DNA of 43,421 nucleotides, taken from positions 1 through 43,421 of the forward strand of contig JAGOFZ010000003.1 of the NCBI GenBank assembly GCA_017996955.1, in the 5' to 3' direction. Below the pieces are notes generated by a model that saw nothing but the letters and a program-made list of their open reading frames with translations, had not been told where the DNA came from and ran no database searches. This document shows positions 1 through 43,421 of this stretch, piece after piece. The translations under genes and the position numbers were made by a program. Numbering within the stretch: position 1 is the stretch's first letter; each line of letters starts with the position of its first letter. The stretch is from Longilinea sp. (GTDB lineage: Bacteria > Chloroflexota > Anaerolineae > Anaerolineales > Anaerolineaceae).

Positions 1-7
1 GAAACGA

Positions 8-1933
8 TTGGAAGCAAAGCTGGAACCTTGGATCCGTTCAGCCTGGACTGGAAACCTGCTGGGGTGGGCGGGCATATTATTCTATCTGGTTCAGGCCTGG
101 AGCAATGCCTTTACCCTGCGCTCATCACTGGACGAAGGCAACTTTTTGGTCAAAGGTTACCTTTTCGCGACGGGCATCTTTTCTCCTTATCAGCCTTACG
201 GTCCCTGGGTCAATAAGATGCCGCTTTCGTTTTTGGCTCCAGGCTGGGCCCAAGCCCTGTTTGACCCCGGCTTGCGCACGGGACGATATTTTGCGCTGGC
301 ATTGCAGGTTTTACTGATCCTTGGCCTTTGGCTGCTTATCCGTCGTGAGACCGGGCGCGGCTGGGCTGCTGCAGCCGTTTGGGCGCTGGCCCTTGCCCCA
401 ACCCAGAATAAAATTTACAGCATGGTCATTTCTCAAGGCCTCACAGCTTGTCTGCTGGTCTGGACCTTGTATTTCACTATCGGCGAAAAACGCAATCGGT
501 GGCAGCTCTTAACCGGCAGCATTCTTGCTGGTCTGGTAGTCATGACGCGCGAAAACATGCTCCCGGTAGTGCCCTTCCTGGTGGTTTACGTTTTTCGGCA
601 GCATGGCTGGCGCATGGGCATCGTCGCCTTGATTGGCAGCTTGCTTTCCCTCGGCATTGGTCATGCCATCTTCTGGCCCGATATTTTGCGTAACTGGGCA
701 AAATGGATTCCGGCAGCGGTAACGCCATTTCTTGATCCCTGGCGTGTCCCTACGGCGGGTGAACGTACCTATATCCAGTCTGCCGGCAGTTGGTTTGACC
801 AGCTCCTCATTGCTTTTGAAGGCCTTCGCATCCATTTTGCCGCCCTGGCTGGCGCCTTAGTCGCTGGTTTGCTTTGGCCGCGTCAAAAACAATGGAAGCA
901 GCGCAGTCATTTCCGCGCGGCGCTTGTGTTGCTTGCCCTTCTCATAGTCCTGACCGCAGCACATCTCTGGGCCTCGGTCGGTCAGGATTATTGTGTCTAT
1001 TGTTTTCCGGCTTACCTGGCATTCTTTTCGCCGCTGGGTTTGATCGTAATTGTCTTTGTGCTGGCAAATTTTCAGCCGGTGCTGCCCCGCCGATTATGGC
1101 GTGTGGTGGGTATCCTGGGTGCTGTTTTGATTGTGCTTATCATCACTGTGGGCATCAGCCTGAGCGCCTATTCAGAAATTGCCCGCCTGAGTGCCTATCC
1201 CGCAGTCTCAGACGCACTGTTTCATCTTGAAGTGCCGCGCATGAGCAATGGCGCAATTCAGCCCGGAACAACAGAACTCTGGCAGCTGTTTTCTAATAAA
1301 TTCGGCCTCTCATTTGAAGATACCCGCCTGGTCCTTTTCCCGCGGCTTGTGGCGGGGCTGGCTGGCTTACTGTTCGGCTTGCTAGTCCTTCTTGTCAGCG
1401 CCATTTTGACCCCTGTCCTACAGCGACGACAGCAGCCAGTTTCGTTTTTTGCAGTTGCTTTGATCGCAATGTTACTGCTTGGGACCATCTTCTCTCCAAC
1501 CTCCCTGTTGGCAGGAGGACAGTATTCTTTCGATTGCGAGAGCAATGCCGTAGCCACCTTTGAATCCGCTGGACGCGAACTCTCGCATCGGATCGCCTCC
1601 GATGATCAAATCTACTGGATTGGCAGCGGCGGCGTCTCTCCGGCTGTTTTGCTTTACTTACCGGCAGCTAACATCTACCCGCCGCAGCTTAACGGCTCTT
1701 ACTCCTACCGCTCGGGCGGCGATGCTGATGAACTCTACCGCTATGGCTACTGGAACGAGACCCTGAAGGCCGATTGGATGAATGCTTCCGATATCCTGTT
1801 GGTCGAAACCCGCCTGGTTGAGAAAATGCAGCCCGAACTGGATGCTTATCAATGGCTGCCATCCGGCGCCCCCATATTGATCGCTAATTGCAAGATGCCG
1901 ATTTACCTCAGCGTCTTTGAAAAGAACAGGTAA
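8..1933 (+). CDS. GT-C / GT39-like membrane glycosyltransferase, 5' end uncertain
   Basis: Large polytopic membrane protein (up to 641 residues in this window) with alternating hydrophobic helices from about residue 18 to 500 and a soluble C-terminal part from about 510. An acidic pair, D42-E43, lies just after the first transmembrane helix, the place where GT39/ArnT/PMT-type GT-C enzymes carry their catalytic Asp in the first extracytoplasmic loop. Such enzymes move a sugar from a polyprenyl-phosphate donor to an acceptor outside the membrane; the sugar and acceptor cannot be read here. The frame is open to the left edge of the window, and the first usable start inside is a TTG at 8 with no visible ribosome-binding site, so the true start may lie upstream. 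The stop is followed 3 nt later by the flippase-like gene, implying one transcript. Family placement rests on topology and the DE pair only. Confidence 0.6.
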   Translation: MEAKLEPWIRSAWTGNLLGWAGILFYLVQAWSNAFTLRSSLDEGNFLVKGYLFATGIFSPYQPYGPWVNKMPLSFLAPGWAQALFDPGLRTGRYFALALQVLLILGLWLLIRRETGRGWAAAAVWALALAPTQNKIYSMVISQGLTACLLVWTLYFTIGEKRNRWQLLTGSILAGLVVMTRENMLPVVPFLVVYVFRQHGWRMGIVALIGSLLSLGIGHAIFWPDILRNWAKWIPAAVTPFLDPWRVPTAGERTYIQSAGSWFDQLLIAFEGLRIHFAALAGALVAGLLWPRQKQWKQRSHFRAALVLLALLIVLTAAHLWASVGQDYCVYCFPAYLAFFSPLGLIVIVFVLANFQPVLPRRLWRVVGILGAVLIVLIITVGISLSAYSEIARLSAYPAVSDALFHLEVPRMSNGAIQPGTTELWQLFSNKFGLSFEDTRLVLFPRLVAGLAGLLFGLLVLLVSAILTPVLQRRQQPVSFFAVALIAMLLLGTIFSPTSLLAGGQYSFDCESNAVATFESAGRELSHRIASDDQIYWIGSGGVSPAVLLYLPAANIYPPQLNGSYSYRSGGDADELYRYGYWNETLKADWMNASDILLVETRLVEKMQPELDAYQWLPSGAPILIANCKMPIYLSVFEKNR

Positions 1934-1936
1934 TTC

Positions 1937-2908
1937 ATGACCACACCCGAGACCGAAATAACCCCGCGCCCCCAGCGAAAAATCTCCATTTTGCGCCTGT
2001 TTGGCACCCTTCTTTCCATTGGCCTGCTCATCTGGCTGATTGAGCGTGAGGGGTGGGATGCCATCAAGTCTGCCGTTACAGAAATCTCCTGGTGGAATCT
2101 GGTGCTGGTCCTGTTTCTCACTTTTGTTTCCCGCTTTGCGGTCACCGGTCGCTGGCATGTGCTGCTGCGCTCTGGCGGCGTACCCATTCGGCTGCGAGAA
2201 TCAATCCGCTTGGTGTTCGCTGGTCTATTCGCCTCCAATTTCCTGCCCACCACTGTCGGTGGTGACCTGATTCGATTTGCCGGTGCTGTTCGCCTGCACT
2301 ACGACGCCGCCATCTGCGCTGCCTCGCTCGTGATGGATCGCCTGGTTGGGATGGTGGGCATGTTGACAGTCTTTCCAATTGGCGTGGCCCGCCTCTTGAG
2401 TATGCCTTTGCCGCCGTTACCAGCCGGTGGGTATTCAGGCGGCTTGGCAATGGCCGTGTCTTTGACCGGAATTTGGAAATGGGTTTGGAGCAAAGTTCAA
2501 AAACTCTTCCGCTCCACAATGCACGCTTTGCGGCTTTGGGCCACTCATCCCCGCGACCTCTTCAGCGCCTACTTGTTTACGCTGATACATATGGCCGCTC
2601 TGTTTGCCACAGTTTGGCTCATCCTGCACGATCTGGGTCAGCCCATCAACTTCTGGCAGGTTGCGGGCTTGTGGAGCATCAGCTATCTGGTCACCTTACT
2701 GCCGATTTCAATTAATGGGCTGGGGGTTCAAGAATTGTCCCTGACCTTTTTATTCACCAACTATGGCGGGCTCTCGGTTGAGAGTGTTGCGGTGATGGCC
2801 ATCCTGATTCGGCTGCTGCAGATGGCTGCCAGCCTGCCCGGAGCCATTTTTGTCCCCGCACTGATTCAGCCCGAAGCCCCGCCTGCCGCCCCGGAGACTC
2901 CCGCATGA
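1937..2908 (+). CDS. LPGS_TM / UPF0104 flippase-like membrane protein
   Basis: 323-residue integral membrane protein with about eight hydrophobic segments after a short polar N-terminus. The pattern matches the transmembrane domain of lysylphosphatidylglycerol synthase (UPF0104, the AglD/MprF N-terminal fold). It has a 'FASNFLPTTVGGDLIRF' segment near residues 97-113 and a glycine-rich 'LLPISINGLGVQELSL' segment near 254-269; both regions are characteristic of this family. The aminoacyl-transferase domain of true MprF is absent, so it should not be called a lysyl-PG synthase. Stand-alone members often sit in surface-glycan loci and are suspected, not proven, to move lipids or lipid-linked sugars. 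It overlaps the next gene by 4 nt (ATGA at 2905). A second member of the family is at 28547-29572. Confidence 0.8.
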   Translation: MTTPETEITPRPQRKISILRLFGTLLSIGLLIWLIEREGWDAIKSAVTEISWWNLVLVLFLTFVSRFAVTGRWHVLLRSGGVPIRLRESIRLVFAGLFASNFLPTTVGGDLIRFAGAVRLHYDAAICAASLVMDRLVGMVGMLTVFPIGVARLLSMPLPPLPAGGYSGGLAMAVSLTGIWKWVWSKVQKLFRSTMHALRLWATHPRDLFSAYLFTLIHMAALFATVWLILHDLGQPINFWQVAGLWSISYLVTLLPISINGLGVQELSLTFLFTNYGGLSVESVAVMAILIRLLQMAASLPGAIFVPALIQPEAPPAAPETPA

Positions 2909-4839
2909 AATTACCCCGCCCAATCTGGATTGCACGGCTGAACCTGCTGGTTTCCGTCATCCTTTCAATCCTGACTTTGCTCGAACTCGAAAAATTAGGA
3001 TATGGCTCTGGCGAGCTATTGGGCCACTACGCCCTGCCGCGGCTGATCATGCTGGCGTTCTTTGCCACATTTGGGCTGGTTTGCCTGATTCTGCTGGCGC
3101 TCACCTGGCGCCTTCGCATGGCAGATACTCTGCTGCGCATTTTACAGAAGCTGCCCCGCGCCAAAGCTCTCAATATTGTGGCGTTGGTTCTCGGTGCGCT
3201 GGTTTTGGGCTGGCTCGCTTTTCGCTATGATAACGGCAAGTTCAGCACCCCCGTGATCCGCCTTTGGCTGATCTGGTTCACAGCCATTTTTGGCGCCTTT
3301 TTTATCCAGCGTCTTAAGCCGATGCCCTACGCCCTCGCTCTGGCCTCGGCTTTACTGATAGCTGGGGCCTGGTTCCAAATTCTCACTTTCCTCCCCGGTC
3401 TGACGGATCATCCGCTGTCGTTGGGCTGGTCAGAGGGCAGCCGCTTTTATTATGGCTCGCTGTTCTTTGCCAGACAGATCTATGGGGAAGTTTTACCGAT
3501 TCCCGTCCTGCATCCTGCCCGTTATCTGATGCAGTCCCTCCCCTTTGCTTTTCCCAGCCTTCCCATCCTTGCTCACCGCATCTGGCAGGTGATTTTATGG
3601 GTGGTTTGTAACGCCGCTGCCGCCTGGCTGCTTGTGCGCCGCCTGCGCCTGAATAGTCGCTGGTTGGCCTGGATGGCTGCCTGTTTTGCCTTCCTCTTCT
3701 TTTTTCAAGGCCCTGTCTATTATCATTTGATTTTATGTACGTTGCCCGTCCTGGCCTGGTTTGACAGCCGCCGTCCCTGGCGAACGCTGGTGGTGGTGCT
3801 GTTATCCTCCCTTTGGGCAGGGCTCTGCCGCGTGAACTGGTATGTCGTGCCGGGCGTTCTGGCCGCCACCCTCTACCTGCTGGAGCAGCCTCAGCCGCGC
3901 TTTTCCTGGCGCTATTGGGTTTGGCCTGCGCTCCACGCCATTCTGGGCACCGCTGCCGCCTTACTCTTCAGCACCTTTTACAAATCCATATCGGGCAACT
4001 CGCCCGAGGTCTTTGGCTCGGCCTTTGACTCGCCCTTACTCTGGAATCGCCTCTTCCCAAATACAACCTACCCTTTGGGGATGCTTCTGGGAACAGCAAT
4101 TGCTGTATTGCCGTTCCTGTTGATCATACTCTGGTCTTTTTGGGCCAACCGCCGCGCCTGGCATCCCTTGCGCCTGTTGGGATTGGGCGCCATTCTATTT
4201 GTCTTTCTGGCGGGCGGCGAGGTGGTCAGTCTTAAAATTGGCGGCGGCAGCAATCTTCACAACCTGGACGCTTTTTTGGTGTTTCAGGTGGTCATTGGCC
4301 TCTATCTGATATTTAACCGCTTTGTACCCGATGCGCACCCAATTCCAGCGGCCAAGCTGCAGCCTGCCTGGTGGCTGGCTGGTTTGACGATAGTCATCCC
4401 CTTCTTCCAGATGATTGGCGGCGGGCAGCCTCTCCACCTGCCAGACCGGACGAAAGTGTCCGATGATCTATCTCAATTACAGGTTATGCTAAATCAGGCC
4501 GATGGACCGGTTCTGTTCTTGACTGAACGCCACCTGCTGAGCTTCAAAACCGTCACTGCAGCAGATTTTGAGCCTGAATATGAGAAAGTATTTTTGATGG
4601 AAATGGTCATGTCGGGCAATCAGACCTATCTCGACCACTTCTATTCTGATTTACAGCAGCACCGTTTCGCCCTGATTGTCTCCGAACCGATGAACATGAA
4701 CATGCAGGACGAGCGCTTTGCTTTTGCTGAAGAAAATAATTACTGGGTTCAGCGGGTTGAGCAGCCTGTATCTCAGTATTACCGCATTTTGGATGAATTT
4801 AACGATTCTGGTTTCCACGTCTGGGTCCCCGTGGAGTAG
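2905..4839 (+). CDS. Large polytopic membrane protein, GT-C-like layout, function unknown
   Basis: 644 residues. Hydrophobic helices run from about residue 10 to 500, followed by a soluble tail of roughly 130 residues rich in charged and aromatic positions. I do not recognise a named family with certainty. The layout (many helices then a soluble C-terminal domain, with an acidic residue E177 in a loop after a helix, followed by an aromatic stretch) is compatible with a GT-C glycosyltransferase, but there is no clear DE or DD pair. It is translationally coupled to the upstream flippase-like gene by an ATGA overlap and is followed 2 nt later by another large membrane protein, so the four genes from 8 to 6815 probably act in one surface-glycan process. 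It could instead be an O-antigen ligase- or polymerase-like protein. Confidence 0.55.
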   Translation: MKLPRPIWIARLNLLVSVILSILTLLELEKLGYGSGELLGHYALPRLIMLAFFATFGLVCLILLALTWRLRMADTLLRILQKLPRAKALNIVALVLGALVLGWLAFRYDNGKFSTPVIRLWLIWFTAIFGAFFIQRLKPMPYALALASALLIAGAWFQILTFLPGLTDHPLSLGWSEGSRFYYGSLFFARQIYGEVLPIPVLHPARYLMQSLPFAFPSLPILAHRIWQVILWVVCNAAAAWLLVRRLRLNSRWLAWMAACFAFLFFFQGPVYYHLILCTLPVLAWFDSRRPWRTLVVVLLSSLWAGLCRVNWYVVPGVLAATLYLLEQPQPRFSWRYWVWPALHAILGTAAALLFSTFYKSISGNSPEVFGSAFDSPLLWNRLFPNTTYPLGMLLGTAIAVLPFLLIILWSFWANRRAWHPLRLLGLGAILFVFLAGGEVVSLKIGGGSNLHNLDAFLVFQVVIGLYLIFNRFVPDAHPIPAAKLQPAWWLAGLTIVIPFFQMIGGGQPLHLPDRTKVSDDLSQLQVMLNQADGPVLFLTERHLLSFKTVTAADFEPEYEKVFLMEMVMSGNQTYLDHFYSDLQQHRFALIVSEPMNMNMQDERFAFAEENNYWVQRVEQPVSQYYRILDEFNDSGFHVWVPVE

Positions 4840-4841
4840 TT

Positions 4842-6815
4842 ATGCTGGATCTGCTCGTTCTGGGTATTTGGGCCTTATTCTGGGGGCTGGGCGGCATCTG
4901 GTTGGCGGCCGCTGCCTTTCGACTGACGCGCAGTGAACAGTTTCTGGTCGGTCTGGTCCTGGGGCTTACGCTTGAGACCTTGCTGGCAAATATTCTTGGG
5001 CGCTTCATCTCGCCTGCGCCAGCTTTTTTGATAGCTGCCGGCTTAACTTTTTTGCTAGGCGCCATTTTTATTGTTTTCAAAAACGGCTGGCGCGCTTTGT
5101 ACCATTTCCCATTGGACTGGCGTGCGGCTCTTGCGCTCCTCGTCATCACCGGCATATTTACTCAAATTGGCCGGGGCCTGGCAATTTTTGATGATTATGC
5201 TCACCTTCCTACCACCTCTTTACTGGCTGCCGGCAGTCTGCCGCTAAAGTTCGCCCTGAACCCCGATGCCCCCTATACCTATCATTACTTCTTGATGCTA
5301 TTTGCCGCCCAGATCACCCGTCTGGGTGATCTGGCTGTCTGGTTTGCCCTGGACCTCAGTCGGGCATTTGCTTTTGGCCTCACAATTGTTTTGGCATTCA
5401 TCTGGTCGCGCCGCATAACCCGTGGCATTCCTGCCGGCATTCTTGGCGCTCTGACAGTCCTTTTTGCCGGAGGCTCCCGCTGGCTGGCGTTGCTGTTCCC
5501 CGGCGGTTGGCTGGAAAACGCTTCCGCTCAGATGACGATGGTTGGCAGTGGCAGTGCCAGTGGCTCCACTTTTGCTACTGCCTTGACCGGCCCTTGGGCA
5601 ATTGAAGGCGGCGCCTCGCTGGATTTTCCTTTCGCTTTTGTGAACGGTGTTTTGCAGCCCGGTGTTCTGTCCATGCTGGGTCCCAATAGCACCTTTTTGC
5701 TGGCGCTCACCTTTACACTGCTGTTAACCTACAATCGTTGGCGGTCTTGGGTTGGAGCGATTCCAGTAGTTATCTGGGTGGCAGCTTTTAGCTTGTTAAC
5801 CGAGTCCGGCATTCTTTTGGGTCTTGCGGGCTGGGGCCTGGTGCTGGTCACGGTATTAATTAAACAACGCAATTGGCGCATACCTGCCGCCCTGTTAACC
5901 TGGCTGTTGGCCTGGCTCACTGGAACACTGCTGGGTGCCTTCCAGGGCGGCGCCCTGGCACAGATTATCCTCGATGCTTTTGGCAAATCATCTGCCGCGG
6001 CCTATCAGACCGTGGGTTTCCAGTTTGCCTGGCCCCCCATTTTAGTTTCCACGCATCTTGGCGCGCTTGACTTATCCCAGCCCGCCACGTTGCTTCTGGC
6101 GATCATCGAAGCCGGTCCGCTAATTTTCATCCTCCCCTTGACCATGTTCTGGGGTTGGAAGGCTCTGCGCGCGGGCCGCTGGTATGAAGCTGCCTTGATC
6201 ACTTCAGGGTTATTGTCGTTAGGCGTCATTTTCGTCCAGTTCGCTGGCTCAACCGGCATCCGCAACACTGCCCGGTTGTATGAGTTTATGACGCTGAGCC
6301 TGGTCTATGCCGTCCCCTTGGGCTGGCTGTGGGCGCAGCGGCAGGGTTGGCTGCGCAAAACCATAGCCTTGTCTGCGCTCTGTATCGCTTCTCTGGGTGG
6401 GCTGGTCGTCTTTGGCGTGGAATTGACCGCCATGCCTAGCCCGACACAATCATATTATCTCAATGACCTCGATGCCGTGATGATGTCACGGTACTGGGAT
6501 AAGTTAGAGCCCGACGCCCTGGTTTTTGATCCGCTGCCCAACCGGTCCCCGGTTTTGTTCGCCCGTTACACCAACGCCGCCCAAACCTGGTACGCCTACA
6601 AACCCGAATGGCTGGCGCTGAAGACTAACCCGAACCCGGTCGCTTTACATGCTGCCGGTTATGACTACCTCTATCTGGATTCGACCTATTGGGAAGAACT
6701 CAGCCCGACCGTTCAGGCCAGTATTTCTGATGGCTGCGCCCAACAGATCGATCAAATTGAAGACTGGCGCCACGATACCCGTTGGCTGTACGACCTGCGA
6801 GCCTGCGGCGAATAA
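4842..6815 (+). CDS. Large polytopic membrane protein, possible divergent DUF2298 relative
   Basis: 657 residues, mostly transmembrane to about residue 540, with a soluble C-terminal part. Not confidently assigned. Two features recall the DUF2298 proteins encoded at 34444-42922: an acidic/His loop ('DDYAH', about residues 115-119) followed some 25 residues later by a tyrosine-rich 'PYTYHYF' stretch at the start of a helix, and a C-terminal domain that appears to combine a 'DALVFDP' strand with a 'GYDYLYLDS' strand, much as the DUF2298 tails have 'SPVIVEG' and 'YNASYIIVG'. If so, it is a cryptic member of the same enzyme group. It starts 2 nt after the upstream stop, so it belongs to the same operon. 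Downstream there is a short gap with a new promoter. The homology is my inference from motif order. Confidence 0.5.
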   Translation: MLDLLVLGIWALFWGLGGIWLAAAAFRLTRSEQFLVGLVLGLTLETLLANILGRFISPAPAFLIAAGLTFLLGAIFIVFKNGWRALYHFPLDWRAALALLVITGIFTQIGRGLAIFDDYAHLPTTSLLAAGSLPLKFALNPDAPYTYHYFLMLFAAQITRLGDLAVWFALDLSRAFAFGLTIVLAFIWSRRITRGIPAGILGALTVLFAGGSRWLALLFPGGWLENASAQMTMVGSGSASGSTFATALTGPWAIEGGASLDFPFAFVNGVLQPGVLSMLGPNSTFLLALTFTLLLTYNRWRSWVGAIPVVIWVAAFSLLTESGILLGLAGWGLVLVTVLIKQRNWRIPAALLTWLLAWLTGTLLGAFQGGALAQIILDAFGKSSAAAYQTVGFQFAWPPILVSTHLGALDLSQPATLLLAIIEAGPLIFILPLTMFWGWKALRAGRWYEAALITSGLLSLGVIFVQFAGSTGIRNTARLYEFMTLSLVYAVPLGWLWAQRQGWLRKTIALSALCIASLGGLVVFGVELTAMPSPTQSYYLNDLDAVMMSRYWDKLEPDALVFDPLPNRSPVLFARYTNAAQTWYAYKPEWLALKTNPNPVALHAAGYDYLYLDSTYWEELSPTVQASISDGCAQQIDQIEDWRHDTRWLYDLRACGE

Positions 6816-6860
6816 CCAAACCGCTTACCCAACAGAATTGTAAGCACTGGTCATAAGGGA

Positions 6861-6871
6861 TGGGGTATAAT
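6861..6871 (+). promoter_or_regulatory. -10 box upstream of the ABC exporter genes
   Basis: The 78-bp gap between the membrane-protein operon and the first ABC gene contains a perfect TATAAT at 6866-6871. No good -35 lies at 16-18 nt; a TTGTAA at 6838 is 22 nt away. Transcription from about 6878 would give a leader of about 16 nt that still contains an AGGTG ribosome-binding site at 6884-6888. A promoter is plausible on position; the missing -35 keeps confidence low. Confidence 0.4.
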
Positions 6872-6893
6872 CCTTTTTTGCACAGGTGCCAAA

Positions 6894-8672
6894 ATGAACA
6901 TTGCGGAATTTCGTATAGCAAAAGAATACCGGACCGATCAGCGCGGACCGGTGCGTTGGGTTTTTTCTCATGCCATCCGGCAGTGGCCATTATTGCTGAT
7001 GGCATTATTTGGTGCAGTAGGCAATGCCGCCTTAGCGGCAGTCCTGCCTATTTTGATGGGTGAGGCCTTTAATCTGGTGCTATCTGGTTCGCCAGACCTC
7101 ACTCGACTGGGTCAGATTGCGATCACGCTGGCTATTTCTCAGCTCATTCGTGGCGTTATCCAGTTCAGCCGTAATTTCGGTTTTGAATGGATTGCTCAGC
7201 GTGTTGAGCGGGATGTTCGTGACGAACTCTACATCAATCTGCTTGGCAAGAGCATGACCTTCCACAACTTGCAGTCGGTGGGTGATACCATGTCTCGCGC
7301 CACCAACGATGTTCGAGAAGTCAATTATCTTTTCAGCCCTGGCATGGCCCAGGTGCTCGGCTCGTTGAACTTCTTGATCATGCCGCTGATCTTTGCACCG
7401 CGCTATCACCCCACGCTGATTCTCACGCCGTTGATTTTTGTGATTCTGTATTACTTTGCCCTGCGCAATTACCTGGGGCAGCTCCGTCCCGTTACTGACC
7501 GGGTTCGGGCGACCTTTGGACAATTAAACACGCGTCTCTCTGAGGCCTTGGATGGTATTGAGACGGTCAAGGGCTCAGCTCAGGAAGATGCCGAAGTGGC
7601 CCGGTTTAGCGCCAATGCTTCCAGCTACCGCAGTGCCGTAGTGCGTCAGGGTGATGTTGAGGCGCGCTTTATTCCCCTCTTGCTGCTGACCCTGGCTCTG
7701 GGTTTTGGCCTGCTGCACGCTCTGATCCTGTTTCGCCAGGGCATTTTGGATGTTGGTCAGGTCGTGGCATATTTTGGTCTGCTGTTGATGCTCGATTTTC
7801 CGACCTTTGCCTCCATGTGGGCGTATTCGCGCATTTCCCTGGGTCTGGCAGGGGCTCGCCGCATTTTAGACCTTATGCATCGCGAAACCTATCTGGACGA
7901 GAACGTCTCCGGTCACCAGGCGCAAATGCGCGGCGAAGTTGAGTTTGAGGAGGTCTGTTTTGCCTACCCCCAACAAAACAACGCCGAAACCGATGCGTGT
8001 GATGATGGCATTCTGCAGCACATTTCTTTTCGTGTCAAACCAGGGCAGACCGTCGCTATTGTGGGCCAAACAGGCACTGGCAAGACAACCCTGGTGCGCC
8101 TGATCAATCGCATCTACGATTCAACCTCGGGTACGGTGCGCGTGGATGGTTTGGATGTGCGAGATTGGAATCTGGCAGTACTCCGGCAGCAAATTTCCAT
8201 CATCGAGCAGGATGTATTTCTTTTTTCCCGCACCATTGCCGAGAATATTGCTTTTGGCAAACCCGATGCTACCCAGGAGCAAATTGAAGCCGCTGCTCGC
8301 GCCGCTCAGGCCCATGAATTTATCACGGGCTTTAGCGAAGGATACCAAACCGCCGTGGGGGAGCGCGGCGTAACATTATCCGGTGGTCAGCGTCAGCGCA
8401 TTGCTCTGGCGCGCGCGTTCCTGACCGACCCGCGTATCCTGATTCTGGATGACTCCACCAGTGCCATTGACAGTGCCACTGAAGATAAAATCCAGCGCGC
8501 AATTTACACCGCCGCCCGCGGCCGCACCACCTTCATCATCACCCATCGCCTTTCACAAATCCGGTGGGCCGATTTGATCCTGGTCCTGCGCCGTGGCCAA
8601 TTGGTTGCCACAGGCAGCCACGATGAACTCATGAAAACTTCGGCAGCCTACCGCCGGATTTTTAGCGAATAG
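6894..8672 (+). CDS. ABC exporter half-transporter with degenerate Walker B (heterodimer subunit 1)
   Basis: 592-residue type I ABC exporter: a six-helix transmembrane domain (about residues 20-310) fused to a nucleotide-binding domain. Visible motifs are Walker A with K397, signature LSGGQ at 495-499, Walker B ending D519-D520, and an H-loop 'THRLS'. The residue after the Walker B Asp, normally the catalytic Glu, is Asp520. This substitution is typical of one subunit of heterodimeric exporters (TM287/288, BmrC/D type), where it forms a poorly hydrolysing site. The partner at 8682 has the canonical Glu and an altered signature, which fits exactly. Substrate unknown; lipids, lipid-linked glycans or drugs are all possible for the family. 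The ATG is preceded by AGGTG 5 nt upstream. A TATAAT box precedes the gene. The stop lies 9 nt before the partner. Confidence 0.9.
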   Translation: MNIAEFRIAKEYRTDQRGPVRWVFSHAIRQWPLLLMALFGAVGNAALAAVLPILMGEAFNLVLSGSPDLTRLGQIAITLAISQLIRGVIQFSRNFGFEWIAQRVERDVRDELYINLLGKSMTFHNLQSVGDTMSRATNDVREVNYLFSPGMAQVLGSLNFLIMPLIFAPRYHPTLILTPLIFVILYYFALRNYLGQLRPVTDRVRATFGQLNTRLSEALDGIETVKGSAQEDAEVARFSANASSYRSAVVRQGDVEARFIPLLLLTLALGFGLLHALILFRQGILDVGQVVAYFGLLLMLDFPTFASMWAYSRISLGLAGARRILDLMHRETYLDENVSGHQAQMRGEVEFEEVCFAYPQQNNAETDACDDGILQHISFRVKPGQTVAIVGQTGTGKTTLVRLINRIYDSTSGTVRVDGLDVRDWNLAVLRQQISIIEQDVFLFSRTIAENIAFGKPDATQEQIEAAARAAQAHEFITGFSEGYQTAVGERGVTLSGGQRQRIALARAFLTDPRILILDDSTSAIDSATEDKIQRAIYTAARGRTTFIITHRLSQIRWADLILVLRRGQLVATGSHDELMKTSAAYRRIFSE

Positions 8673-8681
8673 AGGAATCAG

Positions 8682-10517
8682 ATGGGATTCTGGTCTGGAC
8701 TTAACGCCGAACATTACGATCGCAAATATTCTGATCGCGAGCTCTTCCGCCGCATTCTGGCGCAATTCCGCCCACAGCGCGCTCGCATGGGCTGGATTGT
8801 GGTTACGGTCTTGATCCTGGCCGCGGCCGGGGCCGCAAATCCCCTGGTTGTCTCCCGTGGCGTTGATTTATTGAAAGATCAGATCTCTGGCTGGACAATG
8901 GCTGCCATCTCTGGCGCAGTCATATTGCTTGGCGGTATCAGCTGGCTGGCAAATTACGCCCAGCGCCGACTGGCCGTCCGTGCGGTTTCCGATGTCGTCC
9001 TATCTCTGGCGACCAACGCCTTTGACGCCGCCGCCCGCCATGACATGTCCTTCCACGATGAGGTTTCGTCGGGCAAAATTGTCTCGCGCATCACCTCCGA
9101 TACTCAGGATTTTGGGCAGCTGGTCATGCTGACCACCGATGTAATCGCCCAACTCTTTGAGGCGCTGGTGCTGGGCGTCATTTTGCTCGTGATTGAATGG
9201 CGGCTTTCCCTCTATATCTTTGCGCTCATCCCGGTTGTTTTTGTCTTTGCCATCGCCTATCGCCGGCTGGCCCGTCGGGTAACCCGTGAAGGGATGCGCG
9301 CTATGGCGAATGTCAATTCCACAATTAAAGAAACGATCAGCGGCATGGCTGTGGCCAAAAATTTTCGCCAGGAAGCCAGTGTTTATCGCGATTTTTCCAC
9401 GGCCAACCTCGCCTCATATCAGGTGAACTTCCGCCGTGGCTTGGCGCTCTCATTTGTCTTTCCCACCCTCAATACCCTTGGCGGCATAATGTCTGCCCTT
9501 CTGATCTATGTGGGCGGCTTGAGCGTCGCCGATGGTCTGGTGACCGCTGGAGCCTGGTACTTGTTCCTCTCTAGCCTCGATCGTTTCCTCTTCCCGGTGA
9601 TGAATATCTCATCCTTCTGGACACAAATCCAGAATGGCCTCTCTGCCTCGGAACGCGTCTTTGGTTTGATTGATGCTTCTCCTGCGGTAGTTCAGACCGA
9701 TTCGCAAATTGCCCCGCACCTGAAGGGCGAAATTATCTTTGACCACGTATCCTTCCGTTACAAAGAAACCGAACCCGTCCTGGAAAATTTTAATTTACGC
9801 ATTGCCCCCGGTGAGAACCTGGCTTTGGTTGGTCACACCGGCGCTGGTAAATCATCGGTCGCTAAGCTCACTGCCCGCCTCTATGAGTTTCAGCAGGGCC
9901 GCATCCTGATTGATGGCCTGGATATCCGCAGCTTTGACCTGAACTCCTATCGCCGCCAGTTGGGCATCGTGTCTCAGATTCCATTCCTGTTTTCTGGCAC
10001 TGTGGCCGATAATATCCGTTATGCCAACCCAACCATCTCGGACTCCGTCATTGAAGACCTCGCCCGCCAGATTGGTGATGGCGAGTGGCTGGAGGCCCTG
10101 CCAGACGGCCTGCAAACCGATGTCGGCGAGCGCGGCGCCCGCTTATCAATGGGGCAGCGCCAGCTCGTTTCCCTCATGCGTGTTTTGGCCCAGCGCCCAG
10201 CCATCTTTATTCTGGATGAGGCCACCGCCAGCATTGACCCCTTCACCGAATGGCAGATTCAACAGGCCCTCAAGCTGATCCTTGCCCAATCCACCTCTAT
10301 CTTGATTGCCCATCGCCTCTCCACCGTGCGCTCTGCGGACCGGATTCTTGTGATGGAGCAGGGGCAGATCATCGAAGAAGGCAGCCACAATAGTTTACTG
10401 CAGCGGGGTGGACACTACGCCACACTCTATAACACCTATTTCCGACATCAGAGCCTGGCCTATGTTGAACAGGCGCAAGAGATGCGCAGCGCCCTGACCA
10501 CGGAACCAACACCATGA
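8682..10517 (+). CDS. ABC exporter half-transporter with canonical Walker B (heterodimer subunit 2)
   Basis: 611-residue type I ABC exporter with an N-terminal transmembrane domain and a C-terminal nucleotide-binding domain. Walker A carries K390; Walker B ends D512-E513, with the catalytic Glu intact; the H-loop 'AHRLS' is present. The signature is LSMGQ (488-492) in place of LSGGQ, so the second signature position is Met490. Combined with the Asp520 of the upstream partner, this predicts one degenerate ATP site (partner's Walker motifs plus this altered signature) and one consensus site (this protein's Walker motifs plus the partner's LSGGQ). A GAGGA ribosome-binding site precedes the ATG. 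It overlaps the TPR gene by 4 nt (ATGA at 10514). Substrate unknown; the dense glycan gene context makes an envelope component possible. Confidence 0.9.
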   Translation: MGFWSGLNAEHYDRKYSDRELFRRILAQFRPQRARMGWIVVTVLILAAAGAANPLVVSRGVDLLKDQISGWTMAAISGAVILLGGISWLANYAQRRLAVRAVSDVVLSLATNAFDAAARHDMSFHDEVSSGKIVSRITSDTQDFGQLVMLTTDVIAQLFEALVLGVILLVIEWRLSLYIFALIPVVFVFAIAYRRLARRVTREGMRAMANVNSTIKETISGMAVAKNFRQEASVYRDFSTANLASYQVNFRRGLALSFVFPTLNTLGGIMSALLIYVGGLSVADGLVTAGAWYLFLSSLDRFLFPVMNISSFWTQIQNGLSASERVFGLIDASPAVVQTDSQIAPHLKGEIIFDHVSFRYKETEPVLENFNLRIAPGENLALVGHTGAGKSSVAKLTARLYEFQQGRILIDGLDIRSFDLNSYRRQLGIVSQIPFLFSGTVADNIRYANPTISDSVIEDLARQIGDGEWLEALPDGLQTDVGERGARLSMGQRQLVSLMRVLAQRPAIFILDEATASIDPFTEWQIQQALKLILAQSTSILIAHRLSTVRSADRILVMEQGQIIEEGSHNSLLQRGGHYATLYNTYFRHQSLAYVEQAQEMRSALTTEPTP

Positions 10518-11374
10518 ACGCTGCCTATTACAAGAACCTGGGCGATCAGTACGCAGCTGCCAATAAGCTGGAAGATGCCTTGCGCGCCTATGAACGCGCC
10601 TTGGAGCTTGACGCCAATGACCCCGACCTGTATTTTGCCCGTGCCGAGGTCTACCGCCGCCTGGGGCGGCTTGACCCTTCGCTCGAAGATTACAACCAGG
10701 GCATAGAACTTTCCCCCCTACGTCCCGAGGGATTTATCGGCCGCGGCAACGTCTATCTGGCTTGGCGCTATTATGATCGTGCCATTCAAGAATTTGGGCG
10801 CGCCATCGCTCTTCTGCCCAATGGGGCTGATGGGTATTATTATCGTGGTTTGGCTTATTTGCAGCTTCAAAAATTCCAGTTTGCCCTGACGGACCTAAAT
10901 CGTGCCTTACAGCTTAAGCCAGATTATCTGGAAGCTCAGGTTCAGCGCGGCCTCACTTACCATGCGATTGGCGATTTTCAGAACGCATTGCGAGATTTCA
11001 CCACCGTCCTCGCGTTGGATGCGCGTTACGCCCTGGCTCACTATTATTTGGCTCAAACCTATAAAAAACTGGGTCGTGATGAACTGGCTGTGGGGTCTCT
11101 GGTAACCTTCCAATCTCTGGTGCAGAGCTCAACCTGGCAGCAAAAAGCCCGCCAGGAGCTGGAAGAACTGCGCAAACATGCTGGTACGCCCCGCTCTACC
11201 CAGCCATTGCGCTCTGTCCAACTCAACCCGGTCGATCGTGCCGAAGTCTTGCGGCTACTGCGGATAGGGGATAAGGTTGCCGCGCTTAAACGCGTTGCGG
11301 AGGCCAGCGGCGCGGGGCTGCGAGCCTCCAAAGAATATGTCGATGAATTAATCCGCACAGAACTGCGCAGTTGA
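10514..11374 (+). CDS. TPR protein with C-terminal L7/L12-like module
   Basis: 286-residue soluble protein without a signal peptide. Residues 1 to about 200 form six tandem 34-residue tetratricopeptide repeats, recognisable by the W/LG-Y-A-P spacing, a scaffold for protein-protein contacts. After a short linker, the last 40 or so residues (about 245-284) resemble the C-terminal domain of ribosomal protein L7/L12: 'LRIGDKVAALKRVAEASG' followed by 'GLRASKEYVDEL', compare the 'KI.VIK.VRE.TGLGLKEAK..VE' pattern of L7/L12. In the ribosome this surface binds translational GTPases; what it binds here is unknown. It is translationally coupled to the ABC exporter (ATGA overlap), hinting at a role linked to the transporter or merely shared expression. 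The stop abuts the convergent degV stop with no spacer. Confidence 0.8.
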   Translation: MNAAYYKNLGDQYAAANKLEDALRAYERALELDANDPDLYFARAEVYRRLGRLDPSLEDYNQGIELSPLRPEGFIGRGNVYLAWRYYDRAIQEFGRAIALLPNGADGYYYRGLAYLQLQKFQFALTDLNRALQLKPDYLEAQVQRGLTYHAIGDFQNALRDFTTVLALDARYALAHYYLAQTYKKLGRDELAVGSLVTFQSLVQSSTWQQKARQELEELRKHAGTPRSTQPLRSVQLNPVDRAEVLRLLRIGDKVAALKRVAEASGAGLRASKEYVDELIRTELRS

Positions 11375-12232
11375 TTACATTCCTGCCATATACGCCAGTC
11401 CCATAGCGCCAGGCCCCGTATGCGTTCCCAGCACTGGGCTGATGTCGGCAATAAATGTCTCACTGACGTCTGTCAATCCAAACCTATCCCGGGCACGTGC
11501 CAGTAGTTCCTGCGCCTCAGCAGGTGCATGAGCATGCAGTGCAGCCAGGCGAATGGGCGTCCGTGTGCCGATGCGCTCTTCTGTCAAAGCAATCAACCGA
11601 TCCACCGCCTTGCCCATAGTTCGAACCCGCTCAATGGCCTCAATCCTTCCCTCGCGCAGCTCCAGCAGCGGCTTCAAGTTGAGTGCCGTGCCTAAAAAGG
11701 CGGCTGCTCCGCCAATCCGTCCGCCGCGGTGCAAGAATTCCAGCGTATTGACCACAAAGCAAACCCCCGATTGCTCTGTTGCCCGCTCGACCAGCACCCT
11801 GCACTCTTGCAGCGTGGCATTTTGAGCCGCTGCGCGCGCCGCCAGCATCACCGGAAAGCCCATCGCCATAGATGTCAATTGAGAATTGACCACCTCAATC
11901 GGCGCATTGGTAAAATGCGCCTTTGCCTGCAGCGCCGAATCAACCGTACCAGATAATGCCGCTGAAATATGCACACTAAGAATAGAATAACCCTCATCCA
12001 AAAGCTTTTGATAAACCTTGATAAAAGCCGCCGGAGATGGCTGTGATGTGGTAGGCATAACCTTGGTATGCTTCAATCGTTGATAAAAATCCGCCGGCTG
12101 GATATCCAAGCCATCCAAAAATGTCTCATCCCCCCAGATGACCTGCAGCGGCACAACCTGTACCGGATAACCGCGCATCAGCTCAGCCGGTATTGTCGCT
12201 GTGCTGTCAGTTACAATGGCAACTTTAGACAT
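11375..12232 (-). CDS. DegV family fatty acid-binding protein
   Basis: 285 residues, full length for the DegV family. The N-terminus reads 'VAIVTDSTATIPAEL', the family hallmark; further on come 'TSQPSPAAF' (about 61-69), 'ISAALSGTVDSA' (about 87-98) and a C-terminal 'GTHTGPGAMG', all ligand-binding segments in known structures. DegV/FakB-type proteins bind long-chain fatty acids; in Firmicutes FakB presents them to the kinase FakA for phosphorylation. No fakA is present in this window, so the partner is unknown. A strong ribosome-binding site (AAAGGAGAA, 12239-12247) lies 6 nt before the ATG. It is the only minus-strand gene between two plus-strand blocks and ends directly against the TPR gene stop. 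Confidence 0.9.
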   Translation of the reverse strand: MSKVAIVTDSTATIPAELMRGYPVQVVPLQVIWGDETFLDGLDIQPADFYQRLKHTKVMPTTSQPSPAAFIKVYQKLLDEGYSILSVHISAALSGTVDSALQAKAHFTNAPIEVVNSQLTSMAMGFPVMLAARAAAQNATLQECRVLVERATEQSGVCFVVNTLEFLHRGGRIGGAAAFLGTALNLKPLLELREGRIEAIERVRTMGKAVDRLIALTEERIGTRTPIRLAALHAHAPAEAQELLARARDRFGLTDVSETFIADISPVLGTHTGPGAMGLAYMAGM

Positions 12233-12312
12233 AATTTTTCTCCTTTGCGGTAATTAAACGCCATGCATATAAACCCACATCACAATCATTGGTTACTCTT
12301 TCAAATCAAGCC

Positions 12313-12341
12313 TTGACCATTCGCCTCGAACAGGCTAAAAT
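12313..12341 (+). promoter_or_regulatory. Sigma70-type promoter for ffh operon
   Basis: TTGACC (12313-12318), a 17-nt spacer and TAAAAT (12336-12341) make a near-consensus promoter in the 165-bp divergent gap between degV and ffh. Initiation near 12348 would leave a leader of about 50 nt before the GTG of ffh. It probably drives the ffh-rpsP-khpA-rimM-dprA-manC-topA string. I found no equally good promoter for degV on the other strand. Confidence 0.6.
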
Positions 12342-12397
12342 CCAATGTACTCTGACCACCCAATTGGGCGGTTAATTTAATGATTAAGACCTGACCA

Positions 12398-13720
12398 GTG
12401 TTTGAGAACCTGACCCAACGCCTCAACCAGATATTCCAGAATCTTCGGCGCCACGGCAAGCTGTCCGCCGAAGATGTTGACGCGGCTATGCGCGAAGTCC
12501 GCATGGCGTTGCTGGAAGCGGATGTCCATTACAGCGTTGTTAAGGACTTTGTAGCCCGGGTGCGTGAGCGCGCCGTCGGACATGAAGTCTCTAAAGCCCT
12601 TAATCCTGCTCAGCAGGTGATCAAAATTGTTCATGAAGAACTGATCGCCACCCTGGGCGAACCTGCCCGCCTGAACCTGACGGGCGCCAAACCGCGCGTC
12701 ATCATGCTGGTTGGTTTGCAGGGCTCGGGTAAGACCACCCACTCCGCTAAATTGGCTCGCCAGCTTCGCGAGCAGGGCGAGCGTGTCATGTTGGTCGCCG
12801 CCGATCCTTACCGCCCGGCGGCTATTCGCCAGCTTCAAACCCTGGGCGAACGTATCGGCGTGCCGGTCTTTACCGAAAACGGCGTCAAAGTCCCCGATTT
12901 GGCTGCCCACGCCCTGGATCAAGCCCAAAAGGGCGGCTACTCGGTGCTGCTGATAGATACCGCAGGTCGTTCACAGCTTGACCAGGATTTGATGGATGAA
13001 CTGCGTGCCATCCATAAGCGCGTCAATGCCTCTGAAATCCTGCTGGTTGTCGACGCCATGATCGGTCAGGAAGCCTTGCACGTTGCCGAAGGCTTCCGCG
13101 ATACGGTTGCCATCACGGGCCTCATCCTGACCAAGATGGACGGCGATGCTCGCGGTGGGGCCGCCATTTCTATCCGTGGTGTTACCGGCGTACCGATCAA
13201 ATTCCTCGGCACCGGCGAAGGCCTCGAAGCCCTGGAGACCTACGACTCGGGCCGCCTGGCCTCTCGCATCCTGGGAATGGGCGATGTCATTGGTTTGATC
13301 GAACGCGCCGAAGCAGCCATGGATGCCGAATCAGCCCAGGATCAGGCCGAGCGCATGCTCTCCGGCCAGTTCACCCTGGAAGACTTTATCACCCAGCTTC
13401 GGCAAATCCGCAAAATGGGCCCAATTCACCAGATTTTGGAAATGATCCCGGGCTCCATGGGGCAGATGGCTCGCACCATTGACCCCCGAGATGCCGAGCA
13501 CCAGATGAAACAAACCGAAGCAATTATCAGCTCAATGACCGTGCAAGAACGCCGTCATCCTGATATACTTAATGCTAGCCGCCGCCGCCGCATTGCCCGT
13601 GGCTGTGGCATGGACGTGCAGGACGTGAACCGCTTGATGAAGCAGTTTCGCGAAGTGCAGCGTATGATGAAAACCCTGCAAAAAACAGGCGGACGCGGAA
13701 TGCCACGCCTGTTTGGCTAA
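12398..13720 (+). CDS. ffh: Signal recognition particle protein Ffh (SRP54)
   Basis: 440 residues, normal length. The N-terminal helical bundle is followed by the GTPase G domain with P-loop 'GLQGSGKT' at 106-113, 'DTAGRSQLD' (G3) and 'LTKMDGDARGG' (G4), then the methionine-rich M domain from about residue 300, including 'RRRRIARGCGMDVQDV' that contacts SRP RNA. Ffh binds the 4.5S/6S RNA and signal sequences of nascent membrane proteins and docks on FtsY at the membrane. The start is a GTG; no strong ribosome-binding site precedes it, but the protein aligns with the family from this point. No SRP RNA gene was found in the window. It heads a conserved translation gene string and has a good promoter upstream. 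Confidence 0.97.
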   Translation: MFENLTQRLNQIFQNLRRHGKLSAEDVDAAMREVRMALLEADVHYSVVKDFVARVRERAVGHEVSKALNPAQQVIKIVHEELIATLGEPARLNLTGAKPRVIMLVGLQGSGKTTHSAKLARQLREQGERVMLVAADPYRPAAIRQLQTLGERIGVPVFTENGVKVPDLAAHALDQAQKGGYSVLLIDTAGRSQLDQDLMDELRAIHKRVNASEILLVVDAMIGQEALHVAEGFRDTVAITGLILTKMDGDARGGAAISIRGVTGVPIKFLGTGEGLEALETYDSGRLASRILGMGDVIGLIERAEAAMDAESAQDQAERMLSGQFTLEDFITQLRQIRKMGPIHQILEMIPGSMGQMARTIDPRDAEHQMKQTEAIISSMTVQERRHPDILNASRRRRIARGCGMDVQDVNRLMKQFREVQRMMKTLQKTGGRGMPRLFG

Positions 13721-13729
13721 CCCGCACCG

Positions 13730-13767
13730 GCTGCGGCGCGCTCCCTTCAGCGCCTCTCAACCGCAGC
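13730..13767 (+). promoter_or_regulatory. Nested hairpin between ffh and rpsP
   Basis: In the 106-bp gap, GCTGCGG (13730-13736) pairs with CCGCAGC (13761-13767). Inside it, GCGCT (13738-13742) pairs with AGCGC (13749-13753) around a 6-nt loop, giving a two-part stem. No T-run follows directly, so it is not a standard terminator. It might be an RNA processing site, a weak attenuator that sets Ffh to S16 ratio, or a protein-binding leader. No further gene is seen in the gap; the rpsP ribosome-binding site is at its end. Confidence 0.4.
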
Positions 13768-13826
13768 GCAGGTGACCGGGTACCGATTTTTATGAGTCAA
13801 TTTCAAGAAAGAGGAGTGTAAGTTCA

Positions 13827-14180
13827 ATGGTTCGCATTCGATTACGTCGGGTTGGTCTGAGCGGTCAAATTAGTTACCGCATCGTGGTTGCCGATAAGGA
13901 AGCCCCGCGCGATGGTCGCTTCCTGGAGATCATTGGTCATTACAATCCCCGCACCGAACCGTTCACCTTTGATGTGGACGAAGGTCGGGTCTATGATTGG
14001 ATGAACAAAGGCGCCCAACCGTCCGAATCTGTCCAAATGCTTTTCCGCAGCGTCGGCCTGCTCGATCGCTACGCCCGCCTCAAGGCTGGTGAATCGCTGG
14101 ATGTGCTGCTCGCTGAAGCCAAGGCCTACTATGAGGCCCGCAAAGTGAACACCAGCACTACGGCGGCTCAGAAGAAATAA
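13827..14180 (+). CDS. rpsP: 30S ribosomal protein S16
   Basis: 117 residues. The N-terminus 'MVRIRLRRVGLSGQISYRI' and the following 'VVADKEAPRDGRFLEIIGHY' segment, with 'NPRTEP' after it, are the classic S16 signature. S16 is a primary assembly protein of the 30S body. Compared with the usual 80-90 residues it has a lysine/threonine-rich C-terminal tail of about 25 residues, seen in several phyla. A strong GAGGAG ribosome-binding site precedes the ATG. Its place after ffh and before the KH gene and rimM matches the common bacterial order. Confidence 0.98.
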   Translation: MVRIRLRRVGLSGQISYRIVVADKEAPRDGRFLEIIGHYNPRTEPFTFDVDEGRVYDWMNKGAQPSESVQMLFRSVGLLDRYARLKAGESLDVLLAEAKAYYEARKVNTSTTAAQKK

Positions 14181-14186
14181 CCGGTC

Positions 14187-14423
14187 ATGAAAGCGCTGAT
14201 CGAATACATCGCCTGTTCTCTGGTGGATGACCCCAAACAGGTTTCAGTCCAGCAAGGTCGCGATGGCGACAAGGTGCGGATTGAACTACGGGTCGCCAAA
14301 GAGGATATGGGGCGCGTGATCGGCAAGAGCGGACGGGTGGCTAACGCCATGCGTGTTTTGCTCCGCGTCGCGGCCGCACGTGAAGGGAAGCAAGTTACCC
14401 TCGACGTGGCAGAACCGCGATGA
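14187..14423 (+). CDS. khpA: KH-domain RNA-binding protein KhpA (YlqC family)
   Basis: 78 residues, full length for KhpA. A single KH domain with the nucleic-acid-binding GxxG loop 'GKSG' in 'MGRVIGKSGRVANAMRVLL' (about residues 42-60). The protein binds RNA; in Gram-positive bacteria it works with KhpB/Jag and affects cell division and small-RNA biology. The gene lies 6 nt after rpsP and overlaps rimM by 4 nt (ATGA at 14420), the standard rpsP-KH-rimM order, which supports the call. Confidence 0.93.
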   Translation: MKALIEYIACSLVDDPKQVSVQQGRDGDKVRIELRVAKEDMGRVIGKSGRVANAMRVLLRVAAAREGKQVTLDVAEPR

Positions 14424-14983
14424 GGCAGCCAAACCATTCTGCTGCTCAATCACCGGACCAGGAAACAGGCTCGCCGCAGTCCGGCGGGCCTGTATTTTTG
14501 GCTGTCGGCCAACTGCATCGTCCCCATGGCGTCCGGGGTGAAATTGAAATGGAAATCCTGACCGATTTCCCCGAACGCCTGGTCCCTGGCAAAGTACTGT
14601 ATGTTGGCGAAAAACACGCCCGCCACCGCATCAGCAGCGTCCGCCCTAAGGGAACTGGCCTTCTGGTTGGCCTGGAGGGCTATACAGACCGGGATCAGGT
14701 GGCTGTTTTTCGCAACCTGACGCTCTATGTTCGCTCTGATGAGCTACCTTCCCTGCCTCCCGGCCAATATTACCATCATCAATTACTGGGTCTTCAGGTT
14801 GTTGCTGAATTCGGGGAATCCCTGGGCCGCCTGACTGAAATCATCGAAACCGGCGCCAACGAAGTCTATGTTGTGACCGATGCCGCTGGACAGGAACAAC
14901 TCCTCCCAGCAATTGAATCGGTCATTCTGGGAATTTCTCTTGAACGGGGGGAAATCCGGGTTTGTCCCCAGGAGTGGGAGTAA
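14420..14983 (+). CDS. rimM: Ribosome maturation factor RimM
   Basis: 187 residues. The family signature 'VGQLHRPHGVRGEIEME' starts at about residue 29, 'RDQVAVFRNLTLYV' follows near 95, and a PRC-barrel domain with 'YYHHQLLGLQVV' and 'LLPAIESVI' fills the C-terminal half. RimM helps 30S head assembly and binds S19. The first 28 or so residues form a Gln/Ser/Pro-rich extension unlike the compact start of most RimM proteins; an ATGA overlap with khpA supports the annotated start all the same. In most bacteria trmD and rplS follow; here dprA follows after 4 nt. Confidence 0.95.
   Translation: MRQPNHSAAQSPDQETGSPQSGGPVFLAVGQLHRPHGVRGEIEMEILTDFPERLVPGKVLYVGEKHARHRISSVRPKGTGLLVGLEGYTDRDQVAVFRNLTLYVRSDELPSLPPGQYYHHQLLGLQVVAEFGESLGRLTEIIETGANEVYVVTDAAGQEQLLPAIESVILGISLERGEIRVCPQEWE
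14970..14980 (+). promoter_or_regulatory. Ribosome-binding site that decides the TTG start of dprA
   Basis: AGGAGTGGGAG at the end of rimM lies 7 nt before the TTG at 14988. An in-frame ATG at 14880 exists inside rimM but has no comparable site, and the 36 extra residues do not match DprA. The TTG is therefore the likelier start. Confidence 0.6.
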
Positions 14984-14987
14984 ATTT

Positions 14988-16094
14988 TTGGACGAGCGAG
15001 CCTATTGGCTGGGGTTTAATCTCATTAAGGGCATTGGGGCAGTCCGCCTGCGCGCTCTGCTCGACTTTTTCGGCGATCTGCAAACCGCCTGGAACGCCCC
15101 TCTGGAAGCCCTCACCGCAGCCGGGTTGAGTGAAAGACTTGCGACCTCTGCTCTTGCCGCCCGCAAAGAAGTGGATCTGGAAGCCCGCTGGAATGAGCTG
15201 GAACGCAAGCAAATCACCCTGCTGACCTGGAATGACCCTGGCTACCCCCGCCGTCTCAAAGAGATTGACCAACCGCCGCCAGTCCTCTACCTGCGCGGCG
15301 ATCTGCTGATTGAGGATGACTGGGCAGTGGCGATTGTTGGAACCCGCCGCGTAACCTCTTACGGACGCCAGGTCACCGAAGAATTGGCAGCCTATCTTGC
15401 CCGTAGTGGCATCGCTGTGGTCAGTGGCATGGCCCGCGGCGTAGATGGCGTGGCTCACGATACTGCTCTGCGCGCCGGCGGACGGACGCTGGCGGTGCTT
15501 GGCTGTGGGGTAGATGTCACCTATCCCCCTGAACACCTGCGCCTCTCTGAGCGGATTATCGCCCAGGGAGCCCTGATCAGCGACTACGCTCCCGGCACCC
15601 AGCCCGAAAGCGCCAATTTTCCACCCCGCAACCGCATCATTGCCGGCCTCTCACTTGCCACAGTTGTTATTGAAGCTGGCGAAACCAGCGGCGCCCTCAT
15701 CACCGCCTCTTTTGCTGCCGACCAGGGGCGCGAGGTCTTAGCCCTGCCCGGCAATATTTATGCCCCTCAAAGCAAAGGCACCAACAAACTCATTCAGACT
15801 GGCGCCCGTCCATTGTTACGGGTTGAAGACGTGATGGATGCTCTTTCCCCGGATCGTGTCCAGGAGCAGCGCCAGGCACGTCAGATTCTCCCGGCAGATG
15901 ATCTGGAAGCCCGCCTTCTGGATATCTTGAGCGCTGAGCCTCAGCATATAGATGAAATTGGCGCCCAGATAGACTTGTCAATTGAACAGGTTTCAGCTAC
16001 ACTCACCCTGATGGAATTAAAAGGAATGATCCGCCACGTTGGCGGAATGAACTACGTCACCACACGTGAGACTCGGGAAGCCTATCGTGCCTGA
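14988..16094 (+). CDS. dprA: DNA-processing protein DprA
   Basis: 368 residues from the TTG start. An N-terminal helix-hairpin-helix-like region ('GFNLIKGIGAVRLRALL') precedes the Rossmann-like DprA core with 'AIVGTRRVTSYGRQVTEEL', 'SGMARGVDGVAHDTAL', 'LGCGVDVTYPPEH' and 'NFPPRNRIIAGLS', and a C-terminal winged-helix (DML1-like) domain from about residue 305. DprA binds incoming single-stranded DNA during natural transformation and loads RecA. The TTG start is supported by the ribosome-binding site at 14970-14980. It overlaps manC by 8 nt. The dprA-topA neighbourhood is common in other phyla; here manC lies in between. Confidence 0.95.
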   Translation: MDERAYWLGFNLIKGIGAVRLRALLDFFGDLQTAWNAPLEALTAAGLSERLATSALAARKEVDLEARWNELERKQITLLTWNDPGYPRRLKEIDQPPPVLYLRGDLLIEDDWAVAIVGTRRVTSYGRQVTEELAAYLARSGIAVVSGMARGVDGVAHDTALRAGGRTLAVLGCGVDVTYPPEHLRLSERIIAQGALISDYAPGTQPESANFPPRNRIIAGLSLATVVIEAGETSGALITASFAADQGREVLALPGNIYAPQSKGTNKLIQTGARPLLRVEDVMDALSPDRVQEQRQARQILPADDLEARLLDILSAEPQHIDEIGAQIDLSIEQVSATLTLMELKGMIRHVGGMNYVTTRETREAYRA

Positions 16095-17193
16095 AACATC
16101 CAACCAATCAACCTATGCCATCATCATGGCTGGGGGCGGTGGCACCCGGCTCTGGCCGCTTTCCCGCCAATCACATCCCAAGCAAACGCTTCAACTCATC
16201 AGTGATCGCTCGCTTTTCCAATTAGCCTGTGATCGTTTGCAAGGCTTTCTGCCTCCCGAACAAATCCTGGTGGTCACCACAGCCGATCTGGCCGTGACTT
16301 TGCAGGCCCAGGCCCCCGATATTCCGGCAGATAATTACTTGTTGGAGCCCATGCCTCGGGGAACGGCTTCTGTGGTTGGATTGGCCGCTGCGGTCTTGCA
16401 GGCTCGCTGCCCCAGTGCCCGCATGTGTGTTCTGACCGCCGATCATTACATTGCAGACATTTCCCGCTTCCAGTCGGTAATGCAAGCCGCCCTCACGGCT
16501 GCCGATCAGGGCTGGCTGGTCACACTGGGCATTCCCCCCACATTCCCTGCCACGGGGTACGGTTACATCCAGCGTGGCCAACCGTTGGGCAATTTCAACG
16601 GCCAGCTCATCCATCGAATTCAGCGCTTCAAAGAAAAACCAGATCTTGAAACTGCCCAATCAATGTGCGCTAGCGGCGGCTATGATTGGAATTCCGGCAT
16701 GTTCTTCTGGCGGGTAGATCGCATCCTGGTCGAGTTTGCGCGCTGGATGCCTGACTTATCTGCCATCCTGGCGCAGTTGACGGTTGCCTGGGGCAGCCCG
16801 GAGTACGACCAGCGCTTGCGTGAGCTTTGGCCTACCATCCAACCCCAAACAATTGATTATGGCATTATGGAACGCGCCGAACAGACCGCAGTAGTCCCGG
16901 CGCAGGGCATCGGCTGGAATGATGTTGGCAGTTGGGAATCTTTGTTTGAAGCCCTGCCCGGAGATGCGCACGGCAATATTATCTTGAGTACAGCCAGTCA
17001 TCTTGAACTTGAAGATCAGAACTCATTAATTTACGCCAATACCCCCGATCGTTTGGTGGTTACGATTGGACTTGAAAACATGATCGTCGTAGATACGCCG
17101 CAGGCTTTACTGGTTTGCCCGCGACACGACGCCCAGAAAGTTCGGCAGGTCATTACCCTGCTGAAGCAAAACGGAATGGAACGTTATCTTTAG
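16087..17193 (+). CDS. manC: Mannose-1-phosphate guanylyltransferase (GDP-mannose pyrophosphorylase)
   Basis: 368 residues from a GTG at 16087. The nucleotidyltransferase signature 'MAGGGGTRLWPLSRQSHPKQ' is at about residues 15-34; 'VLTADHYI' holds the metal-binding Asp, and 'FKEKPD' and 'WNSGMFFWR' are the sugar-phosphate region. The single-domain length shows that there is no fused phosphomannose isomerase. It makes GDP-mannose from mannose-1-phosphate and GTP, the donor for cytoplasmic mannosyltransferases and for polyprenyl-phosphate-mannose used by GT-C enzymes such as those encoded elsewhere in the window. Another in-frame GTG at 16066 would add seven residues; I prefer 16087 because GGGAAG sits 6 nt upstream and the short overlap with dprA is typical. 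Its place between dprA and topA is unusual. Confidence 0.93.
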   Translation: MPETSNQSTYAIIMAGGGGTRLWPLSRQSHPKQTLQLISDRSLFQLACDRLQGFLPPEQILVVTTADLAVTLQAQAPDIPADNYLLEPMPRGTASVVGLAAAVLQARCPSARMCVLTADHYIADISRFQSVMQAALTAADQGWLVTLGIPPTFPATGYGYIQRGQPLGNFNGQLIHRIQRFKEKPDLETAQSMCASGGYDWNSGMFFWRVDRILVEFARWMPDLSAILAQLTVAWGSPEYDQRLRELWPTIQPQTIDYGIMERAEQTAVVPAQGIGWNDVGSWESLFEALPGDAHGNIILSTASHLELEDQNSLIYANTPDRLVVTIGLENMIVVDTPQALLVCPRHDAQKVRQVITLLKQNGMERYL

Positions 17194-17196
17194 GTT

Positions 17197-17202
17197 GAGG
17201 AG
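17197..17202 (+). promoter_or_regulatory. Ribosome-binding site that sets the topA start
   Basis: GAGGAG sits 7 nt before the ATG at 17210. An upstream start at 17195 would overlap this site, so translation should begin at 17210 and the protein then opens directly with the Cys-containing zinc ribbon. Confidence 0.65.
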
Positions 17203-17209
17203 CAATTTT

Positions 17210-19516
17210 ATGGAAGCCTATTGTGTCAAATGCAAGACCAAACGCGAGATTGTAGATCCCACCCCGGCGTTTAACCGCGTGGGTTCGCCGGTAACCCGCG
17301 GCACTTGCCCGGAATGCGGCACCAAACTATTTCGCACCGGCCGCACACCGGAGCACGAAGGCCTTGCGCCTGCAGAGCACCAGGTTCAGCCTCGCAGCGG
17401 CAAGCTGGTGATTGTCGAATCCCCGGCCAAAGCTCGTACGGTGGGTCGCTTCCTCGGAAAGGGTTACACTGTCCGCGCCTCGGTTGGCCATGTGCGCGAT
17501 CTGCTGCGCTCTGAGCTTTCGGTGGATGTTGAGCAGGGCTTTCGCCCCAAATATCGAGTGCCTAATGAAAAACGCCAGGTTGTCCGTGAACTGAAAGAAT
17601 TAGCCCACCACGCGGCCGAAATCTATCTGGCTACCGACCCTGACCGCGAAGGTGAAGCCATTGCCTGGCACTTGCTTGAAGCCGCCGCCATTGACCCGCA
17701 AATCACTCGCCGGGTGGTCTTTCATGAGATTACTGAAGGCGCTATCTCAGAAGCCTTTTCTCATCCCCGTGAAATTGACATGGACCTTGTCAATGCACAG
17801 CAAGCTCGCCGTATCTTGGACCGCCTGGTTGGCTACAGCATCAGCCCGCTCCTCTGGGAAAAAGTTCGCAGCCGCCTTTCTGCCGGGCGCGTTCAATCAG
17901 TTGCTTTGCGCCTGATTGTTGAGCGCGAGCGTGAAATTGAAGCCTTCATCCCCCAGGAATATTGGACGATTGAGGCTGAGTTCAAACCCGAAGGTGGCAA
18001 AAGCACCTATACCGCTCGCCTGGCAAAAGTTGATGAGCAAGATCCGGTACTGAACAGCGAATCCGTTGTCCAGCCGCTGGTCAAGGACATGGAGGCTGCC
18101 GCTTACCAGATTGACCGCATTAAGAAGAGCGAGCGCCGCCGTAAGCCATCAGCGCCCTTTATCACCAGCACCATGCAGCAAGAAGCCTCTCGCAAACTGG
18201 GCTACACCGCCCGCCGCACCATGTCCATCGCTCAGCAGCTTTATGAAGGTCTGGATGTTGGCGAGGGCGGCAGCACCGGCTTGATTACCTACATGCGTAC
18301 TGACTCGACTAATGTTGCTGAAGTCGCTATAAACGAAGTCCGGCAGTTTATCCAATCCAACTACGGCGCCGATTTTCTGCCCGCCACGCCCCCACAGTAC
18401 AAGACCCGCGCGGCTTCTGCCCAGGAAGCGCATGAGGCAGTTCGCCCCACCTCGGTGCTGCGCAGCCCGGATAAAATTAAAGCCTATCTCTCGCCTGAAC
18501 AATTCAAACTCTATCAACTGGTTTGGCAGCGCTTTGTCGCTTCTCAAATGGAAGCCGCTGTTTACGATACCGTCTCCATAGAAATCGGGGCCCTGACTCC
18601 GGCGCATCGCTACCTCCTGCGCGCTTCTGGTCAAACCCTCCGTTTCCCTGGCTATCTAGTGGTCTATGAAGAGGCCAAAGAAGAAGATCAGAAACCCGAA
18701 GAGGAAGAAGCCAACGTTCGCATCCCACCGGGTCTAGAAGAAGGCCAGAAACAAAAACTGGTTCGCATCATCCCTGAACAGCATTTCACCCAGCCGCCAC
18801 CTCGTTATTCAGAAGCCACACTGGTTCAGGTGCTGGAAGAGTTTGGCATTGGTCGGCCTTCAACCTATGCGCCCATCCTTTCCACCATTCAAGAGCGCGG
18901 CTACGTGATTCGGGAAGCTAAGCGTCTTTTCCCGACCGAAACCGGCTGCCTGGTCAGTGATCTGATGGTTGAGCATTTCCCCAATATTGTGGATATGCAC
19001 TTTACCGCCCATATGGAGTCCGATCTGGATGATGTTGCAGCCGGCAACCGTGAATGGGCCGATGTGATTGGCGAGTTCTACCGCGATTTTGAACCCACCC
19101 TGGAGCGTGCCCGCTCCGAAATCCCGATCACCAAAGCCGAACTGGAAAAAATTGGCCGCGCCTGTCCTGAATGCGGCAAAGATCTGGTCATCCGCTGGGG
19201 GCGCTATGGCAAATTCATTAGCTGCAGCGGTTTCCCTGCTTGCCGCCATACCGAAGCCTTCCTGGTCAAAATCAACGTCACTTGCCCCGAAGACGGCGGC
19301 GATATTGTCGAGCGCAAGACGCGCAAAGGCCGCATGTTCTATGGCTGTGCCAATTACCCCAACTGCACCTTCACCTCCTGGAAGCGTCCCATCCCGGTTC
19401 CATGCCCCAAGTGCGGCGGCACCCTTGTTATTGCCAATAAACGCGAGATGCAGTGCATCAAATGTCAGGAAACCTTCCTGGTAGAAGAGGTTCCCGCCGC
19501 AGCAGAATCGGCATAA
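17210..19516 (+). CDS. topA: DNA topoisomerase I with N-terminal DUF5679-like zinc ribbon
   Basis: 768 residues. Residues 1-45 form a small zinc ribbon with C5, C8, C33 and C36 ('YCVKCKTKRE' ... 'GTCPECGTKLFRTG'), which I recognise as DUF5679-like. The TOPRIM domain begins at residue 65 ('KLVIVESPAKA', catalytic E70; 'ATDPDREGEAIAWHL'). The type IA core follows with 'SAGRVQSVALRLIV' and active-site Y361 in 'GLITYMRTDST'. The C-terminus has three zinc-finger-like units from C652; the second starts CPED, with Asp where a Cys is expected, and the last has the CxxC...CxxC pattern. The enzyme relaxes negative supercoils behind transcription. The extra N-terminal ribbon is absent from E. coli TopA; its role is unknown. 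It closes the ffh string. Confidence 0.96.
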   Translation: MEAYCVKCKTKREIVDPTPAFNRVGSPVTRGTCPECGTKLFRTGRTPEHEGLAPAEHQVQPRSGKLVIVESPAKARTVGRFLGKGYTVRASVGHVRDLLRSELSVDVEQGFRPKYRVPNEKRQVVRELKELAHHAAEIYLATDPDREGEAIAWHLLEAAAIDPQITRRVVFHEITEGAISEAFSHPREIDMDLVNAQQARRILDRLVGYSISPLLWEKVRSRLSAGRVQSVALRLIVEREREIEAFIPQEYWTIEAEFKPEGGKSTYTARLAKVDEQDPVLNSESVVQPLVKDMEAAAYQIDRIKKSERRRKPSAPFITSTMQQEASRKLGYTARRTMSIAQQLYEGLDVGEGGSTGLITYMRTDSTNVAEVAINEVRQFIQSNYGADFLPATPPQYKTRAASAQEAHEAVRPTSVLRSPDKIKAYLSPEQFKLYQLVWQRFVASQMEAAVYDTVSIEIGALTPAHRYLLRASGQTLRFPGYLVVYEEAKEEDQKPEEEEANVRIPPGLEEGQKQKLVRIIPEQHFTQPPPRYSEATLVQVLEEFGIGRPSTYAPILSTIQERGYVIREAKRLFPTETGCLVSDLMVEHFPNIVDMHFTAHMESDLDDVAAGNREWADVIGEFYRDFEPTLERARSEIPITKAELEKIGRACPECGKDLVIRWGRYGKFISCSGFPACRHTEAFLVKINVTCPEDGGDIVERKTRKGRMFYGCANYPNCTFTSWKRPIPVPCPKCGGTLVIANKREMQCIKCQETFLVEEVPAAAESA

Positions 19517-19564
19517 ACCTTGCAACACCATCAAACACCCGGCAAATTTCGTTGACCATTCGTG

Positions 19565-19593
19565 TTGCACCTTTTTGTTTTTTGTTCTACAAT
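19565..19593 (+). promoter_or_regulatory. Sigma70-type promoter for the orphan membrane gene
   Basis: TTGCAC (19565-19570), a 17-nt spacer and TACAAT (19588-19593) in the 147-bp gap after topA. A start near 19600 gives a leader of about 64 nt before the ATG at 19664. A further TTGACC at 19552 lacks a partner at the right distance. No clear terminator for topA is visible in the gap. Confidence 0.6.
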
Positions 19594-19663
19594 AGATGCA
19601 TCAAACATGGTGGAATACACTTTGCTCATCCGTTGATCCGACTTTCCCGTAGGAGCAGATAAG

Positions 19664-20701
19664 ATGGAAAAAATCAAATCACTTCTCAACAACCCACTGT
19701 ACGCCGGCATTGTCGGCCTGATCATTGGGTTGATCATTGGCTTGCCTCTCCTGGGGTGGGGGCTTTGGCCTGTGAAGTATTACGATGCCGCCCCCGTCAA
19801 CCTGCGCTCAGACCTGCAAACCGATTACCTCTGCATGGTGATTGATGCTTACTCGCAGGACACCACCCAGGTTGCCATTGCCCAGAAGCGTTATGCTGAA
19901 TTAGGCGAGGTTGGCCCCACGTTGCTCTCTACCCTGACTGCTGCAACCTGTGGCGTCGGCGTCAGTGATGCCGATATCGCCACTTTCCGCACCATCGTCG
20001 GCGCGGCGGCTCCTGTCGAGACCACCGTTCCTGTGACCGGTGAAACGGCAGCCCCTATCGTCACTCCCGAGCCTACTAAAAAGCCTACCAGCTTTGGCTG
20101 GGTGATTGCCCTCTGTCTGGGAACCCTGGTAGTGTTGGGCATTCTGGCCTACTTGCTGATCCTCAAACCTCGCAAGCGCTCAACCTCTGGCCCCAGCGTT
20201 GTAGAGCAGGCTCAAGAAGCCGCCCGCAGTGCTGTTCAGACCGATTTTGTTGCCCAGGGTCATGAGCCGCCAGTTGCCCAGTTTATGACCACCTACATGA
20301 TTGGCGATGATCTGTATGACGACTCCTTCAGCATCGACTCGCCCACTGGTGAATTCCTGGGTGAGTGCGGTGTTGGCATCTCCGAGAGCATTGGTGTTGG
20401 CGATCCCAAGAAGGTCACCGCTTTTGAAGTCTGGCTGTTTGACAAAAACGACATCTCCACAGTGACCAAAGTCTTGATGAGCGCCCATGCCTTTGACGAT
20501 GAAAACACGCGCTCCATGCTGGCTGCCAAAGGCGAACCTATTCTGGTTGAGCCTGGTCGCCGGGTTCAGCTCGAAACCAAGACCCTCATCCTTGAGGCCC
20601 GTGTCGTTGATACGAATTATGGTCAGAGCGCCCTGCCCGCCGAAAGCTTCTTTGATCGCCTCACGCTGGAACTGGCGATCTGGCCCAAGCCCCACGCCTA
20701 A
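19664..20701 (+). CDS. Two-helix membrane protein of unknown function
   Basis: 345 residues; I do not recognise the family. Helix 1 spans about 12-36 and is glycine/isoleucine-rich; a region of about 105 residues follows, ending in a Thr/Pro/Val-rich linker (about 117-142); helix 2 is about 144-166, followed by 'KPRKRS', which places the C-terminus in the cytoplasm. The outer region has two cysteines (57 and 96) that could form a disulfide. The C-terminal 170 residues are soluble, acidic and probably beta-rich, with repeated 'DD' turns, and have no visible catalytic motif. An AGGAG ribosome-binding site precedes the ATG. It has its own promoter and a hairpin terminator, so it is a single-gene unit. 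It could be a sensor or an envelope scaffold; this is open. Confidence 0.8.
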   Translation: MEKIKSLLNNPLYAGIVGLIIGLIIGLPLLGWGLWPVKYYDAAPVNLRSDLQTDYLCMVIDAYSQDTTQVAIAQKRYAELGEVGPTLLSTLTAATCGVGVSDADIATFRTIVGAAAPVETTVPVTGETAAPIVTPEPTKKPTSFGWVIALCLGTLVVLGILAYLLILKPRKRSTSGPSVVEQAQEAARSAVQTDFVAQGHEPPVAQFMTTYMIGDDLYDDSFSIDSPTGEFLGECGVGISESIGVGDPKKVTAFEVWLFDKNDISTVTKVLMSAHAFDDENTRSMLAAKGEPILVEPGRRVQLETKTLILEARVVDTNYGQSALPAESFFDRLTLELAIWPKPHA

Positions 20702-20731
20702 TCTGCACAATTCCTGACGGTGAAAAAATTT

Positions 20732-20753
20732 CGGGCGGCCTGCTGGCCGCCCG
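20732..20753. terminator. Bidirectional hairpin terminator
   Basis: A perfect 9-bp GC stem (CGGGCGGCC / GGCCGCCCG) with a TGCT loop lies in the 59-bp gap between two convergent genes. On the minus strand it is followed by AAATTTTTT, a standard intrinsic terminator for the five-gene greA operon. On the plus strand the tail is weaker (ATTTGATTTA) but may serve the 345-residue membrane protein gene. Confidence 0.8.
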
Positions 20754-20760
20754 ATTTGAT

Positions 20761-21228
20761 TTACTCAATCTTCAAAACTTTGAATTTGATTGCCCCGCTG
20801 GGCGTATCCACCGACACGGTATCGCCCAGCCGCTGCCCCAGCAAGGCGCGCCCAATCGGCGATTCGTGCGATATCCGTCCTTTGGCCGGGTTGGCTTCTG
20901 TCGGCCCCACCAGTTGATACGTTTCGGGCGTAAAATCATCCTCTTGAATGGTGATCCGCGCCCCAATTGTAATCACACCATCAGTTTTGCGGCTTTCATC
21001 AATAATCGCCGCGTTTTGCAGAATCTGCTCCAATTCAATAATGCGACCTTCAAGAAACCCCTGCTCTTCTTTGGCAGCAATATAATCTGCGTTTTCCGAA
21101 AGATCGCCCTGCTGAATAGCAAAACGCAGTCGTTCCGACAAAGCCTGGCGGGCAGGCCCCTTGAGTTGCTCAAGTTCCTGTTTTAATTTTTCCAGACCAT
21201 CTGCAGTCAAATAATGTACTTCAGCCAT
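20761..21228 (-). CDS. greA: Transcription elongation factor GreA
   Basis: 155 residues from the ATG at 21228, the normal GreA length. The N-terminal coiled coil opens 'MAEVHYLTADGLEKLKQELE' and carries the acidic tip 'GDLSENADYIAAKEEQ' that enters the RNA polymerase secondary channel; the C-terminal FKBP-like domain ends 'DTVSVDTPSGAIKFKVLKIE'. GreA makes polymerase cleave the backtracked transcript. An upstream in-frame ATG would add 13 residues but lacks support; an AAGG site lies 5 nt before the chosen start. A TATGAT at 21267-21272 on this strand may give greA its own promoter, but no -35 is visible. It is the last gene of the ubiA-mvk-ipk-dgt string, followed by a strong terminator. Confidence 0.97.
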   Translation of the reverse strand: MAEVHYLTADGLEKLKQELEQLKGPARQALSERLRFAIQQGDLSENADYIAAKEEQGFLEGRIIELEQILQNAAIIDESRKTDGVITIGARITIQEDDFTPETYQLVGPTEANPAKGRISHESPIGRALLGQRLGDTVSVDTPSGAIKFKVLKIE

Positions 21229-21286
21229 GAACCTTATCCTGTAAGAGTGATTTTCAGTAAGTCCCAATCATACCACATCCCCACGC

Positions 21287-22438
21287 TCAAGGCAGCATGG
21301 ATGGGTCAAAAAGCTTGTGATATTCTTCTACCGCATAGCGGTCCGTCATCCCCGCAATATAGTCGCAAATCGTACGCTCCAAACCGCGTGCCTCAATCAG
21401 GTCTTGCACGTGTTTGGGCATTGTGGATGGCTCATCGCGATAGGCGTTGAACAGCTCTGACAAGACACGTTCCGCCTTGACCGCCATGCGCACCACGCGA
21501 TAGTGCCGGTAAAGATTGTTATACAAAAAATCTTTCAATTGGCGGTTTCGCCGGTGCATATCTTCATCATGCCCTACCAGGTTAAAGGGCATCTGCTGCA
21601 AGTCTTCCATGGAACGAATGGAATGTTCTCTCAGCCGTTTATCGGTTGTTGAAACAATATTGGAAACCCCCAGTCCAATAATATTGCGGATGATCGCATG
21701 CCGATCCTGGGCCGAAAGCGCTCCGCCGCGCCAGCCAATCTCTTTGCTCACAATTTCCCACCATTCAATCCCCTCAAGCATCTCGGGCGTCAGCATCTTG
21801 GAGCGCAGGCCATCATCCAGGTCGTGTGCCGTATAAGCCAGCTCGTCTGATACATTGGCAATTTGGGCTTCCAGATTGCCTCGCAGATTAGGGTTAAACG
21901 CCCGCGCGTCCGATTTGTCATATTCGGTTTCGTGTTTAACAATCCCTTCCAATACCTCCCAGCTCAAATTGAGCCCCGGAAAATCAGGATACCGGTTTTC
22001 CAGCTCGGTCACAATTCGCAGCGAGTGCTTATTATGCTCAAATCCGCCGTGGTCGCGCATTAACCGCGCCAGGGTGGATTCGCCAGAATGTCCAAAGGGC
22101 GGGTGCCCCAGGTCGTGGGCCAGGCAAATTGTCTCGGTCAAATCCTCGTTGCCGCCCAGCGCCCGCGCCAGGGTGCGCCCAATTTGCGCCACTTCCAACG
22201 TATGGGTCAACCGTGTGCGGTAATAATCCCCTTCGTAATTGATGAAGACTTGCGTTTTGTACTCTAAACGCCTGAACGCCGTGGTGTGCAGAACCCGGTC
22301 TCGATCACGCTGAAAACATGTCCGAAATTCCGGTTCGTGATCAGGATATAACCGTCCGCGGGTTTTACTGCTGTGCGCGCCGTAGGGCGCCAGCGTTTGA
22401 TCTTCCAACTGCTCAAGTTGCTCACGGCTGAAAATCAT
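21287..22438 (-). CDS. dgt: dGTPase-like deoxynucleoside triphosphate triphosphohydrolase (HD domain)
   Basis: 383 residues. The HD metal site is visible as 'TRLTHTLEVAQIGRTLA' and 'CLAHDLGHPPFGHSGE', followed by 'GFEHNKHSLRIV', the arrangement of the dGTPase/SAMHD1-like family. The start 'DRDRVLHTTAFRRLEYKTQVF' is also typical. It hydrolyses dNTPs to deoxynucleosides and triphosphate; the shorter bacterial members, like this one, often act on several dNTPs. It overlaps the upstream IPK gene by 17 nt and is separated from greA by 58 nt. The link to isoprenoid genes is probably only co-transcription. Confidence 0.93.
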   Translation of the reverse strand: MIFSREQLEQLEDQTLAPYGAHSSKTRGRLYPDHEPEFRTCFQRDRDRVLHTTAFRRLEYKTQVFINYEGDYYRTRLTHTLEVAQIGRTLARALGGNEDLTETICLAHDLGHPPFGHSGESTLARLMRDHGGFEHNKHSLRIVTELENRYPDFPGLNLSWEVLEGIVKHETEYDKSDARAFNPNLRGNLEAQIANVSDELAYTAHDLDDGLRSKMLTPEMLEGIEWWEIVSKEIGWRGGALSAQDRHAIIRNIIGLGVSNIVSTTDKRLREHSIRSMEDLQQMPFNLVGHDEDMHRRNRQLKDFLYNNLYRHYRVVRMAVKAERVLSELFNAYRDEPSTMPKHVQDLIEARGLERTICDYIAGMTDRYAVEEYHKLFDPSMLP

Positions 22439-23249
22439 CTGGACCTCCTGAAGGATTGAATATCAGCGTACCGGGCAAGTTGCCGGCCAGGGCTTGTTCA
22501 ATCAGGCCCCTTTGCAGGCCTGAAAAAATACAGATTTTGACGTAAGGTTCCTCGGTCACCAGTTGAATCATTCGCTCAACCTTGGACGCCATCCCCCCCG
22601 TAACATCCGCGCTAGCCGAGCCTTGCAGCGCGGCGGTCAGCGCCGGGTGAGTTTGCGGGGTGATCAAATCCATAATTCGGGTGCAGTCTGGGTAATCTGC
22701 CCATACACCGGGCTCAACCCCGGCAATTAAAATCCGATCCGGGTGGAGCTTTTGGGCCAGATAATAAAATTGATCTTCAGTGGATAAAATTGTTCCACCC
22801 ATCGCTTGGTCAAAAATCACATCCCCCGCCACCACCGGGATCAGTCCGGCATCTAAAGCCGCTTGTAGCGGCCCAATATCCCACGAAACAATTTCCCGCT
22901 GGTTGGCGGTAATACCCGCCGAACCCGGGAAGGTGATGACCGGCAGTTGGGCCTTTGTGAGCGCCTCAACCACTTTTTGGTTCAATGTCCGGGCAGCCAG
23001 CCAGACTTCAGCAAAGCCCTGCCACGCCTCACCAGTCCGAACACCGTCCATCGTCTTGTGATTTTTGGCAGCATGATGTCCAAATGACCCCGACCCGTGG
23101 CCAATGATGATTTGTATATCTGGATTTTGGCGGCAAACCACAGCAATTTCGCGCGCCAGGCGGGGGAGCGTTCCGCGCCGCAGGGTGTTGGGGTGCGCTT
23201 TATCGGTAATCAATGAGCCACCCAGCTTAAGGAATACGAGTTCTTTCAT
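22422..23249 (-). CDS. Isopentenyl phosphate kinase
   Basis: 275 residues of the amino acid kinase fold. 'KLGGSLITDK' (about 8-17) binds phosphate; 'HGSGSFGHHAAK' (51-62) contains H58, equivalent in position to the catalytic His of archaeal IPK; 'VVAGDVIFDQAMGGTILSTED' and 'ADVTGGMASKVE' form the nucleotide region. The family's glutamate 5-kinase and aspartokinase relatives lack this GSFGH motif. IPK phosphorylates isopentenyl phosphate to IPP, the last step of the alternative mevalonate route, which has been described biochemically in the Chloroflexota member Roseiflexus. It overlaps the mevalonate kinase gene by 4 nt (ATGA), which strongly supports the pathway call. The required phosphomevalonate decarboxylase is not in this window. 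Confidence 0.9.
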   Translation of the reverse strand: MKELVFLKLGGSLITDKAHPNTLRRGTLPRLAREIAVVCRQNPDIQIIIGHGSGSFGHHAAKNHKTMDGVRTGEAWQGFAEVWLAARTLNQKVVEALTKAQLPVITFPGSAGITANQREIVSWDIGPLQAALDAGLIPVVAGDVIFDQAMGGTILSTEDQFYYLAQKLHPDRILIAGVEPGVWADYPDCTRIMDLITPQTHPALTAALQGSASADVTGGMASKVERMIQLVTEEPYVKICIFSGLQRGLIEQALAGNLPGTLIFNPSGGPDDFQP

Positions 23250-24208
23250 AGTAGATTATTTCGGTTTGGATGAATGGTTGTGGAAATCACACGCACAGCT
23301 CCGGTCTTGAGCAGCGCGTTGGTAACATGGTCAGCCGCAGCCTCTTCCACCTGGGCAATCAGATTGCCACCGCGCCCGCCGCCGGATAATTTGCCACCGA
23401 GTGCCCCGGCTTCTATCGCTGCCTCTACCAGCCTGTCCAGCTTTGGATTGGACACGCCAAGCTGCTGCAGCAATTGATGATTCTGATTAAGCAGCGCCCC
23501 CAGCGATTTTGCCGGTCCGTTCTCAATGCACAACCGTGCCTGCTGCGCCAGGCTGCCAATAGCGTCAAAAATGGCATCAAAAGCTGCCGGAGATTTTTCC
23601 CAGCCGCGGCGCACATCTGCAACAACCTCGGCCGTTGAACTGGGCTGTCCGCTGTCAGCAATCAACAGATGAACGGGTTCGGCAACATTCAACGCCTCAA
23701 AGGGCTGGCCTTTGACAAAATAGATTGGCCGGGCGTAGGTGATGACCGTATTGTCCACCCCCGAAGGTGAACCGTGCTGGCGCTTTTCTGATTCGTAGGC
23801 CAACTGGCATACTGTCATCTCGTCCAGTGGGTAGCCCAAAAATTGTGTCAAAGCCCGGATTAACGCCACCGCCACAGCCGCGCTGGATCCCAGACCCGCC
23901 GCCGGTGGAATTGTACTGGTGATTTTGATCTGCATGGCAGGTAGTCTTTTGACCTGTATGGCCCTTTGCACTAGGTGAATAATCCAGGCAATCGGCTGAT
24001 CGTCTGGTAATTCACTCAACCTTGCATCCAGTCCTACTGCCGGGGCTTCAATTTTGATCTCGCCGCTCGGGGCGTTGGGCCTGGCAGAAATTGTCGCCCG
24101 CACTGCCACGTCTGTAACTGGCGCAGCAATTGCCGGGCGTGCATACACTGCCGCATGTTCACCAATCAAAATGCATTTTCCTGGAGCGGTTGCAGTTGTG
24201 GCAGGCAT
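23246..24208 (-). CDS. Mevalonate kinase
   Basis: 320 residues from the ATG at 24208. GHMP kinase fold: 'APGKCILIGEHAAVY' at the N-terminus, the ATP-binding 'PPAAGLGSSAAVAVAL' near residues 101-116, and motif 3 'GALGGKLSGGGRGGNLIA' near the C-terminus. 'GEHAVV.G'-type openings are typical of mevalonate kinases, as is 'SPSGVDNTVI'-like spacing (here 'GSPSGVDNTVITY'). It phosphorylates mevalonate to 5-phosphomevalonate. An upstream in-frame ATG at 24256 would add 16 hydrophobic residues by running into the end of the ubiA-like gene; I reject it because the GHMP fold starts right at the later ATG. No clear ribosome-binding site is visible, so translation may depend on coupling with the gene ending 7 nt upstream. 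Confidence 0.9.
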   Translation of the reverse strand: MPATTATAPGKCILIGEHAAVYARPAIAAPVTDVAVRATISARPNAPSGEIKIEAPAVGLDARLSELPDDQPIAWIIHLVQRAIQVKRLPAMQIKITSTIPPAAGLGSSAAVAVALIRALTQFLGYPLDEMTVCQLAYESEKRQHGSPSGVDNTVITYARPIYFVKGQPFEALNVAEPVHLLIADSGQPSSTAEVVADVRRGWEKSPAAFDAIFDAIGSLAQQARLCIENGPAKSLGALLNQNHQLLQQLGVSNPKLDRLVEAAIEAGALGGKLSGGGRGGNLIAQVEEAAADHVTNALLKTGAVRVISTTIHPNRNNLL

Positions 24209-24215
24209 GATGATG

Positions 24216-25088
24216 CTAATCAAACAGAGCAAATATAACCATAACCGCAATGCCATACAGGATCACGGTTGCTTGCAGCGGGCGGTCCGATAACAGCAGC
24301 TCTTCGGGCGCTCCCCCGGCCTCTTTAACCTGGATCAGATAGAGGTAGCGAAAAATCCCATACAGCACAAACGGGATCGTCAGCATCATGGTGTGATTTT
24401 CTGGCAGGTTCGGCGCCGAGAAGGTGTACAGGCTGTATGCCACAATGGTCGTGCCAGAAACAATAGTGATCAACTGGTCCAGCAGAGGGATCGTATAGCC
24501 ATCAAGCACCCGGCGGTGAGCATTGGCTCCGTGTAACAGCAGCGTCAGCTCTGCCCGGCGTTTGCCAAAACCCAGGTAGAGAGCTAGAAGTGTGGTCACA
24601 ACATACAACCAGGGTGAGAAGCGTTCCACGGTGATGAGGGTCACGCCGGCAGCCACACGCAGCACAAAACCGGCGGCAATCACCAATACATCAATCAGCG
24701 GGATATGCTTCAACCATTGCGAATAGGCCAGGTTGACCAGGAAGTAGGCCGCGGCAATAATGCCAAACCCGGGTGAGAGCCACCATGCCAGCGGCAGCGT
24801 GATTACGACAAATAAAATTGCCGCGGTCGCTGCCACCGGAACCGGCAGTTGCCCGGATGCAATTGGCCGCAGCCTCTTTTGCGGATGCTGCTGGTCGGCC
24901 TTGATATCAAAAATATCATTGATCAAATAAACCGCGCTGGACAGCAGGCAGAAAAGCAGCATGCCCGCCACCGAGCGCAGCACAGACGGTAGCACCAGAA
25001 ACTGCACATCAAAAATAAGTGCGGCCAAAACAAAACCGTTTTTAGGCCATTGTTTAAGCCGCATGGCTTTAATCAGGGCGCGAATCAT
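24216..25088 (-). CDS. UbiA family prenyltransferase, DPPR synthase-like
   Basis: 290 residues, about nine transmembrane helices. The prenyl-diphosphate motif NDxxDxxxD is at 57-65, followed by 'HPQKRLRPIASG'; a later 'YSQWLKHIPLIDVLVIAAGFVLR' and 'LGFGKRRAEL' complete the pattern. These features, with 'LRLKQWPKN'-type opening, match decaprenyl-phosphate phosphoribosyltransferase (Rv3806c type), which joins PRPP and polyprenyl phosphate to make polyprenyl-phosphoryl-ribose, precursor of lipid-linked arabinose in mycobacteria. Quinone or heme O prenyltransferases are alternatives, but their motifs fit less well. It heads the minus-strand operon with mevalonate kinase and IPK. The -10 box is 6 nt from the ATG, suggesting a leaderless message. 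Confidence 0.82.
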   Translation of the reverse strand: MIRALIKAMRLKQWPKNGFVLAALIFDVQFLVLPSVLRSVAGMLLFCLLSSAVYLINDIFDIKADQQHPQKRLRPIASGQLPVPVAATAAILFVVITLPLAWWLSPGFGIIAAAYFLVNLAYSQWLKHIPLIDVLVIAAGFVLRVAAGVTLITVERFSPWLYVVTTLLALYLGFGKRRAELTLLLHGANAHRRVLDGYTIPLLDQLITIVSGTTIVAYSLYTFSAPNLPENHTMMLTIPFVLYGIFRYLYLIQVKEAGGAPEELLLSDRPLQATVILYGIAVMVIFALFD

Positions 25089-25094
25089 GTTGTA

Positions 25095-25100
25095 ATCATA
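25095..25100 (-). promoter_or_regulatory. -10 box for the ubiA-mvk-ipk-dgt-greA operon
   Basis: On the minus strand TATGAT ends 6 nt before the ATG at 25088, so transcription would start at or beside the start codon. No clear -35 is present at 16-18 nt. It faces a similar box for tlyA in the same 47-bp gap. Confidence 0.35.
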
Positions 25101-25122
25101 TCACAAGTTGCCAATCTATTAG

Positions 25123-25128
25123 TACAAT
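25123..25128 (+). promoter_or_regulatory. -10 box for tlyA
   Basis: TACAAT ends 7 nt before the ATG at 25136, and there is no ribosome-binding site between them, so a leaderless mRNA is likely. No convincing -35 is seen. Confidence 0.4.
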
Positions 25129-25135
25129 AAGACCT

Positions 25136-25975
25136 ATGGAGAAACAGCGTCTCGATCTATTGTTGGTAGAACGCGGCCTGGCCGAGAGCCGCTCGTTGGC
25201 CCAGCGTTTGGTGATGGCGGGGCAGGTGCGCGTCAATGGTCAGGTCGAACTAAAATCCGCCGCCAAAGTTGCTTTGGGCGCGGATCTGGTAGTCGATCAT
25301 GGCCCGCCCTTTGTTTCTCGCGGCGGCGAAAAACTGGCTGCGGCGCTGTCCGCCTTTGGCCTGACCGATTTGCAGCACCGGGTATGCGTGGATGTTGGCG
25401 CCTCAACCGGCGGATTTACGGACTGCCTGCTCCAACACGGCGCCGCCCGGGTCTATTCTGTGGATGTCGGCTATGGCGAACTGCACTGGAAGCTGCGCAA
25501 TGATCCCCGCGTGGTGGTGATGGAACGTACCAATGCCCGCTATGTCACTGGCTTCCCCGAGCCCGTGAATATGATTGTGATTGACGCATCATTCATCTCT
25601 TTGCGAACAATTTTACCGGCGGTCAAAAGCTGGGTCTCGCCAGAAAACCCCTGCATAATTGTAGCCCTCATTAAACCTCAGTTTGAAGCCGGGCGGGAGG
25701 ACGCGGCTCGGGGCGGCGGTGTCATTCGCGATCCTGCTGTCCACCGCCGTGTATTAGAGCAGGTTATTGAATCCGCTCAAGAATTGGGCTTTGTCCTGCA
25801 CGGGCTCATCCGTTCACCGCTCCTTGGCCCCAAAGGCAACATTGAGTTTCTGGTGCATCTCTCTTATCCCGGAACTGGCGGTGTTGATTCGAAATTGCTG
25901 GTGGATTCTGCCCTTGCTGAAAACAAAACTGGAATACAATCATCGATAGAAGATTCTGCGGAGGTGAACCCATGA
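25136..25975 (+). CDS. tlyA: TlyA family rRNA 2'-O-methyltransferase
   Basis: 279 residues. An N-terminal S4 RNA-binding domain (about 4-65, 'RLDLLLVERGLAESRSLAQRL' then 'GQVRVNG') is fused to an FtsJ-like SAM methyltransferase with 'CVDVGASTGGFTDCLLQHGA' (SAM site), 'IVIDASFISL' and 'VALIKPQFEAGRE'. In mycobacteria TlyA methylates cytidines in 16S and 23S rRNA and sensitises cells to capreomycin; the 'hemolysin' label on this family is misleading. The C-terminus is about 20 residues longer than the core family. It overlaps the PH-domain gene by 4 nt (ATGA). The start lacks a ribosome-binding site but follows a -10 box by 7 nt. Confidence 0.93.
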   Translation: MEKQRLDLLLVERGLAESRSLAQRLVMAGQVRVNGQVELKSAAKVALGADLVVDHGPPFVSRGGEKLAAALSAFGLTDLQHRVCVDVGASTGGFTDCLLQHGAARVYSVDVGYGELHWKLRNDPRVVVMERTNARYVTGFPEPVNMIVIDASFISLRTILPAVKSWVSPENPCIIVALIKPQFEAGREDAARGGGVIRDPAVHRRVLEQVIESAQELGFVLHGLIRSPLLGPKGNIEFLVHLSYPGTGGVDSKLLVDSALAENKTGIQSSIEDSAEVNP

Positions 25976-26622
25976 AAGATGCTTACATTCAAAAACTGCT
26001 TGGGGAGCAGGAAGTGGTTTTGCTGGCAACCCGTCAGCACTGGTTTATGTTGTTTGGCTCCATCATCCTCGAAATTGTGCTGATCCTGGTCATCATCGGG
26101 GCGGCAGTTCTCATCAACGTTTTATGGGCGTCGTTACCATTCCTTGGCAGTCTAATTATCATTGTCCTGCCGGTGATTCTGGTTGCTATTCTCCTGGTTA
26201 CCCTGGTTCGCGACATACTGGTCTGGTCAAATCGCAAATATATTGTGACCAATCGACGGGTAATCCAGGTCAACGGCATTATCAACAAAAATGTCATTGA
26301 CTCATCGCTTGAAAAAGTGAATGACGTCAAGATGATTCAATCTTTCTGGGGGCGGCTCTTTGGTTTCGGCAATATCGAAATTTTGACCGCCAGCGAAATG
26401 GGGGTGAATGTCTTCCGGCGGATTGGCAACCCCATTCGTTTCAAAATCGCCATGTTGAACGCTAAAGAGCAGTTGGGTCATGACGAAAATGGCATCTCCC
26501 ATGCGCCTGCCACCCGCAGCGTGCCGCAGCTCATTTTTGAGCTGGACGAGCTTCGCAAGCGTGGTCTGATCACCGAAGAAGAATTTCAACAGAAGAAAAA
26601 AGACCTGCTCAGCCAAATGTAG
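25972..26622 (+). CDS. Membrane PH-domain protein with C-terminal SHOCT motif
   Basis: 216 residues. Two close transmembrane helices (about 24-50 and 55-82) precede a bacterial PH-like domain (YdbS/YdbT type) with 'NRKYIVTNRRVIQVNGIINKN' and 'NDVKMIQSFWGRLFGFGNIEILTAS'. The last 33 residues, 'LIFELDELRKRGLITEEEF' and following lysines, are a SHOCT motif, a short C-terminal helix pair often found on membrane proteins and thought to support oligomerisation. Function unknown; probably peripheral to the inner membrane. An AGGTGA ribosome-binding site lies inside the end of tlyA and the start overlaps its stop. It is the last gene before a pair of hairpins. Confidence 0.85.
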   Translation: MKDAYIQKLLGEQEVVLLATRQHWFMLFGSIILEIVLILVIIGAAVLINVLWASLPFLGSLIIIVLPVILVAILLVTLVRDILVWSNRKYIVTNRRVIQVNGIINKNVIDSSLEKVNDVKMIQSFWGRLFGFGNIEILTASEMGVNVFRRIGNPIRFKIAMLNAKEQLGHDENGISHAPATRSVPQLIFELDELRKRGLITEEEFQQKKKDLLSQM

Positions 26623-26630
26623 CTCGGGTA

Positions 26631-26645
26631 GGGCGGATACCGCCC
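26631..26645 (+). terminator. Short GC hairpin, probable terminator of tlyA-PH unit
   Basis: GGGCGG / CCGCCC around a 3-nt ATA loop, 8 nt after the stop, followed by the T-rich ACTTCTTACTTT. It could be a weak intrinsic terminator; the T-run is interrupted. Confidence 0.45.
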
Positions 26646-26654
26646 ACTTCTTAC

Positions 26655-26691
26655 TTTATGGTTCTCTCGCCATTGTCGAGAGAACCATAAA
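26655..26691. repeat. 15-bp perfect inverted repeat upstream of lepA
   Basis: TTTATGGTTCTCTCG (26655-26669) and its exact complement CGAGAGAACCATAAA (26677-26691) flank a 7-nt spacer. No T-run follows on either strand, so it is not a standard intrinsic terminator, though a long stem of this kind could still end transcription or be an operator. It ends 16 nt before the lepA -35 box. I saw no second copy in the window. Confidence 0.75.
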
Positions 26692-26707
26692 TGCCATCCT
26701 CTGAATA

Positions 26708-26737
26708 TTGAGGTTTCGGCTGATAATAGGGTATACT
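26708..26737 (+). promoter_or_regulatory. Promoter of lepA giving a near-leaderless mRNA
   Basis: TTGAGG (26708-26713), an 18-nt spacer and TATACT (26732-26737). The ATG of lepA is at 26748, only 10 nt after the -10 box, so the expected leader is about 3-4 nt and there is no room for a ribosome-binding site. It probably also drives the genes that follow without gaps. Confidence 0.55.
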
Positions 26738-26747
26738 TGCCCCGATT

Positions 26748-28550
26748 ATGACTACTGCCCATATTCGCAATTTCTGTATCATTGCCCATATTGATCACGG
26801 CAAGTCCACCCTGGCGGATCGCCTGCTCCAAATAACTGGCACTATCTCCGATCGCGAGATGGTCGCCCAGGTCTTAGATTCAATGGATTTGGAACGTGAA
26901 AAAGGCGTGACCATTAAAGCCTCGGCTGTTCGCATGAACTACACTGCCCAGGATGGTCAAACCTACGAGCTGAACCTGATTGACACCCCCGGACATGTGG
27001 ACTTTAATTACGAAGTCAGCCGGGCGCTGGAGGCTTGCGAAGGCGCTCTCTTGATTGTGGATGCTACCCAGGGCATCGAAGCTCAAACTCTGGCGAACCT
27101 TTATCTTGCGCTTGAAGCCGATCTCAAAATCATTCCTGTTTTGAATAAAATTGACCTTCCCTCATCGCATGCCGATGAGGTTGCAAAAGATCTGGAACAT
27201 CTGCTTGGCATTCCTGCTGATTCCATTTTGCAAGTCTCTGCTAAGGACGGCACCAATGTTCCCGCTGTTTTGGAAGCCATTGTGCAGCAGGTGCCGCCCC
27301 CCGCGGGTCAACCCGAAGGTGTGTTGAAAGCTTTGATTTTTGACTCGCATTACGATTCCTATAAAGGCGTTGTAGCCTATGTGCGGGTTGTCGAAGGGCA
27401 GATGAAATCTACCGATATGCTGCACCTGATGGCAACCAATATTGATATGCGCCCGGTTGAGTTAGGCGTTTTTGCGCCTGACATGCGCCCGGTTCCCTCT
27501 CTTCAGGCAGGTGATGTAGGTTACGTTGCTACCGGCCTGAAAACAGTTTCAGAATGTCACGTTGGTGATACCATTACCGCCGCCGCACAGCCCGCCGCCG
27601 AACTGCTCCCGGGTTACCGCCGCCCCAAGCCGATGGTTTTTGCCGGCATCTACCCGGTCGAAGGCGAAGACTACGCCGATCTCAAAGAAGCCCTGGAAAA
27701 ACTCCAGCTCAACGACGCTGCTCTGGTCTATGAGCCCGAAACCTCTCAGGCCCTTAATTTCGGCTTCCGTTGCGGCTTTCTGGGCCTCTTCCACATGGAA
27801 ATTATCCAGGAACGCCTGGAACGCGAGTATGACCTGGATATCGTTGTCACCGCCCCCTCGGTGGAATACGAAGTCGTACTGGTAACGGGCGAGGTCCTCC
27901 TGATCGATTCTCCCGTCCAACTGCCCGATGAATCCACCATTGCCGAAATCCGTGAACCCTGGATGCGGTTGGAAATCATTACCCCCACTGAGTTCTACGG
28001 CACCATCATGGAACTGGTCATCAAACGCCGCGGCGCCTTCAAGAGCCAGGATTATCCTGCCCCCAACCGGGTACAGTTAGTCTTTGAAATCCCGCTGGCT
28101 GAATTGATTGTTGATTTCTTTGACGACCTGAAATCCCGCACCCGCGGCTACGCCTCGATGGACTACGCCGTGGACGGTTACCGTCCCGAAAATCTTGTCA
28201 AGTTGGAAGTCATGGTTGGCGGTGAACCCGTAGATGCCCTGGCTGCCATCGTCCACAAAGAGCATGCCTACCATAAAGGCCAACGGCTGGTGACCAAGTT
28301 AAAAGAGCTTATCCCCCGGCAGTTGTTTGATGTCGCAGTCCAGGCCAGCGCGGGTGGCCGCATCATCTCCCGCGCCAACGTCAAAGCGCTGCGCAAAGAT
28401 GTGCTGGCGAAATGTTACGGTGGCGATATTTCCCGTAAGCGCAAACTGCTGGAAAAGCAGAAAAAGGGCAAACGCCGCATGAAGATGGTGGGCAGTGTGG
28501 AAATCCCCCAGGAAGCCTTTATGGCTGTTTTGCGCCTGGAGGATGAATGA
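26748..28550 (+). CDS. lepA: Elongation factor 4 (LepA)
   Basis: 600 residues, full length. GTPase domain with '[15 protein letters not shown]' (P-loop), '[14 protein letters not shown]' (G3) and 'NKIDLPSS' (G4); domain II, then the LepA-specific C-terminal domain ending '[34 protein letters not shown]', which binds the tRNA-containing A site. LepA is a ribosomal GTPase affecting translation initiation and ribosome assembly. There is no ribosome-binding site; the promoter position implies a near-leaderless transcript. It overlaps the flippase-like gene by 4 nt (ATGA), so this translation factor heads a long run of glycan genes. Confidence 0.98.
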
Positions 28551-29572
28551 CCCAATCGCCGCCCACGTCTCCCTGGCGGCGCGTGGGGCGCTGGCTGCCT
28601 GGCGTTTTAATCAGCCTGGTTGCCATCATTGCCTTATCGCAATTTGTCAAAGACGGCGCCTCCTTACGGGCTGCTTTTGCCCAGATCAATCTACTGTATC
28701 TGGCGCTGGTCGTTCTTGGAACCCTGGCCTTCCTCTTTGTTCGCGCCCAGGCCTGGCGCATTTTGCTGGGGGGTAAACCCACCATCATTCAGACCTTTTT
28801 TGCCATCAACGAAGGTTATTTGCTTAACAACGTTCTCCCATTCCGCGCCGGCGAATTTGCTCGGGCTATCTTTTTGGGTAAATCCACCGGCCTCGGAACG
28901 TTCCACATTCTTTCAACCATCGTCTTAGAGCGCATTTTTGATGTTGCTTTTGCCGCCGGATTACTGCTGGCAACCCTGCCAATGGCCTTCGCCATGGAGC
29001 AGGCGCGCCAGGTCGCGATGATTGCCCTGGCGCTGGTCGTGGTCGGTTTGGTTGTCCTGTTTTGGAGCTACCGCAACCGCGCCAGGCTCGAAGTCTGGCT
29101 GGATAAGTTTGCCGGTCGCTGGTCTTTTGCCCGGCGCTTCATCCTGCCGCAGTTCTCTCGCTTGTTACAGGGCTTTGAAGTTCTCAGCCGCCCATCCCAA
29201 TTTCTGGGCGCTTTGTTTTGGATTGCCATTTCCTGGGGTATAGCAGTATTCAACTACTGGGTCTACATGCTTTCTTTTGCGCCGCACGCGCCGTTCTGGT
29301 GGGGCGCTTTTGCCGATTCAATTCTCGGCTTGAGCATTGCCATCCCATCTGCTCCAGCTGCGCTGGGTGTTTTTGAGGCTGCCCTTGTTGGCGCCCTGAC
29401 CATTCTTGGCCTGTCCGAAGGCCCGGCCCTGGCTTACGCCATTTCACTTCATGCCGTTCAGTTTGTGACCACTGGCATTCTGGGCGTCTGGGGCCTTTTA
29501 CGCGAACGTCAATCAATTCAAGGGGTTTTGGATAGTTTGGAGCGTAAGCCAACACCACAGCAGGATGCCTGA
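28547..29572 (+). CDS. LPGS_TM / UPF0104 flippase-like membrane protein
   Basis: 341 residues, about eight transmembrane segments. Family marks include '[28 protein letters not shown]' type spacing (about residues 84-111; the NN-LP-R-GE-R pattern is the family's best signature), '[10 protein letters not shown]', and a late '[21 protein letters not shown]' segment. Like the protein at 1937-2908, it lacks the aminoacyl-transferase domain of MprF. Members of this family beside GT4 and GT-C genes are suspected to help move lipid-linked intermediates, without proof. It overlaps lepA by 4 nt and is followed directly, with no gap, by the GT4 gene. It is likely the first functional member of the glycan operon. 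Confidence 0.85.
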
Positions 29573-30721
29573 ATGAACATTCTCATTGCCCTGACGTATT
29601 ACCGCCCACACTACTCCGGGCTGACAATTTACACCGAACGCCTGGCACGCGCCCTGGCCCAGCGTGGCCACCGTGTGATGGTGCTGACTTCACGCTTTGA
29701 CCCCCGTCTTCCCGCCCGCGAGGTTCGCGATGGCGTAGAAATATACCGCCCCCGTGTCCTGATGCGCATTAGCAAGGGCGTCATCATGCCAGCCATGCCT
29801 TTTTGGGCCATCCGCCTGATCCAGCAGGCCGATGTGGTTAATTTGCATGTTCCCCAGTTAGATGCCGCCCCAATTTCGCTCCTCGCCCGTCTGCTGCGCC
29901 GCCCCGTGGTACTGACCTACCATTGCGATTTGCATCTACCCAAAGGTTTTGTTCATAAGGTTGCCAACTGGGTCTCCAATTTAGCCAACCATATCACCGC
30001 TCGGGCCGCCAATCGGCTGGTCACCAATACCCTGGATTATGCTGAAGCCTCACCCTTTTTAAGACATTACCTGGATCGTACCGAGAGCATCGTTACCCCG
30101 GCAGAATTACCCCCCGTAACGACTGATGAAATCACCCATTACCGTCAAGAATGGGATCTGCAGCCCGGTCAGCGCATCATTGGTATGGCAGCCCGTTTTG
30201 CCACCGAAAAGGGTGTGGAGTATCTGGTTGAAGCCATGCCGCGTATTCTTGAGAAACACCCCCAGGCCCGGGTATTATTTCTTGGTCAGTATCAAAATGT
30301 CCTTGGTGAAGAAGAATATGCCCACCGTCTTGCTCCGCTAATTGATCAGATTGGCTCCGCCTGGAAATTCCTGGGCGTGGTTCCTTCAACCGCCCTGGCC
30401 GCGTTTTTCCGGCTGTGTGATCTGACCGTCCTTCCCAGCATCAACGGCACTGAATCGTTTGGGATTGTTCAGGTTGAATCTATGATGTCTGGAACGCCCG
30501 TTGTTGCCACAGACTTGCCGGGCGTCCGCCAGCCGGTTCGCATGACTGGCATGGGGCGGATTGTTCCACCCCGCAACGCCCTCGCCCTGGGTGAAGCGAT
30601 CATCGATGTGTTGGATCATCCGGATAAATATCAGGGAGACCCTGCTCAGATAGCCCGGATGTTTGCCCCCGCCTCGATTGCTGAACAATACGAAAAAGTT
30701 TTTGGAGCTGTGCTGTCATGA
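29573..30721 (+). CDS. Glycosyltransferase family 4 (GT-B fold)
   Basis: 382 residues, soluble or membrane-associated. The N-terminal Rossmann domain opens 'MNILIALTYYRPHYSGLTIYTERLARALAQRGH', the acceptor-side loop of GT4 enzymes; the C-terminal domain has 'GMAARFATEKGVEYLVEAM' and the donor-binding EX7E motif 'ESFGIVQVE' followed by 'SMMSGTPVVATDLPGVRQPV'. Such retaining enzymes use a nucleotide sugar (often GDP-mannose or UDP-sugar) to extend a lipid-linked acceptor on the cytoplasmic face. The donor cannot be read from sequence; GDP-mannose from ManC is a reasonable guess. It overlaps the methyltransferase gene by 4 nt. Confidence 0.92.
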   Translation: MNILIALTYYRPHYSGLTIYTERLARALAQRGHRVMVLTSRFDPRLPAREVRDGVEIYRPRVLMRISKGVIMPAMPFWAIRLIQQADVVNLHVPQLDAAPISLLARLLRRPVVLTYHCDLHLPKGFVHKVANWVSNLANHITARAANRLVTNTLDYAEASPFLRHYLDRTESIVTPAELPPVTTDEITHYRQEWDLQPGQRIIGMAARFATEKGVEYLVEAMPRILEKHPQARVLFLGQYQNVLGEEEYAHRLAPLIDQIGSAWKFLGVVPSTALAAFFRLCDLTVLPSINGTESFGIVQVESMMSGTPVVATDLPGVRQPVRMTGMGRIVPPRNALALGEAIIDVLDHPDKYQGDPAQIARMFAPASIAEQYEKVFGAVLS

Positions 30722-31515
30722 CCTCAAAAGATCACCTCTGGCTGCAGCTCAAATCCATGCCTTATTTTCGCGGCCTGCTGCGCGCCGTTGAAGCGCGATT
30801 CTATGACGACATCACTCTAACTGGTCCAGTGCTCGATCTTGGCTGCGGCGATGGCCATTTTGCCAGCGTGGTTTTTGATCACCCCCTGGATGTAGGCCTG
30901 GACCCCTGGACGGCGCCATTGGTTGAGGCTGCCGGACGCCGCGTTTACAATCTGCCAATCCAGGCGGCCGGCGCTCAAATGCCCTTCCCAGATGCTTATT
31001 TTAACAGTGCCATCAGCAATTCTGTTTTAGAGCATATCCCCAACCTTGACCCTGTCCTGGCTGAAACCGCGCGTGTCCTGAAGCCCGGTGCCTTGTTTGT
31101 TTTCTGTGTGCCCAATCATCATTTTGATCCCAACCTGAGCGTTGCAAAACTATTAGATCGGCTGGGCCTGCGCAAACTGGCAGCCACCTATCGCCGCTTC
31201 TTTGATCGCATTGCCCGCCACCATAACCTCGATGCCCCCGAAACCTGGATCCCCCGCCTGGAAAAAGCTGGTTTCACTGTTGAACGCTGGTGGCATTATT
31301 TTTCCCCGGCTGCTCTGGCTGTGCTGGAATGGGGTCACGCTTTTAGTCTGCCAGCCCTGGTCACCCGCAAATTGACCTCCCGCTGGATCCTGGCGCCGTA
31401 CCGCTGGAATTTATTCATCACTGAGTCGATCACCCGTCCCTATTATAACGAGCCGTCTCCACAACCGGAGGGGGTTTGCACATTCTACATTGCGCGTCGG
31501 CGCAGCCAGGAGTGA
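30718..31515 (+). CDS. Class I SAM-dependent methyltransferase
   Basis: 265 residues. The SAM site 'VLDLGCGDGHFASVVF' is at about residues 39-54, followed by an acidic 'DVGLDPW' and the Methyltransf_11 pattern 'FPDAYFNSAISNSVLEHIPNLDPVLAETARVLKPGALFVF'. The C-terminal half carries aromatic clusters that would form the substrate pocket or a membrane contact. The acceptor is unknown; its position between a GT4 and a second methyltransferase suggests methylation of a glycan or of its lipid carrier. ATGA overlap with the GT4 gene. Confidence 0.85.
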   Translation: MTSKDHLWLQLKSMPYFRGLLRAVEARFYDDITLTGPVLDLGCGDGHFASVVFDHPLDVGLDPWTAPLVEAAGRRVYNLPIQAAGAQMPFPDAYFNSAISNSVLEHIPNLDPVLAETARVLKPGALFVFCVPNHHFDPNLSVAKLLDRLGLRKLAATYRRFFDRIARHHNLDAPETWIPRLEKAGFTVERWWHYFSPAALAVLEWGHAFSLPALVTRKLTSRWILAPYRWNLFITESITRPYYNEPSPQPEGVCTFYIARRRSQE

Positions 31516-31516
31516 T

Positions 31517-32323
31517 ATGGCAAATACACTTCGCAAATACCAATATTACCTCTCTTCCATCCCGCGCCTGTTGACCGGCTTTGTTGAGTGGCCCAAAATT
31601 TTGGGCGTATTTTTGAGGTTGTATCGCACCACACCCTTTGAGGTTCAATTGCGTCACAGCGGCGTTCGCTTTTCCGCCCGCAGCCCCATGGATTTATGGA
31701 GCATCAAAGAGGCTTTTATTGACCGTTTCTACGAGCGCTACGGTTTCCCAATTGAAAAGCGTTGGACGGTGGTGGATATTGGCGCTGGCATTGGCGAATA
31801 CACGCTTTTGGCTGCGACAACAGACACCTCAAACCGCGTGATCGCTTTTGAGCCCTTTGCTGAATCTTACAAGCTCCTGCGCCAAAATCTCCGCCTCAAT
31901 GGCGCAATTAACGTTTCGGCTGTTCCCATCGCAATCAGCTCTCGTACAGGCCAACTGAGTCTTGACCTTTCGGCAGGGGAACCCTTGAAGATTGAAAGCC
32001 ACCTTGCCGAGGCCGAATCACCTACGGGCACAGCCGGACTGGTGGAGTGTCTGTCCCTTGCCGATGCCTTTGAGCGCTACGAGATCGAACACTGCGATTT
32101 GCTCAAGCTGGACTGCGAGGGCGCTGAGTATGATATTTTGTTTTACGCTTCCGCTGAAACCCTCGGCCGGGTAAAGCGGATTGTAATGGAATATCACGAC
32201 GGAAAAACAGCGTATAGCCATAAAGATATGGAGCATCATCTCCGTGATCATGGCTACCGGGTTGAAAGCGTTGTCAATGTTGTCCACGACGACATTGGTT
32301 ATTTGAGCGCCATTCGGCCTTAG
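31517..32323 (+). CDS. FkbM family methyltransferase
   Basis: 268 residues from the ATG at 31517, which has a CCAGGAGTG ribosome-binding site; an upstream in-frame start would overlap the previous gene by 26 nt. FkbM marks: 'VVDIGAGIGEYTLLAA' (SAM site), 'VIAFEPFAESYKLLRQNLRLNG', and 'DLLKLDCEGAEYDILF', the most characteristic motif of the family. Members O-methylate sugars and polyketides; in glycan loci they often cap or decorate sugar residues. It lies next to another methyltransferase, pointing to at least two methyl groups on the product. The next gene starts 8 nt later. Confidence 0.9.
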   Translation: MANTLRKYQYYLSSIPRLLTGFVEWPKILGVFLRLYRTTPFEVQLRHSGVRFSARSPMDLWSIKEAFIDRFYERYGFPIEKRWTVVDIGAGIGEYTLLAATTDTSNRVIAFEPFAESYKLLRQNLRLNGAINVSAVPIAISSRTGQLSLDLSAGEPLKIESHLAEAESPTGTAGLVECLSLADAFERYEIEHCDLLKLDCEGAEYDILFYASAETLGRVKRIVMEYHDGKTAYSHKDMEHHLRDHGYRVESVVNVVHDDIGYLSAIRP

Positions 32324-32331
32324 GAGGGTCT

Positions 32332-34419
32332 GTGGGCACGGAAACCCAGGAACCCAGCATTCTGGATTATCTTAAGTCAAAACTGACCCTCTCTGCCTCA
32401 GCAGCTCATCCCTGGCCCTGGCGGGTATTGCTGGCTCTGGCTTTGGCTTTGTTGGCTCAACAATCAATGGAACCCTCCTCGGCAGAACGTCAGTGGGGGC
32501 CGGGGGTAGCGTTATATTTACTTGCGGCGGGGCTGGTTGTCTGGGCTGTCATCAGGCAAGAATGGCGTAGTCCGGATCCGGCTGTTGAGTCCCCCGATCC
32601 AATTCAAGAGTTGGAAACCGGACCTTTGCCAGACTCGGCTGTGTCCGCGCCTCTACGCTGGTTTTGGTTTATCCCGGCGCTGCTGTTTACAGCCCTGGCT
32701 TTCACCCTGTTTAGAGAAAACCGTTTCACGTTGCCAAACCTTCTGCTGTGGTTGGCTGCTGTTGGATCCATGGTCGCTGCGCTCTGGGCGCCTCGCATTA
32801 GCTTTGCCTATCGCCTCGCCAGCTTGTGGGGTTGGCTCACGCGGCGTCAATGGCAAATCCGCATCACCCCCTGGATGCTGCTCTGCGTAGTTGTTTTTGC
32901 TGCAGCAATCTTTTTTCGGTTTTACCGGTTGGATTCTGTCCCCCCTGAAATGGTCAGCGATCACGCCGAAAAATTACTGGACGTGAGCGACGTCTTATCG
33001 GGTAACACCAGCATTTTCTTCACTCGCAATACGGGCCGCGAACCCTTCCAAATGTACCTCACGGCTCTGGTCAGCCTGGTATTCGGCACAGGGGCTTCCT
33101 TCCTGAGCTTGAAGCTGGGCACTGTGCTGTGCGGTGTACTCACATTGCCCTATCTTTATGCACTTGGCAAAGAGCTTGGCAGCCGCCGCATTGGTCTAAT
33201 CGCCCTGGCCTTTGCCGGAATTGCCTATTGGCCCAATCTCATCTCGCGCATCGGATTACGCTTCACGCTTTATCCATTCTTTTTTGCTCCCACGCTTTAT
33301 TATTTTTTGCGCGGAATGCGGACATCCAGCCGCAACGATTTTATTCTGGCCGGACTCTTCCTCGGCCTTGGCCTGCACGGCTACTCCCCGTTTCGGATTG
33401 TTCCATTGCTGCTGGTATTTGCCATCGGGTTGTTTTATCTGCATCGAGTTTCTAAATACCGCCGCAGCGAATCGATTGCCGGCCTGGCTATCATCATTTT
33501 GGTTTCGGTGGTTGTCTTTCTCCCGCTGCTGCGCTTCTTGCTCGAAAACCCGGCAATTTTCTCCTACCGTATGCTAACTCGTTTGACCGGCATGGAATCT
33601 CCTCTGCCCGGTCCAATCTGGCAGTTATTCTTCACAAACTTATGGCGCGCCCTGACCATGTTTTCATGGAACAACGGCGAGGTCTGGGTGATTTCTGTGA
33701 TGGGCCGTCCAGTTTTAGACTGGGTAGCGGGCGGGCTGTTCAATCTCGGCGTTGTTGTTCTGCTGGTGCGTTATATTCAGCGCCGCCACTGGCTGGATTT
33801 GTTCCTGCTTCTCTCCATTCCCATTCTAATGCTCCCTTCCATTCTTTCATTTGCTTTTCCAGCCGAAAACCCTTGCCTCAATCGCACCGCCGGCGCGATC
33901 ATCCCGGTTTTCCTCATCGTCGGCTTTGCACTTGATGGAGTGATGAAATCGCTCGAATCCCACCTGGCGCGCCTGGGTTCCCGGCTCGGGTGGCTGCTCT
34001 TTGCTGGCTTGTTTTTAATTTCGGCCGCTCAGAATTATCAGTTGGTCTTTAACCAGTACCGTAGTTTTTATGAACAGGCTTCGCTGAACACTTCCGAGAT
34101 GGGCCAGGTCATGGGCGCCTATGCCGAATGGTCGGGCTCTCCCGAAACCGTTCATCTTGTCGGCTACCCCTACTGGGTGGATTCTCGCCTGGTCGCAATC
34201 AATGCCGGTTACCCAACTCTGGATCCCGGCATCATGCCCGAAAATTTGCCGCAGGTGGCCACCGACAACCGCGCCCAATTGTTTATTTTGAACCCATACG
34301 ATACCGATGGGGTGGCAGCATTGAATCTACTGTACCCTGGTGGTACACTAAGAAATTACGATTCAAAATTCGATGGCAAAGATTTTTTGCTGTTCTACGC
34401 GCCAGCCAAAATGCCATAA
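32332..34419 (+). CDS. GT39-like (PMT_2) membrane glycosyltransferase
   Basis: 695 residues from a GTG start with an AGGAGG ribosome-binding site. Four additional helices occupy roughly residues 30-150; the GT-C module starts near 180. The first outer loop, 'RLDSVPPEMVSDHAEKLLDV' (about 200-218), contains D210 and E213, the likely catalytic acidic pair of GT39/PMT_2 enzymes. A run of helices follows to about 580, then a soluble tail with 'VHLVGYPYWVDSRLVAINAGYP'. It should transfer a sugar from a polyprenyl-phosphate donor to a lipid, glycan or protein outside the membrane. The acceptor is not determinable. It precedes the giant fusion gene by 24 nt. Confidence 0.8.
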   Translation: MGTETQEPSILDYLKSKLTLSASAAHPWPWRVLLALALALLAQQSMEPSSAERQWGPGVALYLLAAGLVVWAVIRQEWRSPDPAVESPDPIQELETGPLPDSAVSAPLRWFWFIPALLFTALAFTLFRENRFTLPNLLLWLAAVGSMVAALWAPRISFAYRLASLWGWLTRRQWQIRITPWMLLCVVVFAAAIFFRFYRLDSVPPEMVSDHAEKLLDVSDVLSGNTSIFFTRNTGREPFQMYLTALVSLVFGTGASFLSLKLGTVLCGVLTLPYLYALGKELGSRRIGLIALAFAGIAYWPNLISRIGLRFTLYPFFFAPTLYYFLRGMRTSSRNDFILAGLFLGLGLHGYSPFRIVPLLLVFAIGLFYLHRVSKYRRSESIAGLAIIILVSVVVFLPLLRFLLENPAIFSYRMLTRLTGMESPLPGPIWQLFFTNLWRALTMFSWNNGEVWVISVMGRPVLDWVAGGLFNLGVVVLLVRYIQRRHWLDLFLLLSIPILMLPSILSFAFPAENPCLNRTAGAIIPVFLIVGFALDGVMKSLESHLARLGSRLGWLLFAGLFLISAAQNYQLVFNQYRSFYEQASLNTSEMGQVMGAYAEWSGSPETVHLVGYPYWVDSRLVAINAGYPTLDPGIMPENLPQVATDNRAQLFILNPYDTDGVAALNLLYPGGTLRNYDSKFDGKDFLLFYAPAKMP

Positions 34420-34443
34420 GCCATTGATTGAGGAGCCCTCAGC

Positions 34444-37400
34444 ATGGATGACCCCCTGACACCTGTCCAAGTAACTGAAAATTCCACCCCTTCCCTGTCT
34501 ACCGAAAAACCACCCCGGCGGAAGTTCTCCTGGGGCTGGGCCTGGGATCTATTACTGGTGGTCATTTTACTGGTTGGCGGTTACTTCCGCACCATTGGAA
34601 TTAACTGGGATTCAAACCAACATCTTCACCCTGATGAGCGCTTCCTCACGATGGTGGAAACTTCAATCCAGCCGGTTGCCAGTCTGGCAGATTACTTTAA
34701 CACTGCCACCTCAACCCTCAACCCCAACAATGTTGGTCATGGATACTTTGTTTATGGCACACTGCCAATTTTCCTGGTGCGCTATGCTGCCGAGGCGCTC
34801 GACCAAACCGGTTATGATCAAGTCTATCTGGTTGGTCGGGCTTTTTCAGCATTTATTGATCTATTAACGGTCTTCCTTGTTTTTGTAATCGCTCTCCGGC
34901 TTTACCGCAACACTCGCCTGGGGCTTTTGGCGGCTGCTTTTTCAGCCTTTGCGGTGCTGCAAATTCAGCTCTCGCACTTTTTCACAGTCGATACTTTCGC
35001 CAACTTTTTCACCTATCTGGCTTTCTATTTTGCCGTTCGCGTCATGACCGCCGATACCCCCGGCACACCCGTCTCCTCCCCGACAGAAACCGCCGAAGCC
35101 GACATGCCTCCAGCACGCCCTTCACCCTGGGCCTGGATGCAGTTGTCCTGGCGCGGTTGGGGCAACTATATCCTCTTTGGTCTGGCGCTTGGCATGGCGG
35201 TTGCCTCAAAGATCAGCGCCGCGCCATTAGCCCTTCTACTACCCCTGGCCGCGGTATTGTTTATCTCCCGGATCCCAAAACCCCAGCAGCGTGACCAGAT
35301 CATTATTGCCTTCCGCCACCTCGTTTTGGCAGCCCTCATGGCAATTCTGGTCTTTCGCATTTTCCAGCCCTACGCTTTTGATGGTCTTGGATTGAATCCC
35401 AAATGGGTTGCCAATCTGACGGAACTGCAGCGCCAGAGCACCGGCGATGTCGATTTCCCTCCCGCCTTGCAGTGGGCTCGGCGTCCCATTACTTTTGGCT
35501 GGGAAAATCTGACCATCTGGGGATTAGGGCTGCCTCTGGGCTTGCTGGCCTGGGCTGCCTTCATCTGGATGGGTTGGCGTATTTTCCGCGGCGAATGGCG
35601 CAACCATTTACTCCTTTGGGGTTGGACCGGGCTGTACTTCCTCTGGCAGGGTACTGCTTTTGTCAGCTCAATGCGCTACCTCTTGCCCATTTACCCCTCG
35701 CTGGCAATCATTGCCGCCTGGGGCATCTTTGCTCTCTGGGAAGCTGGTAAAAAGAAGCCTTTACCCCGTTGGAACTGGCAAAAAATTCTATCAGTTACAG
35801 CCGGAGCTATTGTGCTGGTCAGCACTTTTGCCTGGGCATTTGCCTTTACCCGCATTTATACCCGCCCGGTTTCTCGCCTGGAGGCCAGTTACTGGATCTA
35901 TCAGAATGTCCCTGGCGCCATCAATTTGAGAATGACAACCGCCGATGGTGATTATCAACAGCCCCTGGGCAGTCTGGGCGCGCTGACTTTGATGTCAGAC
36001 CACCCCCTCACGCTCACTTTTGATGCCCCCGCCGCTGTTACGCTGCAGGATATCACCATTACCCGACTGAGTGATGCGCAGTGGTCTGCTGACCAGCGCA
36101 CTCTGTCGTTCAGCATTTATGCCGCCAACAGCCCCGATTCAACGGTATTAGCCAGCGGCATGTTGGCCTCCTCTTATGCTGTTGAACAATCGACAACCAT
36201 ACCGCTGTCCATTCCCCTGACGCTTGAACCCGCAACAGAATATGTCATCCAGTTCAGCGTTATGGAACCCGGTGCCATGATGCGTCTGGCGGGTTATCTG
36301 GATCTTGGTTTGCAGGATGGCGAACGTTTATATCGCCACCGCGCAGCGGAATTTGTTCAATTAATCACCACCGAACAATCGTTTCAGGTGCCCTCGTTCC
36401 GGATTTTGGAAGCCGGCACACTGAACGGCATCTGGCTGGAAAATGTTGCGGATTGGGAATCGCAGCCCGACCCCAAAACCTTGCGAGTCTCGCTTGCGCT
36501 CCCCGGCCAGGAATCCCAGCCCCTTGCCGTCGCTCAAATTCAAGATACATTCCTGCGGCAAAATGATTTTCGCGGCGAATCCTACTGGTTAACGTTTGAT
36601 CCCCCGGTGCAAATCATCCAGGATGGCGTTTATACCCTGACGTTTGAATTGCCCGAAGGCACCGGTGCCCTTGCGCTCACCAACAGTAAAGTAGCCATCG
36701 AATCTTCCTGGGATGATGCCGTGCCGTTATCGGTCGGGCAGGGTGGACCCTACGATGTCAACTGGGGGCCCTACCGCACGGATTTGAATTTTGAAATGTA
36801 CTGGGACGATTCAGCCGACAAGCTCGAACGCTTTATCACAATCCTGAATAACACAGATTATATTTTCATGAGTTCCAATCGCCAGTGGGGCACCATCCCG
36901 CGTGTGCCAGAGCGATACCCCCTGTCTGCCTATTACTATCGACATTTGCTGGGTTGCCCTGAAGATAAAGACATCGTCTGGTGCTATTCCGCTGCAGAAC
37001 CCGGTATGTTCCAGGGTGACCTTGGTTTTGAATTGATCTATGTTGGCGCATCTTATCCCAATTTGGGGAGTTTGGAATTCAATACCCAGTTTGCCGAAGA
37101 AGCCTTCAGTGTTTACGACCATCCCAAGGTCATGGTTTTCAAGAAAACAGCCGATTACCAGCCCACCGCAACCCAGGCCTTGCTGGAATCGGTTGACCTT
37201 TCCAATATTGTGCGCCTGACACCGCGCCAGGCTGGTGATTACAAAGGCAACCTGATGCTGCCTGCCAACCGTTTGGTTAAGCAGCAGTCCGGCGGCACCT
37301 GGTCAGAACTCTTCAATACCGATGCCCTCCACAACAAATATCCTGCTCTGGCTCTGATTCTCTGGTATGTGGTGATCACCCTGCTGGGCTGGCTCATCTA

Positions 37401-39975
37401 TCCATTTGTGCGCCTGGCTATGGGCGGTCTGACCGACAAAGGCTATCCGTTTGCCCGCCTGATCGGCCTGCTTTTGCTTGCCTGGGTCACCTGGTTGGCT
37501 GGTTCTGCCGGAATTGATTTCAGCCGTCTGACCATCCTGATTATATTTGTTCTCCTGTCGCTCGGCAGCCTGGCCCTGGGGTGGCTGCAGCGCGATGCCT
37601 TGCGTGAAGAATGGCGTACCCGCAAGCGCTACTTTATCTCTGTCGAACTGATTGGCCTGGCCTTTTTTGTCCTGTTCCTGCTGGTTCGGATTGGCAACCC
37701 GGATCTCTGGCATGCTTTCAAGGGTGGCGAGAAACCCATGGATTTCTCCTATTTCAACGCCGTTCTTAAGAGCACCACCTTTCCTCCGTACGACCCCTGG
37801 TTCTCAGGAGGGTACCTCAATTATTATTACTATGGTTTTGTGATCATTGGTGTTCCGGTCAAGCTTTTAGGTATTGTTCCTGCCATCGCCTATAATTTGA
37901 TTCTGCCGACCTGGTTCAGCTTGATGGCGCTCGGCGCTTTTAGCGTGGGCTGGAATCTGGCTAACTCAGTTAAAAAACCTGCCGAGACAGACCAACAGCC
38001 TCAACCCGTTGCTGCTTTAGATATTCTGCTGTCAGAGCCTGCCGACACAGAATCTCCAATAGCGCCTGCCATTGCGCCTTCTGAATACATAGACTCTCCT
38101 GCGCCAGCCTCGCCCGTTGCCGAATCTACGCAGGTGCCGGTGGCCCCCACTAAAAAACACCGACCGGCCACTTGGAACCTTTATATGGCTGGCATAACTG
38201 CCGCCGTTGCCATTTTGATCCTGGGCAACCTGGGCACTATTCGCCAGATTTGGCACAGCATTCAACGTTTGGCGGCCCCTGGCGCGGTCATCGAAGATGC
38301 TACCTTTGTCCAGCGCCTGACCTGGACCTTTGATGGTCTGGCAAAATATATGGACGGCGAAAAACTGCGCGTGGGAACTGGCGATTGGTACTGGGTTCCC
38401 AGCCGCGCCATCCCCGGCGAGGCCATTACCGAGTTCCCGTTGTTCACTTTCTTATATGCCGACCCTCACGCGCATCTCATTGCACTGCCAATTACAGTTC
38501 TGGCAATTGGCTGGACTTTGGCGGTTTTGTTGGGCCGCTGGCGCTGGGCTGACCGCCGGCGGGCGCTGGCATTTGGCGCCAGCATGTTGCTCGGCGGAGT
38601 GGTTTTGGGCGCCCTGCGTCCCACCAACACCTGGGATATGTATACCTTTTTACCATTGGGTGCCATTGTCCTGGGCTACACCGCCTGGCAGTACGCTGAT
38701 TGGCCCATTCGCTGGTTATCCGATTGGCCGCAAAAGTTCCAGCGTTTTCTTGTTGCTCTTGCCAGCATGGGTTTGCTGGTCATCCTTGCGTTGCTGTTCT
38801 ATGCGCCATTCACTCACTGGTTCGGCACAGCTTACAATTCCTTTGCCCTCTGGAAGTATGACCATACACCCTTCTGGTCTTACATCACCCACTGGGGCGT
38901 TTTCCTCTTTGTCCTGATCGGTTGGATGTATTGGGAGACGCGTGACTGGCTGGCAAAAACCCCCGTCTCTGCCCTCAAAAAGCTTGAACCCCATCTGATC
39001 TGGTTGATCCCCGTCGGCCTGATTATCCTTGCCCTCATCATTCTATTGATGTCTGGCATTACGACGACGGGCCTGTCCGATGAAGTTCTGGTGCAGCTAA
39101 AAACCCCTGGCGTTGCCGTCGCCTGGCTGGTGATCCCGATGATCCTCTGGGCTGGCATTCTCATTCTGCGCCCCGCTCAACCTGATGGAAAGCGCATGGT
39201 GCTCTTCATGATTGGCACCGCCCTGACCCTGACACTGGTTGTGGAGCTTTTAGTCCTGGTAGGCGACATTGGCCGCATGAATACAGTCTTCAAGCTCTAC
39301 TTGCAGGCCTGGACACTTCTCTCCCTCAGTGCTGCGGCGGCCCTTTACTGGCTCTGGCCCGAGATTAACCTCAACTGGACGCCGCGCTGGCGTTCCACCT
39401 GGCAGGTGGTATTTGCCCTGCTGATCGGCAGCGCCTTACTCTTCCCGCTCGTTGCCGGTGCTGACAAAATCCGCGATCGAATGAGCAACCAGGCTCCCCA
39501 TACCCTGGATGGCATGGCTTATATGGAATACGGCAGTTTCTATGAAAACGGCGTCAATATTGAATTTGATGAAGATTACCGCGCCATCCGCTGGATGCAG
39601 GAAAACGTTACCGGCTCTCCGGTGATTGTCGAAGGCCGGGTTGGGGAGTATCATTGGGGGAACCGCTTCACCGTTTACACGGGCTTGCCAAATGTCCTCG
39701 GCTGGAACTGGCATCAGAGCCAGCAGCGCGCCGGAGCCACGCAGCCCTGGGTGGGGCAGCGTCTCAATGATGTGATGCTGTTCTACACAACGGTTGAGCG
39801 CAGTGAAACAGAAAATTTCTTGGAACGCTATAACGCCAGCTATATTATTGTCGGGCAGTTGGAGCGTGCAGCTCATCCCGGCCCCGGACTGGATAAGTTC
39901 GATCAGTGGGAAGGCGATCTTTGGCAAGAAGTTTATCGAGATGGACAAACTGTGATCTATGAGGTGATTCGATGA
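34444..39975 (+). CDS. Giant GT39-like / DUF2298 (Chlor_Arch_YYY) fusion membrane protein
   Basis: 1843 residues. Region 1 (about 30-480) is a GT39/ArnT-like module; the first outer loop has 'LHPDER' with D64-E65. Region 2 (about 490-940) is a soluble, beta-rich insert without a transmembrane helix, apparently outside the cell, with two or more sandwich-like repeats ('PLSIPLTLEPATEYVIQFSV'; 'IIQDGVYTLTFELPEG'). Region 3 (about 955-1843) is a DUF2298 / Chlor_Arch_YYY module: 'EKPMDFSYFNAVLKSTTFPP', YYYYG at 1127-1131, 'DPHAH' at 1340-1344, 'RMNTVFKLYLQAW', and a soluble tail. A Pro/Ala-rich linker with no obvious fold interrupts region 3 near 1180-1240. DUF2298 has no established reaction; its layout suggests a second GT-C enzyme. 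A GAGGAG ribosome-binding site precedes the ATG. ATGA overlap with the DUF952 gene. Confidence 0.85.
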   Translation: MDDPLTPVQVTENSTPSLSTEKPPRRKFSWGWAWDLLLVVILLVGGYFRTIGINWDSNQHLHPDERFLTMVETSIQPVASLADYFNTATSTLNPNNVGHGYFVYGTLPIFLVRYAAEALDQTGYDQVYLVGRAFSAFIDLLTVFLVFVIALRLYRNTRLGLLAAAFSAFAVLQIQLSHFFTVDTFANFFTYLAFYFAVRVMTADTPGTPVSSPTETAEADMPPARPSPWAWMQLSWRGWGNYILFGLALGMAVASKISAAPLALLLPLAAVLFISRIPKPQQRDQIIIAFRHLVLAALMAILVFRIFQPYAFDGLGLNPKWVANLTELQRQSTGDVDFPPALQWARRPITFGWENLTIWGLGLPLGLLAWAAFIWMGWRIFRGEWRNHLLLWGWTGLYFLWQGTAFVSSMRYLLPIYPSLAIIAAWGIFALWEAGKKKPLPRWNWQKILSVTAGAIVLVSTFAWAFAFTRIYTRPVSRLEASYWIYQNVPGAINLRMTTADGDYQQPLGSLGALTLMSDHPLTLTFDAPAAVTLQDITITRLSDAQWSADQRTLSFSIYAANSPDSTVLASGMLASSYAVEQSTTIPLSIPLTLEPATEYVIQFSVMEPGAMMRLAGYLDLGLQDGERLYRHRAAEFVQLITTEQSFQVPSFRILEAGTLNGIWLENVADWESQPDPKTLRVSLALPGQESQPLAVAQIQDTFLRQNDFRGESYWLTFDPPVQIIQDGVYTLTFELPEGTGALALTNSKVAIESSWDDAVPLSVGQGGPYDVNWGPYRTDLNFEMYWDDSADKLERFITILNNTDYIFMSSNRQWGTIPRVPERYPLSAYYYRHLLGCPEDKDIVWCYSAAEPGMFQGDLGFELIYVGASYPNLGSLEFNTQFAEEAFSVYDHPKVMVFKKTADYQPTATQALLESVDLSNIVRLTPRQAGDYKGNLMLPANRLVKQQSGGTWSELFNTDALHNKYPALALILWYVVITLLGWLIYPFVRLAMGGLTDKGYPFARLIGLLLLAWVTWLAGSAGIDFSRLTILIIFVLLSLGSLALGWLQRDALREEWRTRKRYFISVELIGLAFFVLFLLVRIGNPDLWHAFKGGEKPMDFSYFNAVLKSTTFPPYDPWFSGGYLNYYYYGFVIIGVPVKLLGIVPAIAYNLILPTWFSLMALGAFSVGWNLANSVKKPAETDQQPQPVAALDILLSEPADTESPIAPAIAPSEYIDSPAPASPVAESTQVPVAPTKKHRPATWNLYMAGITAAVAILILGNLGTIRQIWHSIQRLAAPGAVIEDATFVQRLTWTFDGLAKYMDGEKLRVGTGDWYWVPSRAIPGEAITEFPLFTFLYADPHAHLIALPITVLAIGWTLAVLLGRWRWADRRRALAFGASMLLGGVVLGALRPTNTWDMYTFLPLGAIVLGYTAWQYADWPIRWLSDWPQKFQRFLVALASMGLLVILALLFYAPFTHWFGTAYNSFALWKYDHTPFWSYITHWGVFLFVLIGWMYWETRDWLAKTPVSALKKLEPHLIWLIPVGLIILALIILLMSGITTTGLSDEVLVQLKTPGVAVAWLVIPMILWAGILILRPAQPDGKRMVLFMIGTALTLTLVVELLVLVGDIGRMNTVFKLYLQAWTLLSLSAAAALYWLWPEINLNWTPRWRSTWQVVFALLIGSALLFPLVAGADKIRDRMSNQAPHTLDGMAYMEYGSFYENGVNIEFDEDYRAIRWMQENVTGSPVIVEGRVGEYHWGNRFTVYTGLPNVLGWNWHQSQQRAGATQPWVGQRLNDVMLFYTTVERSETENFLERYNASYIIVGQLERAAHPGPGLDKFDQWEGDLWQEVYRDGQTVIYEVIR

Positions 39976-40325
39976 CCCCTTCAGAATTAATCTACCACCT
40001 GACCATACAGTCCGATTGGCAAACGGCTCTCCAAATCGGCGAATACCGCGGCAATACGCTCGAAACCGAGCATTTTATCCACTGCTCCACCCGCACCCAG
40101 GTTTTGGAAGTTGCCAACCGCATCTTCAAATCTCGCCTCGATCTGCTCTTGCTGGAACTTGACCCTGCGCTGGTTGTTCCAGAAATAAAGTGGGAAATAT
40201 CCGAGAATGACGATACTTACCCCCATATCTATGGGCCTTTGAATTTGAACGCTGTCCGTCATGTCTGGGCCATGCCGCCCGAGTCAGACGGCACGTTTGT
40301 CTGGCCTGTCGGGGCCGGAGAATAG
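39972..40325 (+). CDS. DUF952 family small soluble protein
   Basis: 117 residues. The pattern 'IYHLTIQSDWQTALQIGEYRG', 'FIHCSTRTQVLEVANRIF', 'LLLLELDPALVVPEIKWE' and 'YPHIYGPLNLNAV' matches DUF952 along its full length. The conserved His and Ser of 'FIHCST' and the 'HIYGPL' His are typical of the family. No biochemical role is established to my knowledge; a distant link to the ADP-ribosyltransferase-like fold has been suggested for such proteins, which I cannot confirm here. What is odd is its place: it is translationally coupled (ATGA) to the giant fusion gene and sits 5 nt before the second DUF2298 gene. It has no signal peptide, so it would act in the cytoplasm. Confidence 0.88.
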   Translation: MTPSELIYHLTIQSDWQTALQIGEYRGNTLETEHFIHCSTRTQVLEVANRIFKSRLDLLLLELDPALVVPEIKWEISENDDTYPHIYGPLNLNAVRHVWAMPPESDGTFVWPVGAGE

Positions 40326-40330
40326 ACCAG

Positions 40331-42922
40331 ATGCTGGCGTTTTTATCCTGGTATGTGTTAATCACTGTGGTGGGGTTGTTGGCATTCCCCATAGCCTACC
40401 GCATATTTACGCGCCTGCCAGATCGCGGCTATGCACTTGCCCGCCCGTTTGGCCTCCTCCTGTGGGGTTTTATCTTCTGGCTGTTGGCTTCTTTGCATAT
40501 CCTCCAGAACGATCTGGGTGGCGTCTTGCTGGCCCTGCTCCTGGTGCTGGGTGCCAGCGCCCTGGTTATTCGAAAAGAATGGCAGGATTTCATTGGTTGG
40601 TTTAAACCCCACCTGAAAATCTGGCTGACCATAGAATGTGTTTTCCTGGTCTTTTTTGCCGCCTGGGCCGCCGTTCGCGCCTTCAATCCCGCCATCGTAG
40701 GCACTGAAAAACCCATGGAAATGGCGTTCATCAATGCCATTCTGCGGTCTCCCACTTTTCCGCCTAATGATCCCTGGCTTTCTGGCTATTCCATTTCCTA
40801 CTATTACTTTGGCTATGTCATGGTTGCCATGCTGACCCGGCTGACGGCCGTTGAACCGGGCGTGGCTTTTAACTTGGCCAGCGCGCTCTGGTTTGCCCTC
40901 ACCGCCACAGCCGCTTATGGTGTGTTGTTCGCACTGATCAACCGCTGGCTTCACGAACGTACACCATTGGTTGAGACCCTCAAAACTACGGCTCGCGGCC
41001 TGGGCATGGCGCTGTTTGGCCCGCTGTTCCTTCTGCTGGTCGGCAATCTGGAAGGGATTCTTGAAAACCTGTATGCCGTGGGTGCCTTCTGGTCCCCGGC
41101 GGCGGATGGCACGTACCAGTCGCGCTTCTGGGCCTGGCTGGATATCGCCGAATTAAAAGCTGCCCCTACACATTTACCCTTCGATTGGTCCGCCTGGAAT
41201 TTCTTGAAGGATGGCCTGCCGCATCGCCAGGCTGGCTGGCTCATCTGGCGCGGCTCCCGCGTTCTGACGGATTACAATCTTTCTGGCGGCGCCATTGAAA
41301 TTATTGATGAATTTCCCTTCTTCTCCTACCTTCTCGCCGACCTGCACCCGCATGTGTTGGCAATGCCCTTTGTTCTACTGTGCATTGGGCTGGCCTTGCA
41401 GGTTTATCTTGCCCATGGTCGCCCGTTTGAAGGCAAATCCATCTTTGATTGGCTCCGCTTGCCGGAATTTTGGCTCAATGCTGTCATCTTCGGCAGTCTG
41501 GCGTTCCTGAATACCTGGGACTTTCCGATTTATGTAGCGCTTTTCAGCGCCGCGTTTATCCTCTCTCGTACGCAAAGCTTTGGCTGGGCAACCCGGCGTT
41601 TATGGGAATTTATCGGTGTGGCCGCGGTCCTTGGGATTGCTGGCGTTGTGCTTTATCTGCCATTTTACCTGGGATTTGCCTCTCAAGCCGGTGGCATTAT
41701 GCCCAGCGGTATTTTTGTCACACGCGGAGCCCATTTCTGGGTCATGTTTGGCGTCTTGCTGGTACCTGTCTTGATCTGGTTATTCTGGTCGTGGTCTCAT
41801 AATGGCAGCCGGCCCGCATTGAAAGCCGGGGGCAAATTTGCTGTATGGGTGATTGGCGGCCTTGCCCTGGCCTCTCTATCCCTTTTAGTGCTTGCCCCCG
41901 TCCTGGAATCTATTGGGCGTTCAATTTTGTCCACGCCATCCGGAGCTGCATCGCGCCTGGCAAATAGCATGGTATTCTGGGCCAGTATGATTAACAGCCT
42001 GTTTGGAGCTTCCGACAGCGGCGCGCTGCTTGGCGCCGCCCTGCAGCGCAGAATAACTTATGTCGGCACATGGCTGCCCCTGACGACCATTGTTGTCCTG
42101 GCCTGGGGTCTAATGTCTGCTTTAAAACGTCGCACTGCTTCAGAAGAATCAACATCCCAGCAAATTACCCCTGTTCAGGCCTTTGCCGCACTGTTGGCCC
42201 TTCTGGGCGCTGGCCTGGCCCTGTTCCCGGAATTTTTCTTCCTGCGGGACAACTTTGGCAACCGCATGAATACCATCTTCAAGTTTTACTTCCAAACCTG
42301 GATCATCTGGTCGCTGGTGGCTGCCTTTGCCTCTGCCGTCCTCTGGGAGGCGCTGAGCGGATTCCGGGCCGTCATCTTTAGCGCGGTTTGGTCCATTGTC
42401 CTGTTGATGTCTCTGACCTATCCCGTAACCATGCTGCCTTATTACACAGGTAACTTTAAAGTAACCGATAATTACACGCTCGACGGCACTGCTCACATCG
42501 AGCGCAGTCAGCCGGATGAAATGGCTGCTATTCGCTGGCTGCGCGATGCGCCCTATGGGGTAGTCGCCGAAGCCGTCGGCGGCGCCTATTCCTCTTATGC
42601 GCGCATCTCGGTCAACACGGGTTTGCCCACCGTATTGGGCTGGGACAACCACGAGGGCCAATGGCGCGGTAGTCGAGATGAGATTGGCAGCCGCACACCC
42701 GATATGCAGCAGCTTTACGTCAGCTCAGATTGGGAAGCCGTGAAGGCCATCCTGGTCAGGTATAATATTCGATATGTTTACGTTGGCCCCTTGGAGCGCA
42801 ACACCTATCCTGTTAACGATAACCTCTTCCAGACCTACCTAAAACCGGTTTTTGTGACCAATACCGTAATGATTTACGAAGTCCCCCAATTGGAAATAGT
42901 GCCCCTGCAAACCACCCCGTGA
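40331..42922 (+). CDS. Stand-alone DUF2298 (Chlor_Arch_YYY) membrane protein
   Basis: 863 residues; a single DUF2298 module covering nearly the whole protein. It parallels the C-terminal half of the giant fusion motif by motif: 'GTEKPMEMAFINAILRSPTFPP', YYYFG at 157-161, 'FPFFSYLLADLHPH' with D337 and H341, 'FLNTWDFPIY', 'RMNTIFKFYFQTW', then a soluble tail with 'YNIRYVYVGPLER'. About 18 hydrophobic segments are visible. The function is not established; the motif order with acidic and His residues at the outer face and a soluble C-terminal domain is compatible with a GT-C glycosyltransferase. It starts 5 nt after the DUF952 gene, with GGAG about 10 nt before the ATG, and is followed 12 nt later by a TIGR03663-like gene, a known companion family. 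Confidence 0.88.
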   Translation: MLAFLSWYVLITVVGLLAFPIAYRIFTRLPDRGYALARPFGLLLWGFIFWLLASLHILQNDLGGVLLALLLVLGASALVIRKEWQDFIGWFKPHLKIWLTIECVFLVFFAAWAAVRAFNPAIVGTEKPMEMAFINAILRSPTFPPNDPWLSGYSISYYYFGYVMVAMLTRLTAVEPGVAFNLASALWFALTATAAYGVLFALINRWLHERTPLVETLKTTARGLGMALFGPLFLLLVGNLEGILENLYAVGAFWSPAADGTYQSRFWAWLDIAELKAAPTHLPFDWSAWNFLKDGLPHRQAGWLIWRGSRVLTDYNLSGGAIEIIDEFPFFSYLLADLHPHVLAMPFVLLCIGLALQVYLAHGRPFEGKSIFDWLRLPEFWLNAVIFGSLAFLNTWDFPIYVALFSAAFILSRTQSFGWATRRLWEFIGVAAVLGIAGVVLYLPFYLGFASQAGGIMPSGIFVTRGAHFWVMFGVLLVPVLIWLFWSWSHNGSRPALKAGGKFAVWVIGGLALASLSLLVLAPVLESIGRSILSTPSGAASRLANSMVFWASMINSLFGASDSGALLGAALQRRITYVGTWLPLTTIVVLAWGLMSALKRRTASEESTSQQITPVQAFAALLALLGAGLALFPEFFFLRDNFGNRMNTIFKFYFQTWIIWSLVAAFASAVLWEALSGFRAVIFSAVWSIVLLMSLTYPVTMLPYYTGNFKVTDNYTLDGTAHIERSQPDEMAAIRWLRDAPYGVVAEAVGGAYSSYARISVNTGLPTVLGWDNHEGQWRGSRDEIGSRTPDMQQLYVSSDWEAVKAILVRYNIRYVYVGPLERNTYPVNDNLFQTYLKPVFVTNTVMIYEVPQLEIVPLQTTP

Positions 42923-42934
42923 GGCCCAAGCCTG

Positions 42935-43421
42935 ATGAAAAACAGACCTATAACCATTGAACACATCTTATTTGCGCTGGCTTTTCTGCTGGCCCTGGTT
43001 TCCCGGCTCTGGGCTCTTGCTGCCACACCTCTTGGCGATACCGAAGCTGCATTGGCGCTTCAGGCTGCCCATCTATTCAGTGATCGCACCGCTGCAATTG
43101 ATCCCCAACCCGCCTATATTTTGATGACCAGCGTTTTATTTGCCATTTTCCAGGCTACAGATTTCACCGCTCGCCTGATCCCCGCCCTGGCAGGCAGTCT
43201 CCTGGTCTTGTCGCCCCTGCTATTTCGGCGGCAGTTGGGGCGCTGGTCGGCAATCTTGCTGGCTTTTGGTCTGGCGCTGGATCCTGGTTTAACAGCTGTT
43301 TCCCGTCAGGCCGGGGGAATGATGATTGGCTTGGCCTGTACAGTTCTGGCCCTGGGCTACTACATCAGACGCTCATCGGCCGCTGCCGGAATCTGCCTGG
43401 CGCTTGCCCTGCTAAGCGGTC
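42935..43421 (+). CDS. TIGR03663 / GT39-like membrane protein, 3' end outside window
   Basis: The first 162 residues are present; the frame is still open at the right edge. The protein begins 'MKNRPITIEHILFALAFLLA' (first helix), then an outer-loop 'ATPLGDTEAALALQAAHL' with D37 and E39, the place of the catalytic acidic pair in GT39-type enzymes, and later 'FTARLIPALAGSLLVLSPLLF', a segment that recalls the TIGR03663 family. TIGR03663 proteins are reported to occur together with Chlor_Arch_YYY (DUF2298) proteins, and here the gene follows one by 12 nt. The call is limited by truncation; a general GT39 enzyme is the alternative. There is no strong ribosome-binding site before the ATG. Confidence 0.6.
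   Translation, partial: MKNRPITIEHILFALAFLLALVSRLWALAATPLGDTEAALALQAAHLFSDRTAAIDPQPAYILMTSVLFAIFQATDFTARLIPALAGSLLVLSPLLFRRQLGRWSAILLAFGLALDPGLTAVSRQAGGMMIGLACTVLALGYYIRRSSAAAGICLALALLSG

Follow-up and report, generated by a model that had tools for sequence, protein, structure and literature searches.

What two related membrane proteins of the DUF2298 (TIGR03662) family do together in a run of sugar-related genes is the question raised by the window analysed here, a 43,421-nucleotide stretch of Longilinea sp. DNA. DUF2298 was universal among the genomes we sampled from the class and also occurs in Archaea; our search of the open-access literature turned up no paper on DUF2298 function and no biochemical data for it, and the papers that mention the family do not appear to give it a function. 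The TIGRFAM text notes the joint occurrence of the Chlor_Arch_YYY and TIGR03663 families in Chloroflexi and Archaea. Neither family is new, nor is the pairing; this analysis adds a predicted GT-C assignment, a tree of the paralogues, a set of invariant residues and a neighbourhood measured across genomes. To our knowledge, neither the GT4-methyltransferase-PMT neighbourhood nor the GT-C assignment appears in the family descriptions of TIGR03662 and TIGR03663. We propose, with a probability of about 0.7 for the explanation as a whole, that the gene run is the Anaerolineae form of a conserved envelope-glycan cluster, in which serial polyprenyl-phosphate-sugar-dependent GT-C enzymes would act on a lipid-linked, probably methylated glycan on the outer face of the membrane.

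To define the run, we examined its open reading frames and searched their products with profiles (Table 1). The initial annotation had described four packed genes with spacings of −4, 5 and 12 nt; this packing, with all four genes on the plus strand, was confirmed, but the unit does not start at position 34,444 as described there, since the run begins earlier, at lepA. There is a 4-nt overlap between lepA and the flippase-like gene, and from that point no gene is more than 24 nt from the next, so the unit comprises at least ten genes. lepA is a possible head of the transcript, and its function is probably unrelated to that of the glycan genes. A scan of the run for promoters and terminators, which is a weak test, found no clear break between genes; the site counts were somewhat higher than in shuffled sequences and the sites lay mostly inside genes. 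Pfam and NCBIfam searches returned the two DUF2298 proteins, the DUF952 protein and the TIGR03663-like N-terminus that had been claimed, and profile searches did the same for the upstream LPG_synthase_TM/TIGR00374, GT4, Methyltransf_11-type, FkbM and PMT_2 genes. The last gene is incomplete because the contig (C104) ends at base 43421. The FkbM gene has a TTG start, with an alternative ATG 27 nt further in.

Table 1. Genes of the run, with positions in the window
Gene product	Position	Strand	Length	Basis
lepA (elongation factor 4)	26748..28550	+	600 aa	ORF, named from sequence
TIGR00374 / LPG_synthase_TM flippase-like membrane protein	28547..29572	+	341 aa	Pfam 135 bits, TIGR00374 59.7 bits (cut-off 43.2)
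GT4 glycosyltransferase	29573..30721	+	382 aa	Pfam Glycos_transf_1 107 bits
Class I SAM methyltransferase	30718..31515	+	265 aa	Pfam Methyltransf_23/11
FkbM-family methyltransferase	31490..32323	+	277 aa	TIGR01444 105 bits
PMT_2-type GT-C glycosyltransferase	32332..34419	+	695 aa	Pfam PMT_2 39.7 bits
PMT-like+DUF2298 fusion	34444..39975	+	1843 aa	Pfam, NCBIfam, AlphaFold of residues 1-990
DUF952 protein	39972..40325	+	117 aa	Pfam 94 bits (cut-off 23.7)
Stand-alone DUF2298/TIGR03662 protein	40331..42922	+	863 aa	Pfam, NCBIfam, AlphaFold
TIGR03663-related (Agl23-like) GT-C protein	42935..43421	+	first 162 aa	TIGR03663 53.8 bits

All 150 genomes sampled from the class carried DUF2298, usually in the form of a long fusion plus a separate stand-alone gene; it was also found in 58 of the 61 genomes of the order and in 103 of 151 phylum genomes, with strong matches in 100. 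The claim that DUF2298 and TIGR03663 travel together held across the phylum in a nested pattern: all 97 genomes with a strong TIGR03663 match were DUF2298-positive and none of the 51 others had such a match (Fisher p ~4e-37, uncorrected for shared ancestry). In the control set, the archaea Haloferax volcanii and Methanosarcina acetivorans matched both families. A search of a plasmid collection gave two distant DUF2298 matches only, in Pseudobutyrivibrio and Halarchaeum. In Pseudobutyrivibrio xylanivorans, the polysaccharide locus that holds the DUF2298 gene also has genes for an O-antigen ligase, a GT2 and an epimerase; the Halarchaeum match was dropped, having no annotated DUF2298 gene and uninformative neighbours.

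To determine which genes recur around DUF2298, we surveyed 160 neighbourhoods (60 from the class and the window genome together, 80 named loci and 20 from other classes; the unnamed and named sets overlap partly, as some genomes are in both). The open reading frames were labelled by profiles made from the window proteins and counted only at loci with enough flank; the label thresholds were tuned on the window's own family, and the counts for distant groups are therefore lower bounds. Upstream of the fusion, a PMT gene lay within two genes at 23 of 26 order loci and 35 of 40 named relatives, GT4 was present at 21/26 and 36/40, a member of the methyltransferase family at 20/26 and 27/40, and the TIGR00374 flippase-like gene at 13 of 26 order loci. 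Downstream, the stand-alone DUF2298 gene followed at 23/26 order loci and 55/55 named loci, and the Agl23-like gene at 23/26 and 41/51. In other orders, the pair of fusion and stand-alone DUF2298 persisted at 23 of 27 loci and the Agl23-like gene at 19 of 27, with GT4 (6/25), methyltransferase (4/25) and PMT (4/25) retained by no more than a few families; beyond the class, the pair was found at 9 of 11 loci. The other orders thus mainly keep the fusion, DUF2298 and Agl23, implying that the upstream genes are non-obligatory partners. The window proteins shared only ~44-65% identity with their best matches in the surveyed loci, so the conservation does not come from recent common descent alone.

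The linkage of GT4, methyltransferase and PMT genes to DUF2298 is therefore repeated, as the initial annotation had predicted for the first two, but the same prediction did not hold for DUF952 and FkbM. DUF952 was present at 4/26 order loci, 25/55 named loci and 0/27 loci of other orders, and FkbM was present at 2/26 order loci and 3/40 named loci; the counts do not support either as a core part, as had been supposed, and DUF952, rejected for its patchy distribution, was reclassed as accessory. At four loci (L129, L141, L167, L168), DUF952 adjoins the stand-alone DUF2298 gene even where that gene has moved, and its sequence matches the solved homologue CC0527 (2o0p/2o0q; E 1e-11). An ORF of ~599 aa was seen upstream of the flippase-like gene in several relatives. 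Since lepA lies upstream and, in relatives, the downstream flank holds plsC-like, cmk, histidine kinase and rpoC genes, we considered that the clustering might be no more than synteny inherited along with the housekeeping genes lepA, cmk and rpoC, among genes that do not cooperate. However, the DUF2298-Agl23 core stays intact in other orders and classes despite entirely different flanks, GT4, methyltransferase and PMT genes recur in some families of other orders, the genome-level co-occurrence is independent of position, and the Pseudobutyrivibrio DUF2298 gene lies within a polysaccharide locus, making mere synteny a very improbable explanation.

Both DUF2298 proteins of the window are clear family members: the two scored 378 and 362 bits with Pfam (cut-off 27.8), and 495 and 518 bits with the TIGR03662 NCBIfam profile (cut-off 300.25). 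We aligned 138 stand-alone and 112 fused copies (some genomes were sampled twice) and numbered residues by the window's stand-alone protein. Seventeen residues, E126, Y157, Y158, G161, R310, E327, P329, D337, H339, N394, R645, N647, K651, W657, G764, H774 and E822, were identical in 138/138 and 112/112 sequences, and D147, H341 and E747 were nearly invariant. Three of these form the YYYxG motif (Y157, Y158, G161), in which position 159 is Y or H. E126 and D147 fall in the first outer loop as placed by the helices of the model, where GT-C enzymes carry conserved acids; the corresponding invariant acids of the fusion's N-terminal module are D64 and E65. We regard E126, D337, K651 and others of the set as candidate catalytic residues. 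Both copies keep the full invariant set, which argues that the fused and the stand-alone DUF2298 are both active. In a FastTree phylogeny, a single branch (support 0.995) splits fused-type from stand-alone copies across all sampled classes; three apparent exceptions are at the fused position and either lack the N-terminal module or are cut by a contig end. This separation across classes indicates an old duplication with both copies retained.

To place the proteins structurally, we modeled them with AlphaFold. The stand-alone DUF2298 model (60 homologues; pLDDT 91.6, pTM 0.94) is laid out as a GT-C core at residues ~84-705 and a C-terminal domain at ~720-852, and in a Foldseek search its top match was AglB (E 1.7e-4), with AftA next among true GT-C matches. 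Aligned structurally with VIA-align, it gave Z 14.8 to yeast STT3 (rmsd 7.6 over 471), Z 13.5 to AftA (rmsd 5.3 over 491, N-terminal helices included), and Z 13.2, 13.0 and 12.2 to ALG12, AglB and ArnT, where by the tool's own warning a Z of 13-15 with a high rmsd counts as moderate for a large helical membrane protein. Residues 721-852 fit the isolated C-terminal globular domain of AglB (3vu0) with Z 11.4 and an rmsd of 2.8 Å over 111. The STT3 and AftA fits are nearly tied, and we therefore claim for the stand-alone protein a predicted GT-C fold with an oligosaccharyltransferase-like C-terminal domain, not an oligosaccharyltransferase (OST). The fusion is laid out as a PMT-like GT-C module (~30-490), a beta-rich middle (~490-990) and the DUF2298/TIGR03662 module (~990-1843). 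The model of its residues 1-990 (pLDDT 86.4) gave Z 28-32 to AglB, STT3 and PMT over the N-terminal half (AglB 32.1, Pmt4 28.7) and 26.8 to ArnT, and an invariant P-D-E (P63 D64 E65) follows the first helix, as in PMT enzymes. The fused DUF2298 module, judged from its sequence, probably belongs to the GT-C class as well. When the profile of the N-terminal part was compared with the stand-alone DUF2298, only a short helix at the DUF2298 start was shared, so the two GT-C halves of the fusion are not obvious copies of each other. Neither the DUF2298 profile nor that of the fusion's N-terminal half found a relative among PDB sequences. A predicted GT-C fold is by itself no proof of activity.

These folds raise the possibility that one or both DUF2298 proteins move a completed lipid-linked glycan onto protein en bloc and so replace a missing OST. 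The top fold matches include STT3 and AglB, the C-terminal domain fits that of AglB, D337-x-H339 resembles by eye the TDHH motif of AglB, and hhalign weakly matched the stand-alone C-terminal region to Chloroflexota AglB (E 1.3e-4, probability 54). STT3/AglB-like proteins are also scarce: at E <= 1e-7 and convincing length they occurred in 2 of 151 phylum genomes (G269, G340), with a weak and partial third match in G054, while the window genome, 78% complete, yielded none. In contrast, neither window DUF2298 protein matched the PF02516 profile, WWDYG was absent at the equivalent place from all 291 DUF2298 proteins scanned, AftA fits about equally well, and two diverged copies per genome would be unusual for an OST. 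Moreover, STT3 and DUF2298 coexist in G340, Haloferax and Methanosarcina, implying that DUF2298 is no simple OST replacement. En bloc transfer to protein is thus unlikely in our view, and it is similarly doubtful that the ancient paralogues form an unrecognised, WWDYG-less OST-like class that hands over a methylated lipid-linked glycan, once complete, to proteins or lipids of the surface, a reading that, if true, would apply in a bacterial phylum almost without classical OSTs. By eye WWDYG lines up with EAVGG, but hhalign places it at LGWxxHExQWRG, so that the exact equivalent is tentative; separately, WADWG occurs elsewhere in one of the 291 proteins.

The fourth gene of the packed unit had been taken as TIGR03663-like. 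It is probably a related paralogue and not a proper member of that family: the truncated window gene scores 53.8 bits against a cut-off of 126.25, and the intact orthologue at L103 scores 39.4 bits, also below the cut-off. Intact orthologues of ~580 aa occupy the same place in relatives. A full-strength TIGR03663 gene lies elsewhere in the window genome (contig C19, 215.8 bits). The statement that no pathway is assigned no longer applies to TIGR03663, which NCBI now names Agl23 and for which translocation activity is published: the Haloarcula hispanica protein is reported to carry lipid-linked M5GN2 across the membrane of proteoliposomes and to suppress a yeast rft1 deletion (PMC11182771). This flippase activity suggests that the Agl23-like protein may supply lipid-linked sugars. 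An H-D-E motif resembling that of PMT-type enzymes is invariant in long TIGR03663 proteins, which also match PMT_2, and the Agl23-like protein may therefore itself be a transferase. If the Agl23 activity extended to its partner, DUF2298 and the Agl23-like protein could mainly be flippases of lipid-linked sugars, with transfer left to the PMT-type enzymes, and the almost perfect co-occurrence of DUF2298 and TIGR03663 fits this. However, the predicted GT-C fold of DUF2298 with invariant loop acids and basic residues is what would be expected of a transferase, the PMT-like features of long TIGR03663 proteins point the same way, and several loci already have a separate TIGR00374 flippase-like gene, so that we hold a mainly flippase role to be quite improbable.

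We compared the cluster with known glycosylation systems. The TIGR03662/TIGR03663 pairing recurs here with clear DUF2298 members, although the window's own fourth gene is shorter and matches TIGR03663 more weakly, the true member lying elsewhere in the genome. With STT3, AglB and PglB (PF02516) the DUF2298 proteins share the predicted GT-C fold and an AglB-type C-terminal globular domain; they differ from OSTs in lacking a PF02516 match and WWDYG, in having extra N-terminal helices before the GT-C core and in being present as two paralogues per genome. AftA, an arabinofuranosyltransferase, has a comparable overall fit, yet no sequence similarity was detected and it belongs to another phylum and locus. 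Three-component extracytoplasmic glycosylation combines a polyprenyl-P-sugar synthase, a flippase and a GT-C enzyme (PMC11127046). Two small-genome lineages from outside the class (L202 and L203) have DUF2298 beside a full TIGR03663 gene (in L202 by a genome-level profile search), an FAD-dependent oxidoreductase gene and a flippase-like gene of TIGR00374 type. L203 shows the three-component logic, with GT2, flippase-like and GT-C genes side by side; its GT2 gene sits between two DUF2298 genes, and the best profile matches of the GT2, all below cut-offs, include PgfS, AglJ and polyprenyl/dolichyl-phosphate hexose transferases. The window cluster adds several GT-C modules, GT4 and methyltransferases to this scheme, and no polyprenyl-P synthase gene was found between its flippase-like gene and the contig end. 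Agl22 and Agl23 of H. hispanica are archaeal glycosylation steps (Lu 2020, cited in PMC11182771), and common to both systems is an Agl23-family protein with a role, for the window a predicted one, in the use or translocation of lipid-linked intermediates; DUF2298 goes unmentioned in the passages of PMC11182771 consulted, and the window context is bacterial and without AglB. In Litorilinea aerophila, the archaellum is reported to be likely O-glycosylated (PMC12488501).

We propose the following pathway for the serial GT-C reading. GT4, with a sugar-nucleotide epimerase/dehydratase in relatives, would, in the cytoplasm, begin or lengthen a polyprenyl-linked glycan, and the methyltransferase(s) may cap or decorate it, a step suggested just by gene order. 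The TIGR00374 protein, the Agl23-like protein or both would move lipid-linked sugars across the membrane. Outside, five GT-C modules in four genes (PMT-type, fusion N-terminal, fusion DUF2298, stand-alone DUF2298 and Agl23-like) would act one after another, without redundancy, in adding sugars from polyprenyl-phosphate donors, or would pass on the completed glycan; the acceptor may be an S-layer or pilus-type protein or a surface glycolipid. Of the function first attributed to the unit, completion of a methylated lipid-linked glycan on the outer face, the outer-face lipid-linked step is the best-supported part because of the predicted GT-C folds and conserved acidic residues, and the methylated state is the part drawn from gene order. 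What the computation supports is conservation of the cluster, predicted GT-C folds, an old duplication whose two products keep invariant candidate catalytic residues, coupling to TIGR03663 and the scarcity of OSTs.

The cluster probably builds a sugar coat outside the cell in almost all members of a large bacterial group. The predicted GT-C placement, the candidate residues, the non-redundant paralogues and the conserved operon together give a proposed glycosylation pathway that can be tested directly, and they have a bearing on surface glycosylation in Chloroflexota, where a classical OST is lacking.

The two DUF2298 genes of the cluster vary in layout among relatives. The DUF2298 module of the fused gene occurs without the N-terminal GT-C module in some relatives (loci L047, L154 and L169), and the two modules are encoded by separate ORFs in L132 and L134. 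The stand-alone DUF2298 gene is no longer beside the fusion in some relatives (L092, L093, L139 and L146), having moved to a second locus that is itself conserved and that in L146 adjoins a glutamyl-tRNA synthetase-like gene. In many Anaerolineae, the genes that follow the cluster on its 3' side are cmk, rpoC, one for a large sensor histidine kinase, and one or two for PlsC-like acyltransferases, which may be part of a glycolipid pathway or else unrelated.

Features at the surveyed loci
Feature	Location	Score or family
PlsC-like, cmk, histidine kinase, rpoC block	L103 15096-21197	
PlsC-like, cmk, histidine kinase, rpoC block	L120 15625-21152	
Full-strength TIGR03663 gene, ~1140 aa	G000:C19:4697-6736 (L094 4622-8047)	215.8 bits
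Long TIGR03663 protein, five C-terminal NHL repeats (beta-propeller)	L043 15496-18792	
FAD-dependent oxidoreductase	L203 128-1432	Amino_oxidase; PRK07233
FAD-dependent oxidoreductase	L202 5063-6370	Amino_oxidase
FAD-dependent oxidoreductase	L196 12833-14158	Amino_oxidase; PRK07233

The full-strength TIGR03663 (Agl23) gene of the window genome lies apart from DUF2298, on contig C19. Elsewhere in the class, in orders other than that of the window genome, the long form of the gene is found directly downstream of the short form. The terminal NHL repeats of one long protein suggest that this family carries an outer domain. AglB-like oligosaccharyltransferases are rare among Chloroflexota, occurring in genomes G340 and G269; the motif reads WWDYG in L179, WWDFG in L182 and WADYG in L180.

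In three distant Chloroflexota loci, an Agl23 or flippase-like gene is followed by an FAD-dependent oxidoreductase. These enzymes possibly modify isoprenoids, and therefore perhaps act on the polyprenol carrier.
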